DNA from: Candidatus Endomicrobium macrotermitis | GTDB taxonomy: Bacteria; Elusimicrobiota; Endomicrobiia; Endomicrobiales; Endomicrobiaceae | NCBI GenBank assembly: GCA_031271405.1 | Contig: JAISVT010000062.1 | Location: 1-52,676 of the forward strand | Length of the DNA stretch: 52,676 nt | Direction of reading: 5' to 3' | Shown here: one piece after another, positions 1-52,676 of the stretch | Layout: each line of letters starts with the position of its first letter | Position numbering within the stretch: the stretch's first letter is position 1 | Made by a program: the position numbers and the translations under genes | The notes under the pieces: generated by a model | Database searches by the model: none | Seen by the model: only the letters and a program-made list of their open reading frames with translations | What the model was told of the DNA's origin: nothing

Positions 1-2
1 TA

Positions 3-3000
3 GAGGCTGCGAAAGAGGTAGAAGCGAATATAAGGGAAATGGAAGCGTCTGTAGCAGGGAAAGAAGCGCAGGCGATAGCGAGCGAAGCGGAAGCGGAAAA
101 GAAGATGGCGGATGCAGAAGAGGTGTACGATAAAGTGATAGCGAGCGTGAGCGCGTTTGCAAGAGAAGATGTAAATATGAGCGAAGAAGAAAAAAGTGCA
201 TTAATAGACAATGCGCAGAGCGACAAAGCCAGTTTAAGAAATCCGGAAGGCAATAAGATAACAAAAATTATAAGCATAACGGACAGTGACGGTAATGCAG
301 TGTCTGAAGAATATGTGCAGGCACTAAACGAAAATTTGACGGGATTGAACGCAACGTTAGATACGGCGATAGAAGAAGCAAAAGATGCGGCATTGGGAAC
401 CTTGGATATGCCTGCGTTGTTTGGAGAAGTGAACGAAGCGATAATGCAGGCGGCAGTGAGCATAGCTGATGCTGCGCTCGGAGAAAAGGATGCGAAAGCA
501 GAGAATATAAGTTCTTTCTTCGGAATGACGGCTGAAGATTTCGAAAATTCTATAAACCAAAACGGAGAATATGCCGGATTAACGGAAAAAGCATATGAAC
601 TTCTTGCGGAGAACGGATTTGATTTTTCAGAGAAAGCTCCTGTAATTTTCCTGCAGAATACAACTCAAAATGAACAAGGAGCAATGGCGCAGGACGGCGC
701 GATATACATACCTGCCGCCTCGTTAGAAGGTAAAACCGAGCAGGAACAGGTAGAATTGCTGGCTACAAAAATTGCGCATGAAGCTACTCACATAGAAAAC
801 AAGGCAAATCCCGAAAACATAAAATCCGTTCTTGGAGATTTACTGCCCGCCGGCACTGAAATAACGGAAGATAATTACGCGCTTTTAGATGAAGCGGCGG
901 CGTGGAAAGCCGGTACGGATATGGCGCATAAATACGGCGATTTTAAGAACAATGACGGCGCCGCATCGGAAAACGCTAATTTAGTGGAGGCGTTTATCGC
1001 GCTATCAACAGGAGAAACATCTGCTGAATTCAAAGAAGCGGTTAAAGAATATACGCAAGGTTCAAACTTTTATTATAACGCGGTAGAAATACCTTTTATG
1101 AATGAAAGTTTGCCGAAAGATAACGTAAAAGTAAGCTTGTTCGAGTTAGACCAAGATTCTCCGTACTCGTTTACGGTAGAGTACGATGCGAAAAATAACA
1201 AAATAGCGGGTATAGAAGTTGTAGATAAGAGAGAAGAGGCAAATAAGCCTGAAAACGTATCCGAAGCGATAGCTATGGTAGCAGGAAACGAAGAAGCCGT
1301 AGCAGAGTACCAGGAGCAATGGGCTGAAGCGCAAGAAGAGATAGAATCAATAGAAAGTAAAGCGTCAGATGCCGGAAGAAGTCTTACGGCAGCCGAGCAG
1401 GCAAAGATAGCGGATTTGGAAGAAATTAAAACGGAAGCTCATGCCGGGAGCGTGAAAGAAAGCGAAGATATCGGAATAGACAGAGGAGAAGACGGAACAG
1501 GTACGACTGTAGTGGATGCGGCGAAATTTACTGAAGCGACGTCAGAATTAAGCGGTGAAGGATTAGATGAAGGATTAAAAGAAGATGCATTAGCTGGAGA
1601 CGAAGTAGCGCAGGAAAAATGGAGCGAGCAGGTATTAAATTATCTGGATAAGGTAGTAGAAAACGGCGGGACGATAGTAAACTGCGCAACGGAAGCGGTA
1701 GCAGACGTATTGGAAGTGACGGGAATAGACGGAAAGGGTATATTGGCATTGCAGGCGTTGTCGGCGGACATAGCCAGCGGTGCATTTTTTGAAAACAACG
1801 AGATGGAAGATGAGAACGCGTCGGAAGTATTTATAAGTATGGACGGAATGAAGCAGGCATTAAATGATAACAGGGGAGAAGGAGAGGTTGAGTATAACGG
1901 ATACAGCGCGGGAGCGTCGGAAATAGCGGGAGGATTGGAAGAAGGAGAGGAAGCGATACTGAATGTGAGGGCGACCGGAGAAGAAGAAAAAGAAAATCAT
2001 TTTATAACGGTAGAAGCGGGAAAGAATGAAGCGGGAGAAGAAACGCTGACGATAAGGGACCCGAACAAAGACGAAGTAACGATGACGAAGAGCGAATTTG
2101 AAAAATATATGCAGGACACGTACGGAGCCGGGGAAAAGATAAATACATTGACGCAGTCGGATTTAGCTGCGAAAGCGGCAGATGGAGAAGGAGAAGCTGT
2201 AATGCTGGAAAGCGGAGAAATGAGGTCAGCCTCCGGAGCGTCAATATTGTCAGGAATAGTGAAAGCAGTAGCGGCGGCTGTTAAGACAGTAGCAAAAGCG
2301 GTAACGAAAGCAGTAAGCAATGCGAAATCGAAATCAAGCGGCGGAAGCAGTACAGGAAGCAACAGTAGAAGCGGAGGAAGCAGCAGTAGCAGCAATGACA
2401 GAAGCAGCGACAGGTCGTCAAACGATGACAGTAAAGCAAAGGCAGAGGAATCGCGCAGAGCGGCGGAAGAAGCAAGACAGAGGGCTGAAGAAGCGGCAAG
2501 GGCTGCGGAAGAGGCAAGGCAGAGAGCTGAAGAAGCGAGAAGAGCTGCGCAAGAGGCAAGAGAAAAGCAGGCTAGATTAGAGGCTGAAAAAAAGGCAGCT
2601 GAGGCGGCACAAGAGGCCAGAGAAGAAGCAAAGAAGGCGGCCGATGCAGCAAAAGAAGCAAAAGAAGAAGCTGCAAAAATTAGAAATATAGAAGAAAGGA
2701 TAAAAGCTGACAAAGAAGCGGCAAGAGCAGCGGAAGAGTCAAGAAAGGCATCGGAATCAGCTGTAAATGCGGCGAAAGAAGCGGAAGAAACAGTAAAGGT
2801 CGTAAATAGGGATAGAATAAACACATATACTGAGCAGGAACAACAAGCCAGAGATGAACAAGCGCAGAAGGTGACGGCTCTGGTAAGCGAAACGGCGCAA
2901 ATGTCGAGGGATGCGTCGAGAGCGGCGACAGATGCGAACAATAAGTTTGTAAGCACGTTAAAAGAAGCGGCGACAGAAGCGGCAGGCGGCGGTACATTGG

Positions 3001-6000
3001 CGAAAGCGGTAACGGATGCGTTTACGCAGCTGGGACAGGCTGCGAGTCAGGGATTTGAAGCGTTAATGGAAGCGTGCACAACAGCTGGCAAAGCAATAAT
3101 GACGAGCGCTGACAGGATGATAGAGGGAGTAAGTAAATTTGCTTCGGCGTTATTGGGGATAGAGAGCGGCGAGAAGAAAGGGGTAGTATTTGATGAAGAC
3201 AGCAAGACAATAATCAATTACGGAGAGAACGGGATAGAGGGCGAGATAAAACTTAGGGTTGCGCCGACACAGAGCCAAATAGAGACAATAAACGGCCTTA
3301 TCGAAGAAGGTAAGGACTATGAAACTATATTGAATTTCACGAAGTTCAGCGGAATGCTGCAAAGCGAGACGCGTTATGACGAGAAGGGAGAGGAGATATA
3401 TACTGCGACAAATGTAGGGCAAAGACCCGAAATCGGAACTATGGCGTTGCAGTATAATTTTGCGCAGGATTATTCGAACGAGACAACGATAGCGGGAGCA
3501 AAAAAAGGCGAACAAAAAGTAGTAGTAGAAGACTATAACGGAGCAGACGCGGGCTATACAATTTCAAGAGCTATGACGTATGCTTCGTCGAAAGACGGAG
3601 CCAAGACAAGCCAAACGACGGAAAACGGCGTTTCAGTTACGGCCAACATAGGCGAGTTGGAAAGAGTGACGGAATTTACGACGAAGACGATAGAAATTGA
3701 AGGAGAAGACACGGCGGTAAGAGTAGCGAACTCGGTAGATTTTAAAGGAGGGAGTTCGGCTTCTGGCGGAGTTATGATGGAAACGAGGGATTCCGAGGGA
3801 AATCTTGTAAGCGGAGGAATAAAGCCGACGGGTTTTGAAGAAGCGGTAATAATGCCGAACGGCGACGTAGAAGTAACAAGGTACGATTTGACAAATGCGG
3901 TAAGCGACGGGAAACTGCCTAAGCAGGAAGGAGAAGGCGGAGGCAGCAATGAGCCTACTTTAGTAGATCAATATGCAAAAATTCTTGAATTAACCGAAGG
4001 GCTTAAATTTGAAGGAAAAGACGACCTTTACAAAGGATATGAAAGAGTAAGCAATGACTATATAGATATGAGCAAAGCCGAAACGTATTCGTACAGCACG
4101 TCAAGCGCGGACTTTGTGACAAAGAACGTTACGGAAGGCGGCAAGGACGTAGCGATTAGCGCGAAATTGGCGGAAGGAGCGGACTGGAGATATGACAGGC
4201 GCATAGTTACAGATCATGCGGAAAACAGCGTAACGTACAGCAGCAAAACGTCGGACGGCGGGAAACATGTAGAGAAATTTTTAGGCGCGACGATAAACGC
4301 CGATTTTACATATGATACGAGCGGCTGCGGCAGGGAATGGCACGACCTTGATAAGAACGGTGACATAATACAAGGCGGAGCCGAGTATAAAGCCGGCAAT
4401 GTATTGTCGATACCCGGCTCTAATGACAAGATAGAGTTTGATAAAGACGTAAGTTTTACATATTCGAAAGATGCAAATGGCAAGATGGTTATAAGTGAAA
4501 ACTTCGTTTCCGGCACATATATAAACAACAAGTCTGACGGCACGCAGGCAAAAGGCGTGCTTGAAAACTGCAGATTTGAACTTGATGAAAAAGGAAATCC
4601 CGTACTTGCGGGAAAAGTAAATATAAATGCCGGAGCAGAATTTTACGTAGGCAAAGGCGCAAGCGATGATTCTGAAGAATCCGAAAATCAGCCGAAACCG
4701 GATGCAAGCGATACTAACGCAGTGGTAGTGGAAGGCGCAGACGGGTATACGGTAAGCGACGGCAGCATATCGCTCAGAGGCGGCGGATTGGTCGTAATGG
4801 GAGTAGGAGCCGAATTTAAGACCGGCTCTTATATGGAAGCGATAGGCGGAAGCGTAGTGGAAGGAAGCCTGAAAGTAGGAGTAGACGCAGAGAATAACTA
4901 TACGTTTAGCGCGGGCAGCGGAGCGGTTGACGAGCACGGAATACCTACCGCTAAAACTGATATGACAAAAGACGGAGTATATACTTCGTCAAGATATGAC
5001 GGGGAGGGTCTTGTACGGACATGGGTCGACGACTCTAATACGGGCGTGACGATGCTTACGGAATACAAGACGTATGATGCGGCGCAGAACAAATATGTAC
5101 AAGTGACAAATTCCGCAGGAGAGCCTTCTTCCAATGTTACTTTAAAGGTCAGCAAAACCGGGGATACCGGATACGGGTATAAGGTTGAACAGCTGGCGGC
5201 AGAAGGGGAGACGGTATTAAAAATCGGCCCTGACGGCACATTCCTGACAGAGGGCGCTGTGATAAGGCAGCCTAATTGGCTGGAAGGCGACGGAGACAAG
5301 ATAGACCAGATATTTACCGGGAAAGGTTTAGATATATCTGCAGGAGTAGCTTTTGAGTATTTCAATAACGGAGAATTAACGCACCACGGCTCTTATTACG
5401 ACGGTGGCGAAATTATATTTACGCAGTTTGAAAACGGAGCGCTAATAGATGCATTCCAGCTCGGCAATCCGCCGGCAGTTTCAAGTATTGGTCCTGACGG
5501 TGAAGAAATACAGAGCATATCGAAGATAGGAATAGAAGCAGTTGAGACTGCTACTTATGAGGTTGATTCTGAAGGCAAAGAAACCGGCAGAAGCAGAAAA
5601 GAATATTCTTTCGTATATGAAGATGCCGGCGGGAATACGAGATACGCAGTCACCCTCACAGCAAGTGAGACTTTGCCTAACGGAGCGCCTACCGTTGTAT
5701 CCAAAGGCATAACGGAAGTGAATTACAAAGGAAATGACTGGATGTCTGTGGAAAGTTCCTATACTGAAGACGGTACGAGCGTTGTGTTATACGGTCCGCA
5801 AGAAGGGCATAACTGGAACGGGTATTTGTATCAAAACGCGGACGGAACTTGGACAGACCTTGTTGACGGTACGGTTACTGCGGGCGGAAACATTACATAT
5901 AAAAACGGCGCAGACGGCATACTTGACAAAGTGTACAACCCCGATTACGAGCATACTGTAATCGGCGTAAACGGTTTGGAAGCTACTGTCAAAGGCGGCG

Positions 6001-9000
6001 CTTATGATATGTCTTATGAAAACGGACAAATAATTTTCACGTCGCAGGCAGATATTAAAAACGCTTCATATACAAATCCCGAAACTAAATTAAAAACCGA
6101 CGGTCTTGTAATAAAGCAAGGCGCAAAATTTGTAGGTACCGATAACGGGATGTCATTGTTTAACGGAGAAATAGAATCTACTACCGGCGCGAAAATCACT
6201 ATACCGAAATCGCAACAAAGCACTTGGCAGACACAGTCGCAGATTGACGCGGCAAAAGCCGCAAAAGAAGCCGGAGAAGAAAAGACTTCTTATCCGAACG
6301 TTAACACCAACGGAATAATTAATGAAAATGCCGACGGCACATACAGTATTTCCGGAGACGGATTTACGCTGTCTGTACGCAACGGAAGTTTTGCGATGAT
6401 TGGAGACGGCACCGTGCTGAGAACCGGATCTACGTATTATAACAAAGGCGAGAACGGCGAGATAACCGGGACGACCGAGGTTACAAGCGGTTCAATGCAG
6501 TATTACGTTGACGGCGACGGCAACTTGAATTTGCAGGGGTACGGCTCTTTGCCTGCCAAGACTACGCAGACCGGCAAGAATGGAGCGACATTAACGAATA
6601 CATATAACGGTAAAACAATAACGAACACTACAATAAAAGCGATTGTAGAGGGCGATACGGGATTTGGATATACCGTTGCAAAACTCGGAGCAGGCGAAAT
6701 TGCGGAGTATTCGTATAGCGTTGACGGCAACGGACAGATAATCAGCGAGAAGTTGACAAACGGCGCAGTAATGGAACAGATTTTAGTATCAAATGAAAGC
6801 GACGGACAGAAGATATATAACAAAATTACGGGTACCGGCGATTCTGTAGAAAGAGCGATGAAGTATATGGATGAGACCGGCAGGGAGATGTCTGCGGCAC
6901 AGATGGGTACGGGATACTTTGTATATGATGCGGAAAACAGCGTAGGATATACATTAAATGTAACGCCTGCAATTAAGGATGCTGACGGTAACGATATCCC
7001 TAATCCGAATGCAATTGTAAGAGGCGCGGCGTTGACGGGTACGTTGTCCGCGGACGGCAAGACGTTTGTGCTTGACGAGCATATAGTGTTGTTTGACAAC
7101 GGTAAAGAAATTATACAAGACGCTGCAGCGGGCGAAGGATATTCGACAAGATATTTCTATAAAAACGTCAATATAGACGAAAGCGGAAACATTGCTATGG
7201 CGCAGCCGCACATAATGGCGAAACTTAATAACGGCCAGTGGTATGATGTTCCGACAATGGAAAACTTCGGAAACGGAACGCTTGCGATAGGGAACGTATA
7301 TGAATATGAAGAGGACGGTAAGACGGTAAAGCGTGATGAAGAGGGAAGAGCAATACTTAAGTACAATTTCGCTATGACCCGCGGCGAAGATGGCGTATGG
7401 CGTCAGTTGGCGGAGGGCGGCAAGGTAGGGGATTACAATATTACGGGTTATTCCAAAGAGGAAGGCTGGACATTAAGCGGCGCAAATGACACATATACCG
7501 TAGGAGTAAAAGATAATGCTTTTGCATATTCGTTGAAGAGTTTTAATTTGGACGGAACAACGTATAATGCCGAAGGCTTTATGTCTTTTTCGGACGGAAG
7601 CATTATGGCTATGGGAAGGACAGCGGAGTTTCCTATATATGTCACAAGGAATGATAACGGAACGTACAGGTATATAAAAGAAGGCGACGTATTGGGAGAT
7701 TTCAGAGTAGGCAAAGATGAAGGGGGCTGGACGCTTGATACGAGTTCGCAGTTTAGTATAGTCGGAGAGAACGGATTAACGGGACAGATAAGCGGAAAAT
7801 TCAGATTGACGAATGATGAAGAAGGTTTTGTAGTTAAGACAATAGGCGATAGAAGCATAAGTTATAAGAACCCTGAAAACGCAAATGACAGAAGTACTTC
7901 GATAACGCTGTTATCGGGTGCGAAAGTTGCGTTCGGGACAGGACAGGTGCAGGTGATTGACGGGCAAATAGCGGTATCCGGTAGCAGTATTATAGTTCCG
8001 CCTGCAAAAAGCGGCGGCAGCGGAACGGGCGGAGGAGGAGAAAGCAGCGGACAAATACCTGACGCTACGGGGACGAATGCGGTAATAAAAGAACTTGACG
8101 GAGGCGGATACAGCATATCAAACGGAACGATAAAAATATCCGAAGGAAGTTTGGTTGTGTACGGAAAAGGAGCGGTATTTAAGACGGGTTCGAAGATAGC
8201 CGGACAGACGGTAAAATCGGGAAGTTTAAGGCTGGCGGATTTTGACAGCGAAGGCCGCGCTTTGTTTGTTTCGCAAGGAGCTAAAGCGACGGCAACAATG
8301 GGTTCAATATCGGTTAGCTATAATCAGCAGGGAGTAACATGGGCGGGTTATTCCCAGCAGACAAAAGGCAATTATAAAGGCGCAAACGGGGACATATATT
8401 CGCATTCAACATTGGACGTTACGTATAAGCTTGCCCAAAATAATGGGTACAGCGTATTGGCTACGGATGAAGCGGGACAATTAATAGTAGCGTCATCTTC
8501 AAGAAGAGCGTCCGGTACAAACTTGTCGCAGCAACAGAGGATAGCGCAGGAAAGAGCAAGACAAGCTTATAATAGTATGACGGAAGCCGGAACGAAAGTT
8601 TCTGATTTGCAAAAACGCGTGAACAATTTAAAAGCCGCAGGATTTGATAGCAGTAATTCATATGTTAAAGGATTAGAGCAGCAATTAAGAGACGCAAGAG
8701 AAGATTACAATACTTTAAAGTTATCAATGCCTTCGGGGCAGGCATATACGCAGGCACAGGAAGAGCTTAGCGCTTATGCAGAAAAAATGGGTTACTACAA
8801 TTCGTCTTACGGTTATTATGCGATGCAGTATGATTCCGAATATCAGAGATTATCACAGGCGGCTTCGGATGCATATTCGGTAATGAATGCCAGAGATAAT
8901 TTACAGACATGGCAGGATATAGCCGCAAGAGTGGAAGCGGGTGATTTGGAAGCTACTCCGTGGAGAATGGAACTTATTAATGAATATACGGGGAAGTATC

Positions 9001-12000
9001 GTCAGGCAACAATTGACCAGTTAAATATGGATTTTAACGGTCTTGCGGATAATGCGGCAACATCGCTTGGCATCAGCCCTGAAGTGTTTGCAGAAAATCT
9101 TACGATTGACGCAAAGGATTTCAGCGTTGTTGTTAAAGGTGTAGTAAGCGGAGACGCGCTCAATTCGATAATCGGTGATGACAAGTTAGTACAAACGCAA
9201 TATAACGGCGGGTATGATTTAAGAATAGATTTAGACGGAATTGTAAGCGCGGAAACTCCTGTGGAAGTAAGAGCAGGCAATACATTTGCTCTTAATGCAA
9301 TAGATACGGAAAGTCTTGATATAACTACGGATTACAGCGGGTATGTTGAAAACATACAGTTTGTTTTTAATGAACAAAACGAGATGACGATGACCGGCGC
9401 GTTTGATTTTGTAAATACAAAAGCGAACGCTACATATACGGAAAGAGTTATAGGCGACGGCGGTTCGCAAGATCCGGGAGAGGGTACGCCGCCTACGGTA
9501 AATACGTCGGGAAAAATAGACGAATCGGTTGCCGGACAGACTACGTTGTCAGGGTATAACTCTGTATTGTCGTTTGTAGCCGGACAAAACGGCCCGAGCG
9601 CGGTTATTATAGGAGAGGGGACAACGGCGTGGTCGGGTTCGCAGTTACAGTCTGCCGGAGGAATAGTTACAACGACCGGCGGAAATTATACGTATTCGGG
9701 CAGTACGTGGGGTGCAGGCGAAAATGCAAGTTTTAGTTTTAATGGTTCCAAACATACTGTTGTAGAAAATCTCATGAATGCGTTTGCAGCAGAAGGATTG
9801 ACTGTAACCAGCGAAGAACTGAATAAATTAACTTATTCCGGTCAAATAAACGGGGATATTTCCGGCAGTGCTATGGGAATGTTTGGAGGTATTTTAGGAC
9901 ATCAAACCCAGAGTGTTGCTGAAGCAGGGGTTAATGCTTCACTTGTCGGAGCGCCGATTGCATTATCAGACACAGTAACTTTAAACAGCGGTTCAATCAA
10001 TATAAGTATGCAGGATTTTGGTAACGGCAGAGAAGTAGCATTTAAAGCAAATAGCGGTGTTAGGGCTACTTATGAAGTTACATCCGATTACGGCAAATCT
10101 GTTTTAGGTAAGGATTCCGTATCGGGTCCTGTAGGAGACGGAGAGTACATAAATGCAAGAAACATACTACAAGGCGCAGGGGTAAGCGATATAAATTCGT
10201 CTATCATAAGAAGCGGAATAACGGATGAACAAGCTGTGGAATTGGGATACGGCAGCGTAAGAGAGATAGCAGATTATGCACAAGATCAAGGTGTCAATAA
10301 AGTTTATGACGAAACAACTGATGTCCTCAAAATATCCAAGACAGATAATCTTACTGCTCCTTTGGAATTCGGCAACGCCACAATACATGCCAATCAAGAA
10401 ATAACGAGAACTACTATAATTACGGAAAGAGGTGTGAGCCAAGCGATTACGGGCAATAGAACATGTAATTTTGACGAGGTTAAAGACGACGGCTCTATAA
10501 CTCCTGCCGAACCCGTGACAAACGGTATTTCCGGAAGTATTACGGACGACAGCGAAAATGTAATAGACGGTGATTTAATAGATGTTATATTAGCTTTTGA
10601 CGAGGATAACAAATTAGGAATAAGCAACGGCGATTTTGTTTTTTCAAATAATACTTTCTCTGCGGCAAAAGGCGGCGGATCCGCCGAAGGCGGCACAGGG
10701 GAAGCTCCTACAGTTCGTACGCAAGGAGTAATAAACGATTTAGGCGCTGACTTTACGACGGTCAAAAGTGCTAACGGAGAAGCTGCGGTAGTTTCAATCA
10801 GAGACGGCGCTTATGCTTTAGTCGGCAATAATGCTATTGCGCGCGAAGGTTCGAAATTACAAACCGCCGGCGGAGGAGTAACGACCGTTTCAGGCAATTA
10901 TGTACATTCTAACGGTTCTTGGCTGGGAGACAGCGCAGATTCTTCATTCAAATTCAATAATCCGAGCGCGGTTAAATCGGAATTAGAAAAAAGCGGGAAC
11001 TTTACAATAGATGACCTTGCCGGGATTGATTTTTCAGGAGACATTAAAGGAAATATAAATGCAAATGCAGTTGATTTATTGACTACGGTTTATCAAAATA
11101 AGGCGCAGCCCGTTCAACTTCAAGGACCGGTTCAGCAGGGACAAGATCCGCTTGAAGGCTACAAACCTATGAGCCTTACTTTTACCGGAGAGGGGCTTGT
11201 AGGCAATGTTAAACTAAACGCCGGCAACAAAATCTCTATAGGTTTAGAAGGGCCTGTCGGAAGTTCTTCTTTAGTTTACAGGGCGTTAAATGCTATTGAT
11301 ACGACCGGAGTAATGTATGACGGCTGGAATACGTCAGACGGCAAGGTTGATTTAACGTTTGCTGCAGGCGACATACTTTCTCTTGAAGTAGGACTTGATG
11401 AAGGTACGAAAATCAGTAATACGGATGCGATAACGTGGCAGGGTAAAGAATTTGCGGCAGGGGAACTGGATATAGTAGTTGACGGTAATAATAATTTTAC
11501 GCTTGACGGCAATTATAATATGGGCAGCCTGGAAGGTGTAAACGCTTCGGAAGTAACATTTGAAAGCGGTTCGATTGTAGAATTAAATCACGGGACGATA
11601 TTCGGAAAAGGCTTGAAAATCAGTTTTGGCGATTCCGGAATAATACTTGAAGATGCAAAACCTTCTTCCGGAGGAGATTCTGCGGGCGCTTCTTCCGCCG
11701 TATATGCCGAAGGCGATTTGTTTGCAGGCAATAAGTTTGTAGGGACATTCCATAATGTAAATGAGAATAGTATTGCGGGTTCTTTGAACCTTAACGCATT
11801 AAAGGCGGTGGGTTCAAAAATCAACCTGCATAACGGCGTAAACGATTCTTATTTCGGCAATATTTCCGGCGGAACTTTGCACTACGAGGTTACTGCCGAG
11901 GGTATAAAGGCAAAAGCCGTTGACAGTAATGTTCAAGCTGTACGCGAAGCTGTCGAACAAGGCGAGAATGTAAAACATTACAGGCAGTATTCGACAGAAG

Positions 12001-15000
12001 GAATAACGGATTCATGGCTTCAGTACAATGCAGGCGCAACAATACCTCAAGATCTTGTTCCGGACGGGGTAGCATTGACGGTTCAAGACGGCGAGGACAT
12101 AAAACGCCGCGTACAAATTGATAAAGAAAATAACTTGGAAATATTGAATGCAGACGGAAGTTTTGTGTTGGGAGATACATTCTTCTCAGAAGGTTTTAGC
12201 GCTGTGGGGACAACAATTGTTAACGGAACGAAAAAAGAGGTAACGTACACGCCGCAAGTTATTGCAACCGGCGACGGACAAACTAAAACTGTCCTTGCGG
12301 CTGTAATTGATAAGGAAGAAGCCGTTAAGCCTTATCTTAATGCGGGGGAGAGCATAGCCTATACGACAGACGGAAAAATGATAGCGGTAGTGACGGACAA
12401 TATATTGAGTAAAAAAGGAGATGGCGGGTTTTTATTCTTTGGCAACACAGGCGGAGACGATATACAAATTTTTGATAAAGACGGCAATTCGTTAGGCTGG
12501 GTTGACGGTTACGGCGGTGCAGGCAATAGTACAAGAGAAATAGTAGAGTTGGCAGATATTAATGGTAACGGGGTAGGAGTATATGTTACTGTTGACATGG
12601 ATCCAAATAAGAAAGAAACAGACACTTCTGCGGGTTGGACAGCAGATGACGATATAAAGGTCAGAACTTCAGACGGCCGGGTAGTAATGGTTGATAGAGA
12701 CGGGTGTTTTGGGCAGGGGGCGCTGCCAAGTAATGATGAGAGATACAATACTACCGTTTCGGCACCCGGGATGGTTTTCGCTGACGGTTCGGAAACAACA
12801 ATCAATTTGATAAATGATCTCACTGCTGCTGTCTCAAAACCTGAAAACTCAAGGCAAGTCATATATACGGATACAAACGGCAACCAGTATGTAGTGTATG
12901 CCGATAAGAAAGGGCTTCAGCTTAGACAAGAACAAATAGAAATAGACGGGCAAATGTTAACTATTGATTATAACCAGCTTAACAGCGGTTATGTTTCAAC
13001 CGCAACATATGAGCTTGATGGAATAACGTACACTTTTAACAGCCTTTATTCAGAGCGCGATGGTAATAAACATAGGTTAACGTCGACAACGAAAACTGAA
13101 GATGGAAAATATCAGTATATAGAATTGGATCTTAGCAAAGGAAACAATATAACTTTAAGTCATGTGGAGTATAATAACGGGTTTTTTGGCGATAAAGATG
13201 TTGTTACCGATAAAATTATACAAAACTATATGTCTGCTGACGGTTCCGGAAACAGGACGATATATGATGATTTTATCAGTAGTAGTGATGGGGTAACTAC
13301 GGCAAGTATAAGTAAAAAAAGCTGGAATGAAAATGGCGATAATGAAAGAGGCATATATTATACGGAAGGTATGACTTATGAATGGAAAGGCGAAGCCGGA
13401 AAAAAGCCGTTGGATGCTATTGGTCATGCTAAAGAAATTACGGTTACAAACGGATATACAAATACATACGATTTTAGAGCTGACGGAACTCGTTATCAAG
13501 TCGCAGGAACATTGTTCAGCGGAACAATGACAGATATCAAATACGATGAATCGGATATAAAGAGTTTTGTGCCTGGAACTGACGGATATAAAGAAACCAC
13601 GCTGTTTTTTGAAGACGGCGTACAAGTCGGCTCAAAGACGGAAGTAAAAACTGCTTATACTGAAACTGATAAAAACTATTTAAGAGGTCTTGAATGGCCT
13701 GAAGGACTTGGAGTAAATGAGACGGATCTTAAAAAGGCTTCGGTAATAGAATATGAATACATAAACGGCGTAAAATATGAAACGAATGTCAGAAATATAA
13801 AAGTCGAAACAACCGGTGTGGATAGTGACGGAAATGAACAAAGGCTGCAGACGGACTATTTTACCAACGTTTCAAGAGACGTGCGTGAAGGCTCCGCATA
13901 TTATTACGATGAAAACTGGAATTATACCGATTATAGAACCGTTGTTGTTGAGACTACTGCTCAAGATGTTGTAACCGCACAATATAGCGCTAAAGACCAA
14001 GAAAACCCGGCTATAGTTTTATACAGCGGTTTAGCTGATGGTACGACTAATATCTTAACGACTGCCTACGATGACCAAAACAGGCCAGTCTTTGAAGAGC
14101 AAAAAGGCGGGAAATTTAAAACAACCGCATTGACGGACGGTGCGTATTCAACCTGGAAGCTCGGAGAAGAAACAATAGAAACCGGAATTAAAGCCGGGGA
14201 TGTTATATCTTACGGCAAGCAGGATTTTGTATCAACTTATAAATACAGCAATTCCGGAGTGCCTACGGTAAATACCGTAGCCTATAACTACAACTATTTG
14301 GACTCTTCTGCAGACAATGAGAACGGTTACGGTGCAAACGGTACGGTTGAAGTTTCTATAACAAATAAAACAGGAAACTTCCTTATAACGGAATCTAAAG
14401 AAACGCAAACTTATGGACTTGATGATGCTCTTGCGTTGGATTCAACGCAGGAAATGGGAAGAACATACTCTTATTCGGAATCTTCAGCGATTGGCGGGCT
14501 AAATATTGACGGAAGTCTTTCAAGAGATGCCATATTGCAGGAAATTGCAGAAAAGACTAACGACAGCGAGTTTTATAACAAAGCTGCAAATCTTACCGAC
14601 GAACAGCTTATAAGGCTTGTGTCAAGCGACAATTATACGTTCTACGGTGTTGATGTTGATTTTACCAATAAGTCTGTAACAATTCAGGAAAACGTTTCAA
14701 CGGATGCGGATTACAACATAAGAGGGCAAGTTATAAAAACTATAAAAGACGGCGGTGAAACCGGCGGAATTTATAGTTATGGTTTGTCTGAAGAAGCCGC
14801 GGCGGCTTATGCTAAAACGGATATCAGCACACTTAACATTTTCGGAGAGGGTGATTATATAACTTCAAAAGTTAACAGTGTCAACGGTGCCGTAAATGGT
14901 CGCGCATTTGTAGACATGGGTAAAATCCCTGCGATTGTTAAATCGGACATGGTCAACGACACACATAGTATCTTGGGTGCATTGAATAGCTTTACGCGTT

Positions 15001-18000
15001 ACAGAATTGATGACGGTTATCAGTATGATTCGATAGGAAGACTCGTTTCCAATAATTATCAGGCTATAATCAAAGGTGCAGACGGTGAAACCAGAGTTGT
15101 AGTCGGTACTGTTGAAAATAGATATCAGAGAAACGGAGAAAATGCTACTGCGTCCGTTTATACAAGCGATATTCGCAAAAGTGTGGGAACAGCCGAGGTG
15201 AATCCGCAAGGGGTACTAAACAGAGATATTATAAATTTCGAAAACGGGAAATTAGTTGATGAAGCAACTGAAAAGGCTGTCTTAGAGAGCATTGCCGGGC
15301 AGAAATCGCAACCTTCGTATTGGAGTAATGTAGGAGACGGAGAAGGGCAGGTTAGAAAGTCAGGGTATAGTTATCAGAATCTTGGATATTCAGCTCCGGC
15401 AAATAATCTTTCTTTCAGTGCCGTTGACCAATACAACTCAATAGGTGATTTGAGAGATATACAGGTATTAAAACGCGATGAAACGAGAAATACAATAGTG
15501 ACGGCTGTTGTTACCGGATTGTATGTTGCGGCATCGGTGGCGCTTGCTGTTGTAACTTTCGGTGCGTTTACTGCAATACAATTGAGTGCGCAAACAGCGG
15601 CTATGGCAGTTTTAGCTCTTGCCGCTATTCCTTCCGTTTATAACGGAATGAAGTCCGGAATGGAGAAAGTTTCTACCGGCGATACGTGGGGAGCTGTTAC
15701 TGAATTTGCTTTTGTAGCTTTGGACTTTGCGATGGTTGCAATTTCATTTGTCGGTGGAATTGCAAAAACGGCGAAAGCGGCAGCAGACGCTACTAAAGCA
15801 GCGGGTGCTGCCGGAAAAGAGGGCGCTAAAGCAGGTCTTAGGGCAACTCTCAAAGCCGGAGCGAAAAAACTTGGCGGTAGTATTGTCGGCGGTTTTAGGA
15901 ATGCTGCCGGCGGAATAAAATCTGCCGTACAAGGGTTCACCGCTGCATCTGGACTTTTGGCAAAGACCGGATACGTTTTTAGCGGCCTTGGAAAAGGATT
16001 GCTTACAGCGCTTTCTAATCCATGGGGTACAAGAGCACTCATTGCTACGGTTTCAACGGCTGCAGATTTAATAGGCGGTCAGAATCAAAATGGTTTCCTT
16101 GATATAGCTCGTTCAATGTCTCTTGCTCAAGTTTTCGGTTGGGGAGGTCGTATTTCGTCTGACAGCTTCCTTAACCAAAGAGCTTTTGGAAATTTAAAAT
16201 GGGGTGCTTTAATGCCGGTTTTGGGTTATGTACTGGCCCCGGGGTTAATTAACGGAGTTGCAAAAGGCGCTATATCATTAGGGAAAACATTTGCCGGCGG
16301 ATTTAAAGCAGGTACAGGTATTGCCGGCAAGATTACCGGCGGACTTAAGTCAGTAGGAAGTTCCATAAAAGGTTCTTTAGGGCAAATGATAAGTAATTTT
16401 AAAACAAACGTATCGTGGGGCGGGGCGAAAGGCAACGGATGGTTTACGAAAGAAGTCAACGGCGTTTCAAAAGTCGGCAGGTTTTCCAATTTCTTCTCTT
16501 CTCCTGCCGGAAGTAAGCTCGCCGGTGGGTTTAAAGGTGCTTGGCAGAATTTAGTTTCGGCGGTCACGAAAAAGGGCGCTTTCGGCGGTTTCAGTAAAGG
16601 CGCCTTCGAGACTTGGGCAGGCATATATAACCATACGTATACTATGACTCAACTGCAAGTCTTTATGAATGCGGTCGGCGACGTATATGACTATAGCGGC
16701 GGCTTCGGAGTAGGCGGAAATGGGTTTGGCGGAAATTTACTTGATTTTGTTTTTGGTGAAATGGGAACTGCTAATGGAAATATTTTTTCAGTAAATCTCG
16801 GACACAGTTTGATGTTTGGTGTCGGGATGCACGTCGGTATGCCTATATTTCAAGGCATAGCGGGCTTTGGTTCATCGTTGTTTGCCGCTGCGCCTGAAGT
16901 TACGGCAAGCGCTGCAGCAGGCGCTGCCGCCGAACAGAGCATATATGAGAAGTTTTTAGGTAAAAAAGCCGGGCAAGTCGCCGAGAGATATGTCGGCGGA
17001 ATTGTAGAAGAAGGTTTAAATGAAAATATTATACAGGCGATAATTACTCCTTACGTCGGCGCAAACGCCGCGGAATACATGTCTGAATTCTTGTCGCCGG
17101 GCGGCGGTGCTAATACTTCGCAACAGCAATATACGGAAGTTATAAACAGAGCGGATTTGAGTACTCAGGAAGGCAGGGAATATGCAAGGAAAAACACTCA
17201 GCAATATCTTGAAAACCTGGGTCTTACAGATGCTAATGTAGAAGTAAGCCCCAATGGTATTATTGTCAACGGCACTGCTATAACTGCTTCAGATATGCAG
17301 AACTCAAGATATGCCTTGCTTGCCGTAGCTTCTATAGCCGCTTCAAGCAAAAATGCCGACGGAACGGTCAGTTCGGAGAAATTTACTGAAAATATGGGAA
17401 ATATAGATAACGTTAGAAAGGTAATTTCAGATTACGGCGGTTTTGCAAACAGCGATTTCTCATTTAGGACAAATCTTGCTCAAAACTTCCCTGCTTTGAT
17501 GCAGCTTACAAATGTTATTGCGGCTAATTCCACCGTCAATCCTGCGACCGGCGCCAGAGAATTCAGCCCTGCTGCTTTTATCGCTAATAACCAAATCACA
17601 GATGCGGCTTCTGCAAAAGCGGCTGTCAATAACGTTATGCAGTTGATACAGTTAAGCGGCGCTAATACCGATGGCAGCGGAATAAAAACCGGTACTATAA
17701 ATATTCCGACTATTACTAGTATAGTAAATAGCTTGACTGCTTCAGCTTCGGCAAACAACGCTGAAACTATGGTAATTGTCGCAAATCTTTCAACATTTGC
17801 GAAACAAATTCCTGCAACTCAAAGCAAGGTAAATAAGTTTGTCAGTGACATTAGGAGACAGTTCGATGAAGGCTATGTTTCTTCTCAAGAACGGCAGGTA
17901 AACATTAGGAACGCTCTCACTGACGCCATAAATACAAAAATGACTGAAATGTATAACAATAACAAACAGTATGTAACAGAAACAATTCCTTTCTTGCAAG

Positions 18001-21000
18001 CATCTGCAGAAATAGCTTGGGCAGAAGGTGATGTTCAGGCTTATGATACTATGATGAGAGAAATAGCAGCATTGCCGTCTATTTCAGTTGACGCGGCTCT
18101 TGACAAACTTACGATAGAACAACTGAAAGCTTTGACAACCGGAATAAACGGCAACTCCGCATTATCAGAGTTGAATACTAAAGTTGTTGTTGAGCTTAAT
18201 TCTAAAGTGGTCTCTCAAATAAACAACGAAGTGGAAAGACTTACACAGATGAGAGATAATGGTTCCAACGCCGGATCGAGAAATATATTAGAAAAATTTG
18301 GTTCTGTAGAAGCATATGAGGCGACTCTTAAGTTTTTTACAGCTCTGCAAAGCTTGAATACGAACAATAATCTCTATGATGTTATGACAAGTAATTCGGA
18401 TGCGTATAACAAAGCCGTTAATGAATACAAATCTTCCGTTTTGGCAAACGTTTCTGAAGCGATTAACAGGCAGCTTGGCATATCGGCTGAAGAATCCGAA
18501 GCGGCAAATGAAAAAGCGAGATCCATAATAAATTTTATGTCTGCGGTTGAATTGGCGGCTATAGATAATTTGACAGATAAGTTAGTACGTGCTTCTTCTG
18601 AACAAATAGATGTTGTCAGAGGATTGGAACAGCAGGCAAGAGATCAAGTAAGAATGCTTGAAACTCAAATAAAGAAGATTGAAAATGGCGAACTTTCAGA
18701 GCAAGAAAAGATAAAGAAACTTGAATCTTTAAAGACAGTTTTAACTGTTGTGCGGCAAGCACAGAATGCGTTTAACTCATCTCCTGCAGAGTATACTGCA
18801 AATATGGCTGAATTGAAAGACTCCGTAATAAGTTTTATTGAGAGCAATGCAAGAGCTAACAATACGGATAATTCAGAAGATAAAAACAAATTAATAAATG
18901 ATAATGTACAAAAGATGCGAGAGATGTCTGTTGAACAGTTGCTTACCGATGCTTTAGAATATGTCTCTATAAATGTGTTAGCGCAGTTTGATGTCAGGCA
19001 TTCGGATATCAATGCTCAAGGTGTTCCAAACGATTTGTCTGACTTATTATCGGGACTCACCGCCGGCTATGTAACTGGGATTACAATGTTTGATTCTATA
19101 TCTTTAATCAGGGGATTGGAAAAAGGAATTGAGGTAATAAAAGATACATTCACAGATAAGGCAGAATTGGAAAGTGCTATGAACCGCGTATATGATGCGC
19201 GGGCTGACATAATAAATATCTTAACTGATTCAACCTTAAACGAAAAAGATAAAGTTTTAGCAATAACAGAATTGCTTAAATCGGATTATTCAAAGTTTGA
19301 GGCGATAGCGGATTATGTCGGTTTTGGGAAAGAAGCGATGGCACAATTTTTCATTAGAGCTATTGCGTATCAAGAAAGATTTGTCAGTGGTGCTAATGTC
19401 ACAGCCAATAGAGAATTCCAGAAAAAAGCAGAAAGATTTGTAGCAAACTTTATCGAGACACATAAAGTCGGCGAGACACTGCCAAAAGGATCTTTAGATA
19501 GATTTATGGGGCAGATTTCAAGTGCTGATTTTACCGAAGCAGAGCAAATCAATGTTATGAGAATGTTTGTTGATGAAGCTTTATTAAGAACTGCAAACTT
19601 CCATCTTAGAGCTTCACAGAGCGAAATGGTAGCTGCACTAGGTAACGGTTATAATGTGGCTCTTGATATGGGAGGCGGGAAAACCATAAGCCTTGTTGCC
19701 GATGCCATAATTGACAGGATGATCAACGGTAAATCTTCTAACATTGAAATTTTAGTTGGTAACGGTGCGGTTGGCAATTACAGAGGTAATCCGTTAGTTG
19801 ATAATTTACTTGCTTTTGTCGGTATGAGTGCGACTGTGATTGACGGCAGTTTTGGCGAAAGCGCGGAAGGAGCACAGAAGTTGGAGGCCGCTTATAAGGA
19901 CGCTGATCAGTTAAAGATTCTTGATCCGACTCAAAGAGGGCATTTAAAGAATAAAATAGCGGGAAGTCCTTATGGTGCGGCAATATCGGAGGCATTAAAT
20001 AGCGTTAGAAGAGTTCTTGCCGATGAAGTTCATTTATGGACATTAACACGTACTGCGGCAGTTATAGGCTCTGAAGGGACAATTCCCGCAGAGGGAACAA
20101 TTAAGAGAGTTGAAGATATGTCTTCTGCAATTAATGCAGAATATATAGCGAAGAATATGGATAAATTAGCGACGGTTAATGGAGAGTTGTTCGTTCCATC
20201 AGGCAATGATAACAGTGTTGATTTCACTATTAAGAGGTTTATGACTTGGGAACAATGGATTGAATATCGTAATAATCCCGCAAACGCCGAAAAAACAAAA
20301 AGTATGTTAGCTGTTGTAGGTGAAAGTACAGCTACTTTGCTTTTAGGCTTTAACGGAGCAATAGAAAGCAAAATAAATACTTCAGAAATTAATAACGGAG
20401 AAATGATGTCGTTTGTAAGAGGTTTCTTTACTGTTACTGATAAAGGAGGCATGGCAATTAGTGAAGAAGACGGTTTGGTAAAACCCTATGGTACCAGCGT
20501 AGAAGAGAATATGAATATATCCGATGTTTTCTTGCAAGCAGGGTTTGCTTTAAAGACATATTTAGGCGGACAAGATGGCGGAACAGTTAGATCTATTTTG
20601 GAGAAACGTACCAGAGAAAGTGAAACTTCTGCAAGTACCGACTTGTCCGCAATTTATGAAGGTGCAGAAAATGTCTCTATACTCGGAGTATCCGGAACTG
20701 TGTTAGGATTGCAGCAGCTTATTGCAAGCAGAACAGGAGCCGGCAAACTTTATCTTATTACAGGAGGCAGGGCAAATTTTGACGGTGTTGAAGAAGTAAA
20801 AGTAGCTGATACACATGAAGCTAAAGTAAAGGCTGTGAAAGAGGCTATTATAAGCGGTTTTAGCAGAGAAGAAAATATATTATTGCTTGCTAAAACAGCT
20901 CCGTCTGGCGCAGTATTTATGGAAGCAATAAAAGGCATATTGGCAGAAGGCGGTGCCAATGCAGAACTATTAAAGAGTTATACAATATACGACAGAACTG

Positions 21001-24000
21001 CCGGCGCTTCAGGTGTGAAATATACAAACGGGGCATTGTCAGACGCGGATGCACAGCAACTCGGAACAGTTACAGATACAGAAGGCGAGTCTATAAATGA
21101 AAAAAGCCGTGATGCCTTGGCTAAAGCAAAGAACCTTGAAAGAAAAATAATAATAGATAATGATGCGGGTGCTACTGGAGTGGATTATCAAGGCGATTAT
21201 ACTTTAGCAGTATTAGACTCTCACTTATACAGTAATACGGATTTGGCGCAGTTGTTGCAAAGAATAGGCAGACCAAATCCCGCAGGAACAGGACGTGGTG
21301 AAGCAGTAAGGTTTATTGTTCAAGATTCAAACGCAGTAGTTGCTCATATAGAAAGCGTTTTAGCGGATAGCGAATTTACGGCATTTTTTGAAAGAGCTGT
21401 AAAGGGCTTAGAAGGTAAATTCTTGAAAGATGTTAAAGCGAAAGAATTGTTTGAGAATTTAATAACAGGCGATGCTGAAACGGGATATAAATTGAAAAGC
21501 GGTGCAATTACCGACCAGCAATATCAAAGAGATGCTTTGCAATTGTTGACATTCTTTACTGAAACAAGCGAGATAAATGCTTCTATACGGTTTGCGGTAA
21601 GCAGCTCTATAAGAGACCGTATGTTGATATCCCAATTAAGAAATATGCAGGCCGTAGCTCAGCCTAATTCTAAAGAATACATGCTTGTTCAGCAGGCAAT
21701 AGATAGGGTATTGGCAAACGGAGAACATGATCCTAAGGCAGATTTAACCGGCCGCGGAACGGCTTCAGAAATGGAGTCCGATAGAGGCGATAGTTTTATA
21801 ACGAGATCTTATATGCAAAGTCGTGCTGAAACGCTTGGCGTTTTTAGAACTTTGCAAGCTTCTTTAGAAGCGGAATCGTTGGCAGACTCTTCGTCATATA
21901 TTTCTGCAAAAATTGTAATCGAGGAATTGACAAACTTGAACGAAGGAGAGTTGACAGAAGCGGCTTCTGCAATAGCGTCAAGTGAAGTGAAGACTTCCTT
22001 GGTAGAAGCTGAAACGCTTAAAGACTTTATGATGATGTTGTACGGCATGAGCGGTTACGTTTCTCCTCAGCTTACAAATAAAAAAGCAGAGCCTATTCTT
22101 GTAAATCAAGTTAATTTGACACAAGAACAACAGCAAGTTCTCAGAGATGCAAATTTAGTAATTACACAAAACGGCGAAGAAGTGATATCTTCAGCTGCGG
22201 GGCGTGCAGCGGTAGAGTTGATGAGAAACAATGTCAATAAGAAGGACAGTGCGGCCATGTCCAAAATCATAGGTATGTTGCTTACATTATTGGCAGCCGG
22301 TATAGGAGTGCCGCCTGAAGAGGATTTGAATGGCAGGGTTGTTAAATTGGCAAACGTGTTGCAATCCACAGGCATAACAGATATAAATAATGTTGTTTCG
22401 TTCTTGAATCTTGCATCATCTCTGAATGCCGAGCAGCAAGAAGTTTTGAAAGGCGTATCGCCGGCGAAGATAAAGAATGTTATAAACGCTAAACATTCGG
22501 CGTTCTTAATGCAACAAATATCTAGGCTTGGAAATTACAAGTTGCCTACTGCTCAAAGTGTGGCTCTTGCTAGTTTGCTTGGCGATGATGCAGGTAAAGA
22601 ATTGACGGCTATTAGAAATGCCTATGACAATGTTGAAACTAAACTTTACAATGCGGCTCGGTATAAATTGACTCCTGAACAAGAAGTTGCGCTTGCCAAT
22701 GCACAGCTTGCAAATTCTGCTTTGCCTATAGCCAAAGTTTCTCAATTTGTCGGAGGCAATTTGAAATATTTTACAATGCTTCCTGTATATGGCTTCTTTA
22801 ACAATTTGTTGGGTGTAAATCCTCAGGCTGCTGATATTGCCGGGCAAGTTTCCAATACTGCAAAGAGTGTCATAGGATACGGAACTACTAACTTGCTGTT
22901 GGGCAGGTATTCACAGCAAAATAATGCAAATACGGCAGTTGATAAAGCTGCACAGGGTGCGCTTGCAGTTTCCGGCAGTGTTGCAAGCAGAAGTGACATC
23001 AGAGCTTTGAGAAATTCAGTCAAAGCCCTTGACAAGTTGGTTCGCGTCCCCTTGTCAGACATTAATGTTTCGGATGGTACCGAGGTCAGGGCGCGTATGG
23101 CGGTTGTCGGCGCTCCGGTCAACACGGGTACGGATACCGCTATGGCGAGCATAGCATGGATGAATGAAAATGTGCCTGCGATGAACGAAGCTTTGAAAAA
23201 GCTTACGATTGCGGATTTTAATAATTTCAGACAGTTTGATTCACTGCCGTTCCTTGTAAGCAAAGGAGAAATTGATTCTAAAGCTATTACTGCGCAGAAC
23301 ATTATTGACGTAGTAAACGGCAAACCTCTCATGGAAATATTAAAACCCGGATTGTTTGCCGCTTACAATGCGGAAGTTGCTAAAGGAACTGAAAAAGAAA
23401 CAGACGAAAATAAGAAAAATGATGCGATAAACAGAAATAAAGCTAGAATGACAATTCCTGCAGTAAGAAAATTAGCACAAGATGCAAAGATTGATGTTGA
23501 AACGGCAATCGGTTATATATTGCCCGCTCAAAAGCCTGAAGAAGTTATAGGCAGATATAATGATGTCGCATCTCGCAAAGGTGCTGAATTTGCAGCCGTA
23601 AGAGTAACCATGGGTCTTTTGGCGTCAGCTTCCGATGCACAGGTAATCATTAACAGAATAGAAGAAAGCGATAAGAGAATGGCGAAATTCCTTGAGGAAA
23701 TGGGGCAACAGGCTAAACCTGCTTTCGCAGAAATGCCGAAAGCTGAACGCGTTGAAACGCTTAAAAGAGCGGGTGTAGTACAGCCTGTAAGCGAGTTGTT
23801 AAGAGCATCGGAGCAGACCGGAAAGTGGAATACGCCTGCGGCAGAACAAATACTTAGGGATGTAAAAAATAAGCCTACCGCAACCGAGACATTGCAGGCA
23901 TTGGAAGGAGAAGTGAGAGAGCATATAGCCGTTATGGAAGAAATGCGTAATGGAAAAATGCCGAGATTAAGACAAAGAGATATTACTGCAGTGATAAACA

Positions 24001-25349
24001 ATGCGGAAAATTTCATAGGCAGTTTGTATTCTTCGGAAATACCGGAAGCCAATCAGACGGAAAGTGCGGATGCGGCAGTGCCAAAAGTAATGGGTGTGCC
24101 TGTAAGCGAAGTAACAGACATTGTTTCCGGAATAATGACGAATCCCGCGTTTGAGTTGATAAACGGTGGAAAGAGAGCACTTGAAGGGCTTGACATTCAA
24201 GGCGAGACGGCGAAAGCTCTTAACAATTGTCTGATAGAGTCGTTAGATAAGGCGGGATACACAGTCAGTCCCGCAAGTTTGTCAAATAAAGTAGTTGAGA
24301 TGATAATGTCCCCGGAAGAAGCGCCGTATGAAAACGAATGGGATATGAAGAAAGTAGCCGGATTAAGCGGAGAGACACCCGCCTACATAGGAATGGGAAG
24401 AGAGTTGGGAGATTTGGCAATAGGAGAAATATTTGTTGATGAATCCGGAAAATATCCCGATGCTATTACAGAACTGGGAATCAATAATTTGAACGGTATA
24501 ATAATGATAAGCGAAGGAAAAGGGAAAGAAGCCGGGCATGCCGTAAAACCTGCTACGATGATAGAATTTGAAGACTTGATATCCCAAGGTTATACGACAA
24601 TTTTGCTGCCTCAAAAACTTATGGATAAGTATGACGGAGCAGTAGAGAAAATAGCAGACGCGCCTTCTGTAGAAGCAGAGGCAAAAGCAAAGAAGAACTG
24701 GGAAGAGGTAAAACAGACGCTAGATAAGGCAAGCAGCTGGAAAGATACCGACGCATTAACGACACTGGAAAAGGCTGTATATGGGTTTACAAATGCGGAA
24801 GACAGAAATATTCCGATGCTGCAAGCACTGGCGGTATTTAATAATGTTAATGCAATGAAAGAGTATTTGGACTTACCTGCTTCCGGATATGACGATAAGA
24901 TTGTAATGCAGAAAGCATTTGAAACATTTAACGAAGCTTCCAAGGCGCTAAAAGGTGAAGAGTTGCAGTTTGAAGCGAGAATAATCAGAGTAGTGGCAGA
25001 CATATTGATAGCTGAGTTAGGGAACAAGAACGTCGGTGCTTGGGTCGAAGGAGCCAATGCAACCGATATATCACAGTTGCAGAATGTCATTTCAACAAAA
25101 GTAAACAGGAATTTATTTGTAGAAGTATTTAAGGACGGGGTGATGAATTTCGGTAAAGGAGACACAGGAGACTTTGTTATAGATATAACGGCATTGAAGA
25201 CAGCGTTGGAAACAAAGATAACATCTTCAAGCCTGTTGTTAAAAGCTGATATTCCCGCGTTGGAAGGGATGATAGAAAGAGAAAGAGGGAAGAAGAAAAC
25301 GCTTCTTATGGACATCAGACACGCAAGAGCAGTCGCCCAGGCAGCGTAG
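3..25349 (+). CDS. Giant multidomain protein, 5'-truncated by the window edge (>8,440 residues)
   Basis: One open frame runs from the window edge to a TAG at 25347. It is open for 12 codons before the Met at 39 and these continue the same Glu/Ala-rich helix, so the true start lies upstream and no signal peptide can be judged. Visible order by residue: helical (1-200), HExxH zincin-like (about 205-300), C39-like Cys peptidase (about 535-700), Ser-rich linker and coiled coil (about 770-990), beta-rich modular region (about 1040-4400), YD/RHS-like part (about 4400-5140), hydrophobic segment (about 5150-5660), helical region, SecA-like DEAD ATPase (about 6510-7190), helical C-terminus. No frameshift or internal stop is seen, so the frame is under selection. 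The length, linkers and long beta-rich body suggest a surface or exported protein, but a SecA-type motor inside such a chain is unexpected. The overall function is unknown. Giant proteins are known from Omnitrophota and relatives; whether this one is homologous cannot be decided here. A terminator follows. Confidence 0.93.
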   Translation, partial: EAAKEVEANIREMEASVAGKEAQAIASEAEAEKKMADAEEVYDKVIASVSAFAREDVNMSEEEKSALIDNAQSDKASLRNPEGNKITKIISITDSDGNAVSEEYVQALNENLTGLNATLDTAIEEAKDAALGTLDMPALFGEVNEAIMQAAVSIADAALGEKDAKAENISSFFGMTAEDFENSINQNGEYAGLTEKAYELLAENGFDFSEKAPVIFLQNTTQNEQGAMAQDGAIYIPAASLEGKTEQEQVELLATKIAHEATHIENKANPENIKSVLGDLLPAGTEITEDNYALLDEAAAWKAGTDMAHKYGDFKNNDGAASENANLVEAFIALSTGETSAEFKEAVKEYTQGSNFYYNAVEIPFMNESLPKDNVKVSLFELDQDSPYSFTVEYDAKNNKIAGIEVVDKREEANKPENVSEAIAMVAGNEEAVAEYQEQWAEAQEEIESIESKASDAGRSLTAAEQAKIADLEEIKTEAHAGSVKESEDIGIDRGEDGTGTTVVDAAKFTEATSELSGEGLDEGLKEDALAGDEVAQEKWSEQVLNYLDKVVENGGTIVNCATEAVADVLEVTGIDGKGILALQALSADIASGAFFENNEMEDENASEVFISMDGMKQALNDNRGEGEVEYNGYSAGASEIAGGLEEGEEAILNVRATGEEEKENHFITVEAGKNEAGEETLTIRDPNKDEVTMTKSEFEKYMQDTYGAGEKINTLTQSDLAAKAADGEGEAVMLESGEMRSASGASILSGIVKAVAAAVKTVAKAVTKAVSNAKSKSSGGSSTGSNSRSGGSSSSSNDRSSDRSSNDDSKAKAEESRRAAEEARQRAEEAARAAEEARQRAEEARRAAQEAREKQARLEAEKKAAEAAQEAREEAKKAADAAKEAKEEAAKIRNIEERIKADKEAARAAEESRKASESAVNAAKEAEETVKVVNRDRINTYTEQEQQARDEQAQKVTALVSETAQMSRDASRAATDANNKFVSTLKEAATEAAGGGTLAKAVTDAFTQLGQAASQGFEALMEACTTAGKAIMTSADRMIEGVSKFASALLGIESGEKKGVVFDEDSKTIINYGENGIEGEIKLRVAPTQSQIETINGLIEEGKDYETILNFTKFSGMLQSETRYDEKGEEIYTATNVGQRPEIGTMALQYNFAQDYSNETTIAGAKKGEQKVVVEDYNGADAGYTISRAMTYASSKDGAKTSQTTENGVSVTANIGELERVTEFTTKTIEIEGEDTAVRVANSVDFKGGSSASGGVMMETRDSEGNLVSGGIKPTGFEEAVIMPNGDVEVTRYDLTNAVSDGKLPKQEGEGGGSNEPTLVDQYAKILELTEGLKFEGKDDLYKGYERVSNDYIDMSKAETYSYSTSSADFVTKNVTEGGKDVAISAKLAEGADWRYDRRIVTDHAENSVTYSSKTSDGGKHVEKFLGATINADFTYDTSGCGREWHDLDKNGDIIQGGAEYKAGNVLSIPGSNDKIEFDKDVSFTYSKDANGKMVISENFVSGTYINNKSDGTQAKGVLENCRFELDEKGNPVLAGKVNINAGAEFYVGKGASDDSEESENQPKPDASDTNAVVVEGADGYTVSDGSISLRGGGLVVMGVGAEFKTGSYMEAIGGSVVEGSLKVGVDAENNYTFSAGSGAVDEHGIPTAKTDMTKDGVYTSSRYDGEGLVRTWVDDSNTGVTMLTEYKTYDAAQNKYVQVTNSAGEPSSNVTLKVSKTGDTGYGYKVEQLAAEGETVLKIGPDGTFLTEGAVIRQPNWLEGDGDKIDQIFTGKGLDISAGVAFEYFNNGELTHHGSYYDGGEIIFTQFENGALIDAFQLGNPPAVSSIGPDGEEIQSISKIGIEAVETATYEVDSEGKETGRSRKEYSFVYEDAGGNTRYAVTLTASETLPNGAPTVVSKGITEVNYKGNDWMSVESSYTEDGTSVVLYGPQEGHNWNGYLYQNADGTWTDLVDGTVTAGGNITYKNGADGILDKVYNPDYEHTVIGVNGLEATVKGGAYDMSYENGQIIFTSQADIKNASYTNPETKLKTDGLVIKQGAKFVGTDNGMSLFNGEIESTTGAKITIPKSQQSTWQTQSQIDAAKAAKEAGEEKTSYPNVNTNGIINENADGTYSISGDGFTLSVRNGSFAMIGDGTVLRTGSTYYNKGENGEITGTTEVTSGSMQYYVDGDGNLNLQGYGSLPAKTTQTGKNGATLTNTYNGKTITNTTIKAIVEGDTGFGYTVAKLGAGEIAEYSYSVDGNGQIISEKLTNGAVMEQILVSNESDGQKIYNKITGTGDSVERAMKYMDETGREMSAAQMGTGYFVYDAENSVGYTLNVTPAIKDADGNDIPNPNAIVRGAALTGTLSADGKTFVLDEHIVLFDNGKEIIQDAAAGEGYSTRYFYKNVNIDESGNIAMAQPHIMAKLNNGQWYDVPTMENFGNGTLAIGNVYEYEEDGKTVKRDEEGRAILKYNFAMTRGEDGVWRQLAEGGKVGDYNITGYSKEEGWTLSGANDTYTVGVKDNAFAYSLKSFNLDGTTYNAEGFMSFSDGSIMAMGRTAEFPIYVTRNDNGTYRYIKEGDVLGDFRVGKDEGGWTLDTSSQFSIVGENGLTGQISGKFRLTNDEEGFVVKTIGDRSISYKNPENANDRSTSITLLSGAKVAFGTGQVQVIDGQIAVSGSSIIVPPAKSGGSGTGGGGESSGQIPDATGTNAVIKELDGGGYSISNGTIKISEGSLVVYGKGAVFKTGSKIAGQTVKSGSLRLADFDSEGRALFVSQGAKATATMGSISVSYNQQGVTWAGYSQQTKGNYKGANGDIYSHSTLDVTYKLAQNNGYSVLATDEAGQLIVASSSRRASGTNLSQQQRIAQERARQAYNSMTEAGTKVSDLQKRVNNLKAAGFDSSNSYVKGLEQQLRDAREDYNTLKLSMPSGQAYTQAQEELSAYAEKMGYYNSSYGYYAMQYDSEYQRLSQAASDAYSVMNARDNLQTWQDIAARVEAGDLEATPWRMELINEYTGKYRQATIDQLNMDFNGLADNAATSLGISPEVFAENLTIDAKDFSVVVKGVVSGDALNSIIGDDKLVQTQYNGGYDLRIDLDGIVSAETPVEVRAGNTFALNAIDTESLDITTDYSGYVENIQFVFNEQNEMTMTGAFDFVNTKANATYTERVIGDGGSQDPGEGTPPTVNTSGKIDESVAGQTTLSGYNSVLSFVAGQNGPSAVIIGEGTTAWSGSQLQSAGGIVTTTGGNYTYSGSTWGAGENASFSFNGSKHTVVENLMNAFAAEGLTVTSEELNKLTYSGQINGDISGSAMGMFGGILGHQTQSVAEAGVNASLVGAPIALSDTVTLNSGSINISMQDFGNGREVAFKANSGVRATYEVTSDYGKSVLGKDSVSGPVGDGEYINARNILQGAGVSDINSSIIRSGITDEQAVELGYGSVREIADYAQDQGVNKVYDETTDVLKISKTDNLTAPLEFGNATIHANQEITRTTIITERGVSQAITGNRTCNFDEVKDDGSITPAEPVTNGISGSITDDSENVIDGDLIDVILAFDEDNKLGISNGDFVFSNNTFSAAKGGGSAEGGTGEAPTVRTQGVINDLGADFTTVKSANGEAAVVSIRDGAYALVGNNAIAREGSKLQTAGGGVTTVSGNYVHSNGSWLGDSADSSFKFNNPSAVKSELEKSGNFTIDDLAGIDFSGDIKGNINANAVDLLTTVYQNKAQPVQLQGPVQQGQDPLEGYKPMSLTFTGEGLVGNVKLNAGNKISIGLEGPVGSSSLVYRALNAIDTTGVMYDGWNTSDGKVDLTFAAGDILSLEVGLDEGTKISNTDAITWQGKEFAAGELDIVVDGNNNFTLDGNYNMGSLEGVNASEVTFESGSIVELNHGTIFGKGLKISFGDSGIILEDAKPSSGGDSAGASSAVYAEGDLFAGNKFVGTFHNVNENSIAGSLNLNALKAVGSKINLHNGVNDSYFGNISGGTLHYEVTAEGIKAKAVDSNVQAVREAVEQGENVKHYRQYSTEGITDSWLQYNAGATIPQDLVPDGVALTVQDGEDIKRRVQIDKENNLEILNADGSFVLGDTFFSEGFSAVGTTIVNGTKKEVTYTPQVIATGDGQTKTVLAAVIDKEEAVKPYLNAGESIAYTTDGKMIAVVTDNILSKKGDGGFLFFGNTGGDDIQIFDKDGNSLGWVDGYGGAGNSTREIVELADINGNGVGVYVTVDMDPNKKETDTSAGWTADDDIKVRTSDGRVVMVDRDGCFGQGALPSNDERYNTTVSAPGMVFADGSETTINLINDLTAAVSKPENSRQVIYTDTNGNQYVVYADKKGLQLRQEQIEIDGQMLTIDYNQLNSGYVSTATYELDGITYTFNSLYSERDGNKHRLTSTTKTEDGKYQYIELDLSKGNNITLSHVEYNNGFFGDKDVVTDKIIQNYMSADGSGNRTIYDDFISSSDGVTTASISKKSWNENGDNERGIYYTEGMTYEWKGEAGKKPLDAIGHAKEITVTNGYTNTYDFRADGTRYQVAGTLFSGTMTDIKYDESDIKSFVPGTDGYKETTLFFEDGVQVGSKTEVKTAYTETDKNYLRGLEWPEGLGVNETDLKKASVIEYEYINGVKYETNVRNIKVETTGVDSDGNEQRLQTDYFTNVSRDVREGSAYYYDENWNYTDYRTVVVETTAQDVVTAQYSAKDQENPAIVLYSGLADGTTNILTTAYDDQNRPVFEEQKGGKFKTTALTDGAYSTWKLGEETIETGIKAGDVISYGKQDFVSTYKYSNSGVPTVNTVAYNYNYLDSSADNENGYGANGTVEVSITNKTGNFLITESKETQTYGLDDALALDSTQEMGRTYSYSESSAIGGLNIDGSLSRDAILQEIAEKTNDSEFYNKAANLTDEQLIRLVSSDNYTFYGVDVDFTNKSVTIQENVSTDADYNIRGQVIKTIKDGGETGGIYSYGLSEEAAAAYAKTDISTLNIFGEGDYITSKVNSVNGAVNGRAFVDMGKIPAIVKSDMVNDTHSILGALNSFTRYRIDDGYQYDSIGRLVSNNYQAIIKGADGETRVVVGTVENRYQRNGENATASVYTSDIRKSVGTAEVNPQGVLNRDIINFENGKLVDEATEKAVLESIAGQKSQPSYWSNVGDGEGQVRKSGYSYQNLGYSAPANNLSFSAVDQYNSIGDLRDIQVLKRDETRNTIVTAVVTGLYVAASVALAVVTFGAFTAIQLSAQTAAMAVLALAAIPSVYNGMKSGMEKVSTGDTWGAVTEFAFVALDFAMVAISFVGGIAKTAKAAADATKAAGAAGKEGAKAGLRATLKAGAKKLGGSIVGGFRNAAGGIKSAVQGFTAASGLLAKTGYVFSGLGKGLLTALSNPWGTRALIATVSTAADLIGGQNQNGFLDIARSMSLAQVFGWGGRISSDSFLNQRAFGNLKWGALMPVLGYVLAPGLINGVAKGAISLGKTFAGGFKAGTGIAGKITGGLKSVGSSIKGSLGQMISNFKTNVSWGGAKGNGWFTKEVNGVSKVGRFSNFFSSPAGSKLAGGFKGAWQNLVSAVTKKGAFGGFSKGAFETWAGIYNHTYTMTQLQVFMNAVGDVYDYSGGFGVGGNGFGGNLLDFVFGEMGTANGNIFSVNLGHSLMFGVGMHVGMPIFQGIAGFGSSLFAAAPEVTASAAAGAAAEQSIYEKFLGKKAGQVAERYVGGIVEEGLNENIIQAIITPYVGANAAEYMSEFLSPGGGANTSQQQYTEVINRADLSTQEGREYARKNTQQYLENLGLTDANVEVSPNGIIVNGTAITASDMQNSRYALLAVASIAASSKNADGTVSSEKFTENMGNIDNVRKVISDYGGFANSDFSFRTNLAQNFPALMQLTNVIAANSTVNPATGAREFSPAAFIANNQITDAASAKAAVNNVMQLIQLSGANTDGSGIKTGTINIPTITSIVNSLTASASANNAETMVIVANLSTFAKQIPATQSKVNKFVSDIRRQFDEGYVSSQERQVNIRNALTDAINTKMTEMYNNNKQYVTETIPFLQASAEIAWAEGDVQAYDTMMREIAALPSISVDAALDKLTIEQLKALTTGINGNSALSELNTKVVVELNSKVVSQINNEVERLTQMRDNGSNAGSRNILEKFGSVEAYEATLKFFTALQSLNTNNNLYDVMTSNSDAYNKAVNEYKSSVLANVSEAINRQLGISAEESEAANEKARSIINFMSAVELAAIDNLTDKLVRASSEQIDVVRGLEQQARDQVRMLETQIKKIENGELSEQEKIKKLESLKTVLTVVRQAQNAFNSSPAEYTANMAELKDSVISFIESNARANNTDNSEDKNKLINDNVQKMREMSVEQLLTDALEYVSINVLAQFDVRHSDINAQGVPNDLSDLLSGLTAGYVTGITMFDSISLIRGLEKGIEVIKDTFTDKAELESAMNRVYDARADIINILTDSTLNEKDKVLAITELLKSDYSKFEAIADYVGFGKEAMAQFFIRAIAYQERFVSGANVTANREFQKKAERFVANFIETHKVGETLPKGSLDRFMGQISSADFTEAEQINVMRMFVDEALLRTANFHLRASQSEMVAALGNGYNVALDMGGGKTISLVADAIIDRMINGKSSNIEILVGNGAVGNYRGNPLVDNLLAFVGMSATVIDGSFGESAEGAQKLEAAYKDADQLKILDPTQRGHLKNKIAGSPYGAAISEALNSVRRVLADEVHLWTLTRTAAVIGSEGTIPAEGTIKRVEDMSSAINAEYIAKNMDKLATVNGELFVPSGNDNSVDFTIKRFMTWEQWIEYRNNPANAEKTKSMLAVVGESTATLLLGFNGAIESKINTSEINNGEMMSFVRGFFTVTDKGGMAISEEDGLVKPYGTSVEENMNISDVFLQAGFALKTYLGGQDGGTVRSILEKRTRESETSASTDLSAIYEGAENVSILGVSGTVLGLQQLIASRTGAGKLYLITGGRANFDGVEEVKVADTHEAKVKAVKEAIISGFSREENILLLAKTAPSGAVFMEAIKGILAEGGANAELLKSYTIYDRTAGASGVKYTNGALSDADAQQLGTVTDTEGESINEKSRDALAKAKNLERKIIIDNDAGATGVDYQGDYTLAVLDSHLYSNTDLAQLLQRIGRPNPAGTGRGEAVRFIVQDSNAVVAHIESVLADSEFTAFFERAVKGLEGKFLKDVKAKELFENLITGDAETGYKLKSGAITDQQYQRDALQLLTFFTETSEINASIRFAVSSSIRDRMLISQLRNMQAVAQPNSKEYMLVQQAIDRVLANGEHDPKADLTGRGTASEMESDRGDSFITRSYMQSRAETLGVFRTLQASLEAESLADSSSYISAKIVIEELTNLNEGELTEAASAIASSEVKTSLVEAETLKDFMMMLYGMSGYVSPQLTNKKAEPILVNQVNLTQEQQQVLRDANLVITQNGEEVISSAAGRAAVELMRNNVNKKDSAAMSKIIGMLLTLLAAGIGVPPEEDLNGRVVKLANVLQSTGITDINNVVSFLNLASSLNAEQQEVLKGVSPAKIKNVINAKHSAFLMQQISRLGNYKLPTAQSVALASLLGDDAGKELTAIRNAYDNVETKLYNAARYKLTPEQEVALANAQLANSALPIAKVSQFVGGNLKYFTMLPVYGFFNNLLGVNPQAADIAGQVSNTAKSVIGYGTTNLLLGRYSQQNNANTAVDKAAQGALAVSGSVASRSDIRALRNSVKALDKLVRVPLSDINVSDGTEVRARMAVVGAPVNTGTDTAMASIAWMNENVPAMNEALKKLTIADFNNFRQFDSLPFLVSKGEIDSKAITAQNIIDVVNGKPLMEILKPGLFAAYNAEVAKGTEKETDENKKNDAINRNKARMTIPAVRKLAQDAKIDVETAIGYILPAQKPEEVIGRYNDVASRKGAEFAAVRVTMGLLASASDAQVIINRIEESDKRMAKFLEEMGQQAKPAFAEMPKAERVETLKRAGVVQPVSELLRASEQTGKWNTPAAEQILRDVKNKPTATETLQALEGEVREHIAVMEEMRNGKMPRLRQRDITAVINNAENFIGSLYSSEIPEANQTESADAAVPKVMGVPVSEVTDIVSGIMTNPAFELINGGKRALEGLDIQGETAKALNNCLIESLDKAGYTVSPASLSNKVVEMIMSPEEAPYENEWDMKKVAGLSGETPAYIGMGRELGDLAIGEIFVDESGKYPDAITELGINNLNGIIMISEGKGKEAGHAVKPATMIEFEDLISQGYTTILLPQKLMDKYDGAVEKIADAPSVEAEAKAKKNWEEVKQTLDKASSWKDTDALTTLEKAVYGFTNAEDRNIPMLQALAVFNNVNAMKEYLDLPASGYDDKIVMQKAFETFNEASKALKGEELQFEARIIRVVADILIAELGNKNVGAWVEGANATDISQLQNVISTKVNRNLFVEVFKDGVMNFGKGDTGDFVIDITALKTALETKITSSSLLLKADIPALEGMIERERGKKKTLLMDIRHARAVAQAA
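640..950 (+). other. Zincin-like (HExxH) domain inside the giant protein
   Basis: Residues about 205-300 contain a strand-like start (APVIFLQ), then IAHEATHIE, where HEATH (residues 247-251, bases 777-791) matches the HExxH zinc-binding signature, and about 35 residues later LLDEAAAWKAG, whose Glu could be the third ligand as in gluzincins. The spacing and the helix context are right for a small metallopeptidase or ImmA-like fold. The motif alone is weak evidence, because five-residue motifs occur by chance in 8,000 residues. The preceding strand and following helix raise it above chance. Peptidase activity is not shown. Confidence 0.5.
1641..2138 (+). other. C39-like (papain-fold) cysteine peptidase domain inside the giant protein
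   Basis: Cys549 sits in NCATEAVADVL at a helix start, His654 in ENHFITVE at the head of a strand, and Asp674 in IRDPN after the next strand. This Cys ... H-F-x-x-V ... D-P-N order and the roughly 105-residue Cys-His and 20-residue His-Asp spacing are typical of C39-like and related papain-fold peptidases, which cleave leader peptides or process secreted proteins. The assignment is by motif order and not by alignment. If active, it could process the giant chain itself or other secreted substrates. Confidence 0.55.
2330..2990 (+). other. Ser-rich linker followed by long Ala/Glu/Arg coiled coil with 21-bp periodicity
   Basis: A Ser/Gly/Asn-rich linker (bases about 2335-2430) leads into a long charged helix. 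At about 2455-2580 the protein repeats heptads such as AEEARQR, AEEAARA, AEEARQR and AEEARRA almost exactly, so the DNA is a run of imperfect 21-bp units with a strongly purine-rich top strand. The helix then continues less regularly to about 2990. It should form an extended rod separating the N-terminal peptidase-like segments from the beta-rich body. The antisense strand is stop-free here only because of this codon bias. Confidence 0.75.
4700..6287 (+). repeat. Giant-protein beta-rich module 2
   Basis: The module opens with a unit carrying DTNAVVVEGADGYTVSDG and GAEFKTGSYM, ending in VVEGSLKV (bases about 4700-4880). It ends near 6210 with QGAKFVGTDNG ... KITIPK. The opening unit aligns with the openings of the next modules: T/N-G or N-A, then G-Y-x-I/V-S-x-G, then a small-residue strand, then G-x-G-A-x-F-K-T-G-S. 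It is separated from module 1 by an acidic Ser/Pro/Glu linker at about 4660-4700. Confidence 0.65.
6288..8053 (+). repeat. Giant-protein beta-rich module 3, with an internal duplication
   Basis: It opens with VNTNGIINENADGTYSISGDG and ends near 7990 with SGAKVAFGTG ... SSIIVPP before a Gly-rich linker (SGGSGTGGGGESSG). The last 130 residues align with the end of module 2: GVNGLEATVKGGAY against GENGLTGQISGKFR, and KNASYTNPET against RSISYKNPEN. Inside the module a segment is duplicated: LAEGGKVGDYNI ... EEGWTLSG at about 7405-7480, and IKEGDVLGDFRV ... EGGWTLDT at about 7675-7745. Confidence 0.65.
8054..9486 (+). repeat. Giant-protein beta-rich module 4, interrupted by a helical insertion
   Basis: It opens with IPDATGTNAVIKELDGG and YSISNGTIKISEGS, then GKGAVFKTGSK and VKSGSLRL. 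Residues encoded at about 8500-9060 are Gln/Ala/Arg-rich and helical (for example LSQQQRIAQERARQAYN and LKAAGFDSSNSYVKGLEQQ), unlike the beta-rich surroundings. They are probably an insertion or a coiled-coil hairpin. The module ends at a Gly/Asp/Pro linker (GDGGSQDPGEGTP, about 9456-9490). Confidence 0.6.
9487..10699 (+). repeat. Giant-protein beta-rich module 5 (close pair with module 6)
   Basis: It opens with PPTVNTSGKIDESVAG, then QLQSAGGIVTTTGGNY and GAGENASFSFN, then LTYSGQINGDISGSA. Module 6 has the same order of motifs at the same spacing, so similarity continues for about 130 residues, further than between other modules. It ends in a Gly/Glu/Ser linker (KGGGSAEGGTGEAP, about 10670-10710). 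Confidence 0.65.
10700..11690 (+). repeat. Giant-protein beta-rich module 6 (close pair with module 5)
   Basis: It opens with APTVRTQGVINDLGAD, then KLQTAGGGVTTVSGNY, GDSADSSFKFN and IDFSGDIKGNINANA, each matching module 5. It closes with ESGSIVELNHGTIFGKG, resembling the terminal strands of modules 2 and 3, before the last Ser/Gly-rich linker (KPSSGGDSAGASSA, about 11658-11700). After this the recognisable opening unit does not recur. Confidence 0.65.
13300..15480 (+). other. YD/RHS-like beta region of the giant protein
   Basis: The sequence is rich in Tyr, Thr, Gly and Asp, with scattered YD-type signatures: TAYDDQNRPVFEEQ (about 14062-14103), YYYDENWNYTDYRT (about 13900-13940) and YQYDSIGRLVSNNY (about 15018-15060). 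The last closely fits the RHS/YD consensus YDxxGRL. The repeats are too few and too degenerate to call a complete RHS shell. Position directly ahead of a hydrophobic segment resembles the order in RHS polymorphic toxins. Confidence 0.4.
15490..17010 (+). other. Hydrophobic Gly/Ala-rich segment, possible membrane-inserting domain
   Basis: Residues about 5150-5660 hold the only strongly hydrophobic part of the visible chain. Candidate membrane helices start at about 15490 (TAVVTGLYVAASVALAVVTF), then AVLALAAIP, then about 15700-15760 (FAFVALDFAMVAISFVGGI). Long Gly/Lys/Ala-rich amphipathic stretches follow (such as AISLGKTFAGGFKAGTG), with a final hydrophobic patch near 16800-16920. This resembles hydrophobic pre-toxin or translocation regions, but no family can be named with confidence. 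Confidence 0.5.
19580..21600 (+). other. SecA-like DEAD ATPase motor inside the giant protein
   Basis: Residues about 6510-7190 carry the conserved ATPase motifs in order. A Q-motif-like RASQSEMVAAL is followed by Walker A DMGGGKT (6543-6549; Lys6548), where SecA has TGEGKT. Motif II is DEVH at 6662, followed by LWTLTRTAAVIGSEG, which lines up with SecA's DEVDS ... DEARTPLIISG. A motif-IV-like NILLLAKTAPSGAVFMEAI comes at about 20872. Motif V is DNDAGATGVDY near 21160, where SecA has TNMAGRGTDI. Motif VI is QRIGRPNPAGTGRG from residue 7074. The catalytic Lys, Asp-Glu and Arg residues are all present, so ATP hydrolysis is plausible. The 380 residues between motif II and motif V do not clearly match the SecA preprotein-binding domain. 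Confidence 0.75.
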
Positions 25350-25356
25350 TTTGAAA

Positions 25357-25398
25357 TGCAGTTAGAGGTGAGAAATTAGGAGCCAGGAATTAACTGCA
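25357..25398. repeat. Short inverted repeat enclosing four degenerate heptamers
   Basis: A perfect 8-bp inverted repeat (TGCAGTTA at 25357-25364, TAACTGCA at 25391-25398) encloses the tandem heptamers AGAGGTG, AGAAATT, AGGAGCC and AGGAATT (25364-25391). It lies between the giant gene's stop and its terminator. Similar tandem tracts occur at three other gene boundaries in the window. Confidence 0.5.
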
Positions 25399-25418
25399 CC
25401 AAGAAAAACAGCAAACAG

Positions 25419-25456
25419 GCGGGCTGATAGAAGTCATTATCAGCCCGCTTTCTTTT
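25419..25456 (+). terminator. Rho-independent terminator of the giant gene
   Basis: A perfect 11-bp stem (25419-25429 with 25438-25448, GC-rich at its base) with an 8-nt loop is followed by TTTCTTTTG. It lies 70 bases after the giant gene's stop and separates it from the ilv cluster. Confidence 0.88.
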
Positions 25457-25483
25457 GTATATATAAAAATTTATAAAATGATT

Positions 25484-25492
25484 TGATATAAT
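25484..25492 (+). promoter_or_regulatory. Extended -10 promoter of the ilv cluster
   Basis: TGATATAAT (25484-25492) is a consensus -10 with the TGn extension. No good -35 lies 16-18 bases upstream. The start would be near 25499, leaving a 5' UTR of about 44 nt before ilvD. Confidence 0.55.
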
Positions 25493-25504
25493 ATCCTCTA
25501 AATA

Positions 25505-25523
25505 AAGTTATTTATAATAACTT
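25505..25523. promoter_or_regulatory. 19-bp dyad in the ilvD leader, candidate operator
   Basis: AAGTTATT (25505-25512) and AATAACTT (25516-25523) form a perfect inverted repeat around TAT, about 6-24 bases after the predicted transcription start. Perfect symmetry and position just after the promoter suggest a repressor site. No leader peptide or T-box is visible. The AT-rich composition means chance is possible. Confidence 0.4.
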
Positions 25524-25542
25524 ACAATAACGGGAGTCAAAA

Positions 25543-27192
25543 ATGAGAAGCGATCAAATAAAAAAAGGGGCTGTAAGGGTTCCTAACAGATGCCTTTTGT
25601 ATTCAACGGGCATAAGTCCCAAAGATTTGAATAAGCCTTTTATCGGCATAGCGTCGTCGTTTACGGATTTGGTGCCGGGGCACGTTTCAATGCGCGATTT
25701 GGAAAGATATATAGAAAGAGGGGTGGCTGCCGGCGGCGGCGTTCCTTTTATTTTCGGCGCGCCTGCGGTTTGCGACGGCATTGCAATGGGGCACGGCGGA
25801 ATGCATTATTCGCTTGCTTCAAGGGAAATAATCGCGGATCTTGTCGAAACGGTTGCAAGCGCGCATATGCTTGACGGCCTTGTTTTGCTTACAAATTGCG
25901 ATAAAGTCACACCCGGCATGCTTATGGCTGCCGCAAGGCTGAATATTCCCGCCATAGTTGTTACCGCGGGAGCGATGATGTCGGGAATGTACGAACATAA
26001 AAAACGCTCTATGGTGCGCGACACCTTCGAAGCAGTCGGCCAGTTTCAGGCCGGTAAGATTTCAGAAAAACAGCTTGAAGAGCTGGAGATGGCGGCTTGC
26101 CCGGGAGCGGGCTCCTGTCAGGGGATGTACACGGCAAACACTATGGCCTGCCTTACCGAAACTTTAGGAATGTCTTTGACGGGCTGCGCAACCGCTTTGG
26201 CAGTCAGCGCGAAAAAGAAAAGAATAGCTTACGAGTCCGGCATAAGAGCCGTTGAACTTGTAAAAGAAAACATAAAACCGCGCGATATTTTGACTTTGGA
26301 CGCTTTCAAAAACGCTATAACCGCGGATATGGCTTTGGGCGGTTCGACAAATACGGTTTTGCATTTGCCCGCAATAGCCAACGAAGCGGGAATAAAACTT
26401 TCTCTCGATTTGTTTGACGAAATATCCAAAACCGTTCCGCAGATCTGCTGCCTTGAACCCGCAGGCGACCATTACATGGAAGATTTGGACAATGCCGGCG
26501 GCATGCAGGCCGTTCTTTCGGCTCTTGAGCCGAAACTGGTTTCTTCAAAAACGGTCAACGGCGCGGACATAAAAGCCATAGCAAAAGCCGGAAAAATTTT
26601 AGATGACGGCGTGATAAGGGCGAAAAATCCTTACAGGCCCGAAGGCGGCATTGCGGTTTTAAAAGGCAATATCGCTCCTGACGGCAGCGTTGTAAAACAG
26701 GCTGCGGTAAACGAAAAAATGAAAGTGTTTTCGGGCAAAGCCCGGGTTTTCAACTCGGAAGAAGACGCTATGAAGGCCATACTCGATAAGAAAATAGCTG
26801 CCGGCGACGTTGTCGTCATAAGATACGAAGGCCCTGCGGGAGGCCCGGGGATGAGAGAGATGCTTTCTCCCACAAGCGCACTCACCGGCATGGGTTTGAC
26901 GGACAGCGTTGCTTTGCTCACCGACGGCAGATTTTCCGGCGGAACAAGAGGGCCGTGCATAGGCCACATTTCGCCCGAGGCGGCTTCAGGCGGCGCTATA
27001 GCCGCGATAAACGAAGGCGACACAATCGAAATCGATATACCGAAAAGAACTTTAAACGTTAAACTGACGGATGAGGAAATAAAAACAAGGCTTGCAAAAG
27101 CAGTAAAACCCGAGCCGAAAGTTAAAACGGGCTATCTTTCAAGATATGCAAGGCTGGTGCAATCTGCGGATACCGGCGCAGTGTTGAAGTAA
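25543..27192 (+). CDS. ilvD: Dihydroxy-acid dehydratase
   Basis: The 549-residue protein is full length for the IlvD/Edd family. It dehydrates 2,3-dihydroxy-3-methylvalerate and 2,3-dihydroxyisovalerate to the 2-keto acids, the third step of isoleucine and valine synthesis. Signatures: [11 protein letters not shown] near the N-terminus, [11 protein letters not shown] (residues about 115-125), [16 protein letters not shown] (about 187-202), [14 protein letters not shown] (about 265), and [14 protein letters not shown] (about 465). The three conserved Cys that ligate the Fe-S cluster in this family are present in the NCDK, PGAGSC and QICCLEP segments. The start has GGGAG six bases upstream. It heads the ilv cluster after its own promoter. 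Confidence 0.97.
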
Positions 27193-27196
27193 AATA

Positions 27197-27205
27197 TGGT
27201 ATAAT
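27197..27205 (+). promoter_or_regulatory. Extended -10 element before the small exported protein gene
   Basis: TGGTATAAT (27197-27205) is a perfect extended -10 lying just after the ilvD stop codon. No -35 at proper spacing is evident. It would start transcription near 27212 and could drive the small gene and ilvBNC independently of the ilvD promoter. Confidence 0.5.
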
Positions 27206-27255
27206 AGATGCTTTATATTGTGTCAAACCGGAATATTGCGGAAGGTTGGTAACGT

Positions 27256-27564
27256 ATGAATAGAATAAAAACTTATTTTGCCGCCTGCTTTTTTGTTCTG
27301 ACCGTTTGCAGTTTTTCGTTTGCGCAGGAAAATGCCGATTTAAACGCCTTGAAACAAGCCATGTCCGAACAGGCCAAAATAATCAAGGAACGCGCCAACA
27401 GCATGACTGCGCAGGAGAAACAGGAATTTAACAGGCAAATGAAGCAGTCCATGGCCGAACAAAAAGAAAAAATGAAAGAGATGCTCGAAGGTCTTACTCC
27501 TAAGCAGAAGGCGGAGTTTGAAAAAGTCATATCGGATTCTCTTAAAGAGTTCGAACTTAAATAA
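27256..27564 (+). CDS. Small exported coiled-coil protein, Spy/CpxP-like character
   Basis: This 102-residue protein has a clear signal peptide (basic MNRIK, hydrophobic core, likely cleavage at SFA-Q near residue 22-24). The remainder is charged and helical. It contains LTPKQKAEF near residue 80 and a related MTAQEKQEF near residue 50; LTxxQ is the hallmark of the Spy/CpxP periplasmic chaperone family. The protein is shorter than Spy, so family membership is tentative. GGAAGG stands 10 bases before the ATG. It lies between ilvD and ilvB and has no obvious link to amino-acid synthesis. Confidence 0.8.
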   Translation: MNRIKTYFAACFFVLTVCSFSFAQENADLNALKQAMSEQAKIIKERANSMTAQEKQEFNRQMKQSMAEQKEKMKEMLEGLTPKQKAEFEKVISDSLKEFELK

Positions 27565-27602
27565 TAACGGATTTTAAATTTAAAAGGGGTATGTGTATCA
27601 AT

Positions 27603-29342
27603 ATGTCGCGAAAAATGACAGGCGCTCAGATTTTAATAGAAAGTTTGCTTAAAGAAAATGTTGAAATGGTATTCGGCCTTCCCGGCGGTCAGGCTCTTCC
27701 TATTTTTGACGCTATCCACGGTTCAAAATTAAATTTTATACTTACAAGGCACGAACAGGCCGCATCGCATATGGCGGACGGCTACGCGCGTTCAACGGGA
27801 AAACCCGGCGTTTGCATAGTCACGTCAGGACCGGGAGCCACAAATATCGTAACCGGTCTTGCCACCGCTTATATGGATTCTGTCCCTATGGTCGCTTTTA
27901 CGGGGCAGGTTTCAACTTCGGTTATAGGCCAGGACGCTTTTCAGGAAGCGGATACGACCGGCATTACAAGGCCGGTTACAAAACATAATTTTTTGGTCAA
28001 AGACGTAAAAGATTTGGCAAAAACTATAAAAGAAGCTTTTTATATAGCTTCAACCGGCAGGCCGGGTCCCGTTTTGGTAGATATCCCGGTTGACGTTCAG
28101 CGCGGCGTTTGCGAATTCGTATATCCCGATAAAGCCGAAATACGTTCGTACAAGCCTAATTATAACGGGCATCCGGGTCAGATTAAAAAAGCCGCGGAAA
28201 TAATAAATAAAAGCGAAAGGCCGGTTTTGTATATAGGTATGGGAGTTATCGTTTCGGCCGCGTGCGACGAAATTCTGGAAATTTCGAAAAAAGCGGATAT
28301 TCCCGTTACAAACACTTTGCTTGCCGCCGGAGCGTATCCGTACGATTCGGAATTGAGCCTCAATATGCTCGGCATGCACGGAACGTATTATGCAAATAAA
28401 GCCGTTCAGGCCGCGGACGTCATTATTGCCGTAGGCGCCAGGTTTGACGACAGATGTACCGGCAAAGTCTGCGATTTTGCAAAAAAATCGAAAATCATAC
28501 ATATAGACATAGACCCTACTGCCATTTCGAAAGTCGTAGATATAGACATTCCGGTAGTCGGCGACGCAAAGACGGTTTTGAAAGAAATGGTTTCGCTCAT
28601 AGATAAAAAAGAACGTAAAGAGTGGATAGAAAAAATCGGCGTATGGAAAAAAGAGCATCCCCTTTCTTATGAGAAAAATGACGACAAGATCCATCCGCAG
28701 TACGTTATAGAAAAAATATCCGAACTCACAAAAGGCGAAGCTATTGTCACGACGGAAGTCGGCCAGCACCAGATGTGGGCTGCCCAGTACTATAAGCCGA
28801 AAGCTCCGAGACTGTTTTTAAGTTCCGGCGGTCTCGGTACCATGGGCTTCGGTTATCCGGCGGGCATAGGCGCGAAATTTGCAAACCCGGACAAAGAGGT
28901 CGTAGTCATTGCCGGCGACGGCTCTTTCCAGATGAATATGCAGGAAATGGCTATTGCCGTATTAAACGGCGTCAACGTTAAAACGGTTATACTGAATAAC
29001 CAGTATCTGGGAAATGTCCGCCAGTGGCAGGAAATGTTTTACGGTAAAAGGTATTCGCACACATGTCTGGCAAAGCGTAAAGACTGCCCTCCTTTGTGCA
29101 ATACTCCCGACAGGGACAAATGTCCCGTGTATGTGCCCGACTTTGTAAAATGGGCTGAAAGCTACTCCGCTTTGGGCATACGCGTTACAAAGAAAGAAGA
29201 CGTAGAGCCTGCAATAAAAAAGATACTCGAAGCGGATTGCCCGGCAGTTTTGGACGTATGGGTCGAAATAGAAGAGAATATTTTCCCTATGGTCCCCGCC
29301 GGCGCGTCGCTTGACGATATAATGGTAAGAATGAACGGTTAA
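27603..29342 (+). CDS. ilvB: Acetolactate synthase large subunit, with a Cys-rich insertion
   Basis: Thiamine-diphosphate enzyme that condenses pyruvate with pyruvate or 2-ketobutyrate, the first common step to valine and isoleucine. Motifs: VFGLPGGQALPIFDAI, TRHEQAASHMADGYA with the cofactor-activating Glu, SGPGATN, the central FAD-linked domain, and the ThDP/Mg motif GDGSFQMNMQEMA ... LNNQYLGNVRQW. In place of the short YSHSY-type linker after the last motif there is an insertion with four Cys in the pattern C-x6-C-x3-C-x7-C (residues 488-507, bases 29064-29123). The Met at 27603 is preferred because AGGGG (27585-27589) is only one base from an alternative ATG at 27591. MTGAQ at 27615 is also possible. 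It pairs with ilvN downstream. Confidence 0.96.
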   Translation: MSRKMTGAQILIESLLKENVEMVFGLPGGQALPIFDAIHGSKLNFILTRHEQAASHMADGYARSTGKPGVCIVTSGPGATNIVTGLATAYMDSVPMVAFTGQVSTSVIGQDAFQEADTTGITRPVTKHNFLVKDVKDLAKTIKEAFYIASTGRPGPVLVDIPVDVQRGVCEFVYPDKAEIRSYKPNYNGHPGQIKKAAEIINKSERPVLYIGMGVIVSAACDEILEISKKADIPVTNTLLAAGAYPYDSELSLNMLGMHGTYYANKAVQAADVIIAVGARFDDRCTGKVCDFAKKSKIIHIDIDPTAISKVVDIDIPVVGDAKTVLKEMVSLIDKKERKEWIEKIGVWKKEHPLSYEKNDDKIHPQYVIEKISELTKGEAIVTTEVGQHQMWAAQYYKPKAPRLFLSSGGLGTMGFGYPAGIGAKFANPDKEVVVIAGDGSFQMNMQEMAIAVLNGVNVKTVILNNQYLGNVRQWQEMFYGKRYSHTCLAKRKDCPPLCNTPDRDKCPVYVPDFVKWAESYSALGIRVTKKEDVEPAIKKILEADCPAVLDVWVEIEENIFPMVPAGASLDDIMVRMNG

Positions 29343-29343
29343 G

Positions 29344-29427
29344 CCGCCTTTGGCGGCGAAGCCAGGAAGTGCAAAAGCCGTTCCCGAACTTCCGAACTTC
29401 TGAGCTGTCGGGCTGCTGAACTTCTGT
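29344..29427. repeat. Hairpin plus octamer tandem tract between ilvB and ilvN
   Basis: GCCGCC-TTT-GGCGGC (29344-29358) is a perfect 6-bp hairpin right after the ilvB stop. At 29380-29427 six octamers follow in tandem: CGTTCCCG, AACTTCCG, AACTTCTG, AGCTGTCG, GGCTGCTG, AACTTCTG. The same kind of tract occurs after pta at 44642-44681. The hairpin lacks a U-tract and is more likely an RNA-processing or stability element than a terminator. Confidence 0.55.
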
Positions 29428-29447
29428 CTCATATACCGGAGGTATAA

Positions 29448-29930
29448 ATGCGTCACACTATTTCGGTTTTGGTTGAAAATAAATTCGGCGTGCTTGCAAG
29501 GATTTCCACGCTTTTTGCGGCGCGCGGGTTTAACATAGATTCTCTTGCCGTGGGTGAAACCGAAGACTCGGCGATTTCGAGAATGACAATCGTAGTTAAA
29601 GGCGACGATTCGGTTTTAGAACAGGTTACAAAACAGCTTAATAAACTTGTCGACGTTATAAAGGTAAACGATTTTAACGGCGTCGAATACGTCGAAAGAG
29701 GTTTGGCTCTGGTAAAAATAAACGCTCCGAAAGCCGTGCGGGCGGAGATTTTTAAAATGGCGGGAATATTCAGAACAAGAGTCGTGGATATAGCGCAGGA
29801 TTCGCTGACCGTTGAAGTTACGGGCGGAGAAGATAAAATAGAAGCTTTTATAGAAGCCGCGTCCTCTTACGGCATAAAGGAAGTATGCAGAACGGGCGTA
29901 GTAGCTTTATCAAGAGGCAACAAACAGTAA
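29448..29930 (+). CDS. ilvN: Acetolactate synthase regulatory small subunit
   Basis: This 160-residue protein has the standard length of the short IlvN/IlvH form. The N-terminal ACT domain (residues about 3-75) begins HTISVLVENKFGVLARI and includes GFNIDSLAVGETED. The C-terminal small-subunit domain (about 85-158) includes RGLALVKI and VEVTGGEDKIEAF. It binds the catalytic subunit and confers valine feedback inhibition in known members. GGAGGT stands six bases before the ATG. The gap to ilvB holds a hairpin and repeat tract, which could set different expression of the two subunits. Confidence 0.96.
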   Translation: MRHTISVLVENKFGVLARISTLFAARGFNIDSLAVGETEDSAISRMTIVVKGDDSVLEQVTKQLNKLVDVIKVNDFNGVEYVERGLALVKINAPKAVRAEIFKMAGIFRTRVVDIAQDSLTVEVTGGEDKIEAFIEAASSYGIKEVCRTGVVALSRGNKQ

Positions 29931-29956
29931 CTTACATAACGGGAGGAAGTCAGAGC

Positions 29957-30325
29957 ATGAAAAAAATTGTTTTTTTATCGGTAATTGCGGCATTTGTTTT
30001 ATTCGGCGGAATTGTTAACGGTTATGCACAGCAGTCCGGCGGCAGCGCCGACGCTCAGGCCGAAGCGCTTGCGAAAGCCGAACAGGAAAGAGCGCAGAAA
30101 ACTTTGGAACTGGAAGAAAAGAGACGGCAGATAATCGATAATTACAACAGCGCCAGAGAAGAACTTCAGACGCAGCTTTCCAAATCCACAAAGGATTTGG
30201 ATATTGCAAAGAAAGATAAAAATAGATCTTTGGAACAAAAAAGAGAAAAAGATATCGCAAATTTAAAGAAACAATTAGTGAGTTTGCAAAAGAATTATCA
30301 GCAGGATATCAACAGTTTGAAATAA
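29957..30325 (+). CDS. Small exported coiled-coil protein
   Basis: The start at 29957 is chosen because GGGAGGA (29941-29947) lies properly upstream and the protein then begins with a classic signal peptide ([17 protein letters not shown] ... GYAQ). A frame opening earlier would overlap ilvN out of frame and hide the signal. The mature part of about 100 residues is a charged coiled coil (for example [17 protein letters not shown]). It is similar in size and style to the exported protein before ilvB, but I see no convincing sequence match between them. No family is recognised; a periplasmic chaperone or OmpH/Skp-like role would be a guess. It lies between ilvN and ilvC. Confidence 0.8.
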
Positions 30326-30344
30326 TCGAATAAGGAGCACGGAG

Positions 30345-31346
30345 ATGGAAAAAGAAGCAAAGATGTATTATGAAAATGACGCTGATTTAAGCCTTTTGAA
30401 CGGAAAAACGGTCGCGGTTTTGGGATACGGCAGCCAAGGGCACGCGCACGCGCTCAATTTAAGGGATTCGGGCGTTAACGTCATAGTCGCGCAGCGTCAG
30501 GGCGGAGACAATTATAAAAAAGCCGTTGAAGACGGCTGGAAGCCGGTAAGCATTGCCGAAGCCGTAAAGCAGGCTGACTGGATTCATATACTTTTGCCGG
30601 ACGAAGTCCAGAAAAAGGCGTGGGACGAAGACATTCTTCCCAATATAAAGAAAGGCGCCGTGCTGAGTTTTTCGCACGGTTTCAATATACGCTATAAAAG
30701 AATCGTGCCGTCGGCGGATTTGGACGTAATAATGATCGCTCCCAAAGGGCCGGGGCATCTTGTGCGCAGGCAATACGAAGAAGGCAAAGGCGTTCCGTGC
30801 CTTATCGCAGTAGAGCAAAACGCGAGCGGCAAAGCGAAAGAGCTTGCCTTGGCTTATGCCAAAGGAATAGGCGGAACAAGAGGCGGCGTTTTGGAAACCA
30901 CGTTTACGGAAGAAACCGAAACGGATTTGTTCGGCGAGCAGGCCGTTCTTTGCGGCGGAGTGGTTGAGCTGATAAACGCGGGTTTTGAAACTCTTGTCGC
31001 CGCGGGCTATCAGCCGGAAATAGCGTATTTCGAATGCTGCCACGAAATGAAACTTATCGTGGATTTGATTTTTGAAGGCGGAATAGGGAGAATGAATTAT
31101 TCGATTTCCGATACCGCTGAATACGGCGAATACGTTACCGGAAAAAGAATAATTACCGACTCTGCGAAAGCCGAAATGAAAAACATTTTGTCGGATATTC
31201 AGTCCGGCAAATTTGCCGATAACTGGATTAAAGAAAACGAAACCGGCAGGCCTTTCTTTAAAAAATGCAGGGAAGAGATCGCAAACAGGCTTATCGAAAA
31301 AGTCGGGGCAAGGCTCCGTTCCAAAATGTCATGGGCAAAAAAATAG
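30345..31346 (+). CDS. ilvC: Ketol-acid reductoisomerase (class I)
   Basis: The 333-residue length is that of the short class I enzyme. It isomerises and reduces acetolactate or acetohydroxybutyrate with NAD(P)H and Mg2+, the second step of the pathway. The Rossmann motif is [17 protein letters not shown], followed by the cofactor-selecting loop AQRQGGDN. The knotted C-terminal domain holds the metal-binding acidic residues in [15 protein letters not shown] and in [15 protein letters not shown]. The cofactor loop ends in Gly and not the usual phosphate-binding Ser, so NADPH preference should not be assumed. AAGGAG stands eight bases before the ATG; an internal ATG at 30363 is a possible alternative start. 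Confidence 0.96.
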
Positions 31347-31361
31347 TTTTTGGAGAATATT

Positions 31362-32078
31362 TTGTATAAAAAATATTTGAAATTGTTCATAGTTTTGGCC
31401 GTTATTTCGGGGGCGGGTTATTATTCTTTCAATACGGTAATGAGCGTTATAGTTCATTCCAAAAAAGAAATAACCCTTCCCGACATCAAAGGCAAAAATA
31501 TGACCGAAGCGCTTGAAGAGCTTTCTGTTTACAATGTGGGTTTGAAAAAAGAAGGCGAAGAGTTCAATAACAACGTTTCTCCGGGAATAATTTTGCGCCA
31601 GACTCCTCCCGGCGGAATGAACATACGCGAAGGAAAAATCGTCAGAGTGACTTTAAGCCGCGGCGGAGAAACAATTTATATACCGAATTTAGCCGGTAAA
31701 ACCGTGCGAGCGGCGGATATTTCCGTAAAATCGTACGGGCTTATGATAGGCGAAGTTTCGCAGAGGTATTCGGTGATTGTCGAAAAAGGGCTTGTTATTT
31801 CGCAGGACCCGCTGGCGGGAACCGCAGCCGATAAAGACACGGTTATAAATTTCGTGGTCTCTGACGGGCAGCCTCCGGAAGGCGTTATTTACGCGCCCGT
31901 CTGGACAGGCAAACCTTTTGAAGACGCCAAAACCTGGGCGGACGCAAACGGAGTGTCGCTTGAAACCGTAAAAGAGAAAAACCCCGAAATTCCCGCGGGA
32001 ACGGTAATAAAACAAGAACCCGAGGCCGATTCGGACATAACGGATTCGAAAAAAATGCTTTTGCATATAGCCGAATAA
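31362..32078 (+). CDS. Membrane-anchored protein with three PASTA domains, no kinase
   Basis: The start is probably the TTG at 31362, because GGAG (31352-31355) lies six bases upstream. Another TTG at 31350 is in frame but has no site. The protein has a six-residue cytoplasmic tip, one membrane helix (about residues 7-25) and three PASTA domains: about 37-105 (begins ITLPDIKGKNMTEA), about 108-175 (begins IYIPNLAGKTV) and about 178-238 (begins VIYAPVWTGKPF). PASTA domains bind peptidoglycan or muropeptides and usually form the outer part of Ser/Thr kinases or PBPs; neither partner domain is present. It is followed by rpe with a 30-base gap, a neighbour pairing also seen for PASTA proteins in other bacteria. 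Confidence 0.88.
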   Translation: MYKKYLKLFIVLAVISGAGYYSFNTVMSVIVHSKKEITLPDIKGKNMTEALEELSVYNVGLKKEGEEFNNNVSPGIILRQTPPGGMNIREGKIVRVTLSRGGETIYIPNLAGKTVRAADISVKSYGLMIGEVSQRYSVIVEKGLVISQDPLAGTAADKDTVINFVVSDGQPPEGVIYAPVWTGKPFEDAKTWADANGVSLETVKEKNPEIPAGTVIKQEPEADSDITDSKKMLLHIAE

Positions 32079-32108
32079 ATACGGCCGGAGGGCGGCTTCT
32101 GAGGAAAA

Positions 32109-32759
32109 ATGAAAAAAATTATAATTTCTCCTTCCATTTTGTCAGCGGATTTTTCGGATTTAAGCAAAGATATTGCCGTTATCGAAGACGCGGGAGCGGA
32201 CTGGGTTCACATTGACGTTATGGACGGGCATTTTGTGCCCAATATAACGATAGGCCCCGCGGTAGTCAAATCTTTAAGAAAAACCACGAAGATGCCGTTT
32301 GACGTACATTTGATGATATCCGAACCGGAAAAATACTGGCGCGAATTTCAAAAAGCCGGAGCGGATCTCATAACTTTTCACAGCGAAGCCAAAACGGACA
32401 AAAAGAAACTTATAGAAGACATAAAAGCGTCGGGAATAAAAGCGGGGATTTCAATAAAACCCGCGACGCCGGTTTCCGAAATAGAGAATCTGCTGCCTTA
32501 TCTTGATTTGGTTTTGGTTATGACGGTAGAGCCGGGTTTCGGCGGACAGGCTTTTATGGAAAATATGCTCCCTAAAATTTCAGAACTCGGAAAACTTATA
32601 GACAATAATAAGTATAACTGCCTTATAGAAGTTGACGGCGGAATAAACGCGCAGACAGGCATGAAATGCGTTGAAGCCGGCGCGGACGTTTTGGTAAGCG
32701 GAAATTATATTTTTTCAGCCGCAAACCCCAAAGAAGCCCTCAAATCCCTTTGCAAATAA
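32109..32759 (+). CDS. rpe: Ribulose-phosphate 3-epimerase
   Basis: The 216-residue TIM-barrel protein interconverts ribulose 5-phosphate and xylulose 5-phosphate in the pentose phosphate pathway. Family motifs: SILSADF with the N-terminal Ser, VHIDVMDGHFVPN with metal-binding His and catalytic Asp, DVHLMI, MTVEPGFGGQAF, EVDGGIN with the second catalytic Asp, and a phosphate-binding VSGNYIF. The full length is present. GAGG precedes the ATG. It ends the plus-strand cluster that began with ilvD and converges on cls. Confidence 0.97.
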   Translation: MKKIIISPSILSADFSDLSKDIAVIEDAGADWVHIDVMDGHFVPNITIGPAVVKSLRKTTKMPFDVHLMISEPEKYWREFQKAGADLITFHSEAKTDKKKLIEDIKASGIKAGISIKPATPVSEIENLLPYLDLVLVMTVEPGFGGQAFMENMLPKISELGKLIDNNKYNCLIEVDGGINAQTGMKCVEAGADVLVSGNYIFSAANPKEALKSLCK

Positions 32760-32946
32760 TTGCCGTTGATTCGTAATTTAAAACGAAATTATCCCATTAT
32801 GAGCATTAGTAAAGTCCGTCATCCTGCGCGCAGCCGCAGGATCTGTAAATAACGGCTTTTCCATAGACCCTGCGATAGACTTCGTCTCCGCAGGGTGACA
32901 ACTGCCTGTCAGGGGATAATTCAGATTTAAAATTTGTAGTTGCCGT
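32760..32946. mobile_element. MITE-like structured element between rpe and cls
   Basis: TTGCCGT flanks the element directly at 32760-32766 and 32940-32946. Inside these are imperfect terminal inverted repeats ending in AATTATCCC (left, from about 32774) and GGGATAATT (right, to about 32935). The core holds two hairpins: ATCCTGCG/CGCAGGAT (32821-32842) and ACCCTGCG/CGCAGGGT (32867-32896), the latter with an inner AGAC-TTC-GTCT stem. GTCATCCTGCG and CGCAGGGTGAC also pair across the whole core. No ORF is present. The element fits almost exactly between the two stop codons and can also fold as a transcription barrier for both converging genes. The 7-bp direct repeat may be a target duplication or chance. 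Confidence 0.55.
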
Positions 32947-34391
32947 CAATAATACGGCGTTATCAAACGGCCGGCATTGTTTCTCAAACGCTTTAAAAGG
33001 GGCATACTTTTGCTTGCGGTTATATCGAAGTGTACGGCTTTTTTCTTTTTTTCTTCGGCAATTTCGGTAAGCTGCTTTGCCAAATCTTTGCTTATGATTT
33101 CCATATCGGCTTCAAAAAGCAGTTTGAAACTCCTCACATCCCAGTTGGAAGAACCGACTAAAATCTGTTCGTCGTCGGATATGAATATTTTGCTGTGGTC
33201 GAAAGGCGGCGGAGTCATGTATATTTTCACGCCCTTTTTTGCCAAACGCAAAAAGTTCGGTTCCATAGCCCAGTCCATTACCGGATGATCGCTTTTTTGA
33301 GGCACTATTATTTCGACGTCCACGCCTCTCATCGCCGCCATTTCGAGCGCGGTTATAATGTTGTTTTCGGGAAGAAAATAAGGCGTGACTATCAATATTT
33401 TTTTTGAAGCGAAATTTATTATGCCCTGCGTAAGAAGTTCTATTTTTCCGCTTTCTCCGTCCGGCCCGTCGGAAATAATTCTTGCCGGAACTCCTGTCCG
33501 CGTATCGTTTTGGTCAGGCGTAAAACTTGAACGGGAATGAAATTTCTTCTTTTTTACGAATTCCCAGTCGTCTTCAAAAACGTATTTTATTTGCTCCGCC
33601 ACGGGCCCTTCGGCTTTAAAAGTTATGTCGGTTATTCCTTTTTTTTTGTCGTTTTGCAAAACGTTTGCAAGAGCCAGGTTCATTCCTCCCAAAAACGCCG
33701 TCTGAGAATCTATAACCATGATTTTTCTGTGATTTCTTAAATTGAAAAGCGCGAAATCGGAAGGGATTTTAAAAGGCAGAAAAACGCCGTATTCCAGCCC
33801 TTTTATCGCGGAAAGTTTTTTTTCTATCGATTTTTTGAATATTGAGAACGTTCCCAAACCGTCTATCAAAACTTTTACGGCCGCGCCGCTGGATATCGCT
33901 GTTTTAAAGGCTTCTATAAGTTTATCGGTTTCGGAGTCAACGTCAAAAATATAACTTTCGACCAAAACTTCTTTCTTTGCGTTTTTTACGGCTTCAATCA
34001 TTTCAGGGTATGCCTGCGTCCCGTTTTGCAGCGGTTTGACCGAGTTTGCGAAAGTAAATTTCTGGGAGCAGACATTGTAGCCGTATTGCATAAATTTTTC
34101 GTAATGGGGGGAGATATTTTCAAGCAGAACTTCGGCTTCTTTTTTCAAATCTTCGGCGCGGGACTGATTTTTCTTTCTCAGCCTTGTCCCTTTTCTTTTG
34201 ACCCTGTTTATCCCGAAAAAAAGGTATAAAAGCGTGCCTATAAAAGGCGACAGAAAAACAAGCGCCAGCCAGCTTATCGAACTTTTGATATCGTCTTTAT
34301 ACATCAATATGTGTATCGCGCTTCCGGCCGACAGCGCAAAGTACGCAAAAGCTATTATAAACGAACCGAAACCGCCGAATATGTTTTCCAT
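32946..34391 (-). CDS. cls: Cardiolipin synthase
   Basis: The 481-residue length matches bacterial ClsA. Two N-terminal membrane helices (about residues 8-27 and 36-58) are followed by a cytoplasmic phospholipase-D region with two HKD motifs: HRKIMVID followed by GGMNL (about residue 225) and HSKIFISD followed by GSSNWD (about residue 400). It transfers a phosphatidyl group between two phosphatidylglycerol molecules. Both catalytic His-Lys-Asp sets are intact. It lies just downstream of cysK on the minus strand with a gap of 12 bases, so the two are probably cotranscribed, although the functions are unrelated. Confidence 0.94.
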   Translation of the reverse strand: MENIFGGFGSFIIAFAYFALSAGSAIHILMYKDDIKSSISWLALVFLSPFIGTLLYLFFGINRVKRKGTRLRKKNQSRAEDLKKEAEVLLENISPHYEKFMQYGYNVCSQKFTFANSVKPLQNGTQAYPEMIEAVKNAKKEVLVESYIFDVDSETDKLIEAFKTAISSGAAVKVLIDGLGTFSIFKKSIEKKLSAIKGLEYGVFLPFKIPSDFALFNLRNHRKIMVIDSQTAFLGGMNLALANVLQNDKKKGITDITFKAEGPVAEQIKYVFEDDWEFVKKKKFHSRSSFTPDQNDTRTGVPARIISDGPDGESGKIELLTQGIINFASKKILIVTPYFLPENNIITALEMAAMRGVDVEIIVPQKSDHPVMDWAMEPNFLRLAKKGVKIYMTPPPFDHSKIFISDDEQILVGSSNWDVRSFKLLFEADMEIISKDLAKQLTEIAEEKKKKAVHFDITASKSMPLLKRLRNNAGRLITPYY

Positions 34392-34403
34392 ATGTTTATA
34401 TCG

Positions 34404-35339
34404 TTATATTTCCGAAAAAAGAGGGGTGGACAAATACCTTTCGCCGTTATCGGGTAAAATCGCTACTATTCTTTTTCCCGCGTTTTCCGGCCGCTTGGCA
34501 AGTTCCGCTGCGGCAAAAATTGCCGCTCCCGAAGAAATTCCCGCAAGCAGGCCTTCCGATTTTGCAAGTTCCCTTGCAGTTTTAAAAGCGTTTTCGTTTG
34601 AAACGGCAATTATTTCGTCATAAATTTTTACGTTGAGATTGTCCGGAACAAAACCCGCGCCTATGCCCTGTATTTTATGTGCTCCGGCCGTTCCTTTGGA
34701 TAAAACAGGAGAATCCGCCGGCTCCACGGCTATTATTTTTATATTCGGGTTTTTGGATTTCAGATATTCGCCGGCTCCGCTTATAGTGCCGCCGGTTCCT
34801 ATTCCCGCTGCGAAAATATCGATTTTCCCTTCTGTATCTTCCCAAATCTCGGGGCCCGTAGCCGCTTTATGCGCCGCGGGATTTGCGGGATTTGCAAATT
34901 GTCCCGGGATAAAGGAACCGGGCGCAGATTTTGCAAGCTCTTCGGCTTTTGCAATCGCTCCTTTCATTCCTTTCGCGCCTTCGGTAAGAACAAGTTCTGC
35001 GCCGTACGCTTTCAATAAGTTTCTTCGTTCAACGCTCATGGTTTCGGGCATAGTGAGAATCACTTTGTATCCGCGCGAAGCGGCAACGCAGGCAAGCCCT
35101 ATTCCGGTGTTGCCGCTGGTTGGTTCTATTATGACCGAATTTTTGTTCAGCAGTCCCTTTGCCTCCGCGTCGTCTATCATGGATTTTGCTATTCTGTCTT
35201 TTACGCTTCCGGCAGGGTTGAAATACTCAAGCTTGCCGATGATTTCGGCATTGAGCCCGTTTTGTTTTTCATAATTGTAAAGCCTTAAAAGCGGAGTTTT
35301 TCCGATTAAGTCCGTAATTTTGCCGTAGATTTTTGCCAT
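34404..35339 (-). CDS. cysK: Cysteine synthase A (O-acetylserine sulfhydrylase)
   Basis: The 311-residue fold-type II PLP enzyme makes cysteine from O-acetylserine and sulfide. The PLP lysine is in [10 protein letters not shown] (residue about 43). The substrate loop is [12 protein letters not shown], the phosphate loop is [10 protein letters not shown], and SSGAAIFAA is near the C-terminus. [15 protein letters not shown] is typical of CysK. The start at 35339 is chosen because it begins the conserved [17 protein letters not shown] and has AAGGA five bases upstream. A frame extending 16 codons further lacks both. No cysE is visible in the window. Confidence 0.96.
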
Positions 35340-35377
35340 AAAAATTCCTTTTCGGGCGATATGTTTGCCGTAAGACA

Positions 35378-35406
35378 AATATAGCAAATTTTAATGGGAT
35401 TATTAA
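35378..35406 (-). promoter_or_regulatory. Putative cysK promoter
   Basis: On the minus strand TGCTATATT has the extended -10 form (core at 35378-35383). TTAATA lies 17 bases upstream (35401-35406), a weak -35. Transcription would begin about 30 bases before the cysK start. Confidence 0.4.
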
Positions 35407-35410
35407 ATTT

Positions 35411-35434
35411 TATGCGATCGGCCGCATATATGCG
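35411..35434. promoter_or_regulatory. Triple TATGCG half-site array between cysK and the GDT1-type gene
   Basis: TATGCG occurs at 35411-35416, as its inverse CGCATA at 35423-35428, and again direct at 35429-35434. The last two form a perfect 12-bp palindrome (CGCATATATGCG). The array lies between the divergent promoters, as expected of a shared operator. Confidence 0.4.
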
Positions 35435-35462
35435 CAAAGAACTTGTTTGACTAAAGCGGCGC

Positions 35463-35468
35463 TATAAT
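35463..35468 (+). promoter_or_regulatory. -10 box very close to the GDT1-type gene start
   Basis: A perfect TATAAT lies 13 bases before the ATG at 35482, so the transcript would have a leader of about seven bases. No ribosome binding site lies between them. TTGTTT at 35443 is a possible -35 with short (14-base) spacing. Confidence 0.45.
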
Positions 35469-35481
35469 ATAAAATATCCCT

Positions 35482-36048
35482 ATGGAAGCTTTAATATCTT
35501 CGTTTTTGCTTATACTTCTCGCCGAAATGGGCGATAAAACACAGCTTGTCGCAATGGCTTTTACCGCAAGGTTTAAAGTTTTGCACGTTTTGCTTGCCGT
35601 TTCCGCCGCGACCGTAGCCAATAATTTTTTAGCGGTGGCGGCAGGCGGTTTTATTTCCGGATTTTTTTCGGAAAACGTGATAAAATCGGTTTCTTACGGG
35701 CTTTTTATAGTTTTCGGCATTTGGGCTTTGACGGGCAAAGACGAAGATGAAAAAGACTCCGGAAAAGTCATCATAAATCCGTTTTTTACCGTTTTTATAT
35801 TCTTTTTCATTTCCGAGTTCGGCGATAAAACGCAGCTTGCGACAATGTCTTTGTCAATGAAATACGGCTCCCCTCTTTTTGTTTTGCTCGGCGCGTCTTT
35901 GGGGATGATTGCGGCAAACGCCGTAGGCATAGCCGTAGGAGCGCTGCTCGGAAAAAAAGTGCCGGCGGGCGTTATCAAAAAAGTTGCGGCGTTTTTATTC
36001 ATAGCGCTGGGGATAATCGGTTTCGCGTCGATTATTATGAAGCGTTAA
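35482..36048 (+). CDS. GDT1/TMEM165-family cation transporter (UPF0016)
   Basis: The 188-residue protein has about six membrane helices arranged as two homologous halves. Each half carries the family's metal-binding signature: LLAEMGDKTQL (residue about 11-21) and ISEFGDKTQLA (about 112-122), that is E-x-G-D-K-T in both. Bacterial members export Mn2+ and the eukaryotic ones move Mn2+/Ca2+. The substrate here is inferred, and no riboswitch of the yybP-ykoY type is visible because the leader is only a few bases. The start was chosen as the first in-frame ATG; no Shine-Dalgarno is present. Confidence 0.92.
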   Translation: MEALISSFLLILLAEMGDKTQLVAMAFTARFKVLHVLLAVSAATVANNFLAVAAGGFISGFFSENVIKSVSYGLFIVFGIWALTGKDEDEKDSGKVIINPFFTVFIFFFISEFGDKTQLATMSLSMKYGSPLFVLLGASLGMIAANAVGIAVGALLGKKVPAGVIKKVAAFLFIALGIIGFASIIMKR

Positions 36049-36054
36049 GAAAGA

Positions 36055-36080
36055 CGGAAATTTGTAAGGTTTGATTTCCG
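36055..36080. other. Short hairpin between the transporter and nuclease genes
   Basis: CGGAAAT (36055-36061) and ATTTCCG (36074-36080) form a perfect 7-bp stem with a 12-base loop. No U-tract follows, so termination is doubtful. Confidence 0.35.
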
Positions 36081-36101
36081 CGGCTGAGCGGTACTACAAA
36101 A

Positions 36102-36986
36102 ATGAACGATATAAAAAAATTCCCCTACACCGATATTTTAGGCTGGTCAGTTTCAAGATACGATAAATTTTCAAACTGCAAAAGACAGTATTTTTACGAT
36201 TATTACCCCAGATACGACAGGGATTTTCCGCTTGAAAAAATACAGTTTTTAAAATCTCTTACCTCAAAGGCCCTCGAAACCGGAAATATAGTTCACGACA
36301 TAATAAGGGATATGCTTTTCAGGTTTCAAAAAAGCCCCAAGCCCATTCATAAAGATAAATTCTTCAAGTACTCTTTCGATTTGACCGAAAAATACTGCGG
36401 TTCAAAAACTTTTTTTGAGACTTACTATAACGGCGAAGCGGTTTCTTCCGCGGAGATTTACGCCAAAGTGAAAGTCATACTTGAGAATTTCATAAACAGC
36501 GAAAGATTTTCATGGATAGAAAAAAACGCCGTGCCTTCCTGCGCCGAATGGGTAATAGAGCCTTCGGGATTCGGCGAAACCAGAATAAACGGGTTTAAAG
36601 CGTTTTGCAAAGTCGATTTTTTGTTTCCGGTAAAAGACAAACTGTATATCCTTGACTGGAAAACGGGAAAGCCCGACGAAGTAAAACACTCCAAACAGCT
36701 TACAGGCTATTCTCTGTGGGCAAGCTATCATTTCGGCAAAGAGGCCGGAGACATAGCGCCCGTAATCGTTTATTTGTACCCGCAATATGCGGAAAAAAAA
36801 GTGACTGTCGATAATAAAGCGATAGCTTCTTTTTCAAAACAGGTTGAAACCGAAACCAAAGAAATGTACGAATATCTTGCGGATATAGAAAAAAATATTC
36901 CTAAAGACAAAAGCGCTTTTTCTCTTACCCAAAGGACCGTTTTATGCAAATACTGCAATTACAGGGAAATTTGCAAAGGGTTTTGA
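36102..36986 (+). CDS. PD-(D/E)XK nuclease with predicted Fe-S cluster (RecB/Cas4-like)
   Basis: The 294-residue protein has the RecB-nuclease core: GNIVHDII (motif with metal His), Asp172 in CKVDFLF, Asp185 and Lys187 in LDWKTGK, and QLTGYSLWA (the QxxxY motif). Cys26 in FSNCKRQ plus Cys282, Cys285 and Cys291 at the C-terminus (C-x2-C-x5-C) give the four-Cys 4Fe-4S arrangement known from AddB and Cas4. All active-site residues are present. It is a stand-alone nuclease: no helicase partner, cas gene or addA is in the window. A role in DNA end processing or repair is likely. Confidence 0.88.
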   Translation: MNDIKKFPYTDILGWSVSRYDKFSNCKRQYFYDYYPRYDRDFPLEKIQFLKSLTSKALETGNIVHDIIRDMLFRFQKSPKPIHKDKFFKYSFDLTEKYCGSKTFFETYYNGEAVSSAEIYAKVKVILENFINSERFSWIEKNAVPSCAEWVIEPSGFGETRINGFKAFCKVDFLFPVKDKLYILDWKTGKPDEVKHSKQLTGYSLWASYHFGKEAGDIAPVIVYLYPQYAEKKVTVDNKAIASFSKQVETETKEMYEYLADIEKNIPKDKSAFSLTQRTVLCKYCNYREICKGF

Positions 36987-37011
36987 GAGCCGGCGGATAT
37001 ACAGAGGCATA

Positions 37012-37057
37012 GACGCGCGCGCAATCATGGTAAAGGGTTTGTTTTTTACCGCGCGTC
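37012..37057. other. Long imperfect hairpin before the histidine kinase gene
   Basis: Outer arms GACGCGCG (37012-37019) and CGCGCGTC (37050-37057) enclose inner arms GGTAAA (37029-37034) and TTTACC (37045-37050). It lies in the 107-base gap after the nuclease gene. It could be a weak terminator or an operator; no U-tract follows. Confidence 0.35.
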
Positions 37058-37093
37058 CGGGCATATAAACTTCTAATCGTTCGCGGAGCGGTT

Positions 37094-40000
37094 ATGGAAA
37101 CCTGTTTAAACATTATTTTAAATTACGACTACGCCGTGTTTTTTCTGGCGTGGTCTTTTTTGTTATTGAGCCTTTCTTTTTGTTTCGCGTGGAAATATAA
37201 ACTCGGCAATCTTTCGTATTTATGGATAATGCTGTTTTGCGCTTTTATCGCCGCGTCAAAATTTATGGAAGTGTTTTCGTACGGCTCCGTTTTTACGGAA
37301 AGCGGCCTGCATATAGTTCACGCCGCTTTGGAGTATCTCGCATTCTTGTCTCTTTATATGTGCTCCGTAATTCCGCGCGCCGGGCTGAAAACCAAATCTT
37401 TTATTAAACTCTCGCTGGTCCCTTTTGCCATCATGCCTTTTGCGGTGTCGTTTTTTGCCGGATTTCATTATTTTGAAGCCGTTTCTTTCGTTTTTTTATG
37501 GATTCCTTCGACTGCCGTGCTTTTGTCGGATTTATTCAGGGTTTCAAAAATACCTCCCGGATATAAACACATTACCGTGATTTTTGCTTTTGCGGCCGTA
37601 TATGCGGCCGGTTTTTTAGTTCTTGAGACGCTCAGGGTTTTTCATTGCCCGATGTCGGACCCGCATATTGCGGTACATGCGGTTGCGGCGCTGGCCGTTT
37701 TTTTCATTGCCGCCATGTCGTTTCGCCATTTCAAATTTCTCTATGAGCAGCAGATAAGAATTTATGATTTTATGCCTTTTTACTGGAAACACATCCCGCT
37801 GGCATCTATTGTATTCGTGATTTTGGTTTCGGGGCTTTCCGTTTCTTTTTACGCCGAAGGCAGGGTCAAAAAAGAAGTGGCGCGCGATGCCGACAATATT
37901 ATTTCGGGGCTTTCCGAAACATTATCCGCGCGCATTTCCAAAACCGAGCAGATAAGCGAAGCTCTGGCTAAATCCGTTTTTCTCAAAGAAGCCGTATCTC
38001 ATTCTTTTAGCGGCGATAAAAATTCTGTCGACGAAATACTTGAAGAACAAAGGAATACTTTTAAAGTCGCGGCCATTTTTGTTTTGGACGAGAACGGAGA
38101 CGCCGTTTACGCTTCGGAGAACGGATACGGAGAACGGTTTCAAACGGTAAATTTGAAAAACAGCCTGTTTTTTTCGGAAGCGCAGGCAAACGGAACGGCG
38201 AGGCTTTTTACGAAAAATGTTCCGGGCGAACCCGGGGAAAGCTATTACGCGGCCGCGAAGATCAACGGCTCCGGCGGGATAGCGGTCGTTAAAAATTCCA
38301 TAGACAACTATGCCGAGATGCTTCTTATGTACGAGAATGTTTACATAATAGATAAAAACGGAACCATTCTGTTTTCGAACGACAGCGAAGCGGGTTTGAA
38401 AAATTTGCGGCTGTTTTACGAGCCCGCCGGCAAGACGGAAAAAAGAAAAGAAAACCCGAACGAGTTATTCAACGGAGACACCGTAATTCTGAAAAATAAG
38501 CTTTTTCACGTTTCAAAAAAGTTTATTAACGGCGATTTCTGGTCCGTAGTATATTTTACTCCGCTGGATTCGGCGCGTCACGCCTGTTTTTTGGTAATGC
38601 TGGGCGTAAGCGTTTTTATCGTTATAGTTCTGCTGCTGTTTCTGATAGTCAATCAGTCAAACAGGCTTATGGCTTTGCTGCGCCGGCAGAATGCGATTTT
38701 GGACTCGGTAAGATCGGTAGCCATATTGTCCGCGGACGTTAACGGCAAAATATCTATGTGGGGACAGGGAGCAGCCGATTTGTCCGGATATTCCGCCGAA
38801 GAAATAACGGGCAAAGAATTTAAAGACGTTTTATTCGACAAAGAGGGCGTTTCCGTGTCTTTTGACGACGCGATTGAACGGCGCGGATTTGTATTTAACA
38901 ATTTTACGTTCAAGAAAAAAGACGGCTCGATGGCGGAAATTTTACTTAATGTCGTTCCGCAATTTTCCGCAGCGGGAAAACTCATAGGCTATATATTTTC
39001 CGCGGTAGATATTACCTACATGAAAAACGTAGAGACGGAACTTGAACAGCAGATAAAATTTCTTCAGATTCTTATAGACAGCATTCCCGCGGCCGTGTTC
39101 TACAAAGATGTTCATATGAATGTAGTCGGCTGCAATAAGGCTTTCGAAGAGATAACGGGGCTTTCAAAAGAAGAAATTATCGGCAAAAAATTTGAAAACA
39201 TTTATTCCGGGCGGGAAACCGTCGAAATGTCCGAGAAAACCGATAAAGAAGTAATAAAAAATATGTCCGCGATTTCTTTCGAAACCGTTTTCAAGAGCAG
39301 AGGAGCGAGTGTTCCTCCGAAGACTCTTTTATTTTACAAGTCCGCGTACAAGAAACTTAACGGCGAGATCGGCGGAATTATCGGGGTCATAATAGACGTA
39401 ACAAAAGAGCGCGCGGTGCAAAAAGAAAGAGACAGGCTCAAGTCAAGCCTTATGCAGCAAAGCAAACTTGCCGCTCTGGGCGAGCTTGCCGGCGGAATCG
39501 CGCACGAGCTAAACAATCCTTTAAGCATAATTCTGGGTTATGCCCAGGTTCTTATGAAAAACGCGGGTTTTGACGATGAAACGCGCAAAGGCGTAAAAAA
39601 CGTATATGACGCCGCCGTAAGAAGCCGCGGCATAATATCCAATATGCTTGAATTTTCAAGAACGGATTCGTCGAAAATGCAAGACGTAAACGTTAATAAA
39701 ATAGTGGAATCCTCTTTGCTTATAGTCGAAAAAGATTTGAAGAAAGCCGGTATAGAAACCGAAAAGAATTTTGCCGAAAAGGACAGCCTCGTTTCGGCAA
39801 ATCCCGTTCAGATACAGCAGGTTTTGATCAATATCATATTAAATGCCAGAGACGCGATGCCTGACGGCGGCAAAATTACCATAGATTCTTATGTGAAAAA
39901 CGGCAAATATTGCTTGAGCATATCGGATACGGGAACGGGAATAGCGAAAGAAAATCTGGACAAAATATTCGATCCTTTTTTTACCACCAAAGAGGAAGGA

Positions 40001-40141
40001 AAAGGAACCGGGCTCGGGCTTTCCATAAGCTACGGCATCATTACCGCGCACAAAGGGACGATAAACGTGAAAAGCGTTTCCGGGAAAGGCTCTGTTTTTA
40101 CCGTAAAATTGCCGCTTGCAAAAAATAACGCTTCGCAATAA
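37094..40141 (+). CDS. Membrane sensor histidine kinase with two PAS domains
   Basis: In order: about seven membrane helices (residues 5-230), an eighth helix (about 235-255), an extracytoplasmic sensor region (about 256-493, Cache-like), another helix (about 498-520), PAS 1 (about 530-645), PAS 2 (about 660-780), a HisKA dimerisation domain with the phospho-accepting His804 in GGIAHELNNP, and a HATPase_c domain (about 895-1010) with N-box NIILNARDAMPDGG, G1 SDTGTGIA, F-box FDPFFTTK and G2 GTGLGLSI. All catalytic boxes are intact. The N-terminal seven-helix block resembles the membrane-sensor (MASE) type. No response regulator is nearby, so it is an orphan kinase whose signal and partner are unknown. 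Confidence 0.92.
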   Translation: METCLNIILNYDYAVFFLAWSFLLLSLSFCFAWKYKLGNLSYLWIMLFCAFIAASKFMEVFSYGSVFTESGLHIVHAALEYLAFLSLYMCSVIPRAGLKTKSFIKLSLVPFAIMPFAVSFFAGFHYFEAVSFVFLWIPSTAVLLSDLFRVSKIPPGYKHITVIFAFAAVYAAGFLVLETLRVFHCPMSDPHIAVHAVAALAVFFIAAMSFRHFKFLYEQQIRIYDFMPFYWKHIPLASIVFVILVSGLSVSFYAEGRVKKEVARDADNIISGLSETLSARISKTEQISEALAKSVFLKEAVSHSFSGDKNSVDEILEEQRNTFKVAAIFVLDENGDAVYASENGYGERFQTVNLKNSLFFSEAQANGTARLFTKNVPGEPGESYYAAAKINGSGGIAVVKNSIDNYAEMLLMYENVYIIDKNGTILFSNDSEAGLKNLRLFYEPAGKTEKRKENPNELFNGDTVILKNKLFHVSKKFINGDFWSVVYFTPLDSARHACFLVMLGVSVFIVIVLLLFLIVNQSNRLMALLRRQNAILDSVRSVAILSADVNGKISMWGQGAADLSGYSAEEITGKEFKDVLFDKEGVSVSFDDAIERRGFVFNNFTFKKKDGSMAEILLNVVPQFSAAGKLIGYIFSAVDITYMKNVETELEQQIKFLQILIDSIPAAVFYKDVHMNVVGCNKAFEEITGLSKEEIIGKKFENIYSGRETVEMSEKTDKEVIKNMSAISFETVFKSRGASVPPKTLLFYKSAYKKLNGEIGGIIGVIIDVTKERAVQKERDRLKSSLMQQSKLAALGELAGGIAHELNNPLSIILGYAQVLMKNAGFDDETRKGVKNVYDAAVRSRGIISNMLEFSRTDSSKMQDVNVNKIVESSLLIVEKDLKKAGIETEKNFAEKDSLVSANPVQIQQVLINIILNARDAMPDGGKITIDSYVKNGKYCLSISDTGTGIAKENLDKIFDPFFTTKEEGKGTGLGLSISYGIITAHKGTINVKSVSGKGSVFTVKLPLAKNNASQ

Positions 40142-40164
40142 CGCGGCGGCTGTCAGAGGAAAAA

Positions 40165-40854
40165 ATGACTTTGTACAAATCGGAATTGGAAACGAAAGCG
40201 GGGCTGCTTAAAAGCGCTTTGCAGAAAAACGGCATAGAAATTTCATTCGGCGGCGGCAGTTTCAGGGATTATCTGGTAATACTGGAAATTTCAAAAAACG
40301 GGAAAAAATGCGGGAAAATTTCCATGTATTATAAACCGTCAAAAAACACTTTCTCCGTGAAGAAACAGATTTCCGATTCGGAAATCGAAATGCAGGTGGA
40401 CGGCGTTTGGGACAATCTCAACGGTTCGGAAGTTTACGGCGGAGAGAGCGGGATATACGAAATATTCGTCGACGGTTCGTATATCGGCGGAATTACGGGA
40501 TACGGCGCGGTTATTTTTCTGGGCAATGAAGTTAAAGCCGAACTTTCGGGTATCGCGGCCGGCACGCAGTTCAGGCAGTTCGGCGGGGAATTGAAATCCG
40601 TTATAGAATCTCTTAAATGGTGCGAAAAAAACGGAGTTTTAAAAGCAAGGGTAAATTACGATTACGAAGGCATAGAAAAATTTGCAACGGGAATGTGGCA
40701 GCCTAAAAACGAACTTTCGAAAGAATACGTCGATTTTTTAAGGAAAAATAAAGTTCAAATACAATGGCGCCACATAAAAAGCCATACGGGAAACTCAAAA
40801 AATGATATTGCCGATAAACTCGCCAAAAACGCCGCTTTAAAAGGAAATTTGTAA
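40165..40854 (+). CDS. RNase HI-family protein with an extra N-terminal domain
   Basis: The C-terminal domain (about residues 98-229) is an RNase HI fold: Asp103 in IFVDGSY, Glu142 in GGELKS, Asp166 in VNYDYEG and Asp214 or Asp217 in NDIADKLAKNA. A conserved WRHIKSHTGN loop with catalytic His precedes the last acid. These four acids bind the two metals that cleave RNA in RNA-DNA hybrids. The first 95 residues (with a strand run GKISMYYKPSKNTFSVKKQI) are not the usual hybrid-binding domain of RNase H1. They faintly resemble the TBP-like N-terminus of RNase HIII, which is only a suggestion. It follows the kinase gene by 23 bases and its 3' end overlaps the Fic fragment on the other strand. Confidence 0.87.
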   Translation: MTLYKSELETKAGLLKSALQKNGIEISFGGGSFRDYLVILEISKNGKKCGKISMYYKPSKNTFSVKKQISDSEIEMQVDGVWDNLNGSEVYGGESGIYEIFVDGSYIGGITGYGAVIFLGNEVKAELSGIAAGTQFRQFGGELKSVIESLKWCEKNGVLKARVNYDYEGIEKFATGMWQPKNELSKEYVDFLRKNKVQIQWRHIKSHTGNSKNDIADKLAKNAALKGNL

Positions 40855-41136
40855 AGCATTTGCAATTTCAATTATAAAACGCCCGTCAACGGCATTATGC
40901 AAGTTTTCCAAAATAAAATTTAATGCGTATTTATGATTTATCGCTTCGTAAATTTCTCCCGGGTTTGCCGATATCTTAAAAGAAGCGTCATTAAAGACTA
41001 TCGCATAAGTGTCGGCATATGACAATGTCGAACCTTCAATGGCGTTCGAATTGTATGTGCCGCGCGTAATATAATCTTCAAAATAATTCTTATTTGTTTG
41101 TAGAATGTTGAGAATATCCGGTTTTTCCATATTCAT
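40837..41136 (-). pseudogene. Fic-family protein fragment, N-terminal inhibitory part only
   Basis: The 99 codons match the N-terminal region of class II Fic AMPylases: TYNSNAIEGSTLS contains the inhibitory signature S-x-x-x-E-G, followed by LSYADTYAIV, INHKYALNFI and a helix ending IIEIANALQISF. A complete Fic protein should continue for over 150 residues through the HPFxxGNGRxxR active site. Here a stop codon comes at 40837, inside the 3' end of the RNase H gene. The protein therefore lacks catalytic capacity. It could be a truncated remnant or a retained stand-alone inhibitory domain; no Fic toxin is present nearby. The start and ribosome binding site are weak. Confidence 0.75.
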
Positions 41137-41185
41137 ATTCTACTTCTACAAAAATTATTAATGCTTGTGAAATAAGCCTCCGTAA

Positions 41186-41214
41186 TTGTCAATTTTTAAT
41201 TGTTTTGCTAAAAT
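41186..41214 (+). promoter_or_regulatory. Promoter of the XRE-cupin/acs/pta unit with a spacer palindrome
   Basis: TTGTCA (41186-41191) and TAAAAT (41209-41214) are spaced by 17 bases, and TGC precedes the -10. CAATT-TTT-AATTG, a perfect 13-bp palindrome (41190-41202), sits in the spacer where a bound regulator would block polymerase. This site and the HTH protein encoded directly downstream suggest autoregulation. Confidence 0.6.
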
Positions 41215-41241
41215 CATACAAATTTGCATATCGGAGGGAGT

Positions 41242-41793
41242 ATGACGGAAACTTTAAAACAAATAGGCATCAGGATAAAAGCCATAAGGGAAATTTCCGA
41301 ACTTTCGGCACAGGATTTTGCAAAAAGCATAAATCTTGACGAAGAAACGTATTTGAAATACGAAAAAGGCGAAGCGGATATTCCTATAAGCGTTCTTTCG
41401 GCCATATCTTCAAAATATAAAGTGGAGATGACGGCTCTTCTTACCGGCGGCGAACCAAGGCTTTCTGCCATAAATGTCGTAAAAAAAGGCAAAGGCCTTA
41501 ACGTCGAAAGAAGAAAAGAATACAAATATCAGGATCTGGCCTTTAATTTTATACATAAGAAAGCCGAAGTGTTTTATGTCACTGCGGAGCCTTCGAAAGA
41601 AATCCCGAAACATTTCTATTCTCACTCGGGGCAGGAATTCAATTACGTGCTTGAAGGTTCGATAAAGCTTTTCTTCGACGGAAAAGAATATATCCTTGAA
41701 GAGGGCGACAGCGTTTATTTCGATTCGAGCCGCAATCACGCGCTGACAGGGCTCGGAGACAAGCCCGCGAAATTTTTAGCGGTCGTCCTTTGA
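41242..41793 (+). CDS. XRE-family HTH regulator with C-terminal cupin sensor
   Basis: The 183-residue protein has an N-terminal helix-turn-helix (about residues 8-62; ELSAQDFAKSINLDEETYLKYEKG) and a C-terminal cupin domain (about 105-180; HSGQEFNYVLEGSIKLFF, EEGDSVYFDSSRNHAL). Such proteins bind a small ligand through the cupin barrel and control adjacent metabolic genes. GGAGGGAG lies three bases before the ATG at 41242, which decides the start over an ATG six codons earlier. It sits 72 bases before acs in the same direction and probably regulates it. Confidence 0.92.
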   Translation: MTETLKQIGIRIKAIREISELSAQDFAKSINLDEETYLKYEKGEADIPISVLSAISSKYKVEMTALLTGGEPRLSAINVVKKGKGLNVERRKEYKYQDLAFNFIHKKAEVFYVTAEPSKEIPKHFYSHSGQEFNYVLEGSIKLFFDGKEYILEEGDSVYFDSSRNHALTGLGDKPAKFLAVVL

Positions 41794-41865
41794 ACGCGGA
41801 GAACAAAGAATAATTAAAAAATAACGGCGAAAAAAAGAAGCGCAAAGTTAAAGAGGTATTTTCCA

Positions 41866-43524
41866 ATGTTAGTCGATAAATACGTTAAATCAAGTTATGA
41901 GTCTTATGAAGATTTTATTGAAAACTGCAAAATAAAAGTTCCGGACGGTTTCAATTTCGGTTTCGATATCGTTGACGCCATTGCCGGCGCCGAGCCGGAA
42001 AAAAAAGCCATGATATGGTGCAATGAAGAAGGCGATGAAAAAACTTTCACTTTTGCGGACATAAAAAAATACAGCAATAAAACTGCCAACTTTTTTAAAT
42101 CTTTGGGCATAAAAAAAGGCGATTTTGTAATGCTTATGCTCAAGAGGCGCTACGAATACTGGTTCTGTTCGGTGGCTCTTCACAAAATCGGCGCGGTTCT
42201 TATACCGGCGACGCATCTTTTGACCGTAAAAGACGTTAAATACAGAGTCGAAGCCGCAAACGTCAAAATGATAGTTTCCGCGGCCGACAAAAGAATAACC
42301 GATGTCGTTGACGAAGCCAGAAAAGAGCTTCCCGAACTTAAAAATACAGTTTCGGTAAACGGGCACGTTGACGGCTGGCTCGAATATTCGCAAGAAGTGG
42401 AAAAACACTCCGATGTTTTCGAAAGGCCGAAAGGCGGGGAAGCGTCAAAAAACAGCGATATTTTCCTTATGTACTTTACGTCCGGAACAACGGGCCTTCC
42501 GAAAATGGCATATCACGACTTCACTTACCCGCTCGGCCACATTCTTACCGCAAGGTTTTGGCAAAATCTTGACGATTCGAGCGTTCACATCTCGGTTGCA
42601 GATACGGGATGGGCAAAAGCTTCGTGGGGAAAGATATACGGCCAGTGGATAAGCGGCGCCTGCCTGTTTACTTACGATTACGAAAGATTTCACCCGAAAG
42701 ATTTGATTGAAAAAATAGCGAAATACGGAGTTACGTCTTTTTGCGCTCCGCCTACCGTGTACAGGCATATAATAAAGGAAGACATTTCGAAATACGATTT
42801 GTCAAAACTTAAATACGCCGAAACGGCCGGCGAACCTTTAAATCCCGAAGTTTTTTACCAGTTCAAAAAGATGACGGGGCTTGAAATCAAAGAAGGTTTC
42901 GGGCAGACCGAAACCGTCGTTTTTGCGGCAAACTTCCCGTGGCTTTCTGTAAAGCCGGGATCTATGGGAAAACCCGCGGCAGGATGGGACGTTGACGTTG
43001 TTGACGATGAAAACAATCTGTGCGAGGCCGGTCAGGAAGGGCATTTGGTCATAAGGACTGATAAAAGCAAGCCCGTCGGTTTGTTTTGCGGTTATTACGG
43101 AGACGAGGCGCTTACCAAAAGCGCGTGGAGTAACGGAATATACGATACCGGCGACATGGCATATAAAGACGAAGACGGATATCTCTGGTTTGTCGGGCGT
43201 TCGGATGACGTTATAAAAAGTTCCGGTTATAGAATAGGGCCTTTTGAAGTGGAAAGCGCTTTGATAGAGCATCCCAGCGTTTTGGAATGCGCCGTTACCG
43301 GAGTTCCCGATGAAGAAAGGGGAGCGATAGTAAAAGCCACGGTAATTCTTTCCAAAGGTTATGAGCCGAGCCCCGAGCTTATTTCCGAACTTCAAAATCA
43401 CGTCAAAAAGACTACCGCTCCGTACAAATATCCGAGAATAATAGAATTTGTAAAAGAACTCCCCAAAACCATAAGCGGAAAAATAAGAAGGGTAGAGATA
43501 AGGGAAACCGACAAAAACAAATAA
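41866..43524 (+). CDS. AMP-forming acyl-CoA synthetase (acetyl-CoA synthetase-like)
   Basis: The 552-residue ANL-superfamily enzyme activates a carboxylic acid with ATP and CoA through an acyl-adenylate. Motifs: [15 protein letters not shown] (P-loop, residue about 203), EGFGQTETV (A5, about 343), [14 protein letters not shown] (A7), [16 protein letters not shown] (A8 hinge), and [10 protein letters not shown] (A10) with the adenylation lysine. Length and motifs fit the short acetyl/medium-chain (butyrate-type) synthetases and not the 650-residue Acs, so the substrate is uncertain: acetate, propionate or a medium-chain acid. AGAGG precedes the ATG. It is followed by pta and preceded by an XRE-cupin regulator, making a carboxylate-activation operon. 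Confidence 0.92.
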
Positions 43525-43530
43525 AAGACA

Positions 43531-43573
43531 GAGCAAAGAGCGGAGAGCGAAGATTGAAATTCTTCACTCTGCC
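43531..43573. repeat. Heptamer tandem tract between acs and pta
   Basis: GAGCAAA, GAGCGGA, GAGCGAA and GATTGAA follow each other without gaps at 43531-43558. The neighbouring TCTTCACTCTGC can pair imperfectly with the third and second units. It lies between the acs stop and the pta start. Confidence 0.5.
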
Positions 43574-43592
43574 GTTAAAAAAGGGGATGTCT

Positions 43593-44597
43593 ATGGACAT
43601 AAGAAGCCACATTGTAGAGCTTGCAAAAAAGGTCAAGGGAAAAGTAATACTTCCCGAAACCGGCGATGCAAGAGTGCTGACTGCCGCGCAGATGCTTATA
43701 AAAGACGGCATATGTTCCGTAGTATTGCCTTCGGACGATATTGACGCGGTAAAAAAAACGGCCTCTAAAAACGGAATAAACATTGACGGAGCCGAACTTA
43801 TAACGATAGACAGGGCGCTTCTTGACGATAAAAAAATCGAAGCGTTTGTCGCCGCGCGCGCCAAAAAAGGGATGAGCCCGGAAGACGCGATGAACCTTTT
43901 AAAAAACCCGCTTTATTTTGCGATGATGTATTTGAAAAGCGGAAAATGCGACGCGTGCGTTTGCGGAGCCGTCGCCGATACGGCGGACGTTTTAAGGTCA
44001 AGCATACATGTCGTGGGAACATCCGAGGGAATAAAGCTGGTGTCTTCGTATTTTCTTATGATTCCTCCGGAAAATCATAAAATAGTAAAAGAGCCGGTGC
44101 TTTTTGCGGATTGCGGAGTCAATCCGTCTCCCGACGCTTCAGGCTTAAAAGATATCGCCGTCGCCGCTATAGGCAATTTCCAAAAACTTTTTCCCGGAAG
44201 GGAAGCAAACGCCGCGTTTTTGTCTTTTTCTACAAAAGGAAGCGCGAAGAACGAAGTTTTGGATAAAATAATAGAAAGCACCGAACTTTCAAAAAAACAT
44301 TTTGAAGGCAAACCCGGCATTAATATAGACGGAGAATTTCAGTTTGACGCCGCGGTGATGCCGGAAGTCGGAAAGAAAAAGGCGCCCGGTTCAAAAGTAG
44401 CCGGAAACGCGAACGTTTTTATATTTCCGGATTTGAACGCCGGAAATATCGGATATAAAATGGCGGAAAGATACGGCGGTTTTCAGGCGGTAGGGCCGCT
44501 TCTTCAGGGTCTGTCTCTTCCCGTAAGCGATTTAAGCCGCGGATGCACCGCAGACGACATATACCTGGCAAGCGCGATAATGCTGCTGCAAAAATAA
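43593..44597 (+). CDS. pta: Phosphate acetyltransferase
   Basis: This 334-residue protein has the length of the single-domain Pta. It interconverts acetyl-CoA plus phosphate with acetyl-phosphate plus CoA. Features: GKVILPETGDARVLTAAQM at the N-terminus, DACVCGAVADTADVLRSS, FADCGVNPSPDA, a SFSTKGSAKN loop (phosphate/CoA), GEFQFDAAV, and the C-terminal SDLSRGCTADDIY with conserved Arg and Asp. Start: AAGGGG (43581-43586) is six bases from the ATG at 43593 but directly abuts an ATG at 43587, so the former is preferred. No acetate kinase gene is visible in the window. Being next to acs, it can link acyl-CoA formation to acetyl-phosphate. Confidence 0.94.
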   Translation: MDIRSHIVELAKKVKGKVILPETGDARVLTAAQMLIKDGICSVVLPSDDIDAVKKTASKNGINIDGAELITIDRALLDDKKIEAFVAARAKKGMSPEDAMNLLKNPLYFAMMYLKSGKCDACVCGAVADTADVLRSSIHVVGTSEGIKLVSSYFLMIPPENHKIVKEPVLFADCGVNPSPDASGLKDIAVAAIGNFQKLFPGREANAAFLSFSTKGSAKNEVLDKIIESTELSKKHFEGKPGINIDGEFQFDAAVMPEVGKKKAPGSKVAGNANVFIFPDLNAGNIGYKMAERYGGFQAVGPLLQGLSLPVSDLSRGCTADDIYLASAIMLLQK

Positions 44598-44601
44598 AAG
44601 G

Positions 44602-44681
44602 CAGAAGTCCGGCAGTTCAGCGGTTCGGTAAAAGATTCGGCTGTTGCCGGACTTGCGAACTTTCGAGCTGCCTGTCTTCTG
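44602..44681. repeat. Divergent octamer tracts in a large hairpin after pta
   Basis: On the top strand CAGAAGTC, CGGCAGTT, CAGCGGTT and CGGTAAAA stand in tandem (44602-44633). Then the reverse orientation follows: TGTTGCCG, GACTTGCG, AACTTTCG, AGCTGCCT, GTCTTCTG (44642-44681). A perfect 10-bp inverted repeat pairs AAGTCCGGCA (44605-44614) with TGCCGGACTT (44645-44654). The right half closely matches the ilvB-ilvN tract (29380-29427). Confidence 0.55.
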
Positions 44682-44689
44682 AAGTTAAA

Positions 44690-45481
44690 ATGGAAATAAT
44701 AGATTCTCACACTCATGTTTATCCGGATAAGATTGCCGAAAAAGCGAAAGAGCACCTTCAAAAGGCTTTCAGCAGGGAGATGGTGGATTTGCCGGTAGTA
44801 AGCAATCTTTTCAAGCATATGGACGAAGCCGGCATTTCAAAAAGCGTAGTAGCTTCGGTCGCTTCGCGTCCCGAGCAGGTAGTTCCCATAAATAACTGGC
44901 TTTTTTCTTTAAAAGACGAAAGAATAATTCCGTTTGCGTCCATGCATCCGTACTTCGGCGGATATAAAGAAGAACTGAAAAGAATCAAAGACAACGCTTC
45001 CGGAGTAAAAATCCAGTCGGAATTTCAGATGTTTTTTATAGACGATGAAAAGGCGTTCCCTATGTATGAGGAACTGGAAAAATTTCAAATCCCTGTTCTT
45101 TTTCACTGCGGCATCGAACTGAGTTCTCCGGGCGAAGTGCGTTCGTCGCCGGCAAGAATGCAAAAAGTAATGGAAAAATTCCCCGGGCTTAAAATTATCG
45201 GCGCGCATATGGGCGGGTTTTTAATGTGGGAGGAATCGCTGGAAAAACTCGCGGGAAAAAACATATATTTCGACACGTCCGACAGCATGGAAGAAATGAA
45301 AAAAGAGACGCGCGCGCGGTTTTTTGAAAAGCACGGTTTTGACAAAATATTTTACGCTTCCGATTTTCCTTTAAAATATCCGTCCAAAGAAGCCGGCATT
45401 ATCAAATCTTTAGACATTTCCGAAGAAAACAGGCAAAAAATCCTATCCTTAAACGTTAAAAAATTTCTTCAAATCGTTTAA
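44690..45481 (+). CDS. Metal-dependent hydrolase of the amidohydrolase-2 family
   Basis: The 263-residue TIM-barrel protein begins MEIIDSHTHVYP. The H-x-H pair (residues 7 and 9), His in VLFHCG, His in IIGAHMGG and Asp in FYASDFP are the typical metal ligands and catalytic acid of this family. Members include decarboxylases and hydrolases of aromatic or lactone substrates; the substrate here cannot be told. The start at 44690 begins the conserved strand. A longer frame extending 49 codons upstream would run through the repeat tract and the end of pta. The ribosome binding site is weak. Confidence 0.88.
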   Translation: MEIIDSHTHVYPDKIAEKAKEHLQKAFSREMVDLPVVSNLFKHMDEAGISKSVVASVASRPEQVVPINNWLFSLKDERIIPFASMHPYFGGYKEELKRIKDNASGVKIQSEFQMFFIDDEKAFPMYEELEKFQIPVLFHCGIELSSPGEVRSSPARMQKVMEKFPGLKIIGAHMGGFLMWEESLEKLAGKNIYFDTSDSMEEMKKETRARFFEKHGFDKIFYASDFPLKYPSKEAGIIKSLDISEENRQKILSLNVKKFLQIV

Positions 45482-45497
45482 AATTGACGCCTAAATA

Positions 45498-45506
45498 TGG
45501 TAGAAT
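45498..45506 (+). promoter_or_regulatory. Extended -10 box close to the ABC ATPase start
   Basis: TGGTAGAAT (45498-45506) is a good extended -10. Only ten bases separate it from the ATG at 45517, so the transcript would be nearly leaderless. TTGACG at 45484 is too close (11 bases) to act as its -35. Confidence 0.45.
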
Positions 45507-45516
45507 CTCCGTTATT

Positions 45517-46308
45517 ATGGAAAAACCCGGAAATTCTTTTATAGAATTGAAAAACGTGTCGGTTTTGCGCGGCGGCATAAAAATACTCGACAATATAAAT
45601 TTGAATATAAATCCGAATGAAAACGTCGCGGTCATAGGTCCCAACGGTTCAGGGAAATCGACTTTCATAAAGCTTATAACCGGCGCGCTTCATCCGTCTT
45701 ATACGGGAGACGATACCGTTTGCAGGCTTTTCGGAAATTCCAAATGGAATATTTCCGAACTCAGAGGCAGGCTCGGGATAGTAACAAACGAATTACAGTA
45801 TGATTTTCATAGCGATATTACGGGGTTTGAAACCGTATTGTCCGGTTTTTTTTCAAGCGTAGGGATTTCAATCAACCATACCGTGACGGATGAAATGAAA
45901 GAAAAAGCCGTCCGGATGACCGATTTTATGGAAATTTCCGCTTTGAACGGCAGAAAAATAGAGACAATGTCTTCGGGAGAGGCAAGGCGTTTTCTTATAG
46001 CGAGGGCTCTGGTAAACGAGCCGGAAGTTTTGATTTTGGACGAGCCGTCAAACAGCCTTGACATTTCTTCGGCCGCCAAACTTCATAAAACGATGAGAAA
46101 AATATCGTCTTCGGGAACAAAAATCATTCTTGTAACGCATTTGGCAAGCGATATTATACCCGAAATCGGCAGGTTTATATTTTTTAAAAACGGAAAGATT
46201 TTTGCCGACGGAAATAGAAAAGACGTATTTACGGGCCCCGTCCTTTCTTCCCTTTTCGATATGGATGCCGAACTTTCGGAAAAAGACGGCATTTGCAGGC
46301 TTGCATAG
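45517..46308 (+). CDS. Orphan ABC-transporter ATP-binding protein
   Basis: The 263-residue ABC ATPase has Walker A GPNGSGKST (residue about 48), a Q-loop in IVTNELQYD, signature MSSGEARR (a variant of LSGGQ), Walker B VLILDEPSNSLD and the switch His in LVTHLA. All are intact. The layout resembles ModF-like or single-domain import ATPases. No permease or binding protein gene is adjacent, so partner and substrate are unknown; a cytosolic or translation-linked role is possible but less likely for this length. Start at 45517, with no Shine-Dalgarno. A gap of 57 bases separates it from mprF. Confidence 0.9.
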   Translation: MEKPGNSFIELKNVSVLRGGIKILDNINLNINPNENVAVIGPNGSGKSTFIKLITGALHPSYTGDDTVCRLFGNSKWNISELRGRLGIVTNELQYDFHSDITGFETVLSGFFSSVGISINHTVTDEMKEKAVRMTDFMEISALNGRKIETMSSGEARRFLIARALVNEPEVLILDEPSNSLDISSAAKLHKTMRKISSSGTKIILVTHLASDIIPEIGRFIFFKNGKIFADGNRKDVFTGPVLSSLFDMDAELSEKDGICRLA

Positions 46309-46365
46309 AAGGTAAGAGATGATAAGCGGCGGCTTTGTTTCTGCTTATCTTCTTGAGGTAATAGT

Positions 46366-48936
46366 ATGAAAAAGTGGCTGAAAATTATTCTTGTGCCTTT
46401 GGGCTTTTTGGTTTTTGCCGGCGCGCTTATGCTTTTGCACAATCAGATAAAGGATTTGCGCTATGCCGACATAATGGATGCTTTGCGCGCTATTCCGTCG
46501 CTGAATATCGCGGCGGCTTTATTTCTGGCTCTTTTATATTATCTGCTTTTGGGCGGTTATGACATAGTCGCTTTTAAATATATCGACGCAAAAGTTCCGC
46601 TTAAAGCCAAGGATATACTTTTTACGTGCTTCGTCAGCAATGTTTTGGGTATCAATACCGGTTATTCCATGCTTTTCGGCGGTTCGGTGCGCTACAGGCT
46701 TTACTCTCTCCATAACGTTTCCATGGTGGACGTTACCAAAGTTTTATTTTTTTCCTCGGCCACCATATGGCTCGGCCTTTTGGTTGTCGGCGGTTTTGTT
46801 TTTACGGTTTCTCCCGTATCTCTTTCGGGAGCGGCTAAGTTCGATATTTCGACGGTGTGGATAGGGATCGCGTTTATAGCGGTTCTTTGCGCGTACGTCC
46901 TTTTGAGCGTGTTTAATTCGAAACCCGTAAAAATACTTAAATGGAAAATCAATTTTCCGGGTATAAAAATAGTTTCGGCTCAGATAAGTTTGGCGACTGC
47001 GGACTGGATTATAGCTTCCGTTATTCTTTACGTTTTGATGCCGGCGGGAGAAATACCGTATTTTATGCTTTTGAAAGTTTTTCTTGTCGCGCAGCTTTTG
47101 GGGATAATAAGCCAGGTTCCCGGAGGAATGGGCGTTTTTGAGGCTTCGATAGCCCTTCTGCTTCCGATGTCCGTGGACAATCCGGGCGTAATGGGCGGGC
47201 TGCTTGCTTACAGGGCAATATTTTATTTTTTTCCTCTGGCGATAGCGCTTTCTATGTTCGGTTTTTACGAGGCGTCGAGATTTGTGAGCAAACTTGACGA
47301 AAAGATGAAAATATTCGGCGGAACCGTATCTTCGGCTATGGTTCAGATTTTGACGGTTTCGACTTTTCTTGCCGGAATGATCGCGCTTTTTTCCGCTTCT
47401 ACCCCTATAAACATCAACCAGCTGAAAGCGCTTATAGAGTTAATACCCGTATGGTTTGCGGATTTGTCTTATTTCCTTTTAAGCGCGTCCGCCGCGGTGC
47501 TGCTGTTTCTTACGAGGCCGCTGCAGCTCAGAATAAAAAACGCCCGCAAATGGACATGCCTGGTTTTGGGATTTGTAATAATACTTGTGCTTATAACGGG
47601 CGTTCCGGTTTTGGTGCTTGCCGGATTTTTAATTCTTTTCACGGCTCTTCTTCTTTCAAAAAAATATTTTTACAGGGACATTTCCGTTCTTAACACGCGT
47701 TTCAACCCGTGGTGGTTTTCCGCCGTGGGCGGTGTTTTCATTTTGTCGATATGGATAGGATTTTTCGTCAACAGAGAGGATTTTTTCCTGTGGATGCACC
47801 TGGGCGTTTTCGTCGAACGCCTTTTAAGCTACAGCGACGCGGCGAGATTTTTAAGGGCGTCAACGGGAATGTTTGTGATATTTATAGTCGTAGCCGCGGA
47901 ACAGATATTCAGAAATTTCTTCAAAAAACCTTTGACTTTTGGCGCAAGCGACATTAAAAAGATAACCGATTCTTCGGATTATACGTATTCTTTCGCGGCT
48001 TTGGCAGGCGATAAAAAATTCATGGTAAACGACGAAAAAAATTCTTTTATCATGTACGCGCCCTCGGGAAACAACTGGATAGCCCTGGGCGATCCGGTAG
48101 GCGACAAAAAACAGGCCAGCGAGGTTTTGTGGAAGTTCAAGGAAGTTGCGGAAGACCGGTCCGCGCGCCCTGTTTTTATCGGCGTAGACGCAAGATTTAA
48201 ACACGTTTATTACGATATAGGGCTTGATATGTTCAGAATAGGGCAGAAAGCGAAAGTTCTGCTTAAATCTTTCAATAAAGACGGCTGCGCGTACGGCAGC
48301 TTCAAAGAAATAATAGAAAACGTAGAAAGCAAAGGTTTTAAATACGAATCCGTCAAATCGGCAGATTTTGAAAAGTACCGCGCGGTTTTTGCGGAAATAA
48401 ACGGGAAATGGGAAAAAGAATGCGGATATGTGCAAAGGAATTTCATACCGGGAAAATATGACGAGTCTTATATGAAAGACATGGATTTCGGAATACTTAA
48501 AAAAGACGGCGAAGTGCGCGCTTTCTCGGTTTTTGCCGCCGCAAAAAGCAAGTATGAAATTTCCAGCGAAGTAATAAGGTCTGCGGGCTGCGGCGAAGAC
48601 GTTTTTATTTATGTGGTGTTCAATAACGTTCTTTGGGCAAAAGAGAACGGTTATAAATGGTTTGACCTCGGCTTTTCTTACGTCGAATCGGAAGACACAA
48701 ACAGCGCTGTCGTGAAACAGTTTGCCAAAATGTTTATGTTTGCCGAACATTTCGATTATGACATAAAGGCTTTGAAGGATTTTAAGGGCAAGTTTTCGCC
48801 CGTCTGGCGGGACAAATATATCGCCATTCGGCCCGATAAACACATAATAACGTTTTTGAAAAATTTCTCTTCTCTGATTTCTCCGAAAAAGGAAACGCGG
48901 ATAAGGCGTTTTTTCAGAAGGTTTATTAAAAAATGA
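46366..48936 (+). CDS. mprF: Phosphatidylglycerol lysyltransferase-type MprF, flippase plus synthase
   Basis: The 856-residue protein is full length. The N-terminal half carries about 12-14 membrane helices of the flippase domain. The cytoplasmic C-terminal synthase domain (DUF2156, about residues 535-840) contains IALGDPVGD, RNFIPGKYDE, YKWFDLGFSYV and FKGKFSPVWRDKYIAIRPD, matching the aminoacyl-tRNA transferring GNAT-like fold. MprF transfers lysine (or alanine) from tRNA to phosphatidylglycerol and flips the product outward. This reduces negative surface charge and gives resistance to cationic peptides. Amino-acid specificity cannot be read here. Its last codons overlap the tilS start (ATGA). 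Together with cls on this window, it points to phosphatidylglycerol metabolism. Confidence 0.93.
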   Translation: MKKWLKIILVPLGFLVFAGALMLLHNQIKDLRYADIMDALRAIPSLNIAAALFLALLYYLLLGGYDIVAFKYIDAKVPLKAKDILFTCFVSNVLGINTGYSMLFGGSVRYRLYSLHNVSMVDVTKVLFFSSATIWLGLLVVGGFVFTVSPVSLSGAAKFDISTVWIGIAFIAVLCAYVLLSVFNSKPVKILKWKINFPGIKIVSAQISLATADWIIASVILYVLMPAGEIPYFMLLKVFLVAQLLGIISQVPGGMGVFEASIALLLPMSVDNPGVMGGLLAYRAIFYFFPLAIALSMFGFYEASRFVSKLDEKMKIFGGTVSSAMVQILTVSTFLAGMIALFSASTPININQLKALIELIPVWFADLSYFLLSASAAVLLFLTRPLQLRIKNARKWTCLVLGFVIILVLITGVPVLVLAGFLILFTALLLSKKYFYRDISVLNTRFNPWWFSAVGGVFILSIWIGFFVNREDFFLWMHLGVFVERLLSYSDAARFLRASTGMFVIFIVVAAEQIFRNFFKKPLTFGASDIKKITDSSDYTYSFAALAGDKKFMVNDEKNSFIMYAPSGNNWIALGDPVGDKKQASEVLWKFKEVAEDRSARPVFIGVDARFKHVYYDIGLDMFRIGQKAKVLLKSFNKDGCAYGSFKEIIENVESKGFKYESVKSADFEKYRAVFAEINGKWEKECGYVQRNFIPGKYDESYMKDMDFGILKKDGEVRAFSVFAAAKSKYEISSEVIRSAGCGEDVFIYVVFNNVLWAKENGYKWFDLGFSYVESEDTNSAVVKQFAKMFMFAEHFDYDIKALKDFKGKFSPVWRDKYIAIRPDKHIITFLKNFSSLISPKKETRIRRFFRRFIKK

Positions 48937-49925
48937 AAGCATGGGAAATTTTTTATAAAGAAATCTGTTCCGGCGCGCTCGTTAAAAGCGGGGACAGAGT
49001 TCTGCTTGCCGTTTCGGGCGGCCCGGATTCCGTGTGCATGCTTCATATGTTTTGGCGGATATCGAAAAAGATAAACGCGGAAATCATAGTCGCAAATTTT
49101 GACCACGGCTTGAGAAAGGAATCGAAAAAAGAAAGCGAAATCGCGGGGCGTTTGTCGGAAAGCCTCGGGGTAAAATTCATAACCGAAAAGCTCGGCGTAA
49201 AAAAATACGCCGAAGAAAATAACGTTTCGACCGAAACCGCAGGAAGGGATTTAAGATATTCAAGCCTTTTAAAAATCGCAAAAGAAAACAAGTGTAATAA
49301 AATCGCAACGGCTCACAACGCCAATGACAATGCCGAAACCGTTCTGATGTGGCTTTTAAGGGGAAGCGGAAATTTCGCGGGCATACCTTCCGTTAGAAAA
49401 TCCGAAAAAAATATCGAAATAATACGGCCGCTTCTTGCGGTAAAAAGAAAAGACATAGAACTGTATATAAAGAGGCAAAAACTTCCGTTTTGCATAGATA
49501 AGTCTAATTTTTCGGATGAATACACAAGAAACAAAATAAGGCGTTTGCTGATACCCGCCCTTGAAAAAATCAATCCGGCGGCTGTCGAACATATCTTTTC
49601 GCTCAGCAGAATACAGGCAAGGGAAAACGCTTTTTTGCAGGAAATTTCAAAGCGTTTTTCGAAAAAATGCGCCAAAATCTCAAAAAACAGGATTTTGCTT
49701 GATTTAGCAATGTTTTTACGGTATAATGAAGCGGTCCGTTACAGGGTTTTAAAGCTTATTTTGCCGGATAAAAACTATAATTTGCAGATAAATCTGATAA
49801 TGGACAAAATCCTTGCTTTTGATAAATCCGTTTACAGGCTTTCTTCGGACTGGGTTTTTAAGATAAACAAAAGCAAAGCTATTTTCGAGAAGACTAAAAG
49901 CCGGGCAAATGAAAAAAGAAAATAA
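48933..49925 (+). CDS. tilS: tRNA(Ile)-lysidine synthase
   Basis: The 330-residue N-type ATP pyrophosphatase modifies C34 of tRNA-Ile(CAU) to lysidine so that it reads AUA; this organism uses AUA codons heavily. The PP-loop is VLLAVSGGPDSVCMLH (about residues 23-38). ANFDHGLR and ATAHNANDNAETVLMWLLRGSG (about 125-145) are the other family signatures, followed by IRPLL and NKIRRLLIP. The length fits forms with a short C-terminal domain. The start overlaps the mprF stop by four bases. Downstream, hpt overlaps its end, giving the conserved tilS-hpt-ftsH order. Confidence 0.95.
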   Translation: MKAWEIFYKEICSGALVKSGDRVLLAVSGGPDSVCMLHMFWRISKKINAEIIVANFDHGLRKESKKESEIAGRLSESLGVKFITEKLGVKKYAEENNVSTETAGRDLRYSSLLKIAKENKCNKIATAHNANDNAETVLMWLLRGSGNFAGIPSVRKSEKNIEIIRPLLAVKRKDIELYIKRQKLPFCIDKSNFSDEYTRNKIRRLLIPALEKINPAAVEHIFSLSRIQARENAFLQEISKRFSKKCAKISKNRILLDLAMFLRYNEAVRYRVLKLILPDKNYNLQINLIMDKILAFDKSVYRLSSDWVFKINKSKAIFEKTKSRANEKRK

Positions 49926-50463
49926 ACGCATCATAGAAGTTCTTTTTTCCGAAGACGCAATAGATAAAAGAGTATCCGAAACCGCAAGGCTTATCTCCCG
50001 CGAATACAAGAATAAAAAACCTCTTATCATAGGCGTGTTAAAGGGAAGTTTTATTTTTTGCGCGGATCTGGTGAGAAGGCTTAAGTTCGACTGCCAGGTG
50101 GATTTTATAACGTTAACTTCTTATTCCGGAACTTCGTCGGGCGGAAAAGTCAAGCTTATATCGAACCTTAAAGAAAAAATAGAAAACAGGGACATAATAA
50201 TAGTAGAAGACATAGTGGATACCGGAATAACACTGGATTTTTTGCTTAAGCAGCTGCGTTTGCAAAATCCCAAAAGCGTTAAAACCTGCGTTTTGCTCGA
50301 TAAAAAACCGGCCAGAATAAAAGAGGTTCCCGTCGAATATTCTTGTTTCGAAGTCGGGAGAGAATTTGTAGTGGGATACGGTTTGGACTATAAAGGTTTT
50401 TACAGAAATCTTTCATATATCGGAATATTGAAGAGCGTTAAAGAGAAAAAGAGAGGAAATTAA
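49909..50463 (+). CDS. hpt: Hypoxanthine phosphoribosyltransferase
   Basis: The 184-residue purine-salvage enzyme makes IMP or GMP from hypoxanthine or guanine plus PRPP. GVLKGSFIFCADLVRRL is the substrate loop (about residue 38), SGGKVKL the flexible loop, and IIIVEDIVDTGITLDFL the PRPP-binding motif (about residue 97-115) with two acids. LDKKPARI and VGYGLDYKGFYRNL bind the purine. Length is typical. The start overlaps the tilS stop by 17 bases and the gene ends at the ftsH start (TAATG), so the three are translationally coupled. Confidence 0.96.
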   Translation: MKKENKRIIEVLFSEDAIDKRVSETARLISREYKNKKPLIIGVLKGSFIFCADLVRRLKFDCQVDFITLTSYSGTSSGGKVKLISNLKEKIENRDIIIVEDIVDTGITLDFLLKQLRLQNPKSVKTCVLLDKKPARIKEVPVEYSCFEVGREFVVGYGLDYKGFYRNLSYIGILKSVKEKKRGN

Positions 50464-52358
50464 TGAAGCAGCAAAAAAGCCCGTGGTTTGTATTTTTTTG
50501 GATATCTCTGGCTATAATCATAGTCATGTTTATGAATAATGCCAGGCAAAGAACCCAGGAAGTAGAACTTGAATATTCCGATTTTAAACAAAACATAAAA
50601 GCCGGCAACGTGTCTAAAGTCGTTGTTGCGTCCGGCGAAATAAGCGGAGAGTTCAGGGATAAGGACGGCGTTTTGAAGAAATTTAAAACCATTCCTATGG
50701 ACGATCCGAATCTCATAAAAGATATGGAAGAAAACAAGGTGCTCCAATTTTCCGGCGCAAGAAGAGGCTGGCTTGCCCCGATTCTTTTTAACTGGGGCCC
50801 GGTACTTCTTCTTATATTTTTCTGGCTTTGGATCATGCGCGGTATGATGGGCGGAGGAAAGCAGGCTATGGCTTTCGGAAAAAGCAAAGCCAAAGCCGTA
50901 ACCGGCGGAAAGATAACTTTTAAAGACGTCGCCGGCTGCGAGGAAGCCAAAGAAGAACTTCAGGAAATAGTAGAGTTTTTAAAAGATCCGGGAAAATTTC
51001 AAAAGCTCGGGGGGAAAATCCCTAAAGGCGTGCTGCTTTTCGGCGCTCCCGGGACCGGAAAAACTCTCCTTGCCAAAGCCGTAGCCGGAGAAGCCGGAGT
51101 TCCGTTTTTTTCGGCAAGCGGTTCTGAATTTGTCGAAATGTTTGTGGGAGTCGGCGCGTCAAGAGTAAGAGATTTGTTCGATCAGGGCAGAAAGTCCGCG
51201 CCATGCCTTCTTTTTATAGACGAAATAGACGCGGTCGGCAGGCACAGATTCGCGGGTATCGGCGGAGGACACGACGAAAGGGAACAGACTTTAAACCAGC
51301 TCCTTGTGGAAATGGACGGTTTTAATACGAAAGAAGGAATTATTTTGATCGCCGCGACAAACAGGGCTGACGTTTTAGACCCGGCTTTGCTGCGTCCCGG
51401 AAGATTCGACAGGCAGATAGTGGTGCCTAGCCCCGAACTTAAAGACAGAGAACAGATATTGTCGGTACACGCGAAAAAAGTCAAACTCGGAAAAGACGTG
51501 GATTTGAAAATAATCGCCAGAAGAACGCCGGGTTTTGTAGGGGCTGACCTTGCAAACGTAATAAACGAAGCGGCTTTGCTTGCCGCCAGAAACAGCCAGA
51601 AGTCGGTAAATATGAAAAATCTTGAGGAAGCGATAGACCGCGTTTATTCGGGACCGGAAAGAAAGTCCATGATAAGGTCAAAAGAAGACCTTAAAAAAAC
51701 CGCTTATCACGAAGCGGGACATACGCTTGTCGCGAAATTTTTACCCAATACCGATCCTGTCCATAAAGTTACGATAATCCCGAGGGGCGCTTCTTTGGGG
51801 CATACTCTTCAGCTTCCCGAAAAAGACAAGCATATGCTTACAAAAACCGAAGCGTTAAACAGAATCGCGATACTGTTCGGAGGCCGCGCCGCGGAAGAAA
51901 TAGCTTATAACGAGCTTAGCACGGGCGCGTCTCACGACATAGCGCAGGCCACCAAACTTGCAAAAAGAATGGTTATAGAATTCGGCATGAGCGAAAAAGT
52001 CGGGCCTCTTGCCCTTGACCAGGGCAGCAGCGAAGAAGTTTTTCTCGGCCGCGACATTTCAAGGCAGCCTCATCTTTCCGAAAAAATGTCCGAGATGATA
52101 GATTCGGAAATCAAAAGAATTGCGGACGACGGGCTTAAAACCGCGTCGGGCATTCTTTCCGAAAATAAAAAAATTCTCGATGCAATGGTAGATTATCTTT
52201 TGGAAAGGGAAACTCTTAACTCGGAAGATATAGACAAAATAGCAAAAGGAGAGCCTTTGCCTCCTTTGGAAAACAAGGCCGTTGAAGAGGAAGAAAGCAA
52301 AAAAGAAGCCGAACCTTCCGGAGAAACCGTAAATGAAAGCGAAAACGCTCAAGTTTGA
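50463..52358 (+). CDS. ftsH: ATP-dependent zinc metalloprotease FtsH
   Basis: The 631-residue membrane-anchored AAA+ protease degrades misfolded membrane proteins and short-lived regulators. It has two N-terminal membrane helices (about residues 8-24 and 100-120) flanking a small extracytoplasmic domain. The AAA domain has Walker A GAPGTGKT (about residue 195), Walker [13 protein letters not shown] and the second region of homology [21 protein letters not shown]. The peptidase domain has the zinc motif HEAGH (about residue 415). Typical C-terminal acidic tail. It starts one base after the hpt stop begins and its last 26 bases overlap the folE start. Confidence 0.98.
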
Positions 52359-52676
52359 CGAACAAAAAGCGCAGAAAGCCGTAAAACTTCTGCTTGAATC
52401 TTTCGGAGAGGATTTAAGCAGGGAAGGAATACGGCGCACGCCCGAAAGGGTCGCGGAATTTTATAAAGAAGCTTTGTCCGGAAACAATACCGACCCTTTA
52501 AAAGTCATTTCCGCGCACTATGCCACGGAAGACCACGAAGAAATCGTTTTAGTAAAAGATATTCCTTTTTATTCGCTTTGCGAACACCACCTTTTGCCTT
52601 TTTTCGGCAAAACTCATATAGCTTATATACCCAAGAAAGACAGAATAATAGGCGTTTCAAAACTTATAAGGCTTGT
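52333..52676 (+). CDS. folE: GTP cyclohydrolase I, cut by the window edge
   Basis: The first 114 codons are present. They show SREGIRRTPERVAEFYKEA, then DIPFYSLCEHHLLPFFGKTH, where Cys83, His85 and His86 belong to the zinc and active-site motif of FolE, then AYIPKKDRIIGVSKLIRL. FolE opens GTP to 7,8-dihydroneopterin triphosphate, the first step to folate. The start at 52333 has GGAG nine bases upstream and overlaps the ftsH 3' end by 26 bases. It is expected to run about 70 codons beyond the edge. Confidence 0.95.
   Translation, partial: MKAKTLKFDEQKAQKAVKLLLESFGEDLSREGIRRTPERVAEFYKEALSGNNTDPLKVISAHYATEDHEEIVLVKDIPFYSLCEHHLLPFFGKTHIAYIPKKDRIIGVSKLIRL

Follow-up and report, generated by a model that had tools for sequence, protein, structure and literature searches.

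The 141 bp at positions 32784 to 32924 of the window (the whole 52,676-nucleotide stretch of Candidatus Endomicrobium macrotermitis DNA analysed here) are very probably a non-autonomous MITE of the IS1595 group, whose ends would be recognised in trans and which carries a captured REP-like dimer as cargo. Its interior is REP-like and its ends are of the IS1595 type, which would make the element a chimaera. A sequence-only reading had called the region MITE-like and perhaps non-autonomous, in agreement with the many copies, the 8-bp duplications specific to each element, the empty syntenic sites and the intact IS1595-family element with matching ends reported below. The coordinates are collected in Table 1.

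Table 1. The element, its parts, the flanking genes and the putative partner transposon. Positions refer to the window unless preceded by genome (G000, the own genome) and contig.
Feature	Position	Strand	Remarks
Probable MITE	32784-32924	+	141 bp; similarity between copies stops at these coordinates
Left terminal inverted repeat CGAAATTATCCC	32784-32795	+	family consensus CGGAATTATCCC
Right terminal inverted repeat	32913-32924	-	minus strand reads CTGAATTATCCC; forward-strand end GGGATAATTCAG
Target-site duplication, left copy ATTTAAAA	32776-32783	n/a	identical to right copy, 8/8
Target-site duplication, right copy ATTTAAAA	32925-32932	n/a	identical to left copy, 8/8
CCGCAGG 7-bp direct repeat, first copy	32834-32840	+	junction of the element's short form
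CCGCAGG 7-bp direct repeat, second copy	32888-32894	+	pairs with 32834-32840
Palindromic unit 1	32817-32845	+	CGTC tag 32817-32820; stem 32821-32828/32835-32842; 6-nt loop; tail CTG
Palindromic unit 2	32864-32900	-	TGTC tag 32897-32900; stem 32867-32874/32889-32896; 14-nt loop; tail CTA
rpe, ribulose-phosphate 3-epimerase	32109-32759	+	upstream flank; TIGR01163, PF00834
cls-like phospholipase D protein	32946-34391	-	converging flank of the MITE
Intact IS1595-family element (L072)	G000:C27:344-2107	n/a	1764 bp, single copy

The gap from rpe, whose stop is at 32759, to cls, whose stop codon occupies 32946-32948, measures 186 bp; the cls-like protein scored 287.1 bits with the cardiolipin synthase model TIGR04265, just below its cut-off of 290. 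The element lies 24 bp from the rpe stop and 21 bp from the cls stop, and the earlier statement that it exactly fills the gap was too strong. Within the gap, the ORF list of the window holds no frame that reaches 60 aa, as had been read before, and imperfect inverted repeats are present as then described (34 nt, 71%); the terminal inverted repeats of Table 1, CGAAATTATCCC and CTGAATTATCCC, match at 10/12. The two strong hairpins likewise hold up as perfect 8-bp stems. RNA folding of 32760-32946 gave z = -2.9, with 1 of 200 shuffles equally good, and DNA folding of 32784-32924 gave z = -4.8, with none of 200 shuffles equally good. The TTGCCGT direct repeats occur as stated (32760-32766 and 32940-32946), but they lie outside the ends shared between copies and were rejected as a target duplication, being at chance level for 7-mers: by our own arithmetic a 301-bp stretch is expected to hold about 3 pairs of identical 7-mers. 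For rpe and cls the element is probably a mere insertion near their 3' ends.

Copies of the element were sought in the own genome (1.887 Mb in 64 contigs) using the gap sequence as query. At least 55 matches were obtained at E<=10, with 40 of 67 candidates scored, and the matches listed include 11 copies of exactly 141 bp with pairwise identities of 92-97%, two older full-length copies (C50, 144 bp; C52:25653, 131 bp), a short form (four copies of 86-88 bp and a fifth of 77 bp) and fragmentary copies, of which L012, L014 and L017 are truncated examples. The copies stand at unrelated sites. No two of the 141-bp copies are identical, and the burst therefore was not very recent. The 86-88 bp copies lack the stretch equivalent to 32841-32887 and are joined at CCGCAGG, leaving one hybrid hairpin; since short copies occupy separate sites, three of them with perfect duplications of their own, the short form itself most likely moved too. 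The end pattern CNGAATTATCCC, allowing one mismatch, was matched 70 times forward and 42 times in reverse, compared with 9 and 9 for a control pattern. Lone matches to it at C17, C31, C21 and C5:1884 were rejected as transposon ends, the surrounding 140 bases holding no MITE sequence; the match at C54:23892 has the look of a left-end relic standing by itself. When genes were predicted with a rough hexamer model, 16 of 18 MITE copies proved to be intergenic, and the remaining two (L002 and L021) overlap ORFs whose starts were maybe called too far upstream.

We examined if the complete elements (13 long, 5 short and the intact IS; truncated and contig-end copies were excluded) are flanked by target-site duplications. 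The flanking 8-mers were perfect pairs for 8 of the 19 and differed by at most one mismatch for 13, the intact IS being included, and the remaining six had 2 or 3 mismatches. Random re-pairing of left and right 8-mers in 20,000 permutations gave means of 0.47 perfect pairs and 0.94 pairs with at most one mismatch, with maxima of 4 and 7; the flanking 8-mers are 95% AT, compared with 62% in the wider flanks, and AT-rich DNA raises chance matching, an excess for which the permutation allows. Perfect pairs were limited to k=8, none being found among the 19 elements at k=6, 7, 9 or 10. Duplications of 8 bp are usual for IS1595 elements (PMC8101967), and ISApl4 favours A/T-rich 8-mers (PMC12561309). 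The further copies with flanking direct repeats that the sequence-only reading proposed to look for are thus present in the own genome.

A profile search of the own genome with PF12762 gave one match (C27:809-1291), which lies within the single-copy intact element of Table 1. This IS is bounded by CGGAATTATCCC at C27:344 and by an inverted partner ending at C27:2107, the two ends matching each other at 23/28 positions, and it is flanked on both sides by the perfect 8-bp duplication TTTTTATT. Its 307-aa transposase scored above cut-off with PF12762 (112.1 bits), PF12760 (31 bits) and NF033547 (194.6 bits), and comprises an IS1595 DDE domain and a zinc-ribbon domain. Two further opposite-strand ORFs of 93 and 144 aa, to which no Pfam or NCBIfam model matched, are possible passenger genes. 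Related transposases were found in G015 (68% identity) and in an Endomicrobium MAG (63%), and just upstream of their genes stand like ends, CGGAACTATCCCTTGACAG in G015 (L117) and CGGAATTATCCCTTGACA in the MAG (L158); these hold the run CCCTTGACA, where the MITE right end, which also reads CTGAATTATCCCCTGACAGGCAGT, has CCCCTGACA. The intact IS shares its ends and its type of duplication with the MITE, and it is the likely source of the transposase. Within the genome only the ends of MITE and IS match, over about 12 bp, and the MITE interior has no similarity to the IS; a simple deleted IS was therefore rejected as a description of the MITE. Three elements, the intact IS (L072) and those at L026 (C58) and L079 (C38), are placed directly after GGAATCCATTTTT, a sequence that resembles a canonical CGTC-type REP tail, and the same 25-bp left flank precedes two of the three; for these reasons a REP may be a landing site for elements.

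Empty sites were sought by joining the flanks of 10 element sites and searching for the joined sequences in the related genome G003. Two of the ten, those made for L002 and L007, gave a match that covered their length and spanned the join, and both sites are without the element in G003. The L007 site is also without the element in G002, G004 and G015, with flank-to-flank distances of 184, 100 and 84 bp, respectively, and no end sequence in the gap. In G017 the flanks of this site are separated by a 1061-bp unrelated stretch (L169, G017:C212, about 439-1501), in which repeated GTCATTCCCATGAAAATGGGAATCCA forms a CGTC-type REP cluster. For the locus of the window itself, the alignment of the G002 cls side runs through the insertion point with a score of 37, compared with 25 or less for shuffles; this match is at most suggestive of an empty site, because scores up to 44 were obtained at other loci that have this AT-rich repeat. 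Adjacency of rpe and cls (cls within 1.5 kb of rpe) was found in 0 of 29 relatives examined, some of which have loci that break off early; the G003 locus extends just 159 bp past rpe. Repeats such as AATTACGAATTACAAATT, AT-rich and intergenic, occur at L007, L001, L163, L147 and L149 in G000, G002 and G003, and they seem to be MITE targets too. Searches of 60 genomes and of 95 genomes (each set including the own) yielded no full MITE other than those of the own genome, and the exact left-end pattern gave 0 stretches in a genome contig collection from which the own genome was possibly excluded. The empty sites in relatives for which the sequence-only reading proposed to look were accordingly found for L002 and L007, and a single copy conserved here in all relatives is clearly not what these genomes contain.

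The two palindromic units inside the element form a dimer with the tags outward, which was also found alone in the own genome and in G003. In the own genome the motif CGCAGRRTCTRTANA was counted 40 times (control 0), and 13 of 59 relatives also have it, the control giving one match overall. Many of the stretches read in G000 and G003 have the dimer layout, in which tag, stem, loop and stem are followed by a CTATAAATTTATAG-like link and the reversed stem, loop, stem and tag, with loops that vary; other stretches have a single unit only. A CGTC, TGTC or CCTC tag stands on 77 of 196 stem matches in the loci fetched (a number in which one palindrome may be read on both strands). Among the 77 tagged units the commonest loop lengths are 6 nt (43 units) and 14 nt (17 units), and the tails include CTA in 43, CTG in 10 and CCA in 6. 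The outer 3 bp are complementary in 50 of the 77, compared with a shuffled mean of 19.5 and maximum of 34, a count that is indicative only, as MITE copies and stand-alone units are pooled in it and overlapping loci may have been counted double.

In tag and stem length the inner dimer resembles the CGTC-tagged REPs (PMC3733652), which have an 8-9 bp stem with complementary AT at the first and second position. It shares with them the CGTC/TGTC tag, the dimers and stems of 8 bp, of which that of unit 1 starts AT and that of unit 2 AC; those of H. neapolitanus form dimers within palindromes, and some CGTC REPs lie inside longer palindromes, as here. The loop length and tail differ, being 4-5 nt and CCA in most of the published repeats whereas here they are 6 or 14 nt and CTG or CTA. 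A GGGATAATTCC end stands near a dimer at L040 (C208 of G032, another genus of the family), and this locus is a possible older relative of the MITE.

The copies, their ends and duplications, the empty sites, the intact transposon and the independent dimer are read directly from the sequences, and from them a putative course of mobilisation in trans, and of transposition itself, can be proposed. The DDE transposase encoded by the one intact IS1595-family element, or that of a lost relative, would recognise the approximately 12-bp ends of the MITE in trans, and the MITE would insert in AT-rich intergenic DNA with an 8-bp target duplication. A REP-like dimer that already existed throughout the lineage would have been caught between two IS1595-type ends, within the line of the own species, and would now ride as cargo; deletion between the two CCGCAGG repeats would have produced the shorter form. 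An old dimer that was later captured is the simplest order of events, since the relatives yielded no full MITE, the dimer is widespread and the interior is without IS1595 similarity.

The order could be the opposite, the hairpin dimer being a decayed MITE whose ends were lost, with no capture of a resident repeat. Truncated MITE copies do exist, small QMITE2 copies in Coxiella look like REP elements (PMC5896051), and the end near the dimer in G032 may represent an older relative there. We nevertheless consider decay unlikely, as the dimers in G000 and G003 come with other stems, loops and flanks, and the motif is spread over the 13 relatives whereas no full MITE turned up beyond the own genome in the 60 and the 95 genomes searched. 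Spread of a REP/BIME-type repeat by a mechanism of its own, such as a REP-associated tyrosine transposase, with the outer inverted repeats incidental, would account for the dimers that stand alone in the own and related genomes, and one Y1-type transposase gene is present (G000:C32:54459-54815, L198), whose translation we take to resemble IS200 TnpA. However, the 2.5-kb stretch of this gene is without such hairpins, and the outer ends and 8-bp duplications are common to the complete copies and the IS1595 element, whereas single-strand Y1 transposition is not known to produce a duplication. Such spread is already contradicted for the 141-bp unit, for which we regard it as highly improbable, and it may still apply to the stand-alone dimers.

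The sequence-only reading also allowed a fixed bidirectional terminator; the element would then be a transcription terminator or mRNA-end structure for rpe and cls that happens to be repetitive. It is strongly structured and lies between converging genes, no other terminator-like site was found in 32500-33200, and roles in transcription termination and mRNA stabilisation have been hypothesised for REPs (PMC3733652). A scan of 32500-33200, however, returned 0 intrinsic terminators, compared with 0.7 in shuffles, and no T run follows either stem; the 18 MITE copies have converging neighbour genes in 5 cases, diverging ones in 2 and co-directional ones in 11 (by the rough hexamer gene model), and the lack of rpe-cls adjacency in the relatives examined also argues against a fixed role. 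No Rfam RNA family matched the window at gathering score. We think it improbable that the element is such a terminator; the proposal bears on a secondary use and not on origin, and the MITE may end transcripts.

The IS1595-group MITE described here can be set beside three further known systems. A MITE of the IS1595 family in Haloquadratum walsbyi (165 bp, 7 copies; related to ISHwa6) likewise has inverted repeats and an 8-bp duplication (PMC3852290), but its host is archaeal, its inverted repeats are 25 bp long compared with about 12 bp here, and the available part of that account mentions no REP-like cargo. QMITE2 of Coxiella burnetii (150-190 bp, with direct repeats of 7-11 nt) is likewise a REP-containing MITE with inverted repeats and with full-size and small forms (PMC5896051); its REP is GTAG and not CGTC-like, and no autonomous IS1595 partner is named in the available text. 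ISApl4, of the IS1016 group of the IS1595 family (PMC12561309), shares the A/T-rich 8-bp duplications and a DDE transposase whose NGIE-FW block is also found in the C27 partner IS; it is, however, an autonomous IS of 712 bp from another group, whereas the partner IS has 1764 bp and a zinc-ribbon domain. The accessible portions of the open-access literature searched contained no description of an IS1595 MITE that holds a CGTC-like REP. MITEs of IS1595 type have been described before, as have MITEs with a REP in them, and their combination with a candidate transposase is a modest novelty.

The available text of PMC3733652 assigned no transposase to the CGTC REPs, suggested other transposases as possible movers and left the spread of these repeats open; the present element is a concrete, testable case, in which a transposase gene is at hand, the ends and the duplication are defined, and the element occurs naturally in two sizes, with one hairpin or two. 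We tentatively suggest that an IS1595 transposase made a multicopy mobile element of a resident CGTC-like REP dimer, for which no dedicated transposase was known, by moving it as cargo between borrowed DDE transposon ends, and that REPs of this kind may in general multiply in this way. The element can in addition serve to mark genome plasticity in a lineage that has been little studied.
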